From an uncultured Pelagibacteraceae bacterium (GTDB lineage Bacteria; Pseudomonadota; Alphaproteobacteria; Pelagibacterales; Pelagibacteraceae), in NCBI GenBank assembly GCA_902567235.1, contig CACFLX010000001.1:62001-126000 (forward strand): DNA of 64,000 nt, written 5' to 3'. Shown piece after piece: positions 1 through 64,000 of this stretch (its first letter is position 1; every line of letters starts with the position of its first letter). A program made the position numbers and the translations under genes. The notes beneath the pieces are model-generated. The model did no database searches. It was not told where the DNA came from and saw only the letters and a program-made list of their open reading frames with translations.

Positions 1-1206
1 TTCTCTCTTCCAATCGCTATCAGTTTCTAAATATCTTCTTTCCAAATTATTGATTACACCTTCGAAAGTCTTTTTATGAGAATATTTTTCATATCCATCA
101 TCATAAGTAAATTTAATTTCCTCATCATCGGAACCATAAAGAATTATATCTTGAATCTTTTTTGAAAGTTTTTCCCATTTTTGATCTAATGAAAAATTAT
201 AATGTTTTGATAGTGAGGACAGAGTTTGTGCATAATATAAAGTTGTTGTTTTAGCCCATGGCACTATTGCACCATCGGCAATAGTTTTTTTTTCATTGGG
301 AATAACTAAATTGGGATCTACATTTAGCTTTACCCCAATTCCATCGCATTCTTCACAAGCACCGTATGGACTGTTAAAAGAAAACAATCTTGGTTCTATT
401 TCTTCAATAGTAAATCCGCTTTCTGGACACGCAAATTTTGTAGAAAATATAATTTTTTCTATTTTTCTATATTTTTTTGGTAAAGTTTCGTTTTCATATT
501 CAACAAATAATAATCCATTAGCTAAATTTACAGCTGTCTCAACGCTTTCAGCCAGTCTATTACCAAGTGATGAATTAATAACTATACGATCTACTAATAC
601 TGATAGATAATGTTTTATTTTTTTGTTCAAATCAGGAACATCATCAATTTCATATAATTTGTTATCTACTTTAATTTTTCTAAAACCTCTTTTTTTGTAA
701 GATAAAATATCTTTTCTATATTCACCTTTTCGACCACGCACTACAGGTGCGTATAAATAAATTGTTGATTTTTTTGGTAATGTTTTAATTCTATCAACTA
801 TCTGACTTATTGTCTGTGAACTTATAGGCTTTCCTGTGAATGGTGAATAAGGAATACCAGCTCTTGCATATAATACTCTCATATAATCATAAATTTCAGT
901 TACTGTAGCAACTGTTGATCTTGGATTTTTAGATGTATTTTTTTGTTCAATGGATATTGCCGGACTTAGACCTTCTATTAAGTCAACTTTTGGCTTTTTC
1001 ATTTTATCTAAAAATTGTCTAGCGTATGCAGATAAGCTTTCCACATATCGTCTTTGCCCTTCGGCATAAATTGTATCAAATGCTAGAGATGATTTTCCAG
1101 ATCCAGAAAGACCTGTTATAACGATAAATTTATCCTTTGGAATTTCAAGAGATATATTCTTTAAATTATGTTCTTTTGCACCTTTAATAACTATCTTTTT
1201 GATCAT
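1..1206 (-). CDS. uvrA: UvrABC excinuclease subunit A, N-terminal part (cut by window edge)
   Basis: Nucleotide excision repair ATPase that recognises bulky DNA damage together with UvrB. Translating the minus strand from the ATG at 1204-1206 gives an open frame of 402 codons running off the left edge, so only the first 40 percent or so is present. Visible are the first ABC Walker A ([14 protein letters not shown], near residues 32-45) and the zinc-module segment with [14 protein letters not shown]. The first zinc knuckle reads CPESG rather than CPxCG; as I recall this Cys-to-Ser form is usual in alphaproteobacteria. Divergent from ssb, as in many bacteria. I see no GTTC-N7-GTTC LexA box in the 91-base gap between the two genes. 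Confidence 0.96.
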
Positions 1207-1297
1207 ATTTTTTGTTGCATTATTTTATTTAAATTAATATTCAAGTAAAATTGTGATATATATATATAAAAATCAAATCAAAAAAATTTAAAAATTT

Positions 1298-1747
1298 ATG
1301 GCTGGAAGCTTAAATAAAGTATTATTGATAGGACGTTTGGGCGCAGATCCTGAAATCAAACAAATGGTTAATGGTAAAAGTGTTGCAAGATTGAGTTTGG
1401 CTACAAGCCAATCGTGGAAAGATAAAAGTACAGGTGAAAAGAAAGAAAAAACCGAATGGCATAGAGTGGTTGTTTTCAATGAGGGGTTGGTTAACGTTGT
1501 TCAACAATATCTTAAAAAAGGTGCCCAGGTTTACATTGAAGGACAATTAAGTACAAGAAAATGGAAAGACGAAAAAACGGGTCAAGATAAATATTCAACA
1601 GAAATTTTAATTCAAGGTTTTAATTCTTCATTAACTATGCTTGGTGGCGGAAATCAAAATTCTTTAGCATCTCAAGATAATAAACAAAGTTTTGATCAAG
1701 ATGCTCAGTCATCACAAAACGAATTGGATGATGATATTCCATTTTAG
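1298..1747 (+). CDS. ssb: Single-stranded DNA-binding protein
   Basis: Binds and protects ssDNA during replication, recombination and repair. The 149-residue product has the N-terminal OB fold (starts [25 protein letters not shown] near residue 50; YIEGQL near 80), a glutamine/asparagine-rich low-complexity linker, and the acidic C-terminal tip DDDIPF that docks partner proteins. Length is normal for the family. It is followed after only five bases by gyrA, suggesting co-transcription from the uvrA-ssb divergent spacer. Confidence 0.98.
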
Positions 1748-1752
1748 TTTTT

Positions 1753-4332
1753 ATGCAAAAAGACGAAATTACTAATAACAAAAATATAAAATCTATTTCT
1801 CTGTATGATGAAATGAGCTCATCATACTTGTCTTATGCGATGAGCGTAATCATTAGTAGGGCGCTCCCAGATATAAGAGATGGATTAAAGCCAGTTCATA
1901 GAAGAATAATTTTTGCGATGCACAAGGGTGGTTTTGACTGGTCAAAACAATTTAGAAAATCTGCAAGAATAGTCGGAGATGTTATTGGTAAGTATCATCC
2001 ACATGGTGACCAAGCTGTATATGATGCATTGGTAAGAATGGTTCAAGATTTTTCAATGAGCCTTCCTCTAATTGATGGACAAGGAAATTTTGGATCTATT
2101 GATGGTGATCCACCTGCAGCCATGAGATATACAGAAACTAGATTATCTAAAATTTCCCAGTTTTTGATTGATGATATCGAAAAAAATACAGTTGAATTTA
2201 AAAGTAATTACGATGAAACCGAGAAAGAACCAACAGTACTACCAGCACAATATCCTAATTTACTTGTAAATGGTGCCGGTGGTATAGCTGTCGGTATGGC
2301 AACAAGCATACCTCCACATAACTTAGGCGAAATTATTGATGGAACTTTAGCATTAATTAATAATAAAGAGATAAAAATTAAAGAATTAATGAAACATATT
2401 CCAGGACCAGATTTTCCAACTGGTGGTATTATTATTGGTAAAAATATTATTAAAGAAGGCTACAAAACAGGAAGAGGTTCTTTTAAAATTAGAGGAGAAA
2501 TAAAAGTAGAAAATTTAAAAAATAACAGAGATAGACTTGTTATTACTTCAATACCATACCAAGTAAATAAATCGATATTAAATGAAAAAATAGCTGAATT
2601 AGTTAGAGATAAAAAAATTGAAGGCATAAGAGATATTCGAGACGAGTCAAATAGAGAAGGAATAAGAGTTGCTATTGATTTAAAAACTGGTGTTGAGCCA
2701 GAAACTATTAAAAGACAATTATATAAATTCACTACCATTGAAAGTTCATTTGGTTTTAATACATTAGCAATTGTCAACAACAAGCCAAAAACTTGTAATC
2801 TTAAAGATTTTTTGGATCAATTTTTGATTTTTAGAGAAGATGTTGTAATTAAAAAAACTAAATTTGATTTAAAAAAAGCTGAAGATCGAGCTCATATCTT
2901 AATTGGATTATCAATTTCTGTAGAAAATTTAGATAAAATTATAAAAATCATTCGATCTTCAAAAACACCAGATGAAGCAAAAAAGATTTTACTGAAAAAT
3001 AAATGGAAAAGTTCAAAATCACAAAAATTTATTAAATTAATTGAAAGTAATAAAAGCTCATCCACATATACATTAACAGAGCCACAAGTTAATGCTATAT
3101 TAGAACTTAGACTTCAAAAATTAACCGCTTTAGGTATTAACGAAATTGAATCAGAAATAAATAAATTGTCACTTTTAATTATAAATTATAAAAAAATATT
3201 AAATTCAAAAAAAGAATTACTTAAAGTTATTAGTAGTGAATTAAAATTAATAAAGGAAAAATATTCAGTTCCTAGAAGAACTCAAATTATCGATGCAGTT
3301 CTTAATTATGATATAGAAGAGACTATACAAAAAGAAAGTGTTATTATTACTGTTACACTTCAAGGATATATTAAAAGAGGGGCTCTTAGTACAGTTAAAC
3401 AGCAGAAAAGAGGTGGCAAAGGTAAAACTGGAATTATTACTAGAGATGAGGATTCTGTAGTTCAAACGCTATCAGTAAATACACACACTCAGGTATTATT
3501 TTTTTCTTCTGAAGGGTTAGTCTATCGTGTCAAAGCCTGGAAGATTCCTGAAGGATCATTAAGTTCACGAGGCAAATCTTTATTTAATATATTGCCACTA
3601 AAAAACCACCAGTCAATAAGCTCAATTATGCCATTTCCTGATCAATCTACAGATTCAAAAGGCATGTATATAATTTTTGCTACTGCAAATGGCAAGGTTA
3701 GAAAAAATAATCTTGAGGATTTTTCTTCGATTAATACATCGGGTAAAATTGCAATGAAACTGGATAGTAACGACAAGATTGCTGGGGTTAAGATATGTAA
3801 TGATGATCAAGATATAATTTTAAATACCAAATTAGGGAAGTGTATTAGATTTGAATCAAAGAAACTTAGAGTTTTTAAAGGTAGATCATCCAAAGGTATT
3901 AGAGGTATAAATTTACAGAAAAATGATGAAATTGTCTCTTTATCAATTATTAACCACGAAAGCATTAAGCAAAGTGGTAAATTAAATAAAAATAATAAAG
4001 ATGAATTAAAAGCTAAAAATAAATTCATATTATCGATAACTGAAAATGGCTATGGAAAGAGAACTAATCATAATGATTATAGAGTTACAAATAGAGGGGG
4101 GAAAGGAATAATTGGTATAGTAAATTCATCTAGAAACGGTAACGTATCCTCCTCATTTCCTGTTTTTGAAGGAGATGAAATATTAATTTCCACAAACAAA
4201 GGAAGAGTGATCAGAACCGCTGTTAGAGAAATCAGGATTGCTGGAAGAAATACTCAAGGAGTCAGAATAATTAAACTTTCTGGTGAAGAAAAAGTTGTTT
4301 CGGCGATTAAAATTGATGATAATTTAATTTGA
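1753..4332 (+). CDS. gyrA: DNA gyrase subunit A
   Basis: Introduces negative supercoils with GyrB. The 859-residue product has the breakage-reunion domain with the catalytic tyrosine in AAMRYTETR (Tyr126). The C-terminal beta-pinwheel carries a GyrA box QKRGGKG (about residues 551-557), which marks gyrase rather than topoisomerase IV. At the quinolone-determining site the HGDxAVYD motif carries Gln87 where E. coli has Ser83, with the acidic Asp91 kept. The stop codon overlaps the coaD start. Confidence 0.97.
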
Positions 4333-4826
4333 TGAAAAAAAATGCAATATATCCAGGAACATTTGATCCAATTACATATGGTCATATTGATGTAATACAA
4401 AAATCATTAAAAATAATTGATAATCTAATTGTTGCTATTTCCGATGGAAGTCAAAAAAATTATTTATTCTCAATTGAAGAAAGAATTCAAATTGTTAACA
4501 AAGCTCTTTTTTCTGATTTAAAATTTAATAGAAAAAAAATAAAAGTAATTTCTTTTAATTCTTTAACAACAGATTTGTGCAAGAAATATAAGTCAAATAT
4601 TATTTTAAGGGGATTAAGGGCTGCTTCAGACTTTGAGTATGAATTTCAACTAGCGGGTATGAATAGAAAACTTAACAGTAATATTGAAACGATTTTTTTG
4701 ATGTCAGATGTTAAAAATCAAATTATTTCATCAAGATTGATAAAAGAAATTGCTGAATTTAAGGGTGATATAAAAAAATTTACTACTAAGAGTACAATTA
4801 ATTCATTAAAGAAAAAATATGAATAA
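4332..4826 (+). CDS. coaD: Phosphopantetheine adenylyltransferase
   Basis: Penultimate step of coenzyme A synthesis: 4'-phosphopantetheine plus ATP gives dephospho-CoA. The protein is about 164 residues, the usual size. It has the nucleotidyltransferase start AIYPGTFDPITYGHIDVI (TxGH motif), the LRGLRAASDFEYE block and the C-terminal ISSRLIKEIA motif. A TTG at 4329 precedes in frame, but the ATG at 4332 overlapping the gyrA stop by one base is the likelier start. The 3' end overlaps the cyclophilin gene by eight bases, so gyrA-coaD-ppi-tgt look like one transcription unit. Confidence 0.96.
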   Translation: MKKNAIYPGTFDPITYGHIDVIQKSLKIIDNLIVAISDGSQKNYLFSIEERIQIVNKALFSDLKFNRKKIKVISFNSLTTDLCKKYKSNIILRGLRAASDFEYEFQLAGMNRKLNSNIETIFLMSDVKNQIISSRLIKEIAEFKGDIKKFTTKSTINSLKKKYE

Positions 4827-5382
4827 ATATCTAGTTAATATAATAGTTTTTTTTAATTTGATATTTTTTACAAACGTTTATTCACAGGAGAATATTATGA
4901 TATTAAAGCTCAAAGATGGAGATGTAAAAATTGAATTATTTGAAGATGTTGCACCTAAGCATGTTGAAAGGATAAAAAAACTAGCAAGTGATGGTCTTTA
5001 CGATAATGTTGTTTTTCATAGAGTGATTGATGGATTTATGGCTCAAACAGGTGATGTTAAATTTGGTAATTCATCTTCAAAAGATTTTGATTTAAGGAGA
5101 GCTGGCATGGGAGGATCAAATTTACCTGATTTGCCAGCGGAGTTTAATGATTTACCACACGAAAAAGGGACTCTTTCGATGGCCAGATCGTCTGATCCAA
5201 ATAGTGCAAACAGTCAATTTTTTATTTGTTTTCAAGCTGCACCTTTTTTAGATAGACAATATACTGTCTTTGGAAAAGTCATTGAAGGTATGGAGCATGT
5301 TGATAAAATTAAAAGAGGTGATTCCGATAATAATGGCTCTGTAACAGACCCAGATAAAATTATTAGTTTTAAATCTTTATAA
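4819..5382 (+). CDS. ppiA: Cyclophilin-type peptidyl-prolyl cis-trans isomerase, exported
   Basis: Catalyses proline isomerisation during folding. An N-terminal hydrophobic signal segment (about residues 4-21, ending VYSQ) indicates a periplasmic location. The remaining 160 residues are a cyclophilin with the active-site blocks FHRVIDGFMAQTGD, NSANSQFFICF and FLDRQYTVFGKVIEG. The family assignment is firm. The symbol follows periplasmic PpiA by location and could equally be called ppi. Confidence 0.93.
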   Translation: MNKYLVNIIVFFNLIFFTNVYSQENIMILKLKDGDVKIELFEDVAPKHVERIKKLASDGLYDNVVFHRVIDGFMAQTGDVKFGNSSSKDFDLRRAGMGGSNLPDLPAEFNDLPHEKGTLSMARSSDPNSANSQFFICFQAAPFLDRQYTVFGKVIEGMEHVDKIKRGDSDNNGSVTDPDKIISFKSL

Positions 5383-5393
5383 CTTAGAAATTA

Positions 5394-6506
5394 ATGGCAT
5401 TAAAAAAATTTTCTTTTAATGTTAAAGAAATAGATAATAAGGCAAGATTAGGTTTAATTAAAACTCATAGAGGAAATATAAATACTCCAGCTTTTATGCC
5501 TGTTGGTACTCAAGCAACAGTCAAAGGGGTATTTATTGATAATTTAATTAAAACTGGAAGTGAAATTATTTTATCTAATACATATCATTTAATGATTAGA
5601 CCTGGCTCAGATAGAATTGAGTCTTTAGGTGGTTTACATCAGTTTATGAATTGTAAATTACCTATATTAACAGACTCTGGAGGTTTTCAAGTTATGTCCT
5701 TATCTAAACTTAATAAAATAGATAGAGAGAAAGGTGCCATTTTCAATTCTCATATTGATGGAAGAAAGTTTATTTTAAGCCCAGAAGAGAGCATAAAAAT
5801 CCAAAAATCTCTTAATTCAGATATTGTAATGGTAATGGATGAGTGTCCAAAAAAAAGTAAAGATTTTAAAAAAATAAAAAAATCTATGGATCTTTCGAGT
5901 TACTGGGCTGAGAGATCAAAAAAAGCATTTGGAAATAATCCACATAAAGCTATTTTTGGTATTGTTCAAGGAGGTTTGTTTAAAGATTTAAGAATTAAGT
6001 CATTAGAGCAATTAATTGATATTGATTTTAATGGTTATGCTTTAGGTGGATTGGCTGTTGGTGAAAGTCAAAATGAAATGTTTAAAGTTCTAGATGATAT
6101 AACTTATTTGATGCCTAATGACAAACCAAGATATCTAATGGGCGTTGGAACTCCATCTGATATTTTGGGTGCTGTTAAAAGGGGCATTGATATGTTCGAC
6201 TGTGTTTTACCAACACGATCTGGTAGAACCGGACTAGCATTTACCTGGAATGGAAGAATTAATATACGTAATTCTAAATATCGAAATGATAACAAACCAA
6301 TTGATTCTAAAACAAATAATTTTGATTTAAATAAATATTCTAAAAATTATCTAAATCATTTATTTAATACAAATGAAATGCTTGGTTCAATGTTATTAAC
6401 TTTACATAATATTAACTTTTATCAGGAGTTAATGACTGAGATCAGAAATAATATTAAAAATGGCACATTCCAACAATTCCACAATAAATATATAAATAAG
6501 TTATAA
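5394..6506 (+). CDS. tgt: tRNA-guanine transglycosylase, lacking the zinc-site cysteines
   Basis: Exchanges guanine-34 for preQ1 in GUN-anticodon tRNAs on the queuosine route. The 370-residue protein has the usual length, with the general-base aspartate in TDSGGFQVMSL, the substrate loop GIVQGGLF, and the nucleophile aspartate in FDCVLPTRSGRTG. Bacterial Tgt normally has a CxCxxC zinc motif before the LxHLF helix. Here that segment (about residues 300-320) reads KPIDSKTNNFDLNKYSKNYL and has no cysteine, although the downstream LLTLHN histidine remains. The enzyme therefore appears zinc-less or differently stabilised. It follows the cyclophilin by 11 bases. Confidence 0.95.
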   Translation: MALKKFSFNVKEIDNKARLGLIKTHRGNINTPAFMPVGTQATVKGVFIDNLIKTGSEIILSNTYHLMIRPGSDRIESLGGLHQFMNCKLPILTDSGGFQVMSLSKLNKIDREKGAIFNSHIDGRKFILSPEESIKIQKSLNSDIVMVMDECPKKSKDFKKIKKSMDLSSYWAERSKKAFGNNPHKAIFGIVQGGLFKDLRIKSLEQLIDIDFNGYALGGLAVGESQNEMFKVLDDITYLMPNDKPRYLMGVGTPSDILGAVKRGIDMFDCVLPTRSGRTGLAFTWNGRINIRNSKYRNDNKPIDSKTNNFDLNKYSKNYLNHLFNTNEMLGSMLLTLHNINFYQELMTEIRNNIKNGTFQQFHNKYINKL

Positions 6507-6515
6507 TATTTAAGA

Positions 6516-6543
6516 TTGATTAAATAAAAAAAATCAATATAAG
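6516..6543 (+). promoter_or_regulatory. Putative sigma-70 promoter of tRNA-Lys
   Basis: TTGATT (6516-6521) and TATAAG (6538-6543) are separated by 16 bases and end nine bases before the tRNA. Spacing and match to the -35/-10 consensus fit a housekeeping promoter. A short inverted repeat (ATTGATT/AATCAAT) overlaps it and might also serve as the tgt 3' end. Confidence 0.55.
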
Positions 6544-6552
6544 AAACGCGTT

Positions 6553-6628
<76 letters not shown>

Positions 6629-6634
6629 TTTAAA

Positions 6635-7462
6635 TTAAGCTTCTTTTATGGGTGGATAATTTATTACAATATCATTTACCCATTCGTTGATTTTTTTTAT
6701 TCTATTATCAGATGATGGATGTGTACTCATAAATTCTGGAGGTTCTTTTCCTTTATTTGATTTCTTCATTCTTTCCCAAATTTTAGAAGTTTCTCTTATA
6801 TCGTAGCCTGACAAAGATGAAAAAATTAGTCCTAAATAGTCCGCTTCAGTTTCTTGTTTTCTATTAAATGGATTTAATATACCCATCTGTGTTAATAATC
6901 CTACAGTATCGATTCCAGTTGTTCTATTAACTGTTGAAAGTTTGCCTCCTGATAAAATATCAGTAACTTGTAAAACAACATTTGTAGCAACATTACGACT
7001 AGCTCTTTCAACGGAATGCTTAGCAACAGCATGAGCAATTTCATGACCCATGACAGCCGCTAGTCCATTAGTGTTTTTAGTAATGTCAAGTATTCCTGTA
7101 TAAACAGCAATTTTACCACCAGGCATACACCAGGCATTCTTAATCTTTTTATTATCTATTAAAATATATTCCCAATCAAATCCAATAGTTGGATCTTTTA
7201 TATTTGATCTCTCAAAGTATTCACCTATTGAATATTCAATTTTTTTACCGATTTCTTTTATCTCATTTAGTTGATTAGTGTCATCACTTAACTTTTCTTT
7301 TTTTTTAACTTTTTCGTAAATTTGTGCTGCTTGAGCGTTAAGTTTAGCTTCTGGTATTAACTGTAACTGTTTTCTATCAGTAATAGGAACAGTTGTACAA
7401 GAAGACATTCCTAGAGATAAACAACCACATCCTAAAGCTTGTAAAAAAAATCTTCTATCCAT
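6635..7462 (-). CDS. M48-family zinc metalloprotease, exported (LoiP/BepA-like)
   Basis: A 275-residue predicted membrane-anchored protease of the M48 family (relatives degrade misassembled outer-membrane proteins). The N-terminus DRRFFLQALGCGCLSL resembles a Tat signal (twin arginine followed by FFLQ), with a possible lipobox at LGMSSC. The zinc site is HEIAHAVAKH, with the third ligand in the downstream ETEADYLGL. A conserved STHPSSDNRI motif lies near the C-terminus. Only one catalytic domain is seen, and TPR repeats typical of BepA are absent, so LoiP-like is the better comparison. Transcribed alone, convergent with tRNA-Lys. Confidence 0.9.
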   Translation of the reverse strand: MDRRFFLQALGCGCLSLGMSSCTTVPITDRKQLQLIPEAKLNAQAAQIYEKVKKKEKLSDDTNQLNEIKEIGKKIEYSIGEYFERSNIKDPTIGFDWEYILIDNKKIKNAWCMPGGKIAVYTGILDITKNTNGLAAVMGHEIAHAVAKHSVERASRNVATNVVLQVTDILSGGKLSTVNRTTGIDTVGLLTQMGILNPFNRKQETEADYLGLIFSSLSGYDIRETSKIWERMKKSNKGKEPPEFMSTHPSSDNRIKKINEWVNDIVINYPPIKEA

Positions 7463-7571
7463 TTATTTAATTTAGCTGAATTTATTACAATAGATACAAA
7501 GAACAACATTAAATTTGAATGATATGCTCGATTTAATCTAAATATTTGCTATAAAAAAGATAATTTTTATA

Positions 7572-8192
7572 ATGAAAAAAATTAGAACAAAAAAGTCATC
7601 TTTTGTAGCAAGATTAAGAAACTATTTTATTACAGGAATAATAGTTTTGGTTCCTATAGGATTCACATTATATTTAACAATATTTTTAGTAAACATTTCG
7701 TCTAACCTTATACCTGAAGAAATAAATCCCAATAGTTATTTGCCTTTCTCAATACCAGGATTGGAAATTGCTTTATCTATAATTTTTATAACTTTAATTG
7801 GTTTTATATCTTTATCGTTTATTGGAAAAAGAATTTTAAAATTAATAAATGATTTATTAAAAAGAATTCCTTTTCTTAGAACTATATATTCAGCCATAGG
7901 TCAAATGACCGAGTCATTTGCTAGTAAAAAAAATAATAAAAAAAGTGTAGTACTGGTTCAATATCCTAGAAAGGGTACATGGGCAGTAGGGTTTGCTACA
8001 AAAGATAATAAAGGTGAAATTAGCAAAAAAACTAATGTAGAATTAGTCAACGTTTTTGTTCCAACTACTCCTAATCCGACAAGTGGTTTTTTATTAATGT
8101 TTCCAAAAAATGAGATTATATATTTAGACATGAGTTTTGAAGAAGCTTCAAAATTTATTGTATCAGCAGGAACCTCAAATCCAAAAAATTAA
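7572..8192 (+). CDS. DUF502-family membrane protein
   Basis: A 206-residue protein matching the DUF502 family by its pattern: a basic N-terminus, a first membrane span (about 17-40, ending in a VPIGFTLY-type motif), a second span around residues 60-85 following PGLE, a LLKRIPFLRTIYSAIGQ segment, and a soluble C-terminus with VPTTPNPTSGFLLM. Function is unknown; in plants a relative (COV1) affects vascular patterning. Its stop overlaps the convergent recG stop by four bases. Confidence 0.85.
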   Translation: MKKIRTKKSSFVARLRNYFITGIIVLVPIGFTLYLTIFLVNISSNLIPEEINPNSYLPFSIPGLEIALSIIFITLIGFISLSFIGKRILKLINDLLKRIPFLRTIYSAIGQMTESFASKKNNKKSVVLVQYPRKGTWAVGFATKDNKGEISKKTNVELVNVFVPTTPNPTSGFLLMFPKNEIIYLDMSFEEASKFIVSAGTSNPKN

Positions 8193-10228
8193 ACAATATC
8201 ATTTAATATATCGGCTCGATCATATAGTTTTAAAAGTGTCATATATTTTTTAAAGTCTTGATCCTCTTTTTCTATTCTTTTAACTTCTTTTTCAGCAAGT
8301 ATAAAAAGGTCTTCATTTAAAACTGGATCAGCAAGTCTAAAACTTTGCAATCCACTTTGTTTAAACCCTAAAAGATCTCCATATCCTCTTAGTTTCATAT
8401 CTTCTTCTGATATCTTAAAACCATCAGTAGTTTTTTTTAGAATATCTATTCTTTTTTTTGCATTCTGACTTAAATTAGATTTAAACATCAAAATACAATA
8501 AGATTCTTTATCACCACGCCCGACCCGTCCTCTTAATTGATGTAATTGTGACAAACCAAACTTATTAGCATTTTCAATAATTATTATATTCGCACTAGGA
8601 AAATCAATACCAACCTCGATAACTGTTGTAGAAACTAAAATATCAATCTTTTTATTCAGAAAATTTAACAATATGTTGTTTTTGTCCTCTTTACTCAAAG
8701 CTCCGTGAAGAAGACCAACTTTGTTTTTAAAAATTTTTTTTAGATCATGGAATCTTGCTACAGAAGATTGATGGTCTACTTTTTTTGACTCTTCAATTAA
8801 TGGGCATACCCAAAAAACTTGATTTTTTTGACCTATTTTTTTTTTTATAAATTTTATAACTTCATTTGTTTTGGTTTCCAATTTGCTATATGTTTTAATT
8901 TCTTTTCTATTTTTTGGTTTGGTTTTTATTATTGAAGTATCCATATCACCAAAAATAGTCATAATCATAGTTCTCGGAATAGGTGTTGCTGACATAACTA
9001 GTACATCACAGTTTTTACCTCCTTTGTCAGAAAGCTTTTTTCTCTGTTTAACTCCGAATTTATGCTGTTCATCAATAACAATTAAACCAAGATTACTATA
9101 TTGAATTTTTTCTTGAAAAAGCGAATGTGTGCCAATTAATATATTTATTTTGTTATCACTAAGATCTTTTAGAATTTCTTTCCTCTCCCTAAGATCAGTT
9201 TTGCTTGTTAAAATTTTAATATTAATATTATTATCAAACAACTTTTTAGTAAGTGTATAATGTTGTTTTGCGAGAATTTCTGTTGGTGCCATAAAAGATA
9301 CCTGAAAACCACTTGAAATTACATTTGCTGAAGCTATTAATGCTACAATTGTTTTACCACTACCAACGTCACCTTGTAAAAGTCTAAACATTTTATGATT
9401 TGACTTTAAATCATTGTTAATTTGTTCAATAGCATTTTTTTGATCATCGGTTAATTCAAAACCAAATTTATCTTTTATTTTATCAAGTTCCTTATTATTA
9501 AATTTTTTATTTATTTTTTTAACTTTTTTAATTGTTCTTCTGATTTTAGAATTAATTAAAAAATGAGATAATATTTCATCAAATATAAGTCTATTTAAAA
9601 ATTTTCCTTTTTTTTTAATATTTTTTGGATTATGTAAATCTAATATTGAATTTTTCCACGAAGTATAATCAAATTTTTTTAAAATTTCGTCACTTAACCA
9701 TTCATTTAGGTCAGGTATGTTTTTTAAAACTTCGTCAATAACATTTCTATATTTTTTTTCTGTAAGTCCTTCTGAGAGATTGTATGTTGAAAAAATCTTT
9801 TTTATCGATTCAGAATCTGAAGATACATAAGTAGGATTTGTTATTTGATATTTGTTTTTATAGTAACCAACTTTTCCACTAATAGTAACTCTAGAGTTTA
9901 CTGGTAATATTTTTTTAATATAGCCTTCATAACTATTAAAGAAGGTGCATTCAATTTTACCTGTTTCATCTTCACAAAAAACTCTTTTAGGTAGTTTTCT
10001 TATTCTAGGAAAATTGTATTTTATAACATTTACTGTAATTGTTTGTATTTTTCCTATTTGTAATTCATTAATTTTAACCACATTAGTTCTATCTATTGAA
10101 TCTCGAGGAAGACTCCAAAGTAAATCAAATATTGTATTGATGTTCTTTTTCTTAAATATTTTTGAAAGTTTTGTTCCAATGCCGTTTATTGTATTGATAT
10201 CTTTTAATAAGTATTCATAATTATTCAT
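8189..10228 (-). CDS. recG: ATP-dependent DNA helicase RecG
   Basis: Branch-migrating helicase that remodels stalled forks and Holliday junctions. The 679-residue product has an N-terminal wedge/OB region (about residues 60-150), then superfamily 2 motifs: Walker A GDVGSGKTIVA, DEQH in motif II, the SATPIPRT block, and GRVGRG in motif VI, followed by the RecG-type C-terminal LRGYGDLLGFKQSG. Length is normal. It is divergent from sdhE with only 18 bases between start codons, so the promoters must overlap. Confidence 0.97.
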   Translation of the reverse strand: MNNYEYLLKDINTINGIGTKLSKIFKKKNINTIFDLLWSLPRDSIDRTNVVKINELQIGKIQTITVNVIKYNFPRIRKLPKRVFCEDETGKIECTFFNSYEGYIKKILPVNSRVTISGKVGYYKNKYQITNPTYVSSDSESIKKIFSTYNLSEGLTEKKYRNVIDEVLKNIPDLNEWLSDEILKKFDYTSWKNSILDLHNPKNIKKKGKFLNRLIFDEILSHFLINSKIRRTIKKVKKINKKFNNKELDKIKDKFGFELTDDQKNAIEQINNDLKSNHKMFRLLQGDVGSGKTIVALIASANVISSGFQVSFMAPTEILAKQHYTLTKKLFDNNINIKILTSKTDLRERKEILKDLSDNKINILIGTHSLFQEKIQYSNLGLIVIDEQHKFGVKQRKKLSDKGGKNCDVLVMSATPIPRTMIMTIFGDMDTSIIKTKPKNRKEIKTYSKLETKTNEVIKFIKKKIGQKNQVFWVCPLIEESKKVDHQSSVARFHDLKKIFKNKVGLLHGALSKEDKNNILLNFLNKKIDILVSTTVIEVGIDFPSANIIIIENANKFGLSQLHQLRGRVGRGDKESYCILMFKSNLSQNAKKRIDILKKTTDGFKISEEDMKLRGYGDLLGFKQSGLQSFRLADPVLNEDLFILAEKEVKRIEKEDQDFKKYMTLLKLYDRADILNDIV

Positions 10229-10246
10229 TATTTTATATATATATCT

Positions 10247-10501
10247 ATGTCTGATAATAAAGAAAAACTTAAAAGTAAGATTATCTACAGAGCCTCATAC
10301 AGAGGCACAAAAGAGATGGATTTATTAATGACAAATTTTGTTAAATCTTTAATTGAAGATTTAAATTTATCGGAATTAAAAGAATTAGATTTACTAGTTA
10401 GTTTAGATGATGAAAGGGTAAAGAAAATTAAAAATAATATTTTAAATGACAAAATAGTCACGACCGAGTTAATTAAAAAATTTCAGAAATTTAAGTTTTA
10501 A
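10247..10501 (+). CDS. sdhE: Succinate dehydrogenase flavinylation factor SdhE
   Basis: An 84-residue member of the SdhE/Sdh5 (DUF339) family that promotes covalent FAD attachment to succinate dehydrogenase. The diagnostic motif RASYRGTKEMD (RGxxE core, about residues 16-26) is present, followed by the helical LSELKELDLLVSLDDE segment. The recG-sdhE divergent arrangement is common in alphaproteobacteria. Its stop codon abuts the CCA end of the opposite-strand tRNA-Ser with no spacer. Confidence 0.92.
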   Translation: MSDNKEKLKSKIIYRASYRGTKEMDLLMTNFVKSLIEDLNLSELKELDLLVSLDDERVKKIKNNILNDKIVTTELIKKFQKFKF

Positions 10502-10591
10502 TGGCGGAGAGACTGGGATTCGAACCCAGGAAAGAGTTGCCCCTTTGCCGGTTTTCAAGACCGGTGCTTTCAACCGCTCAGCCATCTCTCC
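10502..10591 (-). tRNA. tRNA-Ser(UGA)
   Basis: A minus-strand 90-base class II tRNA. Acceptor GGAGAGA pairs TCTCTCC, the anticodon stem is CCGGT/ACCGG with loop CTTGAAA (anticodon TGA), there is a long variable arm, T-loop GGTTCGAATCC, and an encoded CCA at 10502-10504. Confidence 0.97.
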
Positions 10592-10697
10592 GTTCGCAAT
10601 GGTTTTATAATTATAAAATTTAAATTCAACTAAAAAATACTTAAATATATTTTCTAAAGTGTCTCTTTAGTATAAAGAATTGCATATCTTTAATAAT

Positions 10698-11576
10698 ATG
10701 AAAATTAATAAATTCAATAAAGGTATACTTTATTCAAGCTCAGGATCATTTTTCTGGGGTTTTCTTGGAACTTATTATTTTCAATATATTACTTTAGTAG
10801 GTGCGTTTGAGGTTGTCGTGCATAGATGTATTTGGACTGCATTAATTTTATTACTAACAACTATATTTTTTAAAAAATGGAAAATATTTAAAAAAGTAAT
10901 TTCAGATAAAAAAAAAATTATATATCTATTTATAACATCAATATTGATATTTGGTAATTGGACCGCTTGGATTTATGCTGTCTCTATAAATAAAATAATT
11001 GATGCAAGTATTGGGTATTTTATATTTCCAATATTAAGTGTTTTTTTTGGTTATATTTTTTTTAAAGAAAAATTAAATAAAAAAAGAATTGCTTCTCTTC
11101 TAATAGTATTTTTAGCTTCTCTATATCTATTTATTGATATTGAAACATTTCCTTGGATTGGTTTTATTGTTGCATTACTATGGAGTTCTTACAACCTAGT
11201 TAGAAAAAAAATTAAAGTTGACACAGATGTAGGATTGTTTGTTGAAAGTTTGTTCATACTACCTTTGGCATTTGTAATTTTATATTTTATTTTTCAAAAC
11301 AGTACGAATGATTTTACTTTTTCAAATCCTTCGTTAATGTTTTTGCTTTTTTTAGCGGGCCCAATGACTGTGATTCCATTATTTTTGTATATAAAAGGAG
11401 TTGAACATGCAGGTTTAGGTCCGTCAGGCATGATATTCTTTATTACTCCTACTGGACAGTTTTTACTTGGTTTTTTTTATTATAATGAGCCATTTTCTAC
11501 TCAAAAATTTGTCAGTTTTGTTTTAATATGGATTGCTGTCATTATTTATTTAAAAGATTTATATGAAAATTATTAA
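10698..11576 (+). CDS. rarD: EamA/RarD-type permease
   Basis: An integral membrane protein of about 292 residues with around ten hydrophobic segments, matching the RarD branch of the drug/metabolite transporter superfamily. The N-terminus reads GSFFWGFLGTYYFQYI followed by AFEVVVHRCIWTA (the EIxxHRxxWS-type motif), and the second half carries GPMTVIPLFLY. Substrate unknown; RarD was named for chloramphenicol sensitivity. A TTG at 10680 is in frame, but the ATG at 10698 starts the conserved part better. The 3' end overlaps the mltB-like gene by 14 bases. Confidence 0.85.
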   Translation: MKINKFNKGILYSSSGSFFWGFLGTYYFQYITLVGAFEVVVHRCIWTALILLLTTIFFKKWKIFKKVISDKKKIIYLFITSILIFGNWTAWIYAVSINKIIDASIGYFIFPILSVFFGYIFFKEKLNKKRIASLLIVFLASLYLFIDIETFPWIGFIVALLWSSYNLVRKKIKVDTDVGLFVESLFILPLAFVILYFIFQNSTNDFTFSNPSLMFLLFLAGPMTVIPLFLYIKGVEHAGLGPSGMIFFITPTGQFLLGFFYYNEPFSTQKFVSFVLIWIAVIIYLKDLYENY

Positions 11577-12561
11577 AATTATATTTTACATTATATTAAT
11601 TTCTCTAAATACAACCAATATTGTTGTTGGAGAAGATTTTAATAGTTGGGTAATCTCATTTAAAGATTATGCTTTGAAAAAAGGCATATCAAAAGAAACT
11701 TTGGATAAAACAATGTCAAAAGTAAAGTATCTTCCTAAAGTAATTAAATACGACAGATATCAGCCAGAATTTTATGAGGATACGAATACATATGTTTCTA
11801 AAAGATCTAGTGACACAAAAATAAAAAAGGGAGTAGATTTATTTAATAAAAATAATTCACTAATAAGTAATGTTGAATCAAAATTTAATGTGGAAAAAGA
11901 ATTACTTTTATCATTAATGGGTATCGAAACTAATTTTGGCAAATATCTTGGAAAAATGGATATATTGTCTTCATTAGCAACATTAAGTTATGACAAGAGG
12001 AGAAGTGAATTTTTTACCAATGAACTAATTATAATATTAAAACTAATTGATGCTGGTGTTGTTAATAGCGATATACTGTATGGATCTTGGGCTGGAGCTT
12101 TTGGTAATTTTCAATTCATGCCTTCGACTATAAATAATTATGCTATAGACTACAATAATGATGATTTGATTGATTTAAAGTCTACTGAAGACTCCTTTGC
12201 ATCAGCTGCTAATTATATTAATAAATTGGGCTGGAAAAAACATGGTCCTTGTTTTTATAAAATTAAATTAAAAGAAAATATACCAGTTAAATACCTTAAT
12301 ACATCTGCAAAAAAAATTAAAAATAAAAAAAAATTTAAATATTTTAAAAAATATGTAATTAATTCTAAAAATTTAAAAATTGATGAAAATTTAATTGTTG
12401 GCATAATAACACCTGATAGGGAAATTGTGGAAAGTTCAAAATTATTAGAACCCGCCTATTTAGTTTTCGATAACTATGAGTTAATACTTAAATGGAATAG
12501 ATCTCTAAGATTTGCTTTAGCTGTTTGCACATTAAAGGATAAGTTTAAAAATGAATTATAA
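11563..12561 (+). CDS. mltB: Lytic murein transglycosylase, MltB family
   Basis: Cleaves peptidoglycan glycan strands to 1,6-anhydro products in the periplasm. The 332-residue protein begins with a hydrophobic export signal (about residues 2-23). It carries the MltB (SLT_2) core: catalytic glutamate in GIETNFGKYLG (Glu122), SLATLSYDKRRSEFF, GSWAGAFGNFQFMPSTI and the calcium-loop-like DYNNDDLIDL. It opens the overlapping run mltB-rlpA-dacA-tmk-holB-metG-tatD, a familiar alphaproteobacterial order. Confidence 0.92.
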   Translation: MKIIKIIFYIILISLNTTNIVVGEDFNSWVISFKDYALKKGISKETLDKTMSKVKYLPKVIKYDRYQPEFYEDTNTYVSKRSSDTKIKKGVDLFNKNNSLISNVESKFNVEKELLLSLMGIETNFGKYLGKMDILSSLATLSYDKRRSEFFTNELIIILKLIDAGVVNSDILYGSWAGAFGNFQFMPSTINNYAIDYNNDDLIDLKSTEDSFASAANYINKLGWKKHGPCFYKIKLKENIPVKYLNTSAKKIKNKKKFKYFKKYVINSKNLKIDENLIVGIITPDREIVESSKLLEPAYLVFDNYELILKWNRSLRFALAVCTLKDKFKNEL

Positions 12562-13306
12562 AATCCTATTTATTATTCTTCTCTTTCTATTTTCATGTGA
12601 AACAAATACTGTTAATAAAAAAAAAGTTAAAAGTGTTGTTTCCGTAGAAGTTTTTTCAAATAAAGGTTTCGCTCTTCTTTTTACCGATGATCTAAAAAAG
12701 AAAAAAATAGTGAATAAAAAAATTGATAATAGGTCATTAATTATATTCCAAAGAAATCTAAAAAAAAATACGAAGGTTAAGATTACTAGTCTTATTAATA
12801 ATAAATCCATTTTAGCAACAGTGGGCAATGATTCAAAATATCCAGTTTTTTATAATTCTGTCATTTCCAAAAGAATTTTTGATGAACTTGAATTAAGTGA
12901 AATTGAACCCTATGTTGAAATAACAACAATTTCTGAAAACTCGACTTTCTTGGCAAAAAAAGCTGAAATGTACGAAGAAGAAAAAAATGTAGCTGCGAAA
13001 GTACCCGTTGAAGGAGTTAGTATAAGTGATTTAAGTTCAAATAAAAATAAACAAGAAAAAAAACAAAAAAAAGGAAAATTTAGCTATATTATAAAAGTTG
13101 CAGATTTTTATTATCTAGATACAGCTAAACTGATGCAAAAAAGAATCATAGATGAACTTAAACTTGATAACTCGAGGATTAATAAAATTTCCAACACAAA
13201 TTTTAGAGTTTACCTTGGACCGTTTAATAATTTAAAATCTTTAAAAAATGCTTATGATGATATATCACCTCTTAATTTTGAAAATATTGAAATAATAAAA
13301 TTATGA
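12551..13306 (+). CDS. Divergent RlpA-like lipoprotein with C-terminal SPOR domain
   Basis: A 251-residue protein with a lipoprotein signal (lipobox LFLFSC, Cys17). The middle (about residues 35-135) resembles a degraded double-psi beta-barrel: LKKNTKVKITSLINNKS aligns with the RlpA LPxGTxVxVTNLxNGKS pattern, but the following segment VGNDSKYPVFYN lacks the usual DRGP. A charged linker leads to a C-terminal SPOR-like domain (about 172-251, FSYIIKVADFYYLDTA to VYLGPFNNLKSLKNAYDDI) that in relatives binds denuded septal glycan. Position between mltB and dacA is exactly where rlpA sits in alphaproteobacteria. Lytic activity is doubtful. Confidence 0.65.
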   Translation: MNYKILFIILLFLFSCETNTVNKKKVKSVVSVEVFSNKGFALLFTDDLKKKKIVNKKIDNRSLIIFQRNLKKNTKVKITSLINNKSILATVGNDSKYPVFYNSVISKRIFDELELSEIEPYVEITTISENSTFLAKKAEMYEEEKNVAAKVPVEGVSISDLSSNKNKQEKKQKKGKFSYIIKVADFYYLDTAKLMQKRIIDELKLDNSRINKISNTNFRVYLGPFNNLKSLKNAYDDISPLNFENIEIIKL

Positions 13307-14457
13307 AAAAATTCTTAATATCTGTTGTTTTATTGTCTAATTTTTTTTACTCAAATGTTAATTCATTAGAATTTGATATAAAGGCAAAAACGGCAATACT
13401 ACAAGATTATCTATCGGGTGAAATACTTTACGAAAAGGAAGCTGATCTTAAAATATTCCCAGCATCAATGACAAAAATAATGACCACAATAATTGCTTTT
13501 GATTTAATTAAACAAAATCGATTAAGTCTAGATGAAAAATTTTTTGTTTCAGAAAATGCGTGGCGCTTATCTCAAGCTGGATACTCATCTATGTTTATAA
13601 TGGTTGGTGATCAAATTAGTGTGGAAAATCTTTTAAAGGGTATTATTGTTTCATCTGGTAATGATGCATGCGTAGCTTTGGCTGAGGGTATTGCCGGTAC
13701 GGAAGAAGAATTTGCAATAATTATGACAGCAAAAGCAAATGAAATTGGTATGACTAATACAAATTTTGCAAATTCATCTGGAATCAATCACCCAAATAAT
13801 CTTTCTACAGTAAGAGATATATTAATAATGTCTAATTATTTAATTAAAAATTATCCTTTTTATTATGAATACTTTAAGGAAAAAGAATTTACGTGGGATA
13901 GAACAGGTGGTGATCCGATAACACAAGGGAATCGAAACCCACTTTTATATAAAAATATTGGTGCTGATGGAATTAAAACAGGATTTCTTGCTTATGAAAA
14001 ATTTTCTCTAGCTTCATCTATTAAGAGAAATGATAGAAGATTAATTTCTGTTGGAAGTGGATTTGAAACAAGAACTATAAGATCTAAAGAATCACAAAAA
14101 CTTTTAACATGGGGTTTAACTAATTTTGATACTATAGAAATAGCAAAAAAGGATACTGAATTTACTAGTTTGGATGTATGGTTAGGTCAAAAAGATAAAA
14201 TCGAAGTTTATTCTAAGTCAGATATTTATAAAACTATTAGAAAAGCCAGATTAAAAAAATTAGAAACAACAATTATTTATGATGGACCAATTAAAGCTCC
14301 TATTAAAAAAGATGATAAAATAGCAAAACTTATTATTAAATATGATGGTAATATATTGTCAGAACATGATTTATTGGCTTTGGAATCTGTTAAGAAAATG
14401 AATATTATATCTAGAATTTTAAAATCAATAAATTACTTAATTTGGGGTGATGTATAA
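13303..14457 (+). CDS. dacA: D-alanyl-D-alanine carboxypeptidase (S11, DacA-type)
   Basis: A penicillin-binding protein that trims the terminal D-Ala of peptidoglycan stem peptides. The 384-residue product has a signal peptide (about 1-21), the SxxK nucleophile motif SMTK (Ser55/Lys58), the SGN motif in IVSSGNDACVALAE, the KTG motif in DGIKTGFLAYEK, and a C-terminal beta domain ending in an amphipathic tail that would anchor to the membrane. Overlaps its upstream and downstream neighbours by a few bases. Confidence 0.95.
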   Translation: MKKFLISVVLLSNFFYSNVNSLEFDIKAKTAILQDYLSGEILYEKEADLKIFPASMTKIMTTIIAFDLIKQNRLSLDEKFFVSENAWRLSQAGYSSMFIMVGDQISVENLLKGIIVSSGNDACVALAEGIAGTEEEFAIIMTAKANEIGMTNTNFANSSGINHPNNLSTVRDILIMSNYLIKNYPFYYEYFKEKEFTWDRTGGDPITQGNRNPLLYKNIGADGIKTGFLAYEKFSLASSIKRNDRRLISVGSGFETRTIRSKESQKLLTWGLTNFDTIEIAKKDTEFTSLDVWLGQKDKIEVYSKSDIYKTIRKARLKKLETTIIYDGPIKAPIKKDDKIAKLIIKYDGNILSEHDLLALESVKKMNIISRILKSINYLIWGDV

Positions 14458-15064
14458 GTTTCCAATTATAGTATTTGAAGGTGTAGAAGGTTCCGGAAAA
14501 AGTTTTCATTTAAAAAATATTAAAAAATATTTTAAAAAGAAAAAAATTAAATATTTAAGCTTTAGAGAACCTGGTGGTTCAAAAAATGCAGAAAAAATTA
14601 GAAAACTAATACTTAATAAAAAGTCTAAATTTAATAATTTAACTGATCTTTTACTTTACTTGGCTGCAAGAAATGAAAATTTTCACAATATTTTAAGTAA
14701 ACATTACAAGAGAAAAGTAATTTTAATTGATAGATTCACCGATTCTACAATAGCTTATCAGCATTATGGAATGGGTATTAATAAAAATTTAATTATTAAG
14801 CTTAATCAAATTATTTTAAAAGATATTAAACCTACTTTTACATTTTTAAATATTGTTAACATGAAAAATCTCAAATCAAGAATAAATAAAAGGGTAAAAA
14901 ATAGATATGATAGTTTTAATAATAATTTTTACAAAAAGGTTCAAAATGGTTTTCTAAAACTGGCCAAGAATAAACGAAACTATAAAATTATTGATTCAAA
15001 TTTAAGTATTTCAAAAAACAAAGAAATAATTATAAAAAAAGTTAATTCAATTTTATCTATATGA
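14450..15064 (+). CDS. tmk: Thymidylate kinase
   Basis: Phosphorylates dTMP to dTDP. The product is about 204 residues with P-loop FEGVEGSGKS, the DR(Y/F/H) motif in LIDRFTDSTIAYQHYG, and a lid region KRVKNRYDSF. A GTG three bases upstream is in frame, but the ATG at 14450, overlapping the dacA stop, is preferred. Its TGA overlaps the holB ATG (ATGA), indicating translational coupling. Confidence 0.95.
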   Translation: MYKFPIIVFEGVEGSGKSFHLKNIKKYFKKKKIKYLSFREPGGSKNAEKIRKLILNKKSKFNNLTDLLLYLAARNENFHNILSKHYKRKVILIDRFTDSTIAYQHYGMGINKNLIIKLNQIILKDIKPTFTFLNIVNMKNLKSRINKRVKNRYDSFNNNFYKKVQNGFLKLAKNKRNYKIIDSNLSISKNKEIIIKKVNSILSI

Positions 15065-15996
15065 ATTTAATTCCTGAAAATAATACACAATTATATGGTT
15101 ATAGTGATTTTTTTTTATCAATCAAAAATATGTATGATAATGAAAAATTACCAAATAAGATTATTTTTTCTGGAAATAAAGGTATTGGTAAATCTACATT
15201 TGCATACCATCTTATTAACTATATTTTTTCTCAAAAAGAAGAAGATAGATATGATTCAGAAAATAATATAATTTCACCAAATAACTTTTCATATAATTTA
15301 ATTAAAAATGGAACTCATCCTAATTTTTTTTTAATTTCCAATAATGCTGAAAAGTCAAATTCGCAAATTTCAAAAATTAGAGAAATGATTAATTATACAA
15401 ACAAATCATCTTTTAATAATAAATTTAAAATTATATTGATCGATAATATTGAAAATTTAAATCTAAATTCAATTAATGCTCTTTTAAAAATTATTGAAGA
15501 GCCAAATGATAAAGTTCTTTTTTTACTAGTTCAGGATAGTAAAAAAAAAATAATTGATACACTAACTTCAAGGTGTATTAAATTTAATTTATTTATAAAT
15601 AATGATAGTAGAAATGAAATAATAGAAAAACTCTTAAATAATAAATTTTATACAAATTTAAATAGTGATTTTAAAAATATTTATAATTCTCCAGGTGACA
15701 TAGTTTCTTTGCATAATTTTTTTAAAAATAATAATATTGATGAAACAATAACAATAGAAAAATTTATTAAATTATTAATAGATAAATCTATTTTTAAAAA
15801 AAATAATTATATTACTAATAATATTTCATATTTTTTAGAATTGTATTTTTTAAAAAAGATTTATTCTTTAAAACATAAAAGCAATATTCACGATCTTTAT
15901 AATTATTTTTTATCAAAAATATCTAATTGCCATAAGTATAATTTAGATCTTGAAAGCGTATTAATTGAATTTGATGGTAAAGTATTAAATGGATAA
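15061..15996 (+). CDS. holB: DNA polymerase III delta-prime subunit
   Basis: Clamp-loader subunit. The 311-residue AAA+ protein has Walker A SGNKGIGKSTFAYHL (about residues 36-50), the sensor-1 SRC motif in TLTSRCIKF, and the NALLKIIEEPND element typical of delta-prime. No zinc-module cysteines are seen. Strong divergence and lysine/asparagine enrichment are typical of this genome. Position between tmk and metG supports the call. Confidence 0.9.
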   Translation: MNLIPENNTQLYGYSDFFLSIKNMYDNEKLPNKIIFSGNKGIGKSTFAYHLINYIFSQKEEDRYDSENNIISPNNFSYNLIKNGTHPNFFLISNNAEKSNSQISKIREMINYTNKSSFNNKFKIILIDNIENLNLNSINALLKIIEEPNDKVLFLLVQDSKKKIIDTLTSRCIKFNLFINNDSRNEIIEKLLNNKFYTNLNSDFKNIYNSPGDIVSLHNFFKNNNIDETITIEKFIKLLIDKSIFKKNNYITNNISYFLELYFLKKIYSLKHKSNIHDLYNYFLSKISNCHKYNLDLESVLIEFDGKVLNG

Positions 15997-17527
15997 GTCT
16001 TTTTTTATAACTACACCAATTTACTACCCATCTGCCAAACCTCATATGGGACATGCTTACTCAAGTATTGTATCTGACGTTATAGCTAGATTTAAAAGAT
16101 TGGACGGTTATAAGGTTGAGTTTTTAACTGGTACAGATGAACATGGTCTAAAAATACAACGAGCAGCAGAAGAAAAAGGAGTCGACCCAAAAAAATTCTG
16201 CGATGAAATAAGTAAAACTTTTAGAAATTTATCTAAAACTCTAAATCTTTCAAATACCGACTTTATTAGAACTACAGAGGATAGGCATATTAAATCAGTT
16301 CAAAATTTATGGAAAATTTTAGAAAAAAATGATGAGATATATCTATCAAAATATTCAGGTTGGTATTCAGTTTCTGATGAAGCTTTTTATAGCGAAGATG
16401 AAATTAAAGAAGAAAACGGTATCAATATCTCTGTAACTTCTGGATCTAAAGTTGAATGGGTTGAAGAAGAATCTTATTTTTTTAAATTATCGAAATGGGA
16501 AAATAAATTATTAAAATTTTATGATGAAAATCCAAACTTTATTCTACCAAAGTCTAGACGAAATGAAGTTATAAATTTTGTTAAAAGTGGTCTTAAAGAT
16601 TTGTCTATTAGCAGAAAGTCTTTTTCATGGGGAATAAAAGTTCCTAATAATAATGATCATATAATTTATGTTTGGTTAGATGCTTTAACTAATTATATAA
16701 GCGCATTAAATTATCCAGACTTAGATAATATAAAATATAAAAATTTTTGGCCTGCTGACATACATATGATAGGGAAAGATATATTAAGATTTCATGCTAT
16801 TTATTGGCCAGCTTTTTTGTTAGCTGCTAATTTACCTCCACCAAAAAGAGTTTATGGTCATGGCTGGATATTATCTGGTGAAGAAAAAATGTCTAAATCA
16901 AAAGGCAACATATTAGATCCATTAGAAATTGTTGATAAATATGGTCTAGATCCATTAAGATACTACTTGCTTAAAGAAGTATCATTCGGAAACGATGGTA
17001 GTATTACACAGGATAAACTCGAAGATTGTATAAATAGTGATTTAGCAAATAATTATGGAAATTTATGTCAAAGGGTAATTTCCTTTAACGAAAAAAATTG
17101 CAATCTTTTAATACCTGAAAAAGAAAATTTCAAAAAAGAAGATTTAGTTATACTTGATAAAATAGGAAATAGTGTTGAAGCTTTAAGATTTAATATAGAT
17201 AATCAGGAATTAAGCTCTTATACAAATTTCATTGTTGACTGTCTATTTGATGCAAACAAATATTTTAATGATCAAGAACCTTGGAAAAAAAAATCTGATA
17301 TTAAAAGATTAAATACAATCGTATATGTTTCACTTGAAGTTATTAGAAAAATTTCAGTCCTATTAAATCCAATTATTCCAGAAACCTCATTAAAAGTGTT
17401 AGGAATTTTTAATTTAAAACAAAATGATCTTTTATTTGAATCAATTAAAAATCATGAAAGTTTAAAATCTAATAATAAAATTAAAAAAATTGATATTTTA
17501 ATTAAGAAAATAGAAAAAAATGATTGA
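15989..17527 (+). CDS. metG: Methionyl-tRNA synthetase
   Basis: Charges tRNA-Met. The 512-residue class I synthetase has the HIGH-type motif HMGH within YYPSAKPHMGHAYSS and KMSKS in GEEKMSKSKGN. The connective peptide (YSGWYSVSDEAFYSEDE through VEWVEEESYFFKLSKW) has no zinc cysteines, like the alphaproteobacterial form as I recall it. There is no C-terminal tRNA-binding (Arc1p-like) extension. It overlaps holB and tatD by eight bases each. Confidence 0.97.
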   Translation: MDKSFFITTPIYYPSAKPHMGHAYSSIVSDVIARFKRLDGYKVEFLTGTDEHGLKIQRAAEEKGVDPKKFCDEISKTFRNLSKTLNLSNTDFIRTTEDRHIKSVQNLWKILEKNDEIYLSKYSGWYSVSDEAFYSEDEIKEENGINISVTSGSKVEWVEEESYFFKLSKWENKLLKFYDENPNFILPKSRRNEVINFVKSGLKDLSISRKSFSWGIKVPNNNDHIIYVWLDALTNYISALNYPDLDNIKYKNFWPADIHMIGKDILRFHAIYWPAFLLAANLPPPKRVYGHGWILSGEEKMSKSKGNILDPLEIVDKYGLDPLRYYLLKEVSFGNDGSITQDKLEDCINSDLANNYGNLCQRVISFNEKNCNLLIPEKENFKKEDLVILDKIGNSVEALRFNIDNQELSSYTNFIVDCLFDANKYFNDQEPWKKKSDIKRLNTIVYVSLEVIRKISVLLNPIIPETSLKVLGIFNLKQNDLLFESIKNHESLKSNNKIKKIDILIKKIEKND

Positions 17528-18281
17528 TTCACACTGTCATTTAGATCATGAACCTATGTATAGCGATCTTAAAAATGTTATTTATAGATCAAAAGATGTT
17601 GGTATTGAAAAAATTTTATCAATCTGTACTACCATTAATAGTTTTGAAAAAATATTAAAAATTATTAATTTTGATCCTATAATTTATGGAACTTTTGGTA
17701 TTCATCCTCATGAATGTTCTGATAATATCGTAACCAAAGAAGAAATAATAAATAATGTTAAAAAAAATAACAAAATTATTGGTATAGGAGAAAGTGGATT
17801 AGACTTTTACTATAATCATTCAGATAAAGAAAAACAATTAGCAAGTTTTAAAATACATATAGAAGCATCTATTCACCTTAATATGCCTATAATTGTACAC
17901 TCAAGAAGTGCGGAAAATGAAACATTTAGAATTTTAAAAAGTTATGAAAAGTTTAAACCTAAAATTTTAATGCATTGCTTTACAGGTTCAGCTGAATTTG
18001 CACATAAACTTTTAACTTTAGGTAGTTATTTTTCAGCAAGTGGTATTATAACATTTAAAAATAGCACAGATTTACAAGAGACTTTTAAATTGATACCGAA
18101 TGATAAATTATTAATTGAAACGGATAGTCCATATTTAGCTCCAGTGCCTCTCCGTGGTAAAAAAAATGAACCTAGTTATATAAAACACACTTTAGAAAAG
18201 TTAGCTAATTTAAAAAATACTGAAGTTAATAAAATGAAAAAAATTACTTCATATAATTTCAATTTATTATTTAATTTATAA
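17520..18281 (+). CDS. tatD: TatD-family metal-dependent hydrolase/DNase
   Basis: A 253-residue TIM-barrel protein with the metal-binding start MIDSHCHLD (HxH), glutamate in GIGESGLDFYYN, histidines in PIIVHSRSAENE and LMHCFTGSAEFA, and aspartate in IETDSPYLAP. Family members are deoxyribonucleases or quality-control hydrolases; the exact substrate is uncertain. Location after metG is conserved in alphaproteobacteria. Confidence 0.92.
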   Translation: MIDSHCHLDHEPMYSDLKNVIYRSKDVGIEKILSICTTINSFEKILKIINFDPIIYGTFGIHPHECSDNIVTKEEIINNVKKNNKIIGIGESGLDFYYNHSDKEKQLASFKIHIEASIHLNMPIIVHSRSAENETFRILKSYEKFKPKILMHCFTGSAEFAHKLLTLGSYFSASGIITFKNSTDLQETFKLIPNDKLLIETDSPYLAPVPLRGKKNEPSYIKHTLEKLANLKNTEVNKMKKITSYNFNLLFNL

Positions 18282-18286
18282 TATCT

Positions 18287-19063
18287 ATGTCTTTGAAATT
18301 TACAATTCTTGGATGTGGTAGCTCTATGGGTGTGCCAAGACCTGATGGTAATTTTGGAAATTGTGATCCTAAAAACTTTAAAAATTACCGAACCAGATGC
18401 TCTGCTATTCTTCAAACAAAAACTGATAATATTTTAATTGATACATCTCCCGATTTAAGGTCACAATTAATTAATAATAAAATTGATAGAATTGATAAAG
18501 TTTTATATTCCCATATGCATGCCGATCAAGTTCATGGGATAAATGATTTAAGAGTATTTTATATTAAGAATAAAAAACCAATACCAATATATGCAGACAA
18601 AAAAACTAAAAATTATTTAATTAAAACTTTTTCATACTGTTTTACAAATTTGAGCAATGAATATCCAGCAATACTTAAAATGAATTTAGTTAAAGATAAA
18701 ATTTTGATTAAAGATGGATCAAAAAAAATTGAAATTAAATCTATAAAAGTTGAGCATGGAAAAGTTAATAGTATTTGCTACATCTTTGGTAAAAAATTGG
18801 CATATATTAGTGACGTAAGTAAAATATATAGAAAGGATTATAAATTCTTTAAAAAATTAAAGTATTTAGTAATTGATTGTCTTTGGTACAAAAATCATCC
18901 ATCACATTTGAACTTGGAAAAATCATTAGAATTAATAAAAATATTTTCACCAAAAAGGGCAATACTTACAAACCTTCATTCTGAAATAGATTATGAAATT
19001 CTAAAAAAAAAATTGCCTAAGAATGTAGTTCCAGCTCATGATGGCTTAAAACTATATTTGTAA
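18287..19063 (+). CDS. Metallo-beta-lactamase-fold hydrolase (PhnP/YcbJ-like)
   Basis: A 258-residue MBL-fold protein beginning LKFTILGCGSSMGVPRPDG, with metal motif SHMHADQVHGINDLR and later histidines in KVEHGKVNSICYIF and LTNLHSEIDYEIL. The usual HxHxDH is HxHxDQ here, so one second-metal ligand is changed. Relatives include cyclic-phosphodiesterase PhnP; the real substrate is unknown. It ends the mltB-to-tatD run and overlaps the convergent glutathione peroxidase by 12 bases. Confidence 0.82.
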   Translation: MSLKFTILGCGSSMGVPRPDGNFGNCDPKNFKNYRTRCSAILQTKTDNILIDTSPDLRSQLINNKIDRIDKVLYSHMHADQVHGINDLRVFYIKNKKPIPIYADKKTKNYLIKTFSYCFTNLSNEYPAILKMNLVKDKILIKDGSKKIEIKSIKVEHGKVNSICYIFGKKLAYISDVSKIYRKDYKFFKKLKYLVIDCLWYKNHPSHLNLEKSLELIKIFSPKRAILTNLHSEIDYEILKKKLPKNVVPAHDGLKLYL

Positions 19064-19603
19064 TAATTTCTCAATTTTAGACACAATTTTTTTTGATGTT
19101 GGGTTGGTAAGTGAAGAAAATGTATCCTCAATTTTACCTTCCTTATTAATTAAAATTTTATAAAAATTCCATTTTGGTACTGCAGTTTTGCCATAATTTT
19201 TTTTTGCCCATTTAAAAATTTCGTGAGCATCATCTCCTTTAACGTCAGTTATTACAGACATGGGGAAATTAATACTAAAATTTACTTCACAAAATTCTTT
19301 AACTTCGTTATTGTTATTTTTCTCTTGATTAAATGAGTTGGATGGTATTCCTAAAACAATAAGACCATCTTTTTTATATTGATCCCATAATTTTTGTAAA
19401 TCATCATATTGTTTTGTAAAACCACAATAACTGGCAGTATTTACTAAAAGCACTACCTTATTTTTATATTCTTGAAAGTCTATCTTTTCACCAGCAATAC
19501 TGTCTATTTTGAAATCAAAAAAAACTTTTTCATACTCTGCTGTTGCGTGATTTTTAAAAAAAAGCATTATTACAGTTATTCCAATTATTAATAATTTTTT
19601 CAT
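19052..19603 (-). CDS. Glutathione peroxidase-family thiol peroxidase, exported
   Basis: Reduces hydroperoxides using glutathione or thioredoxin. The 183-residue product carries an N-terminal signal segment (about 3-22), then the catalytic cysteine in NTASYCGFTKQYDDLQKLW (Cys60, not selenocysteine), GIPSNSFNQE in place of the usual PCNQFGxQE, and WNFYKILI with the conserved Trp/Asn. The export signal implies periplasmic action. Starts just beyond the nhaA stop, so both may share a transcript. Confidence 0.9.
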   Translation of the reverse strand: MKKLLIIGITVIMLFFKNHATAEYEKVFFDFKIDSIAGEKIDFQEYKNKVVLLVNTASYCGFTKQYDDLQKLWDQYKKDGLIVLGIPSNSFNQEKNNNNEVKEFCEVNFSINFPMSVITDVKGDDAHEIFKWAKKNYGKTAVPKWNFYKILINKEGKIEDTFSSLTNPTSKKIVSKIEKLLQI

Positions 19604-19612
19604 TAAAATTAC

Positions 19613-20785
19613 TTATTTATTAGGAGTAAGTAATATCAAAAAGTAGCCAAACAAAGTGGATAATAATGACCCAGTTAGTACACCTATTTTCACACCATCC
19701 ATGTACTGCATATTTTCAACGAAAGCTAAATTTCCTACAAATAAACTCATTGTAAAACCAATGCCCGTTAGAACTCCTACGCCATAAAAATTAAACCAAT
19801 TTGAATTATTTGGCATTTGAGCAATTTTCAATTTTATAGAAATATATGAAAATACAAAAACTCCTAATTGTTTGCCAAGAAATAGACCCAATACTATACC
19901 AAGTGGTACTTTATCTAGTAAGGATGAAAAAGATAGTCCATCCAGTGATACACCTGCGTTAGCAAAAGCAAATAAAGGCATTATTCCAAATGCAACATAC
20001 GGACTTATTGCATGTTCAATTTTAATTAATAATGAAAAATCTTTTTCTTTTTTTCTGTGAGGTATTGTCATTGCTAACAAAACTCCAGCTATAGTCGCAT
20101 GGATTCCAGAGTTATGAGTAAAATCCCAAAGGAAAAGGCCTACCACTAAATATGGAAGAAATTTTTTGACATTAAATTTATTTATTATCAACAAAATTAA
20201 AAATGCTATTAACATTAAAGAAAGATATTTGATGCTTAAATCACCCGAATAAAATAATGCAATTATTAAGATTGCACCCAGATCATCAATTATAGCAAGA
20301 GCTGTTAAAAAAACTTTTAATGACAAAGGAACTCTTCTACCTAGAAGAGATAAAACTCCTAATGAAAAGGCTATGTCAGTAGCTGAAGGTATTGCCCATC
20401 CATTTAATGTTTCGGTATCACCAAAATTAATATAAACATAAACTAGTGCAGGAACCAACATCCCACCAACTGCTCCAATTATTGGTAATAACGCTTGTTT
20501 TACATTAGACAATTCTCCTTGTAAAAACTCTCTTTTAATTTCCAGCGTAACAAAGAAAAAAAATATTGCCATTAAGGCGTCATTTATCCAATGTATAACT
20601 GTAAGTTTTAAACCTATTTCATTAATTCCAATAAATATATAATTATTTAATGTGCTAAAATATAAATCAGAAAAATTTGAATTGCTTATAAATAGTGCAA
20701 TTATAGCAGCAAATAATAATACCAAACCACTTGCTGCCTCTAGTTTAAAAAACCATTTGAATGGTGACGATAAGTATTTCAACAT
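19613..20785 (-). CDS. nhaA: Na+/H+ antiporter NhaA
   Basis: Exchanges sodium for protons across the inner membrane. The 390-residue, roughly 12-span protein has the NhaA signatures: the paired aspartates in AIIDDLGAIL, IPSATDIAFSLGVLSLLG, GIHATIAGVLLAMTIP and the C-terminal GVGVLTGIGFTMSLFVGNLAF. Length matches the E. coli protein. Sodium handling fits a marine cell. It lies four bases downstream of the zinc-ribbon gene, so the two are probably co-transcribed. Confidence 0.96.
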   Translation of the reverse strand: MLKYLSSPFKWFFKLEAASGLVLLFAAIIALFISNSNFSDLYFSTLNNYIFIGINEIGLKLTVIHWINDALMAIFFFFVTLEIKREFLQGELSNVKQALLPIIGAVGGMLVPALVYVYINFGDTETLNGWAIPSATDIAFSLGVLSLLGRRVPLSLKVFLTALAIIDDLGAILIIALFYSGDLSIKYLSLMLIAFLILLIINKFNVKKFLPYLVVGLFLWDFTHNSGIHATIAGVLLAMTIPHRKKEKDFSLLIKIEHAISPYVAFGIMPLFAFANAGVSLDGLSFSSLLDKVPLGIVLGLFLGKQLGVFVFSYISIKLKIAQMPNNSNWFNFYGVGVLTGIGFTMSLFVGNLAFVENMQYMDGVKIGVLTGSLLSTLFGYFLILLTPNK

Positions 20786-20788
20786 TTT

Positions 20789-21262
20789 TTATTTAATTAA
20801 ATCTAAAATAAATAATTTTATATCATTTATAGATAGATATAAATTATCTAATACAATTTCGATATTTGGCATAATTAAAGAAAGTTGTACTTTAAATGTA
20901 TCTAAAATTAATATTAAGGCAATAAAAGAAATAATTATCACAATTAAAATATTAAAATAATTTATATCATTTTTTTTTTTAAGTTTTTTACTAAGTTCTT
21001 CTTTTGAACCTTTTAAAGACTCAGTGCCTTGATTTTCTTCATCCACTATATCTTCTTTGATATTTTCAGATAAATTTTTATTGTCTTCAATTACTGGTTC
21101 GGGTATATTTTTTTCTAATACTTTTGTTTCTTCTTCAGACTCTTCTGTTTTAAAAAACCATTTACGCTCACAAAAACCACATTGTAATGTTCTTCCTTCT
21201 TGGGGAATTAACGATGCGTCTACATTGAATTTTTTATCACCACAGGGACAAGTAATTATCAT
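20789..21262 (-). CDS. Zinc-ribbon domain protein with one membrane span
   Basis: A 157-residue protein. The N-terminal 37 residues form a zinc ribbon (CPCG ... CGFC, with KKFNVDASLIPQEGRTLQCGF) of the MJ0042/zinc_ribbon_5 type common in alphaproteobacteria. A glutamate-rich low-complexity linker (about 40-90) follows, then one hydrophobic span (about 104-122) and a short tail. The first knuckle is CxC rather than CxxC. Function unknown; relatives sit near cell-division or export genes. Confidence 0.75.
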   Translation of the reverse strand: MIITCPCGDKKFNVDASLIPQEGRTLQCGFCERKWFFKTEESEEETKVLEKNIPEPVIEDNKNLSENIKEDIVDEENQGTESLKGSKEELSKKLKKKNDINYFNILIVIIISFIALILILDTFKVQLSLIMPNIEIVLDNLYLSINDIKLFILDLIK

Positions 21263-21303
21263 GCAATCTTTTATAACAGATTCTTGTTAAAATTCTTTCA
21301 TTT

Positions 21304-21332
21304 TTGACCTATTTATACTTTGAAAATAACAT
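21304..21332 (+). promoter_or_regulatory. Putative promoter of tRNA-Pro
   Basis: TTGACC (21304-21309) and TAACAT (21327-21332) with a 17-base spacer lie 24 bases before the mature tRNA 5' end. The -35 is near consensus and the -10 matches four of six bases. Confidence 0.5.
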
Positions 21333-21356
21333 TATGTACTGTATTAGTATCTCATT

Positions 21357-21433
<77 letters not shown>

Positions 21434-21436
21434 TTT

Positions 21437-21718
21437 ATGAAAAAAGCTAAAATTTACAAACCTACAAAAACAGCCATGCAGTCAGGTACAAAAAAATTTG
21501 ATAAATGGATAATTGAATTTATAACTGAAAAACCTGGTATTAATCCTTTAATGGGATGGGAAAGTTCTTCAGACACGTATTCCGAATTAAACCTTGAGTT
21601 TAAAACAAAAGAACTTGCTATCGAATATGCAAAGAAAAATAATATTGATTACGAATTAATTGAACCTAAGTCTAGGAAAATAAATAAAAAGACTTATGCT
21701 GATAACTTTACAAATTAA
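21437..21718 (+). CDS. NDUFS4-like complex I accessory subunit
   Basis: A 93-residue protein of the ETC complex I conserved-region family (mitochondrial NDUFS4/AQDQ homologue), an accessory subunit of NADH:ubiquinone oxidoreductase found in alphaproteobacteria. Characteristic features are [15 protein letters not shown] at the start, [40 protein letters not shown] and [17 protein letters not shown]. Directly follows tRNA-Pro and overlaps the next start codon by one base (TAATG). Confidence 0.9.
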
Positions 21719-22716
21719 TGTTTAAATTTTTTAATTCTAAAAAATGGTTTTTGTGGGCTTGGATAGGCTCGTTTATTATTCTTTCATCACTTTGGGTTCA
21801 AGTTGTAATAGATGTGAAAATAAATGAATGGTTCGGTGTATTCTATGATATGATTCAGAAAGCACTTGCAGAACCAAACGCTGTTTCAATTGATGAATAC
21901 TTTGCAAGTTTGTTTTCATTTATTACATTGGCAGGTATGTATATTGCTGTTTATGTAGCAATTAGTTTCTTTACAGCACATTTTTTATTTAGATGGAGAA
22001 CATCAATGGTTGAGTGGTATCACTCTGTTTATGATAAAGCTCGAAAAATAGAAGGTGCATCGCAAAGAGTTCAGGAAGATACAATTAAATTCACAAGAAT
22101 AATGGAGGGATTAGGTACTAGTTTAATAGAATCCATAATGATTTTGATCCAATTTATTCCTATATTATTTGGCTTAAGTTTTGGCATTCCTATATTCTTT
22201 TTTGGTGAATGGGAATACGGTTTAATAGTAGGTGCCTTGATTTGGACTATTGGTGGAACTGTTTTTTTAATTGTACTTGGTTTGATATTAAGACTGGTTG
22301 GTGTTGAATATGATTTGCAAAAGCAAGAGGCTGCTTATAGAAAAATCCTTGTAATTGCAGAAGACAATGAAACTGTAAGGCCAAAAAGAATTGATGAACT
22401 GTTTGATGATGTACGTAAAATTCATTATTTAAGTTATTTAAGATATCTATATTTTAATATTGGGCGAATTGCATACTTACAAGCAAATGTTTTATCTGCA
22501 TACGTTTTTTTAGCTCCAGCCATTGTAGCAGGTGTAGTTACGCTAGGAGTTATGCAACAAATTATTAGAGCATTTGGAAGGGTTGAAGGATCTATGCAAT
22601 ATTTATTAAAATCTTGGCCAACTATTATAGAACTTGCAAGTGTGTATAAACGTTTAAGAGAATTTGAAGATAAGCTAAAATCATCCCAAGAAGATGTAAC
22701 TATTGAATCAAAATAG
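21718..22716 (+). CDS. SbmA/BacA-family peptide transporter
   Basis: A 332-residue multispan inner-membrane protein of the SbmA/BacA family, which imports proline-rich peptides and other compounds using the proton gradient. Signs are KKWFLWAWIGSFIILSSLWVQV, VKINEWFGVFYDMIQKAL, FRWRTSMVEWYHSVYDKAR and the ASQRVQEDT helix. No ATPase domain is attached. Its length is at the lower end for the family. The physiological substrate here is unknown. Confidence 0.85.
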   Translation: MFKFFNSKKWFLWAWIGSFIILSSLWVQVVIDVKINEWFGVFYDMIQKALAEPNAVSIDEYFASLFSFITLAGMYIAVYVAISFFTAHFLFRWRTSMVEWYHSVYDKARKIEGASQRVQEDTIKFTRIMEGLGTSLIESIMILIQFIPILFGLSFGIPIFFFGEWEYGLIVGALIWTIGGTVFLIVLGLILRLVGVEYDLQKQEAAYRKILVIAEDNETVRPKRIDELFDDVRKIHYLSYLRYLYFNIGRIAYLQANVLSAYVFLAPAIVAGVVTLGVMQQIIRAFGRVEGSMQYLLKSWPTIIELASVYKRLREFEDKLKSSQEDVTIESK

Positions 22717-22719
22717 TTT

Positions 22720-23664
22720 ATGGTATTTAAAAAAGATTTTTTAGACAAAATAATTAATATTACATCAAATGCAGCAATTGCATGTTATCCACATTTAGGA
22801 AAAAAAAATAAAGTATTAGTAGACAAAAGCGCTACAGATGAAATGAGAAAAAATCTTAATCAACTTGATATAGATGGAAGAGTAGTAATAGGTGAGGGTG
22901 AGCTAGATGAGGCTCCAATGTTATATATAGGTGAAAAATTAGGTACAGGTGAGGGACCTAGCATTGATATAGCGGTAGATCCACTTGAGGGAACAAATTT
23001 TGCAGCAAATAATTTACCTGGAGCACTTTCAGTTTTAGCTATAAGTGCTAAAGGGAATTTGTTTAACGCTCCTGAAACCTATATGGATAAATTGGCTGTT
23101 AGTAACGATGTTCCTTTTGACGCTACAGATTTAGATTTTCCAATAGAAAAAAATATAAAAAATATTGCTGATTGTAAAAATAAAGATTTAAATGAAATTA
23201 CAGCTTGTATTCTTGAAAGGCCTAGGCACAGAGAAATAATTGATAAATTAGAAAAATTAAATGTTAAATTAAAGCTGATATCTGATGGAGATGTAGCAGG
23301 TGCACTTTTGGTTACTGACAAGAAATACAATATTGATATTTTTCTTGGAATAGGAGGGGGGCCTGAGGGTGTTTTAGCTGCATCAGCCCTAGATGCATTT
23401 AATTGTAAATTTCAAGGAAGATTTTTGTTTAAAACAGATGAAGATATTAAAAGAGCAAAAAAAATGGGTATCAAAGATTTAAATAAAAAATATGATTTGA
23501 ATGAAATTGTTAGAGGAGATTCTATTTTTTGTGCCACAGGCATCACAACTGGTGATCTTGTTAATGGAGTTAAATTAAAAAATGGCAAATTTATAACTGA
23601 GACCCTTGTGACACATAAAAACTCTAAAATTAGCATTGTTAAAAAAGAAACACCAATAACTTGA
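22720..23664 (+). CDS. glpX: Class II fructose-1,6-bisphosphatase
   Basis: Hydrolyses fructose-1,6-bisphosphate in gluconeogenesis. The 314-residue protein has the class II signatures GRVVIGEGELDEAPMLYIGE, DPLEGTNFAANN, SDGDVAGAL and GIGGGPEGVLAASAL, and the C-terminal FCATGITTGDLVNGVK. Normal length. The start at 22720 follows the transporter stop by three bases. Ends just before the tRNA-Glu promoter. Confidence 0.95.
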   Translation: MVFKKDFLDKIINITSNAAIACYPHLGKKNKVLVDKSATDEMRKNLNQLDIDGRVVIGEGELDEAPMLYIGEKLGTGEGPSIDIAVDPLEGTNFAANNLPGALSVLAISAKGNLFNAPETYMDKLAVSNDVPFDATDLDFPIEKNIKNIADCKNKDLNEITACILERPRHREIIDKLEKLNVKLKLISDGDVAGALLVTDKKYNIDIFLGIGGGPEGVLAASALDAFNCKFQGRFLFKTDEDIKRAKKMGIKDLNKKYDLNEIVRGDSIFCATGITTGDLVNGVKLKNGKFITETLVTHKNSKISIVKKETPIT

Positions 23665-23689
23665 TTAATTGTATTATTTACAATAAAAG
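23661..23689 (+). promoter_or_regulatory. Putative promoter of tRNA-Glu
   Basis: TTGATT (23661-23666, overlapping the glpX stop) and TAAAAG (23684-23689) are spaced by 17 bases, 10 bases ahead of the tRNA. It resembles the putative tRNA-Lys promoter of this window. Confidence 0.4.
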
Positions 23690-23699
23690 ATGCAAATTT

Positions 23700-23774
23700 G
23701 GTCCCTTCGTCTATCGGTTAGGACACGTGGTTTTCATCCTCGAAAGAGGGGTTCGATTCCCCTAGGGACCGCCA
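23700..23774 (+). tRNA. tRNA-Glu(UUC)
   Basis: A 75-base tRNA: acceptor GGTCCCT/AGGGACC, T-arm GAGGGGTTCGATTCCCCT, encoded CCA, loop TTTTCAT giving anticodon TTC. The anticodon stem CGTGG/CCTCG contains a central T-T mismatch. It forms the left boundary of the polysaccharide gene island. Confidence 0.95.
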
Positions 23775-23783
23775 TAAACTAAC

Positions 23784-25487
23784 ATGTTAATTTTATTTAT
23801 ATTTTTAAGTTTTATTTGTTTGATATCTTGTCTAGGTTTTGGTTTTTTGTTTTGTAATGTAAATAAAATAAATCATTATAATAAAAATATTGGATTAGTT
23901 GGAATTCTAGGGTTATTTTTATTAAGTGTTATATCGAGTTTATCACATCTATTTCTACCTCATGGATACATACATAATATAATTTTATTATTTATAGGAA
24001 TAATTAGCTTTATTTATTTTAAAAAAAAAAAAGAATACAATTTTTACAAAATAATTTCATTTATTTTTTTGTTACTTTTTATCGGAATATTAATTTCAAA
24101 AAATAATGAAGATTTTGGTTATTATCATTTAACAAATAGTTTACAATTTACACAACATAAAATTCAATTTGGTTTAGGAAATTTAAGCCATGGCTTTAAA
24201 CATATAACTTCTTTATTTTTAATAAATTCAATTTTTTATTTCCCAATAACAGAGCATTATCTTTTTAATATAACTAATTATTTATTTTTAGTCTTTTTTA
24301 TATCATTTCTGATTTACGAAATTTTTAATAATAAAATAATTAATAATTTTTCAAAAAACTTAATTTTAATTATTTTATTTCTTTTTTTAATAAAGTTTAC
24401 GCGATTATCTGAGTATGGTACGGATATAGCTGGGCAAATTTTAATATTTATATCAATAATAATTTCATCAGAACTATATTTTAATAAATCAATCCAGTCG
24501 AAATTAAAAATAGAAATTTATTACATAAATATCGTTATTTTAATTTTTGCAATAACAACAAAAGTGGTTTTTCTAATTTATTTTTTGATACCTGCGTTGA
24601 TATTTTTAGAATTTAAAAACAAAAAAATATTTTTCAACTATCTTTTTAAAATTAAAAATTTATTATTTATTCTAATTCCAATTGCGTTATTAATATTTTT
24701 TAATTTTGCATCAACAGGATGTTTGTTATATCCAGTTAAATTTACTTGTTTCTCAAATACATTTGAATGGGCTCTTAATCAAAATACAGTCAGTGTAATG
24801 AGTAATCACTATGAACTTTGGGCTAAGGCAGGAAGAGGACCTACTTATAAAGTGGATAATCCTGAAATTTATTTAAATAATCTTAATTGGTTATCTCACT
24901 GGATTTCAAATTATTTCTTTACTAAAGTAACTGATTTTATTGGAGTTATTTTTGTATCTATTCTTTTTTATTATATTTTAAACATAAATAATTTCAAAAA
25001 AAATAAAAATTTATCAAAAATAGATGTTAATAAATTTTTAAAATTTTATTTTATTTTTATTGTTATTTTCTTAATTTGGTTTTTAAATTTTCCAACTTTA
25101 AGATATGCTGGTTATGTAATATTTTTTTTAACTCTATCCTTGCCGTTCATATTTTTTATTAATAATAGAATTTCTTTATCAATTAACCGAGATCGAAAAA
25201 AAATATTTACAATTATTTTTTTATGTTTTTTTATTTTTGTGTCAAAAAATATTGTTAGAATGAATAAAGAATTTAAGATTCCTGAAATAAATCATCATAA
25301 TTTTAAAAATTTTCCATTTTTTTGGGTAGACAAGGTTAACTATAATAAAATTGTGAGAGATGATCTTTCTGTTTATATGGTAAAAGATGGCAAAATGTGT
25401 TGGAATACTCCACCAACTTGTGTAAGAAATGAAAATTTCATAATGAAGAAAAAATATGGTTATAAATTCTATTTTGATAATCAATAA
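23784..25487 (+). CDS. Large polytopic membrane protein, GT-C glycosyltransferase-like
   Basis: A 567-residue protein with about a dozen hydrophobic segments separated by short loops rich in Asn and Lys. Its overall build resembles GT-C glycosyltransferases or O-antigen ligase/polymerase-like proteins. No catalytic motif was recognised with confidence; the largest hydrophilic loop (about residues 310-375, containing NTVSVMSNHYELWAKAGRGP) is the likely functional face. First gene of the island, nine bases after tRNA-Glu. Function is inferred only from topology and neighbours. Confidence 0.55.
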   Translation: MLILFIFLSFICLISCLGFGFLFCNVNKINHYNKNIGLVGILGLFLLSVISSLSHLFLPHGYIHNIILLFIGIISFIYFKKKKEYNFYKIISFIFLLLFIGILISKNNEDFGYYHLTNSLQFTQHKIQFGLGNLSHGFKHITSLFLINSIFYFPITEHYLFNITNYLFLVFFISFLIYEIFNNKIINNFSKNLILIILFLFLIKFTRLSEYGTDIAGQILIFISIIISSELYFNKSIQSKLKIEIYYINIVILIFAITTKVVFLIYFLIPALIFLEFKNKKIFFNYLFKIKNLLFILIPIALLIFFNFASTGCLLYPVKFTCFSNTFEWALNQNTVSVMSNHYELWAKAGRGPTYKVDNPEIYLNNLNWLSHWISNYFFTKVTDFIGVIFVSILFYYILNINNFKKNKNLSKIDVNKFLKFYFIFIVIFLIWFLNFPTLRYAGYVIFFLTLSLPFIFFINNRISLSINRDRKKIFTIIFLCFFIFVSKNIVRMNKEFKIPEINHHNFKNFPFFWVDKVNYNKIVRDDLSVYMVKDGKMCWNTPPTCVRNENFIMKKKYGYKFYFDNQ

Positions 25488-25505
25488 TGGTAAATAAAAT
25501 TATAT

Positions 25506-26753
25506 ATGAGACTAAGTAAGAGAGACTATTTATATTTAGAAAAACTATTAAAGAAATTTGATAGAAATACTTATAACGAAAAAAAATACCCATTGTTAGA
25601 AGATGGATTTACAGAATCAGACATTATTAAAGGCATAGAAGTTTTGTTAAGTAAAAAAATTACAATGTCTAATATTACTAAAAAGTTTGAATACGAATTT
25701 GGCAAATTTATTGGATCAAAATACTGCTTGATGGTAAATTCAGGTTCTTCAGCAAATCTTTTATCAGCTTTTGCACTTATTAATCCACTTAAAAAAAATA
25801 AACTAAAAAAAGGTGATGAATTTATTATACCATCTTTATGTTGGTCTACATCGCTATGGCCATTCATTCAAGCTGGGTTAAAACCAAAATTTATAGATGT
25901 GGATATAGATAATTTTTGCTTAGATTATAACTTAGTCAACAATAATTATTATAAAAATTGTAAAGCTATCGTTAATATTCATATATTAGGAAATTGCTCA
26001 AATATAGAAAAAATTAAAAAATATTCTGAGAATAAAAATATACATTTAATTGAAGATACATGTGAGGCATTAGGGTCTAAATATAAGTCAAAATATTTAG
26101 GAACTTTTGGAGATTTTGGCACTTTTTCATTTTATTATTCACATCAAATTACTTCGGGGGAGGGTGGCATGGTCATATGCAAGAATTTAAATGATTACAA
26201 AATAATGCATTCTCTTAGAGCTCATGGTTGGGATAGGGGTATTTCAAATAATAAAAAAAATAATTTCAATTTTGTGAATTCAGGTTTTAACCTAAGACCA
26301 CTAGACTTAACTGCTGCAATAGGACTAAGTCAATTTAAAAGACTTACAAATATGATGAGCATAAGAAAAAAAAATAGAAATATGATAATAGAAAAACTTA
26401 AAAACTCACCTAATTGGAATAACCAATTTACTTTTTTTAAACCATCTAAAAATTTAAAACCTAGTTGGTTTGGCTTTCCTATTTTAATTAATAACAAATA
26501 TTTAAAACATAAGAATAAATTTTTAAATTACTTAAACTCCAATGGGATTGAAACAAGACCAATTTTAAGTGGTAACTTTTTAAATCAACCATCTTCTAAA
26601 TTATATAAATTAAATAAAAATAAATTAAATTTTAATATTAGTGAACAAATAGAAAAAAGAGGTTTTTTTATAGGTTTACCTACAACATCTTTATCAAGAG
26701 AAAAATTAGCAATGTTAGAAAAAAAACTTCTTACTATTGAACAATTAAAATGA
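25506..26753 (+). CDS. DegT/DnrJ/EryC1-family enzyme with His for the PLP lysine (ColD/RfbH-like 3-dehydratase)
   Basis: A 415-residue fold-type I PLP-family enzyme. Cofactor-binding motifs are present: NSGSSANLLSAFAL near the N-terminus and LIEDTCEALGSKY. The segment that normally holds the Schiff-base lysine (SFxxxKxITTGEGG) reads SFYYSHQITSGEGGMV, putting His213 at that position. In ColD and RfbH (E1) this His marks PMP-dependent sugar C-3 deoxygenation instead of transamination. The RfbH iron-sulfur cysteine cluster is absent, which favours a ColD-like enzyme. RAHGWDR follows. It probably makes a 3-deoxy NDP-sugar with the next SDR gene. Confidence 0.8.
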   Translation: MRLSKRDYLYLEKLLKKFDRNTYNEKKYPLLEDGFTESDIIKGIEVLLSKKITMSNITKKFEYEFGKFIGSKYCLMVNSGSSANLLSAFALINPLKKNKLKKGDEFIIPSLCWSTSLWPFIQAGLKPKFIDVDIDNFCLDYNLVNNNYYKNCKAIVNIHILGNCSNIEKIKKYSENKNIHLIEDTCEALGSKYKSKYLGTFGDFGTFSFYYSHQITSGEGGMVICKNLNDYKIMHSLRAHGWDRGISNNKKNNFNFVNSGFNLRPLDLTAAIGLSQFKRLTNMMSIRKKNRNMIIEKLKNSPNWNNQFTFFKPSKNLKPSWFGFPILINNKYLKHKNKFLNYLNSNGIETRPILSGNFLNQPSSKLYKLNKNKLNFNISEQIEKRGFFIGLPTTSLSREKLAMLEKKLLTIEQLK

Positions 26754-27532
26754 TCAAATGTGGAATTACTGGTCATACTGGAAACCTAGGTTCAGCATTA
26801 ATTAAAACGAACAAAAATATTAAATTTTTTAAATTTAATGGTGATATAACAAATAAAAATCTTGTAAGAAAATGGATAAGTTCAAATGATTTTGAATACA
26901 TAATTCATTTAGCCGCTATAGTTCCTACTAAAAAAGTTTTAAAAAAATATAAATTAGCAAAAAAAGTAAATTTTGTTGGTACAAAAAATATTGTTGATTC
27001 ACTCTTAAAATCCAAAAAAAAAATTAGTTGGTTTTTTTTTGCTTCTACATCTCATGTTTATGCGTTCTCAAAAAAAAAAATTAAAGAAACAAATAAAATC
27101 AAACCTATTTCTAAATATGGTAAAACAAAATTATTTGCAGAAAATTATATAAGGAAAAAATTAGCAAAAAATAATGTTAAATTTTGCATAGGTAGAATCT
27201 TCAGTATCTATGATAACAAAAATAATAATTTTCTTGTTTCAAATCTTAAAAAACAAATGTCTTATAAAAAAGATAAAATTATTTTATCAAATCTAAACCA
27301 TTTCAGAGATTTCGTTACAACCAAATATATTGCCAAAGTTATAGTTTTTTTAATGAAAAAAAAAATTAATGGATTAATAAATATTGGTTCTGGTAAAAAG
27401 ACACATTTAAGCAAAATTGCAATCGAAATGGCAAGTAAGTATAAAAAAAAGCTACAGATTATTGAAAATATTAATCCAACAACAATGGTATCTGATATTT
27501 CTAAATTAAAAAGGATGGGTTTTAAAAAATAA
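26750..27532 (+). CDS. NAD(P)-dependent sugar epimerase/dehydratase (SDR)
   Basis: A 260-residue extended SDR with the Rossmann motif GITGHTGNLGSALI, the catalytic serine region FFASTSHVYA, and Tyr/Lys of the YxxxK motif in SKYGKTK. It overlaps the DegT-like gene (ATGA), so the two are translationally coupled and likely act on the same nucleotide sugar as dehydratase plus epimerase/reductase. It is short for the family (usually about 310), the loss being in the C-terminal substrate domain. Substrate unknown. Confidence 0.8.
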   Translation: MIKCGITGHTGNLGSALIKTNKNIKFFKFNGDITNKNLVRKWISSNDFEYIIHLAAIVPTKKVLKKYKLAKKVNFVGTKNIVDSLLKSKKKISWFFFASTSHVYAFSKKKIKETNKIKPISKYGKTKLFAENYIRKKLAKNNVKFCIGRIFSIYDNKNNNFLVSNLKKQMSYKKDKIILSNLNHFRDFVTTKYIAKVIVFLMKKKINGLINIGSGKKTHLSKIAIEMASKYKKKLQIIENINPTTMVSDISKLKRMGFKK

Positions 27533-27543
27533 TAAAATAATCA

Positions 27544-27795
27544 ATGTATTATGTTTATTTAATCATAACTAAAAACAAAAAAAGAACAATTTCTTATGTT
27601 GGATATACAAATAACTTAGTAAATAGAATTGATTTACATAATTCATCAAAAGGTGCAAAATTTACAAAGGGAAGAAAATGGAAATTAATTTATTATAAAA
27701 AATTTAGTAAAAAGAGCATTGCTATGAAAGAAGAATATAAGTTAAAAAAAAATTATAAATTAAGAAAAAAAATTAAATTAGGATTAAAGATTTGA
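27544..27795 (+). CDS. GIY-YIG domain protein
   Basis: An 83-residue single-domain GIY-YIG nuclease-fold protein of the UPF0213/YhbQ-type: MYYVYLIITKN and SYVGYTNNLVNRIDLHNSSKGAKFTKGRKWKLIYYKKF carry the Tyr-Val-Tyr / Val-Gly-Tyr pair, the catalytic Arg and the KGAKFTKGR loop, with a later Glu in AMKEEYKLK. Very basic C-terminus. Sitting inside a sugar gene run, its stop overlaps the next gene's TTG start. Whether it cuts DNA or has a housekeeping role is unknown. Confidence 0.82.
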   Translation: MYYVYLIITKNKKRTISYVGYTNNLVNRIDLHNSSKGAKFTKGRKWKLIYYKKFSKKSIAMKEEYKLKKNYKLRKKIKLGLKI

Positions 27796-29924
27796 AAATT
27801 TCAATACTATTACCTTATAAAGAAAATTTTTCTCCTGCGTATGCAGGAGCTGTATCACTTTTTATTAATGATACTTTAAAAATAAGTAAATACAAAAAAA
27901 ATACTACTGTATTTGGAAATACTGATTATAGAAACAAGTTTAAACTTAAATATGTAAATATACCTTTGCATAAGTTAATTTTTCAAAGTCAAAATAAAAA
28001 ATATGTTGAAGAGTTTGCAAAATTAGAAAAAAAAAGAAATTCTGATTTAATTGAACTTCATAATAGGCCTATTTATTTAACATATCTAACAAATAAATTA
28101 AAAAATAAAACTTACATTTTATATTTTCATAATGATCCTCTAACTATGAGTGGATCAAAAAGTATATCTGAAAGAATATTTTTATTAAAAAATTGTTTTA
28201 AAATTATTTTTAATAGCAATTGGTCTAAAAGAAGATTCTTGGAAGGAATGAAAAGTGACTATATTAATAGTGAAAAACTTGTTGTTATTAACCAATCTGC
28301 CAAAAAAAATAAAATAAATTTAAATAAAAAAAGAAAAATTATAACTTTTGTAGGTAAATTAAATAAATCCAAAGGTTATGACTTATTTGGTAAAGCTATA
28401 GTTAAAATATTAAACAAATATAATGACTGGACATCAATAGTTATTGGTGATGAACCACGAGATCAACTTTTCTTCCATCACAAAAACCTAATTAAGTTAG
28501 GGTTCAAAAAGCATAATGATGTCTTAGATGTATATAAAAAAAGTTCTATTGCAGTAGTTTGTTCAAGATGGGAAGAGCCATTTGGTAGAACAAGTTTAGA
28601 GGCATCGTCTAATGGTTGCGCAGTTATTATTAGTAATAGAGGTGGATTACCAGAAACTATTACAAATGGTATTATTTTAAAAAAATTAGACGTTAAAAAT
28701 ATTTATAAGGAAATTGAATATTTAATTAAAAACACTAAACAAAGAAAAAAGCTTCAAAAATTATCATTAAAAAACTTTTTTTTATCTCATCAATTTGTTT
28801 CTAAAAGTATTGATCAAATCAGAGATCAAAAACTTATATTAAGTAAAAATATAAATTTATATCCTCAAAAAAAATCTTTAAGAATTTTACATATAACAAA
28901 TTTTAATGAGAGACATAACGGAAGATTATTTTTTAATACAGGAAGGCGAATAAACAATGGTTTTATAAGATTGGGTAATAGTGTTTTGGAGTTTAGTGAT
29001 AGGGATATACAAAAACATTATAAAACTTATACAGATATATCAGGCGCTAAGTCTTTGAATGAAAAATTAAAAAAAACTTGTTATAATTATAAACCTGATC
29101 TTGTAGTTTTGGGTCATGCAGATTTAATTTCTAGTGATATGCTAGGTGAACTAAAAGATGAATATCCGTATTTAAAAATTGCACAATGGTTTCTAGATCC
29201 ACTTAATAAAAATGGACCTGATTATTTTAAAAATAAAAGTAGAATATTAGATAAATCAGAGTTTTTAGATGCTAATTTTATTACAACAAGTCCTGATGTG
29301 CTTAACTTTCTCCCAAGAAATGTTAAAAATTATTTTATACCAAATCCATCAGATTTATCATTTGAAACTTTAAACAATTACAATCATGACTGCTCAAATG
29401 ATGTATTTTTTGCATTAAGTCATGGTGTACATAGAGGAAGCTTAAAGTCGAGAACTGTTGATGATAGAGAGATATTTATAAAAAAGCTGATAGAAAAGTC
29501 TAAAGATATAAAATTTGATATTTTTGGTATTAACAAAGTTCAGCCAATATGGGCAGATCAATATTTCAAAACTATTTCTAATTCAAAAATGGGTTTAAAC
29601 TTAAGTAGGGGTTTGCCAATAAAATATTATAGTAGTGACAGAATTACTCAAATTACAGGTAATGGATTGGTGACTTTAATTGATGAAAAAACTGGTTATA
29701 GAGATTTTTTTAATGATAAGGAAATGATTTTTTATAAAAATTTATCTGATCTGTCAGAAAAAATATCAAAGATAAGTCAAGATGAAAAACTAAGAAGATA
29801 TATTGGTAAGAATGGTAAAGAAAAATATTTAAAATATTTTAATTCAAATTTAGTTGCAAAATTTATTATTAATAAAACCCTAGATATTAATAAAAATAAT
29901 AAATTTTTATGGCATAATGAATAA
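27792..29924 (+). CDS. Two-domain glycosyltransferase (GT4-like plus CgeB-like)
   Basis: A 710-residue protein made of two glycosyltransferase halves. Residues about 1-350 are GT4-like: TFVGKLNKSKGYDLFGKAI, then VCSRWEEPFGRTSLEASSNG and IISNRGGLPETI (EX7E region). Residues about 360-710 restart with LRILHITNFNERHNGRLFFNTGRR and carry a Glyco_trans_1_2/CgeB-type end (FDIFGINKVQPIWADQYFK, GLPIKYYSSDRITQITGNG). It starts with TTG overlapping the GIY-YIG stop; no nearer ATG fits the conserved start KISILLPYKENFSP. Likely adds two sugars to a surface glycan. Confidence 0.8.
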   Translation: MKISILLPYKENFSPAYAGAVSLFINDTLKISKYKKNTTVFGNTDYRNKFKLKYVNIPLHKLIFQSQNKKYVEEFAKLEKKRNSDLIELHNRPIYLTYLTNKLKNKTYILYFHNDPLTMSGSKSISERIFLLKNCFKIIFNSNWSKRRFLEGMKSDYINSEKLVVINQSAKKNKINLNKKRKIITFVGKLNKSKGYDLFGKAIVKILNKYNDWTSIVIGDEPRDQLFFHHKNLIKLGFKKHNDVLDVYKKSSIAVVCSRWEEPFGRTSLEASSNGCAVIISNRGGLPETITNGIILKKLDVKNIYKEIEYLIKNTKQRKKLQKLSLKNFFLSHQFVSKSIDQIRDQKLILSKNINLYPQKKSLRILHITNFNERHNGRLFFNTGRRINNGFIRLGNSVLEFSDRDIQKHYKTYTDISGAKSLNEKLKKTCYNYKPDLVVLGHADLISSDMLGELKDEYPYLKIAQWFLDPLNKNGPDYFKNKSRILDKSEFLDANFITTSPDVLNFLPRNVKNYFIPNPSDLSFETLNNYNHDCSNDVFFALSHGVHRGSLKSRTVDDREIFIKKLIEKSKDIKFDIFGINKVQPIWADQYFKTISNSKMGLNLSRGLPIKYYSSDRITQITGNGLVTLIDEKTGYRDFFNDKEMIFYKNLSDLSEKISKISQDEKLRRYIGKNGKEKYLKYFNSNLVAKFIINKTLDINKNNKFLWHNE

Positions 29925-30787
29925 TGTTTTCTATAATCATACCTTCGCTAAATAATTTGGACTATCTTAAATTATGTATAAAAAGTATTAAAAATAATTC
30001 ATATCTTAATCATGAAATAATTATTCATGTAAACCAAGGTATTGATGGATCTTTAGAATTTTTAAAGAAAGAAAATATAAAATTTAGCTATACAAAATAT
30101 AATGCAGGTATATGTGAAGGTGTTAATTTAGCAGCTCAACTATCTACAACAAATTACATTCTTTATGCTCATGATGATTTTTATTTCTGTCCAGGTTGGG
30201 ATACTGCTTTAGTTAATGAACTAAAAAATTTAAATAATAATTTATTTTACTTTTCTGGCACTATGATTCAAAATGGACAAGTCGAATTGGATTGCGGATC
30301 TTCTTTATATGATTTTAATGAAAAAAAATTATTAAATGAATATAAAAATATAAAATTTCATGATTTTCAAGGATCTACATGGGCACCACATTTAATACAT
30401 AAAGATTTATGGAATAAAGTTGGCGGCTTCAGTGAAGAATATTTCCCTGGTACTGGCTCTGATCCAGATTTAAATATGAAATTATGGAACGAAGGTGTTA
30501 GAATTTTTAAAGGTCTGCAACAGTGTAAAGTTTATCATTTTGGTTCTATAGTCACTAGACAAAAGGAAAAAAAATTTAATACAATTACTGAAAGTGGTAG
30601 CAAAGGCTCTAAACTTTTCCTTATTAAGTGGGGCATTTCAATAAAGTTTTTCAAAAAATATTTTTTAAGATCTGATACAATTTTTCTTGGACCTCTAAGT
30701 GAACCTAGAAAAAATTTCAGTTATTTCTTTGATTTAATTATTTGTAAATTATATATTTTTTACTTAAAAATATTTTTTAAATCTTAA
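29924..30787 (+). CDS. Family 2 glycosyltransferase
   Basis: A 287-residue GT-A-fold enzyme: FSIIIPSLNNLDYLKLCIKSI at the start, the DxD-like AHDDFYFCPGWD (about residues 83-94), and a later FPGTGSDPDLNMKLWNEG acceptor-side motif. It overlaps the previous gene by one base (TAATG) and is the last gene of the island. Its 3' end overlaps the oppositely oriented recombinase gene by 11 bases. Sugar donor unknown. Confidence 0.85.
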   Translation: MFSIIIPSLNNLDYLKLCIKSIKNNSYLNHEIIIHVNQGIDGSLEFLKKENIKFSYTKYNAGICEGVNLAAQLSTTNYILYAHDDFYFCPGWDTALVNELKNLNNNLFYFSGTMIQNGQVELDCGSSLYDFNEKKLLNEYKNIKFHDFQGSTWAPHLIHKDLWNKVGGFSEEYFPGTGSDPDLNMKLWNEGVRIFKGLQQCKVYHFGSIVTRQKEKKFNTITESGSKGSKLFLIKWGISIKFFKKYFLRSDTIFLGPLSEPRKNFSYFFDLIICKLYIFYLKIFFKS

Positions 30788-31694
30788 TTTTATTTAAAGC
30801 ATTATTTTTGAATAAATTAGCTTCTTGAATATATCTTCTTACCATTTGTGTGGTTTTGTGACCTGTCATTGCCATTATATTTCTTTCTTCTGCACCAAAT
30901 TCTGCAGCTGAAGTTGCAAATCCCGATCTAAGACTATGACCGCCATATTTATTTGCATCAAAACCTGAGAGTGATAAGTATTTTTTTATAATTAGAGCAA
31001 CACTTTTATCTGATATCCCGAAAACTTTACCTGATTTCATTTCTGAAAAATTAATCCAATCTTTTAATTTTGTAACCGGACAAAAAATTTTGTTGTCAAA
31101 GTAGGGGATAGCTTTTATCATACCTTCACCAGATTGATCAGTTTTTGATCTCTTAATAAATATTTTTACTCCTTCATTTACAAATTCTAGATCATCATAA
31201 TCAATATTTACCAATTCTGACCTTCTAAAGCCTCCTGAAAATCCAATAAGTATAAGCGCTTTATCTCTAAGTTGTTTTTTTTCAGGAAGATTAATTTCAT
31301 CAATTTTATTAATTATTGTTTTTAAATCATTGATTAATATAGGTTTTTTTGCTTTTTGATTACTTCCTTTTACCCTCTTTATACCATGCAAATTCTCCAT
31401 AATAATTGGGTGTTTTGTATCTAAATAATGCCCTTTCAACTTATGAATCACACTAATTGAAGCTATCCTTCTCTTTAATGTGCTAAATTTTGAGTTAGCC
31501 GACAAGTGGGTTAGGTATAATGCTAAAATTTTGGGCTCTGTTGGGATTGAACTTAATCCATTTTTAATACAGAATCTTGAAAAATCTTTAAAATCTGCCT
31601 GATAAGCTCTTAAGGTATTAGAAGCCTTTGAGCTTCTAAGGTTTTTTAAAGTTTCTAATTCGAGACTTTTTAAATCTGTTATAAGTTCATTCAT
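30777..31694 (-). CDS. Orphan tyrosine recombinase/integrase
   Basis: A 305-residue tyrosine recombinase with an N-terminal SAM-like core-binding domain (about 20-100, SNTLRAYQADFKDFSRFC) and a C-terminal catalytic domain. Catalytic residues are visible: Arg in GFRRSELVNI, HxxR in GGHSLRSGF, His in TGHKTTQM, and the nucleophile Tyr in VRRYIQEA. The relatives I recall from this type are orphan integrases on chromosomes and plasmids rather than classic XerC/XerD. It could drive island integration or chromosome resolution. A strong promoter and a 9-7-9 inverted repeat lie directly upstream. Confidence 0.93.
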   Translation of the reverse strand: MNELITDLKSLELETLKNLRSSKASNTLRAYQADFKDFSRFCIKNGLSSIPTEPKILALYLTHLSANSKFSTLKRRIASISVIHKLKGHYLDTKHPIIMENLHGIKRVKGSNQKAKKPILINDLKTIINKIDEINLPEKKQLRDKALILIGFSGGFRRSELVNIDYDDLEFVNEGVKIFIKRSKTDQSGEGMIKAIPYFDNKIFCPVTKLKDWINFSEMKSGKVFGISDKSVALIIKKYLSLSGFDANKYGGHSLRSGFATSAAEFGAEERNIMAMTGHKTTQMVRRYIQEANLFKNNALNKIKI

Positions 31695-31700
31695 ATAATT

Positions 31701-31725
31701 TTCCGATAACCATTAATTATCGGAA
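31701..31725. repeat. Perfect 9-bp inverted repeat with 7-bp spacer (candidate recombinase core site or operator)
   Basis: Left arm TTCCGATAA (31701-31709), spacer CCATTAA, right arm TTATCGGAA (31717-31725). The arms are perfect and match the ...ATAA / TTAT... inner ends seen in dif-type sites, though dif has a 6-base spacer. It lies between the integrase -10 element and its ATG, so it covers the expected transcription start. It could equally be an autoregulatory operator or a 5' leader hairpin. Confidence 0.6.
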
Positions 31726-31754
31726 CTTATATATTAGGTGATTTTTATTGTCAA
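31726..31754 (-). promoter_or_regulatory. Sigma-70 promoter of the tyrosine recombinase
   Basis: On the minus strand TTGACA (31749-31754, perfect -35) is followed after exactly 17 bases by TATAAG (31726-31731, five of six -10 bases). Transcription would begin inside the adjacent inverted repeat. It is the best consensus promoter I noticed in the window. Confidence 0.7.
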
Positions 31755-31773
31755 TAGTTTAAATATAAAAATT

Positions 31774-31950
31774 ATGAGTTCATTTAATGGAGAAATTCCT
31801 GCAATATGGTTTTTAATAAGCTCAATTGGCTTTATTATATTAAGTTTAATTCAATATCGAAATACTGGTAAAAGCATAAATACAATATTTTTGTCTATTA
31901 TGGCGATTATCTTCTTTTTAAGTTACATAATTCTAATGATTCCGCGCTAA
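31774..31950 (+). CDS. Small two-span membrane protein, unknown
   Basis: A 58-residue protein starting at the ATG at 31774 (a GTG at 31738 is in frame but lies within the integrase promoter). Two hydrophobic spans (PAIWFLISSIGFIILSLI and TIFLSIMAIIFFLSYIILMI) flank a short positively charged loop (QYRNTGKS). Nothing recognisable beyond a membrane hairpin. Divergent from the integrase. Confidence 0.55.
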   Translation: MSSFNGEIPAIWFLISSIGFIILSLIQYRNTGKSINTIFLSIMAIIFFLSYIILMIPR

Positions 31951-32019
31951 TAATTGTTAAGATAAGCGGCCTTTTATCTATTGATTATAAGAGATGTAAC
32001 TAATATCTGTTACTTATAA

Positions 32020-32184
32020 ATGCCAAAATATATATTAATTGGACTATTGGTCGTTATTGGAACATTCATGATAATGAATTACTGGCCAAAAATAAAGGAA
32101 CAAACCAAAAATCGAATATTAATGCTTATATTTGGTGCATTTTTTCTCAGTATTTTTGTATTGCTAATACTCTTAATGTTTTAG
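32020..32184 (+). CDS. Small two-span membrane protein, unknown
   Basis: A 54-codon frame: a first span (about residues 4-20, YILIGLLVVIGTFMIM), a basic loop (NYWPKIKEQTKNR), and a second span (about 34-54, LMLIFGAFFLSIFVLLILL). Same hairpin architecture and orientation as the gene 69 bases upstream, which supports that both are real. Homology not recognised, no clear ribosome-binding site. Confidence 0.45.
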   Translation: MPKYILIGLLVVIGTFMIMNYWPKIKEQTKNRILMLIFGAFFLSIFVLLILLMF

Positions 32185-32283
32185 TTGAACTTTTCCCCAC
32201 TATCCACAGTTGTGAAAAACACAGTAAATTCAACAATAAAGTGATACATACAACCTTAGACGTCTGATAATGTTAAAAATGAA

Positions 32284-32465
32284 TTAAGAGGCAACTCTTA
32301 ACTGGCCAATTGGGGAAAAGCCGAGAGGTTCAAGCCCAGAGGGCAGAAAGTTCTGCAAAGCAGCGCTAAACATGCAGAGCGAAGGACACGGCGGTAGCGC
32401 CTACAACGACGTGTCAAAACTACTGTTCTTTGCACCGTAAAAAGTGCAAGGAAACAGGGGTTTTT
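32284..32465 (+). ncRNA. Candidate structured small RNA with terminator
   Basis: This stretch is visibly far richer in G and C than the surrounding DNA and contains no convincing gene. Helices seen by eye are TTAAGAG/CTCTTAA closed by a GCAA tetraloop (32284-32301), GCAGA/TCTGC (32343-32356), GACACG/CGTGTC (32385-32415, with a smaller inner stem), and a roughly 13-pair terminal hairpin (32423-32457) followed shortly by five T's. The T-run on this strand sets the orientation. It does not match tmRNA, RNase P, SRP or 6S features I know. The 5' end is not determined. Confidence 0.45.
32423..32465 (+). terminator. Rho-independent-type hairpin and T-run
   Basis: CTG-TTCTTTGCAC pairs with GTGCAAGGAA-CAG around the loop CGTAAAAA, with one G-U pair and one bulged A, then GGG and TTTTT. 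It ends ten bases before the MGMT start codon, so it probably terminates the upstream RNA or attenuates the MGMT gene. Confidence 0.55.
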
Positions 32466-32474
32466 CTCTATTAC

Positions 32475-32750
32475 ATGATCCTTAAAGGTACAAAATTTCA
32501 AATAAAAGTCTGGAAATACCTTATGAAAATTCCAAAAGGTAAGGTAAAAACCTATAAAGAAGTAGCTATAGGGATAAAAATGCCTAAATCTGCACGTGCT
32601 GTAGCAAATGCATGCGGGAAGAACCCCTATTCACCTAAAGTACCTTGTCATAGGGTTATTAGATCTGATGGCACCGTCGGTGGATTCTCGGCTCCAGGAG
32701 GTATAAAAACTAAGAAAAAACTCTTAAAAAATGAAGGATTTTCGCTCTAG
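32475..32750 (+). CDS. Single-domain methylated-DNA-protein cysteine methyltransferase
   Basis: A 91-residue protein equal to only the C-terminal, DNA-binding and active-site domain of O6-alkylguanine-DNA alkyltransferase: FQIKVWKYLMKIPKGKVKTYKEVA, the arginine finger in ARAVANACGKNP, the acceptor cysteine in VPCHRVIRSDGTVGGFSA. PCHR (not PWHR) means it should accept alkyl groups rather than act as an alkyltransferase-like protein. Ogt/Ada usually carry a further 60-70 residue N-terminal domain, absent here. The in-frame GTA/ATG context upstream lies in the terminator hairpin, so ATG 32475 is chosen. Confidence 0.85.
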   Translation: MILKGTKFQIKVWKYLMKIPKGKVKTYKEVAIGIKMPKSARAVANACGKNPYSPKVPCHRVIRSDGTVGGFSAPGGIKTKKKLLKNEGFSL

Positions 32751-33232
32751 ATTCCTTTATTACCAACGTTTTTTAACTAAGTTAAGATATTTAAACTTAT
32801 AATTTTTATTTCTCCCTTTAGTTGTACTATATATGTGTATATCGCAAAAATAACCCCTTCTATGCTCGTTTAAACGCTATATTCGATATTTGCATCACTC
32901 TAGAATCTAAGCATACCAACAGTTATTTTACCTACTAAAATCACCAATTTCCTACTTATTTATCTTGTTATTTAAACAAAATAAATTGAGTTATGCTTAT
33001 AGATTTTACTAAATATTATGTATGTCTCTGAAAGCCTTTATTATAGGCATTTTTAGAACCTTTTTTTATTTTAAATTTTTTTGTATGGTTATTAAGTTAA
33101 GTTTAACCCTATATATATCTATTTTAAACTTTACTTTAAGTTTATTAAAATATTTAATAAATACAATAGTTTATATATTATACTTAATCTAAAGTATTAA
33201 TTTTTAGGTAACTTATATTTACAAATAGAAAA
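32751..33232. other. 482-base non-coding interval
   Basis: No plausible gene in either orientation. By hand count C outnumbers G about 43 to 20 in 32761-33000. It contains a weak hairpin with a T-run (GCCT-TTATTAT-AGGC then ATTTTT, about 33035-33055) and an AT-rich segment at 33161-33188 with loose resemblance to a dif site. Longest gene-free stretch of the window. Confidence 0.6.
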
Positions 33233-34075
33233 CTACTTAATATTAATTTCTCTTCTAAATATATAAATACCTGAGGCTATAATAATGAATAATCCTAAAA
33301 AAGTCCAAAGATCAGGGAAGTCTTTAAACACATAGTAGCCTAATATTATGTTGGTTATAATCTCAAAATATCCAAAAGGAGCTAATTTAGAAGCATCTGC
33401 ATACCTTAATGAATAAATTAGTAGAATATGTCCTAAACAGGCAAAAATACCCATAATAGCGAGCCATAACCACTGTATATTTGTTGGATTAACCCAAACT
33501 ATTGGTACAAAGAATGTTGATACAGTGGCCCCTACTATTCCGGTTAACAAAAGAGTTAATAATGGATTGTCTGTTGAGTGAAGTTTTCTCGTAATTATTA
33601 AATAAATACCATAGAGACAACCTGTGCCTAAAGCTGCCATTGTTGCTAAATTAAATTCTATAAAACCAGGCCTAATAACAACTAAACTTCCAATAAATCC
33701 AACTATAACAGCTGTCCATCTTCTTATTCCAACTTTTTCACCTAATAAAATTGGAGATAATGCTGTCGTTACCAATGGGGCTACAAAAGCAAGTGTTAAA
33801 GCTTTAGCCATAGATATTACTGATATTGAATAAAAAAAACAAATATTAGCAGAAAAAAGAGTTAATCCTCTTAAAATTTGCAATTTAGGATTTTCAGACA
33901 AAGTTAAGTTTTTTCTAAAAAAAATAAACATAAAAGGTAATGTCCAAAAAACAGTAAAAAAATATCTAGCCCAAGTAATTTGAAAAAAAGATAATTCGGC
34001 TGACAGGTATTTTGCAATTGTATCCATAAAAGGCAAAATTGCCCAGGCTGACAAATTAAGAATAATTGCCTTCAT
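33233..34075 (-). CDS. EamA-family (DMT) permease
   Basis: A 280-residue protein with about ten membrane spans in two repeated EamA halves (first half around PFMDTIAKYLSAELSFFQITWARYFFTVFWTLPF, the second around GCLYGIYLIITRKLHSTDNPL). Such proteins export metabolites or amino acids; the substrate is not predictable. Overlaps the upstream AEC transporter gene by one base, so the two are co-transcribed. Confidence 0.85.
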   Translation of the reverse strand: MKAIILNLSAWAILPFMDTIAKYLSAELSFFQITWARYFFTVFWTLPFMFIFFRKNLTLSENPKLQILRGLTLFSANICFFYSISVISMAKALTLAFVAPLVTTALSPILLGEKVGIRRWTAVIVGFIGSLVVIRPGFIEFNLATMAALGTGCLYGIYLIITRKLHSTDNPLLTLLLTGIVGATVSTFFVPIVWVNPTNIQWLWLAIMGIFACLGHILLIYSLRYADASKLAPFGYFEIITNIILGYYVFKDFPDLWTFLGLFIIIASGIYIFRREINIK

Positions 34076-34974
34076 TAAGAAAAGTATTTTAACGATATAA
34101 ATACAATAATCGGAATAGTCACCAAAGACATTAAAGTTGAAACCACAATCATACTAGATATGCTATCAACAATTTTTTTAGGAGAGTACATAGAAGCTAT
34201 TAAATATGTTAAAATAGCGCTAGGCATAGAGGATTGAATTAATAAAACACCTGCTGCATAGCCAGATAAATTAAATATTTTTATCAAAATGAAACCTATT
34301 ATAGGGCCAATTATCACTCTACCAACTGATGAAATTAAGGAGCTTTTAATTGAAAATACTTTCATTTGAGTTAATGAAACGCCCAAAGACATTAATATTA
34401 AAACAATCATAGTATAACCTAATAACATTACAGTATTTAAAACATATTGAGGCATTTGAAGATCAAAATATAAAAAAGCAACAGCAATAATTACTGCATA
34501 CGTAGAAGGGCTTTTTAAAATAATTTTAATATCAAAAGTTTTACTAGCTAAAAAAATGTTAGCTGTAAAATGCAAAAGAACAACCAATGATGATATAGCG
34601 GCTGCAACACCCATGCCTAAGGATCCGTATGCAAACAAACAAATTGGGATTCCCATATTACCTGTATTAGGAAGAAAAAAAGGTGGTAATTCTCTAGAAA
34701 TATCTTTTTTCATAAAAAATAAAAAAATAACACCTGTTATTGCAAAACAAGAAAGAGCAATTACGGAATAAATGAAATATTCTGAAAATACACTATAGGA
34801 TACTCCTGAAGATGTAATGGCAAAAATAAATAGTGCAGGAGCTCCAAAATTAGCCGAATAATTTGTAATAAACGTAGTATCTATATCAGATTTCTGCTTA
34901 CCTAAGAAATAACCTATGCCAACAATAAAAAAAACAGGAAACAGAACCTCAAATAACTTAATATATATATCCAT
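34075..34974 (-). CDS. AEC-family (auxin efflux carrier-like) transporter
   Basis: A 299-residue polytopic protein with the AEC pattern: LFEVLFPVFFIVGIGYFLG at the N-terminus, PNTGNMGIPICLFAYGSLG in the fourth span, and the C-terminal SSMPSAILTYLIASMY with the conserved Pro. Typical length. Relatives export malonate, malate or amino-acid-like anions. Lies directly downstream of hom without a gap. Confidence 0.87.
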   Translation of the reverse strand: MDIYIKLFEVLFPVFFIVGIGYFLGKQKSDIDTTFITNYSANFGAPALFIFAITSSGVSYSVFSEYFIYSVIALSCFAITGVIFLFFMKKDISRELPPFFLPNTGNMGIPICLFAYGSLGMGVAAAISSLVVLLHFTANIFLASKTFDIKIILKSPSTYAVIIAVAFLYFDLQMPQYVLNTVMLLGYTMIVLILMSLGVSLTQMKVFSIKSSLISSVGRVIIGPIIGFILIKIFNLSGYAAGVLLIQSSMPSAILTYLIASMYSPKKIVDSISSMIVVSTLMSLVTIPIIVFISLKYFS

Positions 34975-36261
34975 TTAGAATAGTCTTATTCTTGTGGGTA
35001 CTTTTAATATATTTTTATTTGTCTTAAATAATTTAAGGCACTTGTTAGCATCTAATTCGTTTGTTTTGTGAGTAATAATAATTATAGAGGCCTTCTTATT
35101 TTTATGGTCAGGAATTTGAATAAGTCTTTCAACAGAAATCTTTCTTTTAGCCAAAGATTGAGTAATCTGAGAAAGAACTCCAGGTTTGTCATTAACTTCA
35201 AATCGAAAATATAGAGAATTTGTGTATTTATTTAGATCGTAAGAGGAAACAAATTTACGTTTTCTATTAGAAAGACCAAAGGGAAACTTTATATTGCCTC
35301 TTAAAATAGAAAGAAGATCTGACATCAATGCGGATGAAGTAGCTCCTGGTCCTGCACCCTCACCCTGTAAAACAGTTTCACCAACAGGATCTCCATGTAA
35401 AATAACAGCATTCATAACTCCTGAAACATTTGCTATATAAGAATCTTTTTTGACAAGACACGGATGAACTCTTTCAAAAAGTTTATTATTAATTAATTCT
35501 GTAATACCCAAAAGTTTAACTCTAAAATTTAATTGATCTGCTATTTCAATATCTTTAAATTCAATATTCTCTATTCCTTCCATCAAGCAATTTTGTTTAG
35601 ATATATTTTTATTAAAAGACAAAGAAGATAAAATTCTAATCTTTGCAAAAGCATCATAACCATTTAAATCTAGCTTTGGGTTACCTGGTTCAGCATATCC
35701 AAGAATTTGAGCTTTTTTTAACACATTTGAAAATGATTGTTTAGAATTTTCCATTTCTGTTAAAATGTAATTACAAGTTCCATTTAGTATTCCATAAACT
35801 TTACTTATTTTGTTTGTTGCTAATCCTTCTTTAATTGTTCTTAGAATTGGTATGCCACCAGCAACAGATGCTTCGAATTCTAAATTAACTTTATTTTGTT
35901 CTGCTAGTTTAGATAAATAATCACCATGTTTTGATATCAAAGCTTTATTAGGTGTTATTACGTGAATTTTCTTTTTTAAAGCTATTTCAACTACTTTCTT
36001 TGAAATACCATCGGATAAACCAATGCACTCAAATAGAATATCAATTTTTTTTAATTTAAATATGGATAATGGATTCTTATAAAAGATTTTTTTATTTATT
36101 TTAAACTTCCTTTTTTTATTTTTATTTTTAGCTGAAATAGCAACAACATTAATTTTTTTTCCAGTTTTAAGTTCAATATCTTTTTTTTTTTTATTTAACT
36201 CATTAAACAAATAATTACCAATCTGGCCCAAACCTACTAATGCTATATTAATTTTCTTCAT
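34975..36261 (-). CDS. hom: Homoserine dehydrogenase
   Basis: Reduces aspartate semialdehyde to homoserine, the branch point to threonine and methionine. The 428-residue enzyme has the Rossmann start INIALVGLGQIGNYL, the catalytic block GILNGTCNYILTEME followed by AEPGNPKLDLNGYDAFAK, and a C-terminal ACT domain (FRFEVNDKPGVLSQITQSLA) implying feedback control. It lies near two metY-like genes that would consume acylated homoserine. Confidence 0.95.
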   Translation of the reverse strand: MKKINIALVGLGQIGNYLFNELNKKKKDIELKTGKKINVVAISAKNKNKKRKFKINKKIFYKNPLSIFKLKKIDILFECIGLSDGISKKVVEIALKKKIHVITPNKALISKHGDYLSKLAEQNKVNLEFEASVAGGIPILRTIKEGLATNKISKVYGILNGTCNYILTEMENSKQSFSNVLKKAQILGYAEPGNPKLDLNGYDAFAKIRILSSLSFNKNISKQNCLMEGIENIEFKDIEIADQLNFRVKLLGITELINNKLFERVHPCLVKKDSYIANVSGVMNAVILHGDPVGETVLQGEGAGPGATSSALMSDLLSILRGNIKFPFGLSNRKRKFVSSYDLNKYTNSLYFRFEVNDKPGVLSQITQSLAKRKISVERLIQIPDHKNKKASIIIITHKTNELDANKCLKLFKTNKNILKVPTRIRLF

Positions 36262-36266
36262 GTATA

Positions 36267-36470
36267 TTAATTTATATCTGGAAATTTACTATTTTTGCCA
36301 TACTCAACTATCAAAGACTTATACTCTTTGTATGATAAATCATTATTAATATCAGTAAATTTTTTATGTGCTAATTCAGCATTCTGAATATTTAAACTTG
36401 TACTTTCATTACTTGAAGTGCAAGAAAACAATAAAATAAATGATAAAATTGTAAAAATTATATTTTTCAT
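36267..36470 (-). CDS. Small putative lipoprotein
   Basis: A 67-residue product with a clear lipoprotein signal (MKNIIFTILSFILLFSC, lipobox LLFSC, Cys17), then a short hydrophilic tail. No family recognised. It overlaps the argC stop by four bases, suggesting it is translated in the argC-hom transcript. Confidence 0.6.
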   Translation of the reverse strand: MKNIIFTILSFILLFSCTSSNESTSLNIQNAELAHKKFTDINNDLSYKEYKSLIVEYGKNSKFPDIN

Positions 36471-37489
36471 ACTAATCCTTTTTTTACATTATATCCAAAA
36501 TAATAATTTAAATTTTGTACTGCTTGTCCCGCTCCTCCTTTTATCAGATTATCTATTGCTGACAAAATTATTAATTTATTCTTATGCTTTGATTTACATA
36601 CAGATATATGACAATAATTTGTGTTAATTACTTCATTAGTACTTATGTTTGAATTAATTGGAAGAATTTTAACAAATAAATCTTTTTTATAAAAGTTTTT
36701 TAATTTTGAATTAATATGTTTTATTGAAATATTTTTATTTAAATCTAAATAAATAGTACTCAAAATGCCTCTAAACATAGGAGTTAAATGTGGAGTAAAA
36801 GTAAATTCAATATTTTTTTTTGTACAATTATTTAATTCTTGCTGAATTTCAGAGTTATGTCTGTGAAAACCAATACCATAAGCACTTAAAGATTCGTACA
36901 AGTTTTTTTTAGCATATTTTTTATGCACTCCTCTACCAGCACCAGAATATCCTGATTTTGAATCAATGATAATATTAGTTGTTTTAATTAGATTGTTTTT
37001 TATCAGAGGTATTAGTGGTAATAGTATTGATGTAGGATAACAACCGGGACAAGAGATTATTTTATAACTTTTTAATTTTGTTTTAGATATTTCAGGTAAT
37101 GCATAAATACTATTCTTAATATTACTTTTTGAATTATGTTTAATTTTGTACCATTTTAAATATTCGTTTGCTGAGTTTAGTCTAAAATCAGCTGATAAAT
37201 CAATTAAGGTATTTTTTTTTAATAGTTTATTTGATATTTTTTGAGACTCACCATTAGGTAGCGCAGTAAAAACTATATCGACTTCGTTCAATAAGTTATT
37301 ATTAAATTTTATTATTTTTGGTAACTTTTTATTTTTTATACTTTTATCAAAATAATTTATTGATTTACCTATTGATGTATTTCCACATAAATATTTTATG
37401 TTTATATTTGGATGTTTTGTTAACAATTTTACTAATTGAATTCCAATATATCCAGTTGACCCAGCGATTAAAGCATTTAGCTTAGACAT
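36467..37489 (-). CDS. argC: N-acetyl-gamma-glutamyl-phosphate reductase
   Basis: Third step of arginine synthesis. The 340-residue protein has the Rossmann start ALIAGSTGYIGIQLVKLL, the active-site cysteine in ISCPGCYPTSILLPL, DSKSGYSGAGRG, and the C-terminal IDNLIKGGAGQAVQNLN, all typical of the enzyme. Located downstream of rplM-rpsI with a 33-base gap; argC after rpsI is an arrangement common in alphaproteobacteria. Confidence 0.96.
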   Translation of the reverse strand: MSKLNALIAGSTGYIGIQLVKLLTKHPNINIKYLCGNTSIGKSINYFDKSIKNKKLPKIIKFNNNLLNEVDIVFTALPNGESQKISNKLLKKNTLIDLSADFRLNSANEYLKWYKIKHNSKSNIKNSIYALPEISKTKLKSYKIISCPGCYPTSILLPLIPLIKNNLIKTTNIIIDSKSGYSGAGRGVHKKYAKKNLYESLSAYGIGFHRHNSEIQQELNNCTKKNIEFTFTPHLTPMFRGILSTIYLDLNKNISIKHINSKLKNFYKKDLFVKILPINSNISTNEVINTNYCHISVCKSKHKNKLIILSAIDNLIKGGAGQAVQNLNYYFGYNVKKGLV

Positions 37490-37522
37490 AATTTAGTATA
37501 ACAGTTGAGGTTAAAAAAGAAA

Positions 37523-37954
37523 TTATCTTTTAGAAAATTGAAAACTTCTTCTAGCTTTTCTATGACCATATTTCTTTCTTTCTACTGATCTAGAATCCCT
37601 AGTGGTTAATTTTTCTTTTTTTAAAGTAGATTTTAATTCTGCATCAAACATTAATAATGCTTTTGATATACCATGAACCATAGCACCTACTTGACCTGTT
37701 AATCCTCCTCCTCTAACATTACATCTCACATCATAATTAGTAGGTTGGTTTATAACTTCAAAAGGTCTTAATAGTAGCATCTTGTGATTTGCTCTTTTAA
37801 AATAGTCTTCATAATTTCTTCCATTGACATAAATTTTTCCTGATCCTTTTTTAAGCCATATTTTTGCAATTGAAGTTTTTCTTCTTCCAGTAGCATATTT
37901 ACTATCTTTGAAATCTAATTTTATTTTTTCTGACTTATTGGCTGATGCTTCCAT
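37523..37954 (-). CDS. rpsI: Ribosomal protein S9
   Basis: A small-subunit protein contacting the P-site tRNA. The 143-residue product shows YATGRRKTSIAKIWLKKGSGKIYVNG, the NVRGGGLTGQVGAMVHGISKAL core and the basic tail RKKYGHRKARRSFQFSKR ending in the conserved Lys-Arg. The N-terminal 18-residue extension is within the range for alphaproteobacteria. Follows rplM after a single base. Confidence 0.97.
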   Translation of the reverse strand: MEASANKSEKIKLDFKDSKYATGRRKTSIAKIWLKKGSGKIYVNGRNYEDYFKRANHKMLLLRPFEVINQPTNYDVRCNVRGGGLTGQVGAMVHGISKALLMFDAELKSTLKKEKLTTRDSRSVERKKYGHRKARRSFQFSKR

Positions 37955-37955
37955 A

Positions 37956-38414
37956 TTAAATTCTAGCTATATTTTTACTGTTTAATTTTGATAGATCTAT
38001 TACTTTTGGATTTTGAGCAGAATGAGGATGATCAGAACCTGAATAAATTTTTAATTTAGTTAATTGTTTTCTTCCAAGAACTCCTGTTGGTAGCATTCTT
38101 TTTACAGCAAGTTTTAGCGCTTCGCCTGGTTTTTTTTCATAGAGTTTTTCTGGAGTTGTTTCTTTTATTCCGCCTGGATATCCAGTATGTCTATAATATT
38201 TTTTATTTTGAAACTTTTTTCCAGTAAATTTAATTTGCTCTATATTTTTAACTACCACAAAGTCACCGTGATCCATATGAGGGGTATAAGTATTTTTATT
38301 TTTCCCTCTTATTATTTTTGATATAATTGTTGCTAATCTGCCCACTACAGCATTTTTAGCATCAATTTCATACCAATCGCATTTAATCTCACTATTTTTA
38401 ACAAATTTAGTCAT
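37956..38414 (-). CDS. rplM: Ribosomal protein L13
   Basis: A 152-residue large-subunit protein: WYEIDAKNAVVGRLATIISKIIRGKNK, then HMDHGDFVVVKNIEQIKFTGKK, YRHTGYPGGIKE and VKRMLPTGVLGRKQLTKLKIYSGSDHPHSAQNP. A further in-frame ATG lies 39 bases upstream (38453), but the conserved N-terminus of L13 fits the ATG at 38412-38414. First gene of the rplM-rpsI unit, divergent from a metY-like gene. Confidence 0.96.
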   Translation of the reverse strand: MTKFVKNSEIKCDWYEIDAKNAVVGRLATIISKIIRGKNKNTYTPHMDHGDFVVVKNIEQIKFTGKKFQNKKYYRHTGYPGGIKETTPEKLYEKKPGEALKLAVKRMLPTGVLGRKQLTKLKIYSGSDHPHSAQNPKVIDLSKLNSKNIARI

Positions 38415-38503
38415 AGCTGCGGGATTAATACTTATAAAAGGTAATATTGTCAAATTATATTAATATTGATAGTAATTGTAAGGTTTAAGTGTGGGGTAAA
38501 CAG

Positions 38504-38515
38504 AGTAAATTTACT
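38504..38515. promoter_or_regulatory. 12-base perfect palindrome upstream of the first metY-like gene
   Basis: AGTAAATTTACT reads the same on both strands and lies 30 bases ahead of the start codon, in the divergent spacer with rplM. It may be an operator. In DNA this AT-rich, chance is a real alternative. Confidence 0.25.
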
Positions 38516-38545
38516 AAAATTATTATAACATAACAGGAGAAATAC

Positions 38546-39877
38546 ATGAGTGATAAAAAAAAAGGACCAGAAAGTAAAACATATAAATTTGATACTTTAA
38601 GTTTACATGCTGGTTATCAACCTCACAAAAATGCAGGATCAAGACAAGTACCAATCTATCAAACAACATCATACCTTTTTGATGATGTTGATCATGCAGC
38701 AGCTCTTTTTAATCTTGAAAGAGGTGGACATATATATAGCAGAATTTCAAATCCTACAGTTGGAGTTTTAGAAGAAAGAGTTGCATCTCTTGAAGGTGGG
38801 ACTGCAGCTTTAGCTACATCGTCTGGTATGAGCGCAATATTTTTAACCGTAATGACTTTATGTGAAGCTGGAGATCATCTTGTTGTATCATCTCAACTTT
38901 ATGGAGGTACCGTAAATTTATTTAGACTAACATTGCCAAAATTTGGTATTAAATGTACTTTTGTGAAACCCCGTGACACCGAAGGTTTTAAAAAAGCAAT
39001 TCAAAAAAACACTAAAGGAATATTTGGTGAGCTTGTAGGTAATCCTGGTAATGAAATTATGAATATGCCTGAAATTGCAAAAATTGCTCATGACGCAGGT
39101 ATACCTTTGATGGTCGATGCTACATATCAAACACCTTATCTTTGTAAGCCATTTGAACATGGTGCTGATATTGTAATACATTCATTAACTAAATGGATGG
39201 CTGGACACGGCTCTTCTATGGCAGGGATTTTAGTTGAAGGAGGAAATTTTGATTGGATGCAAAATGATAAATTTCCAACAATGACAAAACCTTATGAGGG
39301 ATACCATGGATTATCATTTGCCGAAGAATTTGGACCTACTGCCTTTACAATGAAAGCAAGAGCTGAAGGAATGAGAGATTTTGGTCCTTGTTTAAGCCCA
39401 CAAAATGCTTGGAATGTTCTTCAAGGTATAGAAACTTTATCCGTAAGAATGAAAAAACATTGTTCAAACGCTGAAGAAATGGTTAAATATTTATTAGGTC
39501 ATGAAAGTGTTGCCTGGGTGTCACATCCAAGTGTTCCGGATCATCCTGATCATGCGCTAGCAAAAAAACTATTACCTAATGGTCGTGGATCAATGATAGC
39601 ATTTGGTATTAAGGGCGGAAAAGATGCAGGAGTTGCATTTATAAATAGTGTTAAACTTGCTTCTCACCTTGCAAATGTTGGTGATACCAGAACTTTAGTA
39701 ATTCATCCTGCATCAGGAACTCATTCACAAATGGATGAAGCAACTTTAAAATTTGCTGGTCTATCTCATGATATGATTAGATTATCAGTTGGAATTGAAG
39801 ATATAGAAGATATTAAAAATGATTTTGAAGTTGGATTTAGAGCAGCTAGAAAACCAAGACTTGTTTCAAATCAATGA
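38546..39877 (+). CDS. O-acetylhomoserine sulfhydrylase-like Cys/Met metabolism PLP enzyme (first paralogue)
   Basis: A 443-residue gamma-family PLP enzyme: SLHAGYQPHKNAGSRQVPIY, SRISNPTVGVLEERVASLEGG, SSQLYGGTVNLFRLTLPKFGI, and the PLP lysine in HSLTKWMAGHG. The conserved VDNT before the lysine region is VDATYQTPY here, and the loop GELVGNPGNE differs from the AETLPNP of the second paralogue, hinting at a different substrate. It has a good ribosome-binding site (AGGAG, 38535-38539). Likely forms homocysteine or methionine from acylhomoserine and sulfide or methanethiol, but this is inference. Confidence 0.85.
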   Translation: MSDKKKGPESKTYKFDTLSLHAGYQPHKNAGSRQVPIYQTTSYLFDDVDHAAALFNLERGGHIYSRISNPTVGVLEERVASLEGGTAALATSSGMSAIFLTVMTLCEAGDHLVVSSQLYGGTVNLFRLTLPKFGIKCTFVKPRDTEGFKKAIQKNTKGIFGELVGNPGNEIMNMPEIAKIAHDAGIPLMVDATYQTPYLCKPFEHGADIVIHSLTKWMAGHGSSMAGILVEGGNFDWMQNDKFPTMTKPYEGYHGLSFAEEFGPTAFTMKARAEGMRDFGPCLSPQNAWNVLQGIETLSVRMKKHCSNAEEMVKYLLGHESVAWVSHPSVPDHPDHALAKKLLPNGRGSMIAFGIKGGKDAGVAFINSVKLASHLANVGDTRTLVIHPASGTHSQMDEATLKFAGLSHDMIRLSVGIEDIEDIKNDFEVGFRAARKPRLVSNQ

Positions 39878-40689
39878 AATTCAAAGTAAATGGACATGAG
39901 GTATTCGCCTCTACCGGTGGACGACCATTTGACAAAAATAAACCTCTAATTATTTTTGTACATGGGAGTGGCTTAACTCACATGACATGGGTTCTTCAGA
40001 CTAGATATTTTGCTTTTCATGGTTATACCTGTTTGGCTTTAGATATGCCTGGACATGGGTTGTCTGGTGGTAAGAGCTTAAAATCAATTGAAGATATGGC
40101 TGATTGGATTAGTAGTGTTATAGATTCGGTTGGATATAAAGAAGCATCTTTGGTTGGTCATTCTCAAGGTTGTTTAGTTACAATTGAGTGTACTGCAAGA
40201 TATCCTGATAAAATTAAAACATTGAGTTTAATGGGCGGTGCTGGAGCTATACCTATGAACCCAGATCTATTAGCTCTTGCTGAAAGTGGAGATCCAAAGG
40301 CAGTAGATTTAATGATGGATTGGGCACATGGCCCAGCTGGCCATTTTGGTGGCCACCCAGTTCCAGGATTATATCATATAAATACTGGGGGCATGTTAGC
40401 TAAATCAAGGACTATAAAAGATACTCTTGCTGTAGATTTTCGAGCATGTGATAATTACAAAAATGGATTTGAAGCTGCTAAAAAAATTAAAATACCAACA
40501 TTATCTATACTCGCTACAGACGATAAAATGTGTCCCGTAAAAGAAGGTAAAAAGTTAGCTGATTTAATTGAAGGAAGTAAAGTTGATATTATTGATAATT
40601 GTGGTCATATGATGCTGCTTGAAGAAGCAGATAGAGTTTTAAAAGTATTAAAATCTTTTATTACAACCAATTATCCTTCAAAACATTAA
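39874..40689 (+). CDS. Alpha/beta-hydrolase fold protein
   Basis: A 271-residue single-domain hydrolase. Visible are the oxyanion region FVHGSGLTHMTWVLQ, nucleophile elbow GHSQGC (Ser in VGHSQGCLVTIECTAR), the acid region LATDDKMCP and the catalytic His in DNCGHMMLLEEADRVL. It overlaps the first metY-like gene by four bases and lies before the second. It is too short for a typical MetX homoserine acetyltransferase (about 370 residues). Placement suggests a role with sulfur amino-acid substrates. Confidence 0.8.
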   Translation: MKFKVNGHEVFASTGGRPFDKNKPLIIFVHGSGLTHMTWVLQTRYFAFHGYTCLALDMPGHGLSGGKSLKSIEDMADWISSVIDSVGYKEASLVGHSQGCLVTIECTARYPDKIKTLSLMGGAGAIPMNPDLLALAESGDPKAVDLMMDWAHGPAGHFGGHPVPGLYHINTGGMLAKSRTIKDTLAVDFRACDNYKNGFEAAKKIKIPTLSILATDDKMCPVKEGKKLADLIEGSKVDIIDNCGHMMLLEEADRVLKVLKSFITTNYPSKH

Positions 40690-40693
40690 TAAA

Positions 40694-40748
40694 TTTTAAG
40701 CTTGATTGTAATCCTCAGTTAAAGGAGAATATTGAAAAATAAAGGAGG
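40694..40748 (+). promoter_or_regulatory. Candidate SAM-II/SAM-V-like riboswitch before the second metY-like gene
   Basis: A 5-pair stem TTTAA/TTAAA (40695-40699 with 40719-40723) encloses a 19-base loop containing GATTGTAATCCTC. The tail AATATTGAAAAATAAAGGAGG contains the ribosome-binding site, whose GAGG can pair with CCTC (40713-40716) of the loop as a pseudoknot. This H-type layout, length and A-rich tail resemble SAM-II, and SAM-V riboswitches are reported before metY in SAR11. The sequence match is only partial. Confidence 0.42.
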
Positions 40749-40754
40749 AGAACA

Positions 40755-42074
40755 ATGAGTAAAAACCCAGAAACTATTGCTTTACACGGTGGTGATTACA
40801 GAAGTGACCCAGCTACAACAGCTGTAGCAGTGCCATTATATAGAACAACTTCATATCAATTTAATGATACAGGTCATGCAGCAAATTTATTTGCACTTAA
40901 AGAGTTTGGAAACATTTATACGCGAATAATGAATCCAACTAATGATGTTTTAGAAAAAAGAGTTGCAGCTCTAGAAGGAGGTTTGGCAGCTTTAACTGTC
41001 GGTTCAGGACAAGCAGCGTCAACATTTGCTATTATGAATGTGTGCCAATCTGGAGATAATTTTATTAGTTCAACTGATTTATATGGTGGAACAGTAAACT
41101 TGTTTACACATACATTAAAGAAATTAGGTATAGAATGTAGATATGCAGATCCAGCTGATCCAAAAAACTTTGAAAAACTTATAGATGAAAAAACAAGATG
41201 TTTTTATGCAGAAACATTGCCAAATCCATATCTTAGGGTATTTCCAATAAAAGAGGTGGCTGATATTGGTAGAAAACACAATATACCTTTAATAATGGAT
41301 AACACAGCGTCACCTGTTATTTGTAAACCACTAGAACATGGTGCAGCAGTTGTCGTTCATTCATTAACTAAATTTATTGGTGGTCATGGAACTGTAATAG
41401 GTGGTTGTTTGGTAGATGGAGGAAACTTTGACTGGACAGCTGATCCCAAAAGACAACCCTTGTTTAATGAACCAGATATGAGTTACGGTGGAGCTAAATG
41501 GGGAGAAGTTGTACCTCAATTAACTGGAGCAAATGTATCATTTGCAATAAGAGCAAGAGTTTGTTTATTAAGAGATTTGGGTGCACCATTAGCACCTGAT
41601 AATGCCTGGGGTATTATACAAGGATTAGAAACTGCTCCTTTGAGAATGAAACAACATTGTTCAAATGCTGAAAAGACTGTTGACTTTTTAAAAAAACACA
41701 AAAATGTTGAAAGAGTCATTTACCCTACTCTTCATGAAGGAGAGATCGCAGCAAGATCTAAAAAATACTTCAAAGGTGGTAATGGAGCATTAGTAGGTAT
41801 TGAGGTTAAAGGTGGTGTTGAAGCAGGTAAAAAATTTATTGAATCGTTAAAAATGTTTTACCATGTAGCTAACATAGGAGACGCAAGAAGCTTAGCAATT
41901 CACCCAGCTACAACAACACATAGTCAGTTGACAGAGGAAGAACTTTTAGCAGCAGGTGTAACGCCTGGTTATGTAAGATTGTCTATTGGTATTGAACATC
42001 CTGATGATATTATTGCTGATTTAGATCAAGCTTTAAATAGCTCGGGCAAACCTAACTTGAAAGCTGTTGGTTAG
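40755..42074 (+). CDS. metY: O-acetylhomoserine aminocarboxypropyltransferase/sulfhydrylase (second paralogue)
   Basis: A 439-residue Cys/Met metabolism PLP enzyme: ETIALHGGDYRSDPATTAVAVPLYRTTSYQF, TRIMNPTNDVLEKRVAALEGG, DLYGGTVNLF, the motif MDNTASPVICKPLEHGA and PLP lysine in HSLTKFIGGHGT. Makes homocysteine from O-acetylhomoserine and sulfide, or methionine from methanethiol. The strong Shine-Dalgarno (GGAGGAG) sits inside the candidate riboswitch. Its 3' end overlaps the convergent ctaA by 23 bases. The better MetY match of the two paralogues. Confidence 0.9.
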   Translation: MSKNPETIALHGGDYRSDPATTAVAVPLYRTTSYQFNDTGHAANLFALKEFGNIYTRIMNPTNDVLEKRVAALEGGLAALTVGSGQAASTFAIMNVCQSGDNFISSTDLYGGTVNLFTHTLKKLGIECRYADPADPKNFEKLIDEKTRCFYAETLPNPYLRVFPIKEVADIGRKHNIPLIMDNTASPVICKPLEHGAAVVVHSLTKFIGGHGTVIGGCLVDGGNFDWTADPKRQPLFNEPDMSYGGAKWGEVVPQLTGANVSFAIRARVCLLRDLGAPLAPDNAWGIIQGLETAPLRMKQHCSNAEKTVDFLKKHKNVERVIYPTLHEGEIAARSKKYFKGGNGALVGIEVKGGVEAGKKFIESLKMFYHVANIGDARSLAIHPATTTHSQLTEEELLAAGVTPGYVRLSIGIEHPDDIIADLDQALNSSGKPNLKAVG

Positions 42075-43077
42075 AATTTAAATAGAGTAGATAAACTGAG
42101 GAACTGACTAAAAAGATTGAACTTAATTGGTGCATAGATGCTAAAAATATCTGTGCACCATATAATAAAGTAAATATACCTAATATAATTTGAATTAATA
42201 AAAATATACCAACAATATTAATTGCTAAATATAAATTTTTTAATTTAAATCTATAAATTTTAATAATTATAAAAAGAAAAAATAATAAAATTACATACGC
42301 TAAATTTCTGTGCATAAATTGTACAAGAGATGGATCGCTAAAAGCTGAAAACTTAAACATATTTATAAAATTATTATCATCAGGAAAGTATGAAGAGCCC
42401 ATCAAAGGCCAGGAATTGTAAATTTGTCCAGCATCCATACCAGAAACAAAAGCGCCAATTATAATTTGACAAAAAATAAATAATAAAAAAAATAAAGGTA
42501 AGTAATAATTTATTTTACCATTTATATTTTTGTTAATTTTTAAAGTAAAATAATTCCATAATATTAAAGATAATATTAAAAAGGCTATTACTAGATGAAT
42601 AGACAAACGGAAATGACTTACATCAACTCTATCAACTAAACCACTAGAAACCATATACCAACCAATGAATCCTTGGAAACATATTAAAAGGAAAATAATA
42701 TACAAATTTAATAACTTCTTAAAACCTTCTTTAAATGTAAAAAATAATAATGGCAGCAAAAATAATATACCTATAACTCTTCCTAAAAATCTGTGTGCCC
42801 ATTCCCACCAGAAAATTACTTTGAACTCCTGCATAGTCATAGAATAATTTTGCTCAGTAAATTCTGGGATTTTTTTATATAAATCAAAATAATAAATCCA
42901 ATCATTATTATTTAAAGGAGGTAAAAAACCAGAAAAAAGTTGCCATTGTGTTATTGATAGTCCAGAATCAGTTAGTCGAGTCAAACCACCAACGACTATC
43001 ATAAGTGAAATTATCCAAAACATTAATGCTAACCAAAAAGAAATATAATTTTTTGTAATATTATTTTCTATGTACAT
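42052..43077 (-). CDS. ctaA: Heme A synthase (COX15/CtaA)
   Basis: Oxidises heme O to heme A for the aa3 cytochrome oxidase. The 341-residue protein has about eight membrane spans, with the family blocks VGGLTRLTDSGLSITQWQ, FKVIFWWEWAHRFLGRVIG, GFIGWYMVSSGL, HLVIAFLILS and VQFMHRNLAYV carrying the heme-binding histidines. Length typical of the alphaproteobacterial COX15 type. Divergent from the chorismate mutase gene. Confidence 0.95.
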   Translation of the reverse strand: MYIENNITKNYISFWLALMFWIISLMIVVGGLTRLTDSGLSITQWQLFSGFLPPLNNNDWIYYFDLYKKIPEFTEQNYSMTMQEFKVIFWWEWAHRFLGRVIGILFLLPLLFFTFKEGFKKLLNLYIIFLLICFQGFIGWYMVSSGLVDRVDVSHFRLSIHLVIAFLILSLILWNYFTLKINKNINGKINYYLPLFFLLFIFCQIIIGAFVSGMDAGQIYNSWPLMGSSYFPDDNNFINMFKFSAFSDPSLVQFMHRNLAYVILLFFLFIIIKIYRFKLKNLYLAINIVGIFLLIQIILGIFTLLYGAQIFLASMHQLSSIFLVSSSVYLLYLNSNQQLSS

Positions 43078-43120
43078 ATTTAGATAAATATAATAATTAT
43101 AGACTAATCCAACTGATTTA

Positions 43121-43411
43121 ATGTCGCCAATTAATAAAAAAAAATTAAAAAAATTAAGACAAAGATTAGATAAACTAGATAATTCATTTATTTATCTAAT
43201 TAAGAAAAGAACAAAATTAGTAAAAGAAGTTTTAAAACTTAAACAACATAAAAATGAAATTGTAGATAAAAAAAGAATTAAAGTTATTCTCACACAAATA
43301 AGAAAAAAATCTATAAAAAATAATATAGATCCAAAGATAACTAATCGTATTTGGAAAAATATGATTATGTCTTATATTGATTACGAGAGAAGAAATTTCA
43401 AAAAAAAATAA
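43121..43411 (+). CDS. Chorismate mutase (AroQ type)
   Basis: Converts chorismate to prephenate. A 96-residue all-helical, single-domain AroQ-class enzyme: LKKLRQRLDKLDNSFIYLIKKRTKLVKEVLKLK at the N-terminus provides the Arg and Lys ligands, with DKKRIKVILTQIRKK and a third helix IWKNMIMSYIDYERRNF. No prephenate dehydratase domain. The stop abuts the convergent rpmG stop. Confidence 0.85.
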   Translation: MSPINKKKLKKLRQRLDKLDNSFIYLIKKRTKLVKEVLKLKQHKNEIVDKKRIKVILTQIRKKSIKNNIDPKITNRIWKNMIMSYIDYERRNFKKK

Positions 43412-43603
43412 TTATTTACTATGTGGTGGGAGTTTTTTTTCTACAAAAATTTCATGTTTTCTTGAAGCAGGATTATATTTTTTTGCTTTTAATTTAATTT
43501 TAGCTTTTTCACCACCTGCAGGTTTTTTCACATAATAAAAAAAAGGACTATCAGGTTTTGATTCAGGAACTAATCTTACCTTAACATGAGTTTTTTTTGC
43601 CAT
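43412..43603 (-). CDS. rpmG: Ribosomal protein L33
   Basis: A 63-residue product with the L33 signature: MAKKTHVKVRLVPESK, FFYYVKKPAGG, and KKYNPASRKHEIFVEKK. It is the cysteine-free (non-zinc) form and slightly longer than the usual 55 residues, mainly from an insertion after KKPAGG. It is one base downstream of the MerR-like gene. Confidence 0.9.
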   Translation of the reverse strand: MAKKTHVKVRLVPESKPDSPFFYYVKKPAGGEKAKIKLKAKKYNPASRKHEIFVEKKLPPHSK

Positions 43604-43604
43604 A

Positions 43605-43985
43605 CTAACCTAACTTTTTAATTTCTTTTAATAAATTTGATATTTTTTCAAGTCTAGTTTTTAAATTATTATTTGTTGTCTTTATAGATATATTGGAGGT
43701 TTCGTCAAGATTAAAAGAGCTTTCATTTAATAAAAATTTTTTAACACCATTAATTGTAAGACCCTTATCTTTTAATAAAAATTTAATCTTTTTTAAAGTA
43801 CGAATTGTTTCATTATCATAATATCTTCTTCTACCAGAAAAAATTTTAGGTTTTATTTGTTTAAATTCTTTTTCCCAAAATCTAATTGTGTGAGTATTTA
43901 ATTTACCTGTTTTTTCATTAATTAAGTTGAGATCTTTAGCAACTTCTCCAATAGTTTTATAAGCAGTATTAAGTTTTTCCTTCAT
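43605..43985 (-). CDS. MerR-family transcriptional regulator
   Basis: A 126-residue regulator with an N-terminal winged-helix domain (YKTIGEVAKDLNLI, HTIRFWEKEFKQIKPKIFSGRRRYYDNETIRTLKKIKFLL) and a short coiled-coil C-terminus. No effector-binding domain. Alphaproteobacteria carry this gene right after ihfA, with which it overlaps by 17 bases. Target unknown. Confidence 0.88.
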   Translation of the reverse strand: MKEKLNTAYKTIGEVAKDLNLINEKTGKLNTHTIRFWEKEFKQIKPKIFSGRRRYYDNETIRTLKKIKFLLKDKGLTINGVKKFLLNESSFNLDETSNISIKTTNNNLKTRLEKISNLLKEIKKLG

Positions 43986-44274
43986 TTTTTAAATTAATTT
44001 TTTTTTTTAGTTCTTTAGATGGTTTGAATAGAATCACATTTCTCTCTGAAATAATTTTACTTTCCTTTGTTTTAGGATTTCTTCCAATTCTACTTTTTTT
44101 TAATCTTAATTCAAATGTGCCAAATTTAGCTATTTTGATTTTTTTATTTTCTTTTAAATTTTTAAAAATTATGTCAAAAAAATCTTCTAAAAGATTTTCT
44201 GCAACGTTTTTTGAATAACCTATTTGCATATAAATTGAATTAACAATTTCTTGCTTTGTTAGGTTGATCCTCAT
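43969..44274 (-). CDS. ihfA: Integration host factor alpha subunit
   Basis: A DNA-bending HU/IHF-family protein, 101 residues: LTKQEIVNSIYMQIGYSKNVAENLLEDFFDII, KIKIAKFGTFELRLKKSRIGRNPKTKE (the arm with the intercalating proline) and a C-terminal helix. The position plsX-ihfA-merR identifies it as the alpha subunit rather than HU. It starts four bases after the plsX stop, where fabH usually intervenes. Confidence 0.92.
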   Translation of the reverse strand: MRINLTKQEIVNSIYMQIGYSKNVAENLLEDFFDIIFKNLKENKKIKIAKFGTFELRLKKSRIGRNPKTKESKIISERNVILFKPSKELKKKINLKNEGKT

Positions 44275-44277
44275 TAT

Positions 44278-45285
44278 TTAATTTATACTACGTTTTATCT
44301 TGTCTATTAAATTATTTTTAACAATTTTTTCACATACTGACAATGAATTAGCAAAACCAATAAAGTCAGTTCCACCATGACTTTTAATAACTGGTGAATC
44401 TAGGCCAAGTAAAATAGCACCATTATATAACCTTGGATCAAGTTTTTTTTTAAATTTTTTTAAATTATTTATAGAAATAATAGATCCTATTTTTCCCAAT
44501 ATAGAACTTGTCATAGCTTCCTTTAATTCACTTGTAATAAAATTTGCTGTTCCTTCGGCAGTTTTTAATGCAACATTTCCTGTGAAACCATCAGCTACAA
44601 CTACATTAACATTACCATCCATTATATGACTTCCTTCAATAAATCCTTTAAATTCAAATTCTTCATTAACTATCTGATTAAGTTTTTGATAAGTTTCTTT
44701 AATAATTTCATTTCCTTTAACTTCTTCAGAACCAATATTTAACAGTGCAACCTTGGCTTTCTCTTCGGGAAATAGTGATTTGAGCAACGACGATCCCATT
44801 ATTGCAAAGTCTATTAAATTTTTATCACTACATTCAATGTTAGCGCCCAAGTCAAGAACTACACTCATGCCTTTTTTGCTAGGCCATAGTCCAGATAGAG
44901 CTGGCTTATCTATATTTTCAATCATTTTTAAATTTAATTTTGCGATCACGAGAAGTGCTCCAGTATTTCCAGCTGAAATTACTATATCTGAAAGATTATT
45001 TTTTACACTCTCTATAGCTAACCACATGCTAGTTTTTTTACCACGTTTTGCAGCAGTAAATGCACTATCCTCACTTTTAATTTTTTCTTCAGTATGTACT
45101 AATTCGAAAAAACTACTATCAATAGATTTTTTTTTGATTAATGGTTCAATAAGATTTCTATCACCGAATATTTTATAAAAAATATCTTTACTTTTCTTTT
45201 GATGTAATTCTATCCCATCAATAATTTTTTGAGGTGCATTATCACCACCCATTGCATCGACTGCAATTGTAATCATTTTTTTCAT
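44278..45285 (-). CDS. plsX: Phosphate acyltransferase PlsX
   Basis: Makes acyl-phosphate from acyl-ACP for phospholipid synthesis. The 335-residue protein opens ITIAVDAMGGDNAPQKIIDGI and carries SAGNTGALLVIAKLNLK, VLDLGANIECSDKNLIDFA, NIGSEEVKGNEIIKETYQ and the C-terminal ILLGLDSPVIKSHGGTD. Normal length. Between rpmF and ihfA in a minus-strand group. Confidence 0.96.
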   Translation of the reverse strand: MKKMITIAVDAMGGDNAPQKIIDGIELHQKKSKDIFYKIFGDRNLIEPLIKKKSIDSSFFELVHTEEKIKSEDSAFTAAKRGKKTSMWLAIESVKNNLSDIVISAGNTGALLVIAKLNLKMIENIDKPALSGLWPSKKGMSVVLDLGANIECSDKNLIDFAIMGSSLLKSLFPEEKAKVALLNIGSEEVKGNEIIKETYQKLNQIVNEEFEFKGFIEGSHIMDGNVNVVVADGFTGNVALKTAEGTANFITSELKEAMTSSILGKIGSIISINNLKKFKKKLDPRLYNGAILLGLDSPVIKSHGGTDFIGFANSLSVCEKIVKNNLIDKIKRSIN

Positions 45286-45292
45286 ATGAAAA

Positions 45293-45472
45293 TTATTCTT
45301 TAGGGTCTAAAACTTGTCGCCCTTTATAAAAACCTGTTTTTATATCTAGGTGATGAGGTAAACGATATTCTCCAGATTTTTTATCCTCAACAACATTTTT
45401 GGGAGTAACTCTAATATGCGATCTTCTTTTCCCTGCTCTAGATTTAGTTGTTTTACGTTTTGGTACAGCCAT
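45293..45472 (-). CDS. rpmF: Ribosomal protein L32
   Basis: Translating the minus strand from the ATG at 45470-45472 gives 59 residues: [19 protein letters not shown], then [18 protein letters not shown] and [15 protein letters not shown]. This is the cysteine-free alphaproteobacterial L32. The rpmF-plsX order is classical. It starts two bases past the cbp3-like gene's stop. Confidence 0.95.
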
Positions 45473-45474
45473 AA

Positions 45475-45948
45475 TTAAATTTTAAGACTTATTACATCTT
45501 TTGTAAAATAATTAAAAGAGTTTTTTGATAAATAAACTGCATATTTATCAAAATAATCAATGTAAAAGCTAGATTCTTTGTGCACTTTTAAATATTTTGA
45601 AAATATTTCTGATTTCTCATTTAGATCAAGTTTTCCCCATAACTCAACTTTATCAATAACAAAATATAGAAAACTAACATAATCTTTCATTCTTTTATTA
45701 ATAGTAGCATCACCGTAACCAACCTCTCTTATGGACAGTTCAATTTGCCTGAAAACAAAATCATACAATTCTTGAAATATTTTTTTGTTATTTTGATCTT
45801 TATATGATTTTAAAAAGAAAGCAAAATGTAATAAAAACAATATTAATCGATCGGAAAAAGTTTCACTATTTGACTTATTAGCATAAAGTGTTTTATTTCT
45901 AGTTAATTTAATTAAATTATTGTAAATATTTAGATAATTTTTATTCAT
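45475..45948 (-). CDS. Ubiquinol-cytochrome c chaperone family protein (Cbp3-like)
   Basis: A 157-residue member of the Cbp3/ubiquinol-cytochrome c chaperone family, which in mitochondria assists cytochrome b biogenesis. Matching segments are [54 protein letters not shown]. Location between bamE and rpmF-plsX is the alphaproteobacterial arrangement, but the DUF177 gene usually found between it and plsX is missing. Its ATG directly touches the divergent bamE ATG. Confidence 0.87.
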
Positions 45949-46410
45949 ATGAAATATTTTATATTATTTATCTTTTTATTTACATTAAGTTGTAGCATTA
46001 ATAAAGTTAAGAATAACCATGGTGTTTTATCATTAGAAAAAAAATTTAATAAAATCCAAATAAATAAATCAAATTCAAATGATGTTATTAATATATTTGG
46101 ACCTCCATCAACTAAAAGTACATTTGATAATAATGTCTGGATATATATTGAAAGAAAGAAAACTAATAGATCTATATTTAAATTAGGTAATCAAAAAATT
46201 GAAAAAAATAATGTGGTAGTTTTAGAGATTAACAAAAAAGGTATATTGAGTAAAAAAGAAATTTATGACATTGCAAATATGAATAAATATGAATTTTCAA
46301 AAAAGAAAACTAGTAAAAAATACGGGAAAGATTCTTACATATATGGAGTGCTTTCAAGCTTAAGGGATAAAATTGATGCACCTATAAAAAGGACAAAATC
46401 TAAAAAATAA
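45949..46410 (+). CDS. bamE: BamE/SmpA/OmlA outer-membrane lipoprotein
   Basis: A component of the beta-barrel assembly machinery. The 153-residue product has a lipoprotein signal (lipobox TLSC, Cys15) and the SmpA/OmlA core NSNDVINIFGPPSTKSTFDNNVWIYIERK. There is a basic C-terminal tail (about 110-153) of unclear purpose. Start codon adjoins that of the opposite cbp3-like gene without any intergenic base, so its promoter must lie in the neighbour's coding sequence. Confidence 0.9.
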   Translation: MKYFILFIFLFTLSCSINKVKNNHGVLSLEKKFNKIQINKSNSNDVINIFGPPSTKSTFDNNVWIYIERKKTNRSIFKLGNQKIEKNNVVVLEINKKGILSKKEIYDIANMNKYEFSKKKTSKKYGKDSYIYGVLSSLRDKIDAPIKRTKSKK

Positions 46411-46412
46411 AT

Positions 46413-48518
46413 CTATCCTGCAATAACAGCTAAAAGTAAAAGAGCAACAATATTGGTAATTTTAATCATTGGATTTACTGCTGGTCCAGCTGTATCTTTA
46501 TATGGGTCTCCAACTGTATCACCAGTAACGGCTGCTTTATGTGCCTCAGATCCTTTTCCACCAAAATTTCCATCTTCTATATATTTTTTTGCATTATCCC
46601 ATGCTCCACCACCTGCTGTCATTGATATAGCAACAAATAGACCTGTAATAATTACTCCTAGGAGCATTGCACCAACAGAAGATAACGCTGCAACTTGACC
46701 ACCAATAGGTAAAATAAATAAATACAAAACAATTGGAGATAATACTGGCAATAAAGAAGGTACTATCATTTCTTTTATTGCAGCCTTAGTCAATAAATCA
46801 ACTAATCTTCCATAATCAGGTTTAGCTTTTCTTTTCATTATTCCAGGAATTTTTTTAAATTGTCTTCTAACTTCAACAACTACAGCGCCTCCAGCTCTTC
46901 CTACAGCTTGCATGCCCATTGAACCAAATAGATATGGAAGCATACCACCAACTAACAGACCAACAACTACAAAAGGATTTGATAAATCAAAAGTTACAAC
47001 AATTCCTTCTAACTTTGATCCAGCAACTTTTGAAAAATGTTTAATATCTTCAGTATAGGCAGCAAATAAAACCAAGGCTCCTAAACCTGCTGAACCTATT
47101 GCGTATCCTTTTGTAACAGCTTTAGTTGTGTTCCCTACAGCATCTAATGCATCAGTAGTTTTTCTAACATTTTTTGGCAGATTAGACATTTCTGCAATTC
47201 CACCAGCATTGTCAGTTACAGGACCATAAGCATCTAAAGCAACTACCATGCCTGCTAAAGCTAGCATAGTTGTTACTGCAATTGCTATACCAAAAAGACC
47301 AGCTATATAATTTGTTAATAATATTCCGCCAACAATAATTAAAGCTGGAATAGCAGTTGCTTCCATCGAAACAGCTAAACCTTGAATTACATTAGTACCA
47401 TGGCCTGTCGTTGATGACGATGCTACACTTTTAACGGGTCTATAATTAGTACCAGTATAATATTCTGTAACCCATATTAGCAATCCTGTTATAACTAATC
47501 CTATAACACCACAAATATATAAACTCATTCCTGTAAAAGATTTATTAGAAATTGTATAAATATTTTCTAATCCTAAAACATAATCTGTAATGGGATATAA
47601 AATTAATAAAGATGTAACAGCTGTAACAATAAATCCCTTATATAAAGCAGCCATAATATTTTTGGATTTACCAAGCTTAACGAAAAAAGTCCCAATGATG
47701 GATGTTAATATACAAGCACCACCAATAGATAAAGGATAAACCATCATATTTAGATCACCATGAAAAAATATTGAAGATAAAACCATAGTGGCTACTATTG
47801 TTACTGCATAAGTTTCAAATAAATCAGCAGCCATACCAGCACAATCACCAACATTATCACCCACATTATCAGCTATTACTGCTGGGTTTCTTGGATCATC
47901 TTCTGGAATACCTGCTTCTACTTTACCTACTAAATCTGCACCTACATCAGCGCCTTTTGTAAATATTCCGCCTCCTAATCTTGCAAAAATTGAAATTAAT
48001 GATGCACCAAAACCTAATGCTACTAGAGCATTTACTATCTCTCTTTCATCAACTCCATAGGATAATAACAAATAATAATAGACTGCTATTGATAAAAGGG
48101 CTAAGCCTGCAACCAACATGCCTGTGACCGCCCCAGATTTAAATGCAATTGAAAGTCCTTGAGATAAACCTTTTCTTGAAGCTTCAGCAGTTCTAACATT
48201 TGCTTGAACAGATACAAGCATACCAACATAGCCAGCAATTCCAGATAATGCTGCTCCAATTAAATATCCTAGCCCAACTAAAATACTAAATGAAAAACTA
48301 ATTATTACTAAAACAACTACACCTACTATCGCTATAGTTTTGTATTGTCTATTTAAATAAGCTTTAGCTCCAACTTGAATCGCAGAGGCTATTTCTTGCA
48401 TCTTGCTATTTCCAGGACTAGAGTTTAGAATATTTTTACCTGTAAAAAAACCATATACGATTGATAATAAACCTGCCAAGATAATAAGTTGAAGTATATT
48501 TGACGCTGAAGCTTCCAT
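46413..48518 (-). CDS. hppA: Membrane H+-translocating pyrophosphatase, K+-independent type
   Basis: Couples pyrophosphate hydrolysis to proton pumping. The 701-residue, about 16-span protein has the catalytic [35 protein letters not shown] loop and other acidic motifs ([28 protein letters not shown]). [18 protein letters not shown] has Lys (about residue 466) rather than Ala, the accepted marker for K+-independent H+ pumps. An 82-base spacer separates it from... no upstream gene on its strand, so it likely has its own promoter. thiL lies beyond its start in the same orientation. Confidence 0.97.
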
Positions 48519-48600
48519 AATTCCTTTAATTGTTAGTTAATTAGTTATTATTAAAAATCGGACATTACAAAAAAAGAAATAAAAGGCAATATTTAACTTA

Positions 48601-49560
48601 TTAAAACTTATGTGAATAACCTTTAAATTTGCTAAGATTTAGAGGCTTATTGTCCAGTTTTAACAAATTTTTTTTATAACCACTAACTATTTTACCAATT
48701 ATTGTGAATTTTTGATTCATTCTTTTTCCAACTGATTTAATTAATAATCGCTTTTTTTGAGGTGCTGTAAATAATATTTGATAGTCATCTCCATTAAATA
48801 AATATTGGGTTCTTAATTTTTTATACTTTTTTAAATAAAATTCTAAGTTTTTAGAAATTGGAATTTTATTAACATTTATATCAAATGATAATTTTTGCAT
48901 ATTAATAAGTTTATTCATATCAGTGAGCAAACCATCCGAGATATCCATAGAGGTATTGGCAAATTTATGCATTTCTTTATAAATTTTATGAGGTAAATTT
49001 GGACAATAAAATTGATTAACAAAATATTTTTTTAATTTTGAACTAATTTTAATATTATTTTTAATTATTTTTTGTCCCACAAAACTATCACCTATACTGC
49101 CTGTAACATATATATCATCATTTAATCTCGCTTTATTTCGTTCAACAATTTTATTTGAAAAACCAATGCTTGTTATAGAAAATGAAACTTTACTAGAATT
49201 AGTAGTGTCGCCGCCTGATAATTTTAAATTATATTTTTTTTGTTCTTGATTTAATGATTTTGAAATTATTTTCAAATTTTTTCTTGTAAATTGACTTTTA
49301 TTTCCGCTTCCAGAAATAAAATAATATTTGGGTTTAACACCTTTTGCTATTAAGTCAGAAATTGAAGATCTTATAATTTTTTTTACTACTAAATTTGGAT
49401 ATTTAAAGTTAGGAAAATGTATACCTTCATTATAAGTGTCAACTGATACTACTAATTTGTTTTTCTTATCAAAAAAAACATCATCGTTTAACTTTTTTGC
49501 GTAGGAATTATTATTAGAGATTTTTTGAAAATAGTTTTTTATTAATTCAAATTCATCCAT
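48601..49560 (-). CDS. thiL: Thiamine-monophosphate kinase
   Basis: Makes thiamine pyrophosphate from thiamine monophosphate. The 319-residue product shows FELIKNYFQKI, SVDTYNEGIHF, the SISDLIAKGVKPKYYFIS block, LKLSGGDTTNS and MDISDGLLTDMNKL, characteristic of the PurM/ThiL fold. Follows nusB with an eight-base overlap, the common nusB-thiL pairing. Confidence 0.93.
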   Translation of the reverse strand: MDEFELIKNYFQKISNNNSYAKKLNDDVFFDKKNKLVVSVDTYNEGIHFPNFKYPNLVVKKIIRSSISDLIAKGVKPKYYFISGSGNKSQFTRKNLKIISKSLNQEQKKYNLKLSGGDTTNSSKVSFSITSIGFSNKIVERNKARLNDDIYVTGSIGDSFVGQKIIKNNIKISSKLKKYFVNQFYCPNLPHKIYKEMHKFANTSMDISDGLLTDMNKLINMQKLSFDINVNKIPISKNLEFYLKKYKKLRTQYLFNGDDYQILFTAPQKKRLLIKSVGKRMNQKFTIIGKIVSGYKKNLLKLDNKPLNLSKFKGYSHKF

Positions 49561-49957
49561 TAGAATTTCTTATTTTCTTTGATATTTTATCTAATAAAGC
49601 ATTTAAATATTTAGTTTGTCCGTCTTCTATAAAAAAATTTGACGCTCTTAAGTATTCATTTATAATAATTTTTGAGGATATTTTTGGTTTATATAAAAAT
49701 TCAAAAATTGCACTTTTAACTATTACTTGGAAAACTTTATCTAATTTTTTTAGATTTAAGTCTGTATTAAGATGATTTGATATTTCGTCGTTAATTACAT
49801 CATCTCTTTCGATGGTTCCATTAACCACATCTTTAATAAATTTTTTAAATCTATGTTTAGGAAAAGTTAAATTTTCATCTTCATTAAAATATTTTCCATA
49901 AAGTTTTTGGATTACTATTACCCTGGGGTTATTTTTTGGACTATATTGTAAAGTCAT
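49553..49957 (-). CDS. nusB: Transcription antitermination factor NusB
   Basis: An RNA-binding antitermination protein for rRNA operons, 134 residues, all-helical: RVIVIQKLYGKYFNEDE, FKKFIKDVVNGTIERDDVIND, KVFQVIVKSAIFEFLYKPKISSKIIINEYLRASNFF and the terminal KYLNALLDKI. Conservation is moderate, but position between ribH and thiL settles the call. Confidence 0.92.
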   Translation of the reverse strand: MTLQYSPKNNPRVIVIQKLYGKYFNEDENLTFPKHRFKKFIKDVVNGTIERDDVINDEISNHLNTDLNLKKLDKVFQVIVKSAIFEFLYKPKISSKIIINEYLRASNFFIEDGQTKYLNALLDKISKKIRNSNG

Positions 49958-49958
49958 A

Positions 49959-50339
49959 TTATTGAGATAGTACTGAAATTACTGCTTTGGCAGCTTCTTT
50001 TCCTTTTTTTCCTCTAGCCTTTGCTTGTTTCATATTCAGGCAAGTTATAATACCGTTACCTATTGGTTTTTTACTTTTAACAGCAAGATTCATTATAGCC
50101 TGTGTTGATGCGCTTGAAATAAAATCAAAATGAGGGGTTTCACCCTTTATAACACAGCCTAAAGCTAAAAATGCATCATATTTTTTAATATTTTTTGAGA
50201 TAGTAACAGGAATTTCAAAGACACCCGGAACTCTAATTACTTTTAAAGAAAAATTAGTTAAATTATTTTTTGCACTTTTTAATAATAATGAAGAAATATC
50301 TTCATAGTAATCCGATAATACAATTAATATTTTTTTCAT
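49959..50339 (-). CDS. ribH: 6,7-dimethyl-8-ribityllumazine synthase
   Basis: Joins the ribityl-uracil and dihydroxybutanone phosphate. The 126-residue protein has the family motifs VIRVPGVFEIPV, FLALGCVIKGETPHFDFIS, PIGNGIITCLN and the ending ARGKKGKEAAKAVISVLS. Slightly short at the N-terminus. It overlaps ribBX by four bases in the riboflavin operon. Confidence 0.95.
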   Translation of the reverse strand: MKKILIVLSDYYEDISSLLLKSAKNNLTNFSLKVIRVPGVFEIPVTISKNIKKYDAFLALGCVIKGETPHFDFISSASTQAIMNLAVKSKKPIGNGIITCLNMKQAKARGKKGKEAAKAVISVLSQ

Positions 50340-51439
50340 TTAATTATTTCTTGTTTAGTTATTTTAATTCCATAGCCATCTAAGCCAACTACTTTTTTTC
50401 TAGATCTAGTTACTAATATCATATTCTTTATCTGTAAAGATTTAATAATTTGTGCTCCTATACCATAGTTCTTGATCAGTTTATCTTTTCCTTTTTTATA
50501 GAAATCTTTTCTTTTATAGTCTCTTAAAGTTTGAGTAACCGATTTCAAATTTGTGTCTCTTATAAAGATTAAAACACAATTATTGTATTTTTTAAAATGA
50601 TTTAAAGTATTATTAAAAGAATTAGGTAAATTTTGATTTAATAAGTAATTTTGTACGACATTTGATGAAATAACTCTAACACGAGGAATAATTCCTCTTT
50701 TAATTTTTCCTTTTATAAGTGCAAAATGTTCTGAACCATCCAATAAGTTTTCATATATTCTTATTAAGTATTTCTTACCTTTTACTTCAATATTAGATTT
50801 TTTTTTAAGTTTAATTAACTTTTCTTTTTTCAATCTATAGGCAATGAGATCATCAATTCTTCCAATTTTTAATTTAAACTTTTTTGCAAAGTTATGTAAT
50901 TTATCTCCACGAGCCATGGTTCCATCATCATTCATGATTTCACAAATTACAGCTGAAGGGTTTTTTTTAGCTAGTTTAGAAATATCTACAGATGCTTCTG
51001 TGTGACCCGCTCTAATCAATACTCCACCATCTTTTGAAATAATAGGAAAAACATGACCAGGGGATACTATTTCATTTTTTAATACATTTTTTTTTGTAGC
51101 AACTTTAATTGTCCTTGCCCTGTCTTGTGCTGAAATACCTGTTGTCACTCCTTTCCTCGCTTCTATTGAAATTGTAAATGCAGTTTGATTTCTAGATTGA
51201 TTAACTGGAGACATATAAGATAAATCTAACTTTTTTGCCTGGTTACTGTCTAAAGTTAAGCAAATCAATCCTCTTCCATATTTTGCCATAAAATTAATTT
51301 TTTTTGGATTAACATCCGAAGAGCAAAATACTAAATCACCTTCATTTTCTCTATTTTCATCATCAACCAAAATATACATGCCACCCTTTTTGGCTATTTT
51401 AATAATGTTTTCAATAGAACTAAATTTTTTATTTTTCAT
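50336..51439 (-). CDS. ribB: 3,4-dihydroxy-2-butanone-4-phosphate synthase with degenerate GTP cyclohydrolase II domain (RibBX)
   Basis: Supplies the four-carbon unit for riboflavin. Residues about 1-205 are RibB, with YILVDDENRENEGDLVF, GHVFPIISKDGGVLIRAGHTEASVDISKLA and ICEIMNDDGTMARG. The remaining 160 residues align with RibA but lack its zinc cysteines (CxC segment) and the conserved LRQEGRGIGL; GIGAQIIKSLQIKNM remains. This matches the RibBX type known in proteobacteria, where the C-terminal domain has lost cyclohydrolase activity. The start is taken at the ATG 51437-51439; two ATGs further upstream lie within ribE. Confidence 0.92.
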   Translation of the reverse strand: MKNKKFSSIENIIKIAKKGGMYILVDDENRENEGDLVFCSSDVNPKKINFMAKYGRGLICLTLDSNQAKKLDLSYMSPVNQSRNQTAFTISIEARKGVTTGISAQDRARTIKVATKKNVLKNEIVSPGHVFPIISKDGGVLIRAGHTEASVDISKLAKKNPSAVICEIMNDDGTMARGDKLHNFAKKFKLKIGRIDDLIAYRLKKEKLIKLKKKSNIEVKGKKYLIRIYENLLDGSEHFALIKGKIKRGIIPRVRVISSNVVQNYLLNQNLPNSFNNTLNHFKKYNNCVLIFIRDTNLKSVTQTLRDYKRKDFYKKGKDKLIKNYGIGAQIIKSLQIKNMILVTRSRKKVVGLDGYGIKITKQEIIK

Positions 51440-52019
51440 TAAAATATTTTTTGACATATTTCGATAAAATATCAATTTCAATATTTACTAAACTATTAAT
51501 TTTTAATTTAGACAAGTTCGTTAATTTATATGTATGAGGTATTACCCATACCTCAAAACCATTTTTAGTAATTTTAGAAATCGTTAATGATACACCATTA
51601 ATTAATATTGATGCTTTTTCAATTAAACTTTTCTTTTGTTTGCTATTTGATGAAAATTCCATTTGATAAGATTTATCAATTAATTTAATTTTTTTAACCT
51701 GCGAAACATAATCTACATGACCTTGGCATATATGACCTGATATATTTTGACCTTTTTTTAGTGGAAGCTCCAGGTTAATAACGTCTCCCTTGTTAATTTT
51801 TTTAAATTTACTTCTATGTAATGTTTCATTTGATAAGTAAAATTCTAGAATTTTATTTTTCTTTGATACAAGGGTTAAACAAACACCGTCGCATGATATG
51901 GAAACACCCAAATCTTTTGACTTTAATGATAGATTGGATTTAATAAATAAGTTAATACCTTTTTTTCTTTTAGATATTTTATGAACTTTTCCTTGGTTAA
52001 ATATAATTCCATTAAACAT
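51429..52019 (-). CDS. ribE: Riboflavin synthase alpha subunit
   Basis: Dismutates two lumazines to riboflavin. The 196-residue product has the duplicated lumazine-binding fold: MFNGIIFNQGKVH, SISCDGVCLTLV in repeat 1; GHICQGHVDYVSQVKK and ILINGVSLTISKI in repeat 2. Position between ribD and ribBX fits. It overlaps the next gene by about ten bases. Confidence 0.95.
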   Translation of the reverse strand: MFNGIIFNQGKVHKISKRKKGINLFIKSNLSLKSKDLGVSISCDGVCLTLVSKKNKILEFYLSNETLHRSKFKKINKGDVINLELPLKKGQNISGHICQGHVDYVSQVKKIKLIDKSYQMEFSSNSKQKKSLIEKASILINGVSLTISKITKNGFEVWVIPHTYKLTNLSKLKINSLVNIEIDILSKYVKKYFNEK

Positions 52020-52020
52020 T

Positions 52021-53124
52021 TTAATAATACCTTATTATTTTGTCTCCATCTAAAAAAGTTTCGATATTTTCTCTCTTTTTAAAAAAATTAATTATTTTTT
52101 TTAAATCGGCAATATTATTTTTTCCTAAGTTTCCTAATTTTTTTTTACTTTTAAATAAATAAAATTCATTAATCAATTTGTCTTTTAAAACACTTTTAGT
52201 CAATTCCTTTCCGCCTTCAATAATTATTGATCCAATTCCAATATTATAAGCTTTTGAAAATACTTTCTTTAAGTCAATATTATTGTTTGAATCTAGGTCT
52301 GTGTAACTAAGCCTAATACCTCTTAACTTAAAATATCTTATTTTTTTTTTGTCTTTACTGGAATGAAAGATAATAGTGTTATTTTTGTTTTTATCAGTAA
52401 TTATAGGTGAGTTCTTATTAATTTTTAAATTTTTATCAATAATTAATCTTTTGGGAGAAAAATTTTCTAAACCATTAATTCTACAGGATAATTTTGAATT
52501 ATCAGCATTGGCAGTTTTAGATGAAATTAAAATTGAGTCAAACTTATATCTTAGAATATGTGATACATCTATTGAATGCTGGTTGGTTATAAATTTATTA
52601 TTTGATGATATATAATAATCACTCGAACAAGCTATTTTAGCAGCAATAAAAGGTTTTTTGTTTTTTTTGTGTTGAAAATAATTTTTATAAATTATTTTAC
52701 TTTCAGATTTTAAAACACCTCTTGATACATTGATTTTTTTTGATCTTAAAAGCGCATATGCTTTATTAGAAGTTCTTTTGTCAATGTCATTTATTGAATA
52801 AATAACTCTTTTAAATTTTGATTTAATTATTTGATTTGTGCATGGTGGTGTTTTTCCATAATGTGTGCAAGGTTCCATTGTAATATATATTGATGAATCT
52901 TTGAGTTCATTTTTTTTACATTTAATTATAGCGACAGTTTCAGCATGTGGTCTTCCTTTAAATCCTGTTTGACCAAATGAAATAATTTTATTATTTTTTT
53001 CTATTACACAACCAACAGAAGGATTTAATCCAGTTAAACCAATTCTTTCTTTGGCTAAATTCATGGCAATGCCCATGAAATACTTATCTAAATTGTTTGA
53101 TTTATCTTTTTTTGAAGACATCAA
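52021..53124 (-). CDS. ribD: Bifunctional pyrimidine deaminase/reductase RibD
   Basis: Second and third steps of riboflavin synthesis. The N-terminal deaminase (about 1-145) carries the zinc motif [11 protein letters not shown] and [19 protein letters not shown]. The C-terminal reductase (about 160-367) begins [16 protein letters not shown] and shows [11 protein letters not shown] and [17 protein letters not shown]. Length normal. It overlaps nrdR by 23 bases. Confidence 0.95.
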
Positions 53125-53560
53125 TTTTATCTACGAATTGAATAAAATCTTTTTCTTCTCTAAAATTTCGATAAACTGATGCAAATCTAACGTAGGCTAC
53201 AGGATCTAAATCTTTTAACCCATCCATAACCATTTTGCCGATAGTATTTGAAGCTATTTCGCTTTGACCTAATTCCTCTAAAGATCTTGAAATGTTAGTA
53301 ATAAACTTCTCTACAGTTTCAGTATCTATTGGTCTCTTTTTAAGAGCGATATAAATTGATTTTGAGAGCTTATCTCTGTCAAAAGATGATTTTCTTCCAT
53401 TTTTTTTAACAACCATTAATTCTCTAATTTGAATTCTCTCAAATGTAGTAAATCTCTCCCCGCAAACACAAAGCCTTCTTCTTCTAATGGCTGTACCGTC
53501 TTCAGTTGGTCTAGAATCTACAACTGAAGTTTCACCTTTTTTTTCACATGGACAAATCAT
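53102..53560 (-). CDS. nrdR: Transcriptional repressor NrdR with contracted zinc knuckles
   Basis: An ATP/dATP-sensing repressor of ribonucleotide reductase genes, 152 residues. N-terminal zinc ribbon followed by an ATP-cone ([28 protein letters not shown]). The ribbon reads [20 protein letters not shown] and [16 protein letters not shown]: both knuckles are CxC (Cys3/5, Cys31/33) where the family usually has CxxC. Placed between glyA and ribD, the standard alphaproteobacterial order. Confidence 0.94.
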
Positions 53561-54870
53561 TTTCTTAAATTTTTATAGATTGGAAAAGAAGAGCAAAGTG
53601 AAACAACTTCTTTTCTAACTTCGTCTTCAACTTTGCTATTATCATCTGGATTTTTAGATAATCCATCGATTACTTTAGTAATTAATTTACCTACTTTTTC
53701 AAATTCCTTTAAACCAAAACCTCTTGTTGTTGCCGCTTGAGATCCAAGTCTAATACCAGATGTTATCATTGGGCTTTCAGAGTCAAATGGAATACCATTT
53801 TTATTACATGTTATGTTTGCTCTAGATAAACTTTCAGCAGCTAAATTACCTTTAACATTAAAAGGTCTTAAATCTACAAGCATTAAATGAGTATCCGTAC
53901 CACCAGAATAAATTTTAAAACCATTATTTTTTAAAGTTTCAGATAAAATTTTTGCGTTAGCTAAAACTGATTTTATATAATCTTTAAACTCAGGTCTTAG
54001 TGCTTCTAGAAAACCAGCTGCTTTTGCTGCAATGATATGCATTAAAGGACCACCTTGATAGCCAGGAAAAACTGCAGTGTTAATTTTTTTTGCTATATCT
54101 TCGTGATTTGTTAAAATAATACCACCTCTTGCACTTCTAAAAACTTTATGTGTAGTTGAAGTTACCACATGTGCATACTCGCATGGATTTGGATACCCTT
54201 TTCCTGCAACTAAACCAGAAAAATGTGCCATATCTACCATAAGATATGCGCCTACCTTATCGCATATTTCTCTAAATCTTTTAAAATCTATAACTCTAGA
54301 ATAAGCACTTCCACCAGCTATTATAAGTTTAGGATTGTGCTCTAATGCTAGTTTTTCAACATGATCATAATCAATAAGTTCAGACTTTTTATCAACATCA
54401 TATCCTATTGGATTAAACCATTTACCAGACATAGATATTTTTAATCCGTGGGTTATATGCCCACCAGAATTTAAACTCATTCCCATAAATGTATCCCCTG
54501 GTTTTAACAAAGCTAAAAATGTTGCACCGTTAGCTTGGGCTCCAGAATGAGGTTGTGAATTTGCAAATTTACAATTAAATAATTTCTTTAATCTTTCATT
54601 TGCTAAATTTTCAGCAACATCAACATGCTCACAGCCATTATAATATCTTTTACCTGAATAACCCTCAGCATATTTATTTGTTAATACTGATCCTTGAGCT
54701 TCTAATACTGCCTGAGAAACAATGTTTTCAGATGCAATTAATTCTATATGTTCTTGTTGTCTCTGTAATTCATCATTTATAGCTTTATATAAATCCGGAT
54801 CAGTTTTAGACAAGCTATCTTCAAAAAAACTTTTATATTGATCATTTATGTATTTACTTTCACTAGACAT
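53557..54870 (-). CDS. glyA: Serine hydroxymethyltransferase
   Basis: Interconverts serine and glycine with tetrahydrofolate. The 437-residue PLP enzyme has [60 protein letters not shown] and the PLP lysine in [16 protein letters not shown]. Normal length. Between rpiB and nrdR with minimal spacing; no glycine riboswitch can fit directly before it. Confidence 0.97.
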
Positions 54871-54872
54871 AA

Positions 54873-55286
54873 TTAAATTTTTTTAACTCTTCTTAAGTGT
54901 CTACCCCCTTCAAATTTGGTACTTAAGAAAATTTTAATAAGACTGATTGCTTTATTTTTATCAATCAATCTTTCTCCTAATGTAATGATGTTTGCATTAT
55001 TATGCAATCTAGATAATTTAGTATTTTTCTTACTATAGCATAAAGCAGCTCTAATATTCTTCGTTTTGTTGGCTGCAATAGCCATTCCCATGCCAGATCC
55101 ACAGATCAAAATACCAAAGCTTCCTTTGTTTGATGCTACTTTTTTTGATAATTTTTTTGCATAATCTGGATAATCAACTGAATTTGAAGATTTTGGGCCT
55201 AGGTCAATAACTTTTTTTAGTTTTGATATGATGCTATTTTTTAGATTATAGCCAGCGTGATCGGATGCAATAAAAATCTTTTTCAA
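54873..55286 (-). CDS. rpiB: Ribose-5-phosphate isomerase B
   Basis: Isomerises ribose-5-phosphate and ribulose-5-phosphate. The 137-residue RpiB/LacA protein has [26 protein letters not shown] and the active-site block [27 protein letters not shown]. Starts the glyA-nrdR-rib transcript. The spacer upstream to the oxygenase gene is only 24 bases. Confidence 0.95.
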
Positions 55287-55310
55287 CTTAAGTAAATTTA
55301 TAGACTATTA

Positions 55311-55934
55311 TTAATTAAATTTATAGTCCAAAACACATGCAACTAAATGGACTCTATTTTCTTCTCCGCCATTAAATGCATTGTGATATTTTAAATTATT
55401 AGTAACCCAAACAGAACCATCGGCTGGCATATGTTGAGCTCTTTTATCAATAACCATAATAGCTCCTGGATTAGTATAAATTGGAATATGAAGTCTTGGT
55501 TCAGGATCTCTGTGCCAACTCAATGTTGACCTTGGTTCTTTTAATAAAAGTCTTACTCTTCCTAATTTATATTTTTTAGATAATTCATCATAGACTTCTT
55601 TGAAGTAAGTATGTTTAAAATCTTTTACGAACTCTGTATATTTACTCTCATCAATCTTTACATCTCTTGATACTTCAACGCCTGTTGAGTCAGGTTTTGT
55701 CCAATAAACACCTCTTGTCTTACTACCTTTAATAGAGTCAGGATCTCCTGGAATTTGATTTAGTGAAATAGCAGCAAAATGTGGAATGCCCAGACTTGTA
55801 TCAAAGCCTTTTATTTTTAAAACCTCATTGCACGCATTTCTAAGCTTATCTAGATCAAAATGAATATCTTGTTTTTGAAAATCACTTGGATTTTTAGTAG
55901 ATTTTATTTCAGTTAAAGACGTAACGTTGTTCAT
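55311..55934 (-). CDS. Aspartyl/asparaginyl beta-hydroxylase-like 2-oxoglutarate oxygenase
   Basis: A 207-residue protein of the Asp/Asn beta-hydroxylase (cupin-fold, Fe(II)/2-oxoglutarate) family. The iron-binding HxD lies in STLSWHRDPEPRLHIPIYTNPGA, with the distal histidine in NLKYHNAFNGGEENRVHLVACVLD, where the Arg would bind 2-oxoglutarate. The N-terminal 70 residues are not recognised. Target unknown: could be a protein side chain or a small molecule. Divergent from hemB. Confidence 0.8.
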   Translation of the reverse strand: MNNVTSLTEIKSTKNPSDFQKQDIHFDLDKLRNACNEVLKIKGFDTSLGIPHFAAISLNQIPGDPDSIKGSKTRGVYWTKPDSTGVEVSRDVKIDESKYTEFVKDFKHTYFKEVYDELSKKYKLGRVRLLLKEPRSTLSWHRDPEPRLHIPIYTNPGAIMVIDKRAQHMPADGSVWVTNNLKYHNAFNGGEENRVHLVACVLDYKFN

Positions 55935-56005
55935 GTGCTTAAATAAATACTTTATTTATAATTATAATACATATAACTTTTGTCGCATATAAAAAATTAT
56001 TGAGA

Positions 56006-56998
56006 ATGATTATCACTGGAAAATATCCAAATTTAAGACTTAGAAGAAACCGAAACTCAGATTGGTCACGAAGATTAGTTAGGGAAAACACTTTGTCTAC
56101 AAATGATTTGATTCTTCCAATATTTCTTATCGATGGAATCAATAAGAAACAATCGATTAAAAATATGCCGGACATTTATAGATTCAGTATAAATAGATTA
56201 TCTGAAATAATTGATAAAGCTGTTTATAATAAAATTCCAATGGTAGCGTTATTTCCATATACAGCAAAAAAATTAAAAAATGATTCTGGCTCAGAATCTA
56301 TTAATGAAGATAATTTAGTATGTAAAGGAATTCAATATATTAAAAAAAAATATAAAAACTCTATTGGTATAATGTGTGATGTAGCTCTAGATCCTTATAC
56401 TTCACATGGTCATGATGGATTACTTCAAAAAGGTAAAATACTAAATGATGAAACAGTGGAGATTTTAGTTAAACAATCATTAATTCAAGCTCAGATGGGT
56501 TGTGACGTAATTTCGCCATCAGACATGATGGACGGAAGAATCGGAGAAATAAGAAAAAATTTAGATAAAAATAATTTCAAAGATGTTCAATTATTATCTT
56601 ATGCTGTTAAATATGCATCAAGTTTTTATGGACCATTTAGAAATGCTGTGGGATCAAAAAGTTTACTCAAAGGAGATAAAAAAACTTATCAAATGGATTA
56701 TAGTAATAATTTGGAGTCTTTAAGAGAAGTTGCGTTAGATATAAAAGAAGGTGCGGACATGGTAATGGTGAAACCAGGAATGCCTTATTTGGACATAATT
56801 AGAATGGTAAAAGATAATTTTAAAATTCCAGTTTTAGCTTATCAAGTTTCAGGGGAATACAGTTTAATTTGTAATGGAATTAACAAAGGTATAATAGACA
56901 AAAATACTATAATAGAAATATTGACTGGATTTAAAAGAGCTGGAGCTAATGCAGTAGTTACATATTTTGCAAATCAAATCGCAAAATATTTAAAATAA
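56006..56998 (+). CDS. hemB: Delta-aminolevulinic acid dehydratase (porphobilinogen synthase)
   Basis: Condenses two aminolevulinates to porphobilinogen in heme synthesis. The product is about 330 residues: LRRNRNSDWSRRLVREN, ILPIFLIDG, the metal site MCDVALDPYTSHGHDG, Schiff-base lysines in YGPFRNAVGS and MVKPGMPYLDII. The metal site has Asp/Ala in place of the zinc-binding Cys triad, so it should be the Mg-dependent type common in alphaproteobacteria. A TTG at 56000 is in frame; ATG 56006 is preferred. Confidence 0.95.
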   Translation: MIITGKYPNLRLRRNRNSDWSRRLVRENTLSTNDLILPIFLIDGINKKQSIKNMPDIYRFSINRLSEIIDKAVYNKIPMVALFPYTAKKLKNDSGSESINEDNLVCKGIQYIKKKYKNSIGIMCDVALDPYTSHGHDGLLQKGKILNDETVEILVKQSLIQAQMGCDVISPSDMMDGRIGEIRKNLDKNNFKDVQLLSYAVKYASSFYGPFRNAVGSKSLLKGDKKTYQMDYSNNLESLREVALDIKEGADMVMVKPGMPYLDIIRMVKDNFKIPVLAYQVSGEYSLICNGINKGIIDKNTIIEILTGFKRAGANAVVTYFANQIAKYLK

Positions 56999-57003
56999 AA
57001 AAA

Positions 57004-57687
57004 CTATTCTTTAATTGTATTCAAAAAATCGATCCTAGATTTAGGATGAGAAATATTATTTGGCCCTAAAATAGATTTATCTAAATAATCGCTAATTAAT
57101 TTTAATCCGTTAAATATTTGATTAAAATCAATATTTTCATTATTTTTTTCGACTAAAAAATTTGGTATATATTTTTTTTCATTTGAACTAGATACAAAAT
57201 ATAATTTTTTATTATCAATAATTTCTTGGTTAACAATATTTTTTAACTCGAGATCGTATCCAATTAACTTTAATAGTTCTAATTCCCAAAATATTAAACT
57301 ATTTATCCAATCCTTTTTTTCAAGAAAATTATAAAAATCACCGATAATTTTATATATATCTATGTTCGATTGGTTTTCCACCGTTAATAATTTAATCAAG
57401 TTCATCGAAGAAAGAATACAAGAAAGTTTTTTTTTATTATCAAAAAACAAAGGTGTTAATATTTTTTCAATTTCAATATTTAAATATCCAGCCTTATTTT
57501 CATTTTTAGAATTATAGTTAATATGAAATTTATTTCCAATTTGGAGATAATTTCTTATTTTTTTTGATGTAGCACCATAAATAACACCAGAAATTTTACC
57601 GTGATTTTTGCAATAAAATTCTGCAATAATAGAATTTTCACCAAATTTATTTTTTGATAATAAATATCCTGTATCAGACCAAATCAT
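57004..57687 (-). CDS. recO: DNA repair protein RecO
   Basis: Loads RecA with RecR in the RecF pathway. The 227-residue protein has an N-terminal OB domain (IWSDTGYLLSKNKFGENSIIAEFYCKNHGKISGVIYGA) followed by a helical domain; no zinc cysteines. Weakly conserved overall, but gene order rnc-recO supports it. The era GTPase gene that normally lies between rnc and recO is absent. Confidence 0.88.
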   Translation of the reverse strand: MIWSDTGYLLSKNKFGENSIIAEFYCKNHGKISGVIYGATSKKIRNYLQIGNKFHINYNSKNENKAGYLNIEIEKILTPLFFDNKKKLSCILSSMNLIKLLTVENQSNIDIYKIIGDFYNFLEKKDWINSLIFWELELLKLIGYDLELKNIVNQEIIDNKKLYFVSSSNEKKYIPNFLVEKNNENIDFNQIFNGLKLISDYLDKSILGPNNISHPKSRIDFLNTIKE

Positions 57688-57690
57688 AAT

Positions 57691-58350
57691 TTATTTTATA
57701 CTATCAAGTAAATTTTTTGCAGCTACTTGCTCAGCTTTTTTTTTAGAATTTCCCGATCCTTTAAAAAACTTTGTATCTTTTAATTTAACAGATATTATAA
57801 AATTTGGTTTATGCTTTGGACCAGAACTAGATACTAATTTATATACTGGCAGTGATTTAAATTTTTTAAGCGAAAATTCTTGTAGTTTAGTTTTTGAATC
57901 AATTATTGTTATTTCTGATAAATTAATAAATTTTTCCCACATATTTAAGATAAACTTTTCAGAAATATCAAATCCTTTATCATAATAAATAGCTCCAATT
58001 AAAGCCTCAATAGAATCAGCAATTATTTTATTTTCTACTTTGATTTTTTTATTTGTATTCCCAACTAAAATAAATTTTTCTAGACCAATAATTTTAGCAA
58101 CTTCCAAACATTTGTTTTTATTAACAAGAGATGCTAATTTTTTGTCTAAAACACCTTCTTTTTCATTAGGATAAAGTTCAATTAATTTTTTTGAAATTAC
58201 GAATCCTAGTATTCTATCTCCCAAAAATTCAAATTTTTCATAATTGTTTTCTGCGTCGTAACTTTTATGGGTAATAGATTTTTTTAGATAATTTAAATTT
58301 TTAAATTTAATATTAATTTTTTTTTGTAAAATATTTAATTTATCACTCAT
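57691..58350 (-). CDS. rnc: Ribonuclease III
   Basis: Double-strand-specific RNase for rRNA and mRNA processing. The 219-residue enzyme has the catalytic signature EKFEFLGDRILGFVI, the second acidic site KIIADSIEALIGAIYYDKG, and a C-terminal dsRNA-binding domain (TKLQEFSLKKFKSLPVYKLV to GSGNSKKKAEQVAAKNLLD). Adjacent to lepB with a one-base overlap. Confidence 0.96.
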   Translation of the reverse strand: MSDKLNILQKKINIKFKNLNYLKKSITHKSYDAENNYEKFEFLGDRILGFVISKKLIELYPNEKEGVLDKKLASLVNKNKCLEVAKIIGLEKFILVGNTNKKIKVENKIIADSIEALIGAIYYDKGFDISEKFILNMWEKFINLSEITIIDSKTKLQEFSLKKFKSLPVYKLVSSSGPKHKPNFIISVKLKDTKFFKGSGNSKKKAEQVAAKNLLDSIK

Positions 58351-59084
58351 TAATTAATTCTTTTAAAAAACCTTTTAAATCTAATTATTTTTTTCCAATC
58401 CCAAAATTTGAGAATACTCCCTACTCTATAATCAGATGAAAAAAATAAGAATTGTGCTTTTCCAACTAAATTATCTTTATGAACATATCCAACTTCAGAT
58501 AAATATCTGCTATCCTTGGAACAATCTCTATTGTCACCAAGAAAAAAAAAATGGTCCTCTGGAACTATAAACTTATCAGAATTTTTAAAACTATAATCTA
58601 AACTATAAGCGGTTTTATAAATTTTTCCATTAGGTAATTTTTCATTAAAAAAATTAACATTAATTTTATCATTTCCACAAAAAACACTTTCCGATGATTT
58701 AACTAATGTTTTTAATATTTGTTTATTATTAATGTAAACATCTCCATCTATAAATCGAATTTCATCACCAGGTAATCCCATCAATCTTTTAATGTAATCT
58801 GTTCTATTATCGTATGGTGTTTTAAATACAACAACATCACCTCTCTTTGGTATAGAATATAAAAATCTACCACTAAAAATATTGGGACTGAATGGAAATG
58901 AATGTTTACTATAACCAAAAGAGTATTTGGTCACAAAAAGTCTATCTCCAACTAATAGGTTGGGCTCCATTGATGATGAGGGTATATAAAAGGGCTGTAA
59001 TAGTAGCGATCTAATTATTACAGCAATTATCAAAGCATAAAATAATGTTTTTAAATTTTCAACTATTGAATTTTTACTAATCAT
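58350..59084 (-). CDS. lepB: Signal peptidase I
   Basis: Cleaves Sec/Tat signal peptides at the periplasmic membrane face. The 244-residue protein has one N-terminal span (about 11-30), the catalytic serine in IPSSSMEPNLLVGD, the lysine in TDYIKRLMGLPGD, and box E GDNRDCSKDSRY. Typical lepB-rnc pair; it overlaps acpS by four bases. Confidence 0.96.
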   Translation of the reverse strand: MISKNSIVENLKTLFYALIIAVIIRSLLLQPFYIPSSSMEPNLLVGDRLFVTKYSFGYSKHSFPFSPNIFSGRFLYSIPKRGDVVVFKTPYDNRTDYIKRLMGLPGDEIRFIDGDVYINNKQILKTLVKSSESVFCGNDKINVNFFNEKLPNGKIYKTAYSLDYSFKNSDKFIVPEDHFFFLGDNRDCSKDSRYLSEVGYVHKDNLVGKAQFLFFSSDYRVGSILKFWDWKKIIRFKRFFKRIN

Positions 59085-59464
59085 TTTTGAATCACTGAAA
59101 AAGCAATAGAATATTTTTTTTCATCAGCTAAAGATAGAGAAATTTTAATTTTTTTTACTTTTAATTTAGTGCAAATAAGTTCTTTTGCTTTATTATTTAA
59201 TTCATAATAAGGTTTGCCATATCTGTCGTTTAAAATTGATATATCCTTAAAATTCAATCCTTTTCTAAAACCAATTCCAATTGCCTTAGATAAAGATTCT
59301 TTTGCAGCAAATCTTTTTGCAAAATAATTTATTTTATTATGAATTTTTTTTGATAAATCTATTTCCTTTTTTGAATAGATACGCAGAATAAATTTTTTAT
59401 TTTTAATTGATTTTTTTATTCTTAAATTATCAACAATATCAACGCCAACACCAATTATTTTCAT
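59081..59464 (-). CDS. acpS: Holo-[acyl-carrier-protein] synthase
   Basis: Transfers phosphopantetheine from CoA to acyl carrier protein. The 127-residue product starts IIGVGVDIVDNLRI, with RIYSKKEIDL, the magnesium/CoA motif FAKRFAAKESLSKAIG and the tail ISLSLADEKKYSIAFSVI. The coenzyme A substrate comes from the pathway that includes coaD in this window. Confidence 0.95.
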   Translation of the reverse strand: MKIIGVGVDIVDNLRIKKSIKNKKFILRIYSKKEIDLSKKIHNKINYFAKRFAAKESLSKAIGIGFRKGLNFKDISILNDRYGKPYYELNNKAKELICTKLKVKKIKISLSLADEKKYSIAFSVIQK

Positions 59465-60180
59465 TATTTTTTAATGGATTTTTTAATTTTTTTTATAACT
59501 TTACTTAAACCTACAGATATAGCTTCGCCAATTATAAAATGTCCTATATTAAATTCTTTAATTTCTTTGATTTTTGAAAGAATTCTCGTGGTTTTGTAAT
59601 CCATACCGTGACCAGCATGTACTTCGATTCCTAAAGAATCAGCGTATTTTGCACATTTTTTAATTTTTTCAAGTTCATTTGAATAATTTTTTTTCTTTTT
59701 AATTAAATTGGATATTTTTCCTGTATGTATTTCTACACAATTTGCATTAATTTTTTTTGAATAAACAATATCTTTAAATGATGGATTAATAAAAAGACTT
59801 GTTCTTATTTTTCTATTATTAAGTTTATTTACAATAAATTTTATTTTTTTAAAATATTTGGAAAGATTTAATCCTCCTTCCGTAGTTACTTCTTTTCGTC
59901 TTTCAGGAACTAGACAGACAAACTTTGGATTACTTTTTAGTGCAATTTTCATCATCTTGTAACTACAAGCAATTTCTAAGTTTAATGGAATTTTGGTTTT
60001 TGACAAATTTTTTAAATCAATATCATTTATATGCCTTCTATCTTCACGTAGATGTATTGTAATAGAGTCTGCTCCAAAATTAATTGCTTCTTTTGCTAAT
60101 GTTATAGGATTAGGATGCAATCCACCTCTAGCGTTTCTTAATGTTGCAACATGATCAATATTAACACCTAATCTTTTCAT
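59464..60180 (-). CDS. pdxJ: Pyridoxine 5'-phosphate synthase
   Basis: Makes pyridoxine phosphate from deoxyxylulose phosphate and aminoacetone phosphate. The 238-residue TIM-barrel protein starts RLGVNIDHVATLRNARGG, with ITIHLREDRRHIND, NLEIACSYKMMKIAL, CLVPERRKEVTTEGGL and VEVHAGHGMDYKTTRIL-type motifs (EVHAGHGMDY). Length normal. Overlaps pyrE and acpS. Confidence 0.96.
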   Translation of the reverse strand: MKRLGVNIDHVATLRNARGGLHPNPITLAKEAINFGADSITIHLREDRRHINDIDLKNLSKTKIPLNLEIACSYKMMKIALKSNPKFVCLVPERRKEVTTEGGLNLSKYFKKIKFIVNKLNNRKIRTSLFINPSFKDIVYSKKINANCVEIHTGKISNLIKKKKNYSNELEKIKKCAKYADSLGIEVHAGHGMDYKTTRILSKIKEIKEFNIGHFIIGEAISVGLSKVIKKIKKSIKK

Positions 60181-60764
60181 TTTAGATGTCTGCTACCAGG
60201 CTTTGTGATTGGAATATTTTTTAAGTTAAGTGGTAAATTTTTTTTTTTATATGTTGGAATGTTTAATTTAATTTGTGAAACAATTTTTTTTTTAATTTTT
60301 AGATTATTTTTATTTGATCTATCAATTATGCACGCAAAACCAGCTAGTTTTGCTCCTGATTTTTTAATAAGTTTAACACATTCAAGGCTAGATTTTCCTG
60401 TCGTTATTACATCCTCAACTATTAAAACTCTCAGTTTTTTTTTAATATTAAAACCTCTTCTAAGTACAAATTTACCAGACACTCTTTCACAGAAAATTGT
60501 TTCTTTTTTCAGCAATTTACCAATTTCATAGCCTATTATTATACCCCCCATGGCTGGTGACAATATAAGATCTATTCTTTTAATTTTTCGTTTGATCTTT
60601 TTACTTAATGATAAGCATATTTTATTAGCTTTAGTCGGATTACTTAGTAGTTTTGCACACTGAACATAAATTGGAGAGTGAAGTCCCGAAGACAATACAA
60701 AGTGACCTTCTAACAATGCATTAGTTTTTCTTAAAACCGCTAAAGAGTTTTTTAATGAAAGCAT
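60177..60764 (-). CDS. pyrE: Orotate phosphoribosyltransferase
   Basis: Attaches phosphoribose to orotate in UMP synthesis. The 195-residue protein has GHFVLSSGLHSPIYVQCAKLL, LSPAMGGIIIGYEIGKLL, FCERVSGKFVLRRGF and the PRPP-binding VLIVEDVITTGKSSLE. Its start lies 44 bases inside the end of the rsh gene, an unusually large overlap, but the conserved start region supports it. Confidence 0.94.
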   Translation of the reverse strand: MLSLKNSLAVLRKTNALLEGHFVLSSGLHSPIYVQCAKLLSNPTKANKICLSLSKKIKRKIKRIDLILSPAMGGIIIGYEIGKLLKKETIFCERVSGKFVLRRGFNIKKKLRVLIVEDVITTGKSSLECVKLIKKSGAKLAGFACIIDRSNKNNLKIKKKIVSQIKLNIPTYKKKNLPLNLKNIPITKPGSRHLK

Positions 60765-62466
60765 ATTTTTTATTTTTATGTCTTATAATTTTGAAATTAT
60801 ATTCTTTTTGTTTTAGCTCACTAATAAGTTTTGTAAAGTTCTTCAAGTCATGAATTATAAGATTAAATCTAAAATTTATTGCTTTTTCTGTTTTTTCCAC
60901 CATTTCAACACTTGAAATATTAACTTTATTCTCACCTATCATGGTAGTTACATCACCTAGTTTCCCTGGTTGATCAATTAAAGAGATCCATAATGTTGTA
61001 TTGTATTCTTTAACTTTAGATGACTGAGATCCATCCTTGTACTGCCAATATCTTCTTATAGCTGCCCTGGCTTTACCTGTTTTTGTTGAAGTTAACCAAT
61101 GTAGTGATGGTGAAGCTTTCTTGGATGTTATTATTTTGACAACATCTCCATTGATTAAAGAGCTTTGTAATGGACTTTCCTTTCCGTTAATTTCACAACC
61201 TATTGCAGCATCTCCAATTTTTGTATGCACTGCATAAGAAAAATCTATTGGGGTAGCGTGTTTTGGTAGCTTTATAATCATCCCTTTTGGTGTAAAACAA
61301 AAAACATTTTCTTGGAACATTTGTAATTTTGTATACTCAAAATAATGTTCTGGATTTTCATTTTTTTCTATAATTTCAACCAAATCTTTTAACCAGTCAT
61401 ATTCTTTCCATGTTAATGAATTAAATCTTTCTGATGATTTATATTTCCAATGTGATGCGATTCCTCTTTCGGCAAAATCATGCATTGGTTTAGTTCTAAT
61501 TTGAATTTCAATAGGTCTTTTATTTGGACCAATAACTGCTGTATGAATAGACTGATAATTATTAATTTTAGGCGAAGAAATGTAATCTTTGAACTTACCA
61601 GGTATACAATTATATTTTGAGTGAAAAACTCCTAAAGCTTTATAACAGTCATCGATCGTATTTAGAATTATTCTAAATCCAATAATGTCAGTTATTTGTT
61701 CAAGTGAAACTCTTTTTTTTTGTACTTTTCTCCAAATTGAAAAAGGTGTTTTTTCTCTTCCTACTATTTCAGATTTTAAACCATTCTGATTTAATACATC
61801 TGTAAATTCATTAGATACATTTTTTATGTTGGTTGTTCTATTTTCTTTTATTTCATCAAGACGATTTTTAATTAATTCTCTTGCTTCAAAATTTAGAACT
61901 TGAAATGAAAGATCTTCCAGTTCATCTCTAATTCTATTCATTCCCATTCTGTCAGCCAATGGAGCGTAAATCTCCATTGTTTCTTTTGCCTTACGTACTT
62001 GTTTGTCTCTGCTTGTAACAAATTTAATTGTTCGCATATTGTGCAATCTGTCAGCAAGTTTCACCAGCAAGACTCTAATATCTTTTGAGGTAGCCAAAAT
62101 AAGCTTCCTAAAATTTTCAGCTTTTGAATTTGATATAGCTTGATTTTCAAACTCAGAAATTTTTGTAACACCATCAACCAAATCAGCAACCTCCATACCA
62201 AATTCTTCTTTAATAGTTTGGTAAGTTGCGTAAGTATCCTCTATTGTGTCATGAAGAAGACCTGTAGCTATAGTTGCACTGTCTAATTTCAATTCTGTTA
62301 AAATATTTGCTACAGCAACTGGATGAATTATATATGGAGATCCTTCATCTCTTTTTTGCTTTTCGTGTGCTTTTAAAGCAAAATTATAAGCTTTTGTTAA
62401 AGTTTCAGGATTTAGAAACTTATTGTAGGATTTTACCTTTATTATTAATTCTTCTGAATTTAGCAT
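60721..62466 (-). CDS. Bifunctional (p)ppGpp synthetase/hydrolase, shortened RSH
   Basis: RelA/SpoT homologue controlling the stringent response. The HD hydrolase domain (HDTIEDT, His72-Asp73, Glu76-Asp77) and the synthetase domain (ITDIIGFRIILNTIDDCYKAL, KFKDYISSPKINNYQSIHT, EIQIRT) both look intact, so it should be bifunctional. TGS lies at about 385-445 and ACT at about 493-565. At 581 residues it is far shorter than the usual 700-750: the helical/conserved-cysteine segment between TGS and ACT is nearly gone. Probably the only long RSH in the cell, though that cannot be checked here. Confidence 0.93.
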   Translation of the reverse strand: MLNSEELIIKVKSYNKFLNPETLTKAYNFALKAHEKQKRDEGSPYIIHPVAVANILTELKLDSATIATGLLHDTIEDTYATYQTIKEEFGMEVADLVDGVTKISEFENQAISNSKAENFRKLILATSKDIRVLLVKLADRLHNMRTIKFVTSRDKQVRKAKETMEIYAPLADRMGMNRIRDELEDLSFQVLNFEARELIKNRLDEIKENRTTNIKNVSNEFTDVLNQNGLKSEIVGREKTPFSIWRKVQKKRVSLEQITDIIGFRIILNTIDDCYKALGVFHSKYNCIPGKFKDYISSPKINNYQSIHTAVIGPNKRPIEIQIRTKPMHDFAERGIASHWKYKSSERFNSLTWKEYDWLKDLVEIIEKNENPEHYFEYTKLQMFQENVFCFTPKGMIIKLPKHATPIDFSYAVHTKIGDAAIGCEINGKESPLQSSLINGDVVKIITSKKASPSLHWLTSTKTGKARAAIRRYWQYKDGSQSSKVKEYNTTLWISLIDQPGKLGDVTTMIGENKVNISSVEMVEKTEKAINFRFNLIIHDLKNFTKLISELKQKEYNFKIIRHKNKKYAFIKKLFSGFKKN

Positions 62467-62486
62467 TTATAAATTATACCATTTAT

Positions 62487-63014
62487 TTAAATTTGTTTAA
62501 TAGAGTAAAGAGAGGAATTGTCTAATTTTCCTATTAAATCATGAATTTTTGATTTTTTTAATGGATGTTTCCAGTTTTTTTCAATCTCAAATAACGGAAT
62601 TAAAACAAAATTTCTACTATGTAGTCTTGGATGAGGAATTATTAATTTATTACTATTAGCATATAGCATGTGAATTTGACCTTTATAATCAAGAATATCA
62701 ATATCACAAATTCTTGGTCTATTAATTAATGCTTTTTTTCTTCCAAGTTTTTTTTCAATATCTTTAATAGTAAAAAATAAATTCATCGGTTTTAATTTTG
62801 TTATAATTTTAATTACAATATTATAAAATTTTGGATGATTTTTATTAGGCCAAGCATATGTTTCATAAAAATTTGAGCTTTTTAATATTTTAATCGAATT
62901 TTTAGCTAAAAGAAATTTAGCTTTTTCAATGTTTCTTTTTTTATTACCTAGGTTAGATCCTATGCTTAAAAATGCTATATTAACTAGATTTTCTGAAGTA
63001 TCTTGCTTTATCAC
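62487..63014 (-). CDS. folK: 2-amino-4-hydroxy-6-hydroxymethyldihydropteridine pyrophosphokinase
   Basis: Pyrophosphorylates the pterin in folate synthesis. HPPK signatures are [43 protein letters not shown], and [23 protein letters not shown], ending with the [19 protein letters not shown] block. The start is uncertain: no ATG lies near the conserved part. The GTG at 63012-63014 inside the end of smpB gives a 16-residue leader; a distant ATG at 63080 would add 22 more residues. Confidence 0.88.
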
Positions 63015-63450
63015 GATTCCAATCTCTATTTTTTTTTGTTTGTCTTTTGTCGTATTGTTTTTTTCCTTTAGCAATAGCAATTTCTAGTTTGGCCTTACCT
63101 TTCTTAAAATACATTTTTGTAGGTACTAATGTGTATCCTTCTGCGTTTATTTTACCAGCAAGCTTATTGATTTCTTTTTTATTTAATAAAAGTTTTCTTT
63201 CGTCAGTTGGATTATGATTTGAATAACTAGCTTGTTTATACGAAGAAATATGAGAATTAATTAAGTAAATTTCGCCATTTTTTTCTATAGCATAAGAATC
63301 AGCAATATTAACTTTTCCAGATCTGATAGATTTAATTTCTGAACCTTTTAAAACAATACCAGCTTCAATTAACTCATGGAAAAAATAGTTAAAACTAGCT
63401 TTTCGATTTAAACAAATAATTTTTAAACCAGGATTGGTTTTTTTTTTCAT
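62980..63450 (-). CDS. smpB: SsrA-binding protein SmpB
   Basis: Partner of tmRNA in ribosome rescue. The 156-residue protein has [70 protein letters not shown] and the basic tail [20 protein letters not shown]. Typical length. Overlaps dapA by one base; folK begins within its 3' end. Confidence 0.96.
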
Positions 63451-64000
63451 TAACTAATAAGTTTAGCTGATGATAAAGCTTTTTTAACTTCTTCTTCCGT
63501 TTCTTTTTTAATTTTGACTAAAGGAAGTCTAATTTCATCATTACATAATCCTAAAAGCTTAGCTGCATATTTAACTGGTGCAGGATTGCTTTCAATAAAT
63601 AAAGATTTATGTAAAGGTTGCAATATTTGATCTATTCTTTCAGCTTCTTTTATTTCATTGTCAGATTTTGACTTTGAATACTTTTGCATGTCTGAGCATA
63701 GTTTTGGAGCAATATTTGCTGTTACTGAAATAATTCCTACTCCACCTCTTTTATTAAATTTAAATGCTAATCCATCTTCACCGGTAAGCTGTATGAATTC
63801 GGGACCTAATTTTTTTATTGTTTCATCAAGTCGATTTAAATCACCAGTAGCATCTTTTACTCCAGCTATATTCTTAAGTTCAAACAATCTAGCCATGGTA
63901 TCAACAGACATATCAATTACACATCGACTTGGTATATTGTAAATTATAATTGGAAGACCAGTGTTATCATTTATGGTTTTGTAATGTTGATATAAACCTT
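63450..64000 (-). CDS. dapA: 4-hydroxy-tetrahydrodipicolinate synthase, C-terminal part (cut by window edge)
   Basis: Condenses pyruvate and aspartate semialdehyde on the lysine/diaminopimelate route. The open frame continues past the right edge: [26 protein letters not shown] precedes the internal Met codon, so the 5' third is missing. Visible are the catalytic Tyr in IIIYNIPSR, the Schiff-base Lys in [13 protein letters not shown] and [26 protein letters not shown]. The dapA-smpB order is common in alphaproteobacteria. Confidence 0.95.

Follow-up and report, generated by a model that had tools for sequence, protein, structure and literature searches.

The dif site of the XerC/XerD system is asymmetric. 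In streptococci and lactococci, a single recombinase, XerS, is paired with a site (difSL) that lies immediately adjacent to it (PMC5357621), and the arms of the earlier single-recombinase sites are described as only partially symmetric (PMC9765430). A single recombinase, XerL, is also described in the Legionellales, a group thought to be Xer-less (PMC9765430). For the SAR11 bacteria, a passage in Carnoy and Roten (2009) states that Pelagibacter ubique has no dif/Xer system (PMC2731167), and the word Pelagibacter is absent from the main text of Kono 2011 (PMC3025954). Among the open-licence PMC papers listed by literature searches, no title or abstract opening described such a system in SAR11 or Pelagibacter. 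One table of a sulfur-depletion proteome lists SAR11_1019 as 'xerD, Integrase/recombinase' (PMC5069961). From its distance to rpoC (SAR11_1122), we infer that this is the same gene as the recombinase described here.

We analysed a 64,000-base stretch of DNA from an uncultured Pelagibacteraceae bacterium (the window), in which a tyrosine recombinase gene is preceded by a dif-like inverted repeat. The window belongs to SAR11, and the closest named relatives of this DNA are Pelagibacteraceae. The gene and the repeat are very probably the two parts of a single-recombinase Xer/dif system that this SAR11 family carries, with plasmid ancestry and a presumed role in dimer resolution. This best reading of the locus runs against the 2009 passage on P. 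ubique (PMC2731167).

The site, its promoter and the recombinase

The features of the locus, all on the minus strand of the window, are as follows.

30777..31694, minus strand: predicted single-recombinase Xer-like tyrosine recombinase, 305 amino acids (ORF list, PF00589 match, catalytic R-K-H-R-H-Y present)
31701..31725, minus strand: dif-like site TTCCGATAA-TTAATGG-TTATCGGAA, a perfect 9-7-9 repeat (sequence, conservation, single copy)
31717..31725, minus strand: left arm TTCCGATAA, as read on the minus strand (sequence)
31710..31716, minus strand: central region TTAATGG, asymmetric (sequence, spacer counts over 135 sites)
31701..31709, minus strand: right arm TTATCGGAA (sequence)
31726..31731, minus strand: -10 hexamer TATAAG, abutting the site (sequence)
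31749..31754, minus strand: -35 hexamer TTGACA (sequence)

The original prediction of a perfect inverted repeat with a 7-base spacer behind a near-consensus promoter (TTGACA-17-TATAAG) agrees with the sequence at 31701-31725. The two hexamers are 17 bases apart and the -10 box touches the repeat. The distance from the repeat to the recombinase ATG, first given as 7 bases, is 6. Because the TTAATGG centre is asymmetric, the site has a direction. Two very short membrane-protein-like ORFs (31774-31950 and 32020-32184, plus strand) lie between the site and an IMES-2 RNA (RF02035, 156 bits), which is located some 550 bases away at 32277-32417 on the plus strand. In several loci the beginning of the second ORF (MPKYI...) recurs beside the site, divergent from the recombinase. 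Of 13 related loci tested for IMES-2, 6 have it less than 1 kb from the site.

Exact 9-7-9 repeats occur three times in the window. Repeats with gaps of 6-8 bases number 11, compared with an average of 5.3 over 10 resampled windows, and those with at least 3 G+C per arm number 2, against 0.4. We rejected these repeat statistics alone as proof, because a 64-kb AT-rich window is expected to hold such repeats. Conservation, not bare rarity, lifts the repeat above chance. The pattern GATAA-N7-TTATC was found upstream of the recombinase in 135 of 136 loci, which are not all independent because the two genome collections overlap in part (for example, L064 and L274 carry identical recombinases); the 80 genome-contig loci are the best 80 of 131. 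In the one exception (L105), the recombinase match begins only at residue 29. The exact 25-mer is kept in 87 of the 136 loci, where recombinase identities range from 56% to 100%. Conservation of the repeat beside the gene speaks for the original prediction. Over 79 loci, the commonest base averages 0.995 in the 25 site columns and 0.78 and 0.76 in the 45-base flanks. The spacer is TTAATGG in 101 and TTAATTG in 25 of the 135 sites. Other family members have a second site form with longer arms, approximately TTACTAAYGATAA-TTAATKG-TTATCAATAGTAA.

The site is present in single copy. The genome of the window contains one site at up to 3 mismatches. A search of 297 family genomes for the core GATAATTAANNGTTATC found exactly one match in 223 and two in none, and the reversed-core control gave 0 matches across the 297 genomes. 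Among family genomes at least 90% complete, the core was matched in 107 of 127, and PF00589 was sought in the 20 without a match. Four of these 20 have the recombinase with a spacer of TTTATTG (G082, G332, G208) or TTTATGG (G075). The remaining 16 of the 127, including G072 (99% complete) and G108 (96% complete), had neither the core site nor the recombinase; G230 and G344 of those 16 carry other integrases. The recombinase is present in all 10 single-contig family genomes listed. An extra, distant integrase of phage type was seen in G230, G344, G208, G028, G036 and G010, either alongside the Xer-like enzyme or in its place.

The window recombinase matches PF00589 (Phage_integrase; E 2e-17), and its family is clear from Pfam. 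The catalytic residues R-K-H-R-H-Y are invariant across 12 aligned sequences including the window recombinase. Its scores are far below the cut-offs of the models for XerC (TIGR02224, 63.5 bits against 335.15), XerD (TIGR02225, 67.1 against 329.6), XerS (NF003462, 56.9 against 267) and archaeal XerA (NF040815, 69.4 against 220). The match to the XerH chain 5jjv (E 3.2e-05) is weaker than that to XerD and similar to that to Cre. The enzyme is the sole PF00589 protein of the window's genome (89.8% complete), and the complete genome G012 also has one PF00589 protein. The check for a second tyrosine recombinase was therefore negative in both genomes, which together with the conserved, linked, single-copy repeat supports the one-recombinase, dif-like part of the original prediction. 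Elsewhere in the window, an 83-residue ORF (27544-27795, plus strand), which we take to resemble a GIY-YIG nuclease domain, lies within a stretch of sugar-transferase-like genes.

We compared the window's own family (f1, 37 genomes) with a sister family of the same order (f2, 24 genomes). In f1, the window-type recombinase is found in 27 and a PF00589 match in 28 of the 37 genomes, and G028, G036 and G010 have other integrases or fragments. An XerC/XerD-like match was found in none of the 37 f1 genomes, whose top PF00589 match is 82.9 bits. Of the 24 f2 genomes, 18 have two PF00589 matches, five have a single match and one has three; the main matches listed score 133-163 bits. For example, one f2 protein of XerD type is best matched by the XerD model (326.1, just below the cut-off of 329.6) and one of XerC type by the XerC model (314.8, just below 335.15). 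The core pattern occurs in 1 of the 24 f2 genomes, with the spacer TTAACTG. FtsK-gamma is present in 49 of the 61 f1 and f2 genomes, including the window's own and G012.

Chromosomal position and polar motifs

Judged by base composition, the site is located at the replication terminus, where the GC skew switches. In the complete genome G012, the sole chromosome scanned whole for skew (5000 bases masked), the cumulative GC-skew maximum at 615,774 is 1.8 kb from the core site (617,610-617,626), and the TA minimum is at 620,847. In the sampled genomes G063, G103 and G086, whose records have different start points, the end of the G-rich arc with the best fit coincides with the site to within one sampling step, with arcs ending 100-300 kb beyond the site fitting almost equally well in G063. 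All 61 loci that extend at least 3 kb in both directions show a higher skew upstream of the site than on the side of the gene. In the 15 genomes where one contig holds both rpoB and the module, 72-108 kb separate the two (distances worked by hand), and the orientation of the site relative to the replication arms is constant in G012, G063, G103, G086 and the window.

AGTAGGG is a candidate FtsK-guiding motif, since it is polar and switches at the site. Its copies in the window (toward:away 4:0 and 3:0 on the two sides) are the following.

29604..29610, plus strand: AGTAGGG, candidate FtsK-guiding motif, directed at the site (motif scan)
1855, 7985 and 31100, plus strand: further AGTAGGG copies, that at 31100 within the recombinase gene
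33530..33536, minus strand: AGTAGGG on the opposite side, directed at the site and located within the transporter-like gene 33233-34075
41723 and 58419, minus strand: further AGTAGGG copies (motif scan)

Among the 7-mers with at least 30 copies in G012, AGTAGGG (36:5) and GAGTAGG (54:8) have the top toward-site bias; in comparison, 105 letter rearrangements of the two are pooled at 61% toward the site. Three genomes outside the motif discovery gave 32:7 for AGTAGGG and 31:7 for GAGTAGG. In the flanks of 79 loci, AGTAGGG is found at 70:2 and 84:3 (19:1 on the gene side minus the recombinase gene), with the upstream copies mostly at one homologous position in the transporter-like gene. In 6 of these 79 loci a second loose GATAA-N7-TTATC core is present, and the first core, adjacent to the gene, served as the reference. 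At the glycine codon needed to complete the motif, 74 of the 78 homologous transporter-like genes have GGG. A nearby glycine codon (residue 179) is GGG in 0 of 78, and GGG makes up 160 of 1314 glycine codons of this gene overall, with one other column at 26 of 75. We read the retention of the GGG codon as likely selection on DNA rather than protein.

Other motifs were also considered. An unbiased k-mer scan of the 79-locus flanks placed AGTAGGGG first among 8-mers by bias (56:0 in distinct contexts); in G012 it is 9:0, with only 9 copies. AGAAGGGG is as polar near the site as AGTAGGG, yet only 8:4 in G012. GGGATGG was 37:2 in the three sampled genomes, above AGTAGGG, and 11:1 on the gene side of the site, but we rejected it as a guide as it is non-polar upstream (1:1). 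The consensus sequences of KOPS from E. coli (GGGNAGGG) and of SRS from B. subtilis (GAGAAGGG) are both polar and were set aside for their few copies in G012 (9:2 and 11:2, respectively).

Exchange of the cassette and its plasmid and viral relatives

Sites containing TTCCGATAA were labelled type I and sites with any other arm type II. On a tree of 133 of the 136 recombinase rows (131 different; rows shorter than 280 residues or with unknown residues were excluded), the arm type changes once, on one branch (SH-aLRT 95), so the enzymes of each clade all have the arms of that clade. The rpoB tree covers 26 of 30 genomes, with no match in G000, G073 and G120 and the partial sequence of G083 dropped. 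On this tree the arm types change 8 times, at least 7 of them forced by supported branches, a count near that of shuffled labels (150 of 500 shuffles were as low). Holding type II together on the rpoB tree was rejected (p-AU 1.65e-86). The single split on the recombinase tree and the at least seven switches on the rpoB tree indicate that enzyme and site were exchanged together; on this phylogenetic evidence, the cassette is exchanged as a unit, in a fixed place. For example, G069 (type I) and G082 (type II) are separated by about 0.011 changes per RpoB site and have different cassettes. The exchange boundary is not visible in this pair because the upstream flanks diverged as well (58-84%). Between G112 and G064, the identity declines from 83-93% in the stretch 1-1.5 kb upstream through about 70% at the site to roughly 50% past the recombinase.

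Relatives of the recombinase at E 1e-20 were found in 1314 plasmid records, from which we examined 26 loci (14 of 15 listed rows and 12 of the 40 rows of a spread listing). GATAA-N5..9-TTATC lies within 250 bases upstream in 9 of the 26 and downstream in 0 of 26, and no upstream site of this kind was seen in the other 17. The distance from site to start is 21 to 162 bases, with the start of L331 estimated. A Niallia plasmid has type I arms (ACTTCCGATAA-TATATAG-TTATCGGAAGT) and a Spirosoma plasmid has type II arms (ATTACTATTGATAA-GTAAACC-TTATCAATAGTAAT). ParA/ParB or toxin-antitoxin genes are near the recombinase in 8 of the 26 plasmid stretches, and these neighbours suggest that the plasmid relatives serve multimer resolution. 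In a tree with one f2 row per locus, the SAR11 and plasmid enzymes, the latter picked by similarity, are separated from the f2 Xer proteins with a branch support of 100/100. Outside SAR11, 15 of 289 alphaproteobacterial genomes have a relative at E 1e-20, and a comparable upstream repeat was seen in 3 of 17 such loci (L316, L323 and L324) and was lacking in 14. The SAR11 cassette is probably of plasmid origin.

The site is also carried by viruses. At least 120 viral contigs contain TTCCGATAA-N7-TTATCGGAA, compared with 2 for the reversed arms. Among 75 site-bearing contigs examined of the at least 120, a recombinase of the window enzyme's family was found in 12, all with the site within 500 bases upstream, and the search gave no match in 63. 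Peptide patterns of the window protein confirmed no recombinase in the viral contigs, where more distant relatives were found beside sites; 15 phage records contain recombinase relatives, at 23-27% identity. The exact type I 25-mer had 0 matches in the viral contigs. For comparison, the full-arm site is present in 2 of 398 Pseudomonadota genomes, both SAR11. In three viral contigs, a type I left arm comes 2 bases after a full type II site.

L310, 4156-4180: full type II site, then type I left arm
L311, 13658-13682: full type II site, then type I left arm
L312, 1779-1803: full type II site, then type I left arm

The composite pattern of these contigs is TTCCGATAA-N7/8-TTATCAAA, and their pieces gave no recombinase match. 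In L389, L401 and L404, which gave no recombinase match either, the site lies between the small- and large-subunit terminase genes. It reads TTCCGATAA-TTAATTG-TTATC, with the right-arm end GGAA in L401 and L404 and GGAT in L389, and the complete sites of L401 and L404 are identical to the site of the SAR11 genome G069. L310, which has the large-subunit and portal genes, and L311, which has the small-subunit gene, are consistent with this gene order. Viral fragments with the site and no recombinase look like putative elements using the host's enzyme (IMEX), and L310, L311 and L312 are candidate phages integrating via the host enzyme.

Competition with dif-mimicking phages may drive the cassette swaps, which would be an addition to dimer resolution and not an alternative to it. 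Cassette swaps are frequent, viral fragments have full sites beside terminase genes, and one viral group joins a type II site to a type I arm. However, none of the 297 genomes has two core sites, so an integrated phage with a site at each end was not encountered. We regard this addition as rather unlikely.

Proposed function and comparison with known systems

In dimer resolution, the recombinase would bind the two inverted arms of the site. FtsK, translocating along AGTAGGG-like polar motifs, would join the two sites of the dimer at the division septum, and strand exchange over the 7-base spacer would convert the dimer into two monomers. The bound recombinase probably represses its own gene, because the site covers the start of its promoter. 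The plasmid-type enzyme seems to have replaced XerCD/dif in Pelagibacteraceae, and the enzyme-site pair was later swapped jointly between lineages. The original prediction had left open whether the system serves resolution or integration. Dimer resolution is favoured because of the terminus position, the fixed place and orientation, the converging motifs and the lack of a second copy, the last of which argues against integration.

The repeat could be a mere operator through which the recombinase or another dimeric protein regulates the gene, as it abuts the -10 box and, in almost every locus, directly precedes the gene. There is no need for an operator to conserve its spacer, yet TTAATGG is kept in 101 of 135 sites, and the plasmid sites are found at variable distances from the start (21 to 162 bases, the L331 start being estimated). 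The terminus location, the polar motifs, the single copy and the recombinase-less phage fragments with the site would also be unexplained. As the whole explanation, an operator is thus very improbable; an operator role may hold in addition to dimer resolution because the site sits on the promoter. We give the same slight weight to an integrase of a genomic island or prophage with the repeat as its attachment site. The relatives are plasmid-borne and one flank resembles a variable sugar-transferase region, judged from the ORF list, but the core never occurs twice in the 223 matching genomes, and both the place (72-108 kb from rpoB in 15 genomes) and the orientation to the replication arms (G012, G063, G103, G086 and the window) are constant. 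A 5' hairpin in the mRNA, suggested by the perfect inverted repeat right before the start codon, is the least credible reading, since plasmids and phage fragments carry these arms at some distance from a gene start, and since transcription, by the usual promoter geometry, starts within the left arm and would thus disrupt the hairpin.

For the single-recombinase Xer/dif system, we can propose a wider history to which we give even chances. XerCD/dif would have been discarded and a captured plasmid multimer-resolution cassette used in its place. Enzyme and cognate site would be inherited as a single unit, which would then have been swapped between lineages at least 7 times at the terminus under the pressure of dif-mimic phages, some with parts of both site types, that borrow the host enzyme. 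If the dimer-resolution reading is true, the ocean's most abundant bacteria retained dimer resolution with changed parts, and a short, recognisable sequence marks the place where SAR11 replication ends. Repeated swaps of enzyme and site may provide natural test pairs for recombinase specificity, and the viral fragments hint at how phages of the SAR11 group might integrate without their own integrase.

The SAR11 system shares with XerC/XerD-dif the protein family, the catalytic residues, the terminus location and FtsK-gamma. It differs in that XerC/XerD-dif uses two recombinases, and the window enzyme is far below the XerC and XerD cut-offs. AGTAGGG resembles the E. coli KOPS in behaviour. The plasmid recombinases of Niallia, Alicyclobacillus, Spirosoma and Protochlamydia (four aligned) are 33-44% identical to the window enzyme and have linked GATAA-N6/7-TTATC sites, some with the same arms as SAR11; they differ in being plasmid-borne, not at a chromosome terminus, and in their spacers. 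XerH/difH of Helicobacter and Campylobacter is alike in having one recombinase and a linked site, is itself described as FtsK-dependent, and shows a weak sequence relation to the window enzyme (the 5jjv match given above). XerS/difSL shares with SAR11 the single recombinase and the gene-adjacent site, whereas XerS is described with 356 amino acids and difSL with 31 bp and an 11-base centre (PMC5357621). Compared by description, XerL/dif of the Legionellales is the closest precedent, with a single recombinase in bacteria previously taken to be without Xer, inverted arms that are long and uninterrupted, and a plasmid-borne copy in Coxiella, although the site and the gene of L. pneumophila are more than 400 kb apart (PMC9765430).
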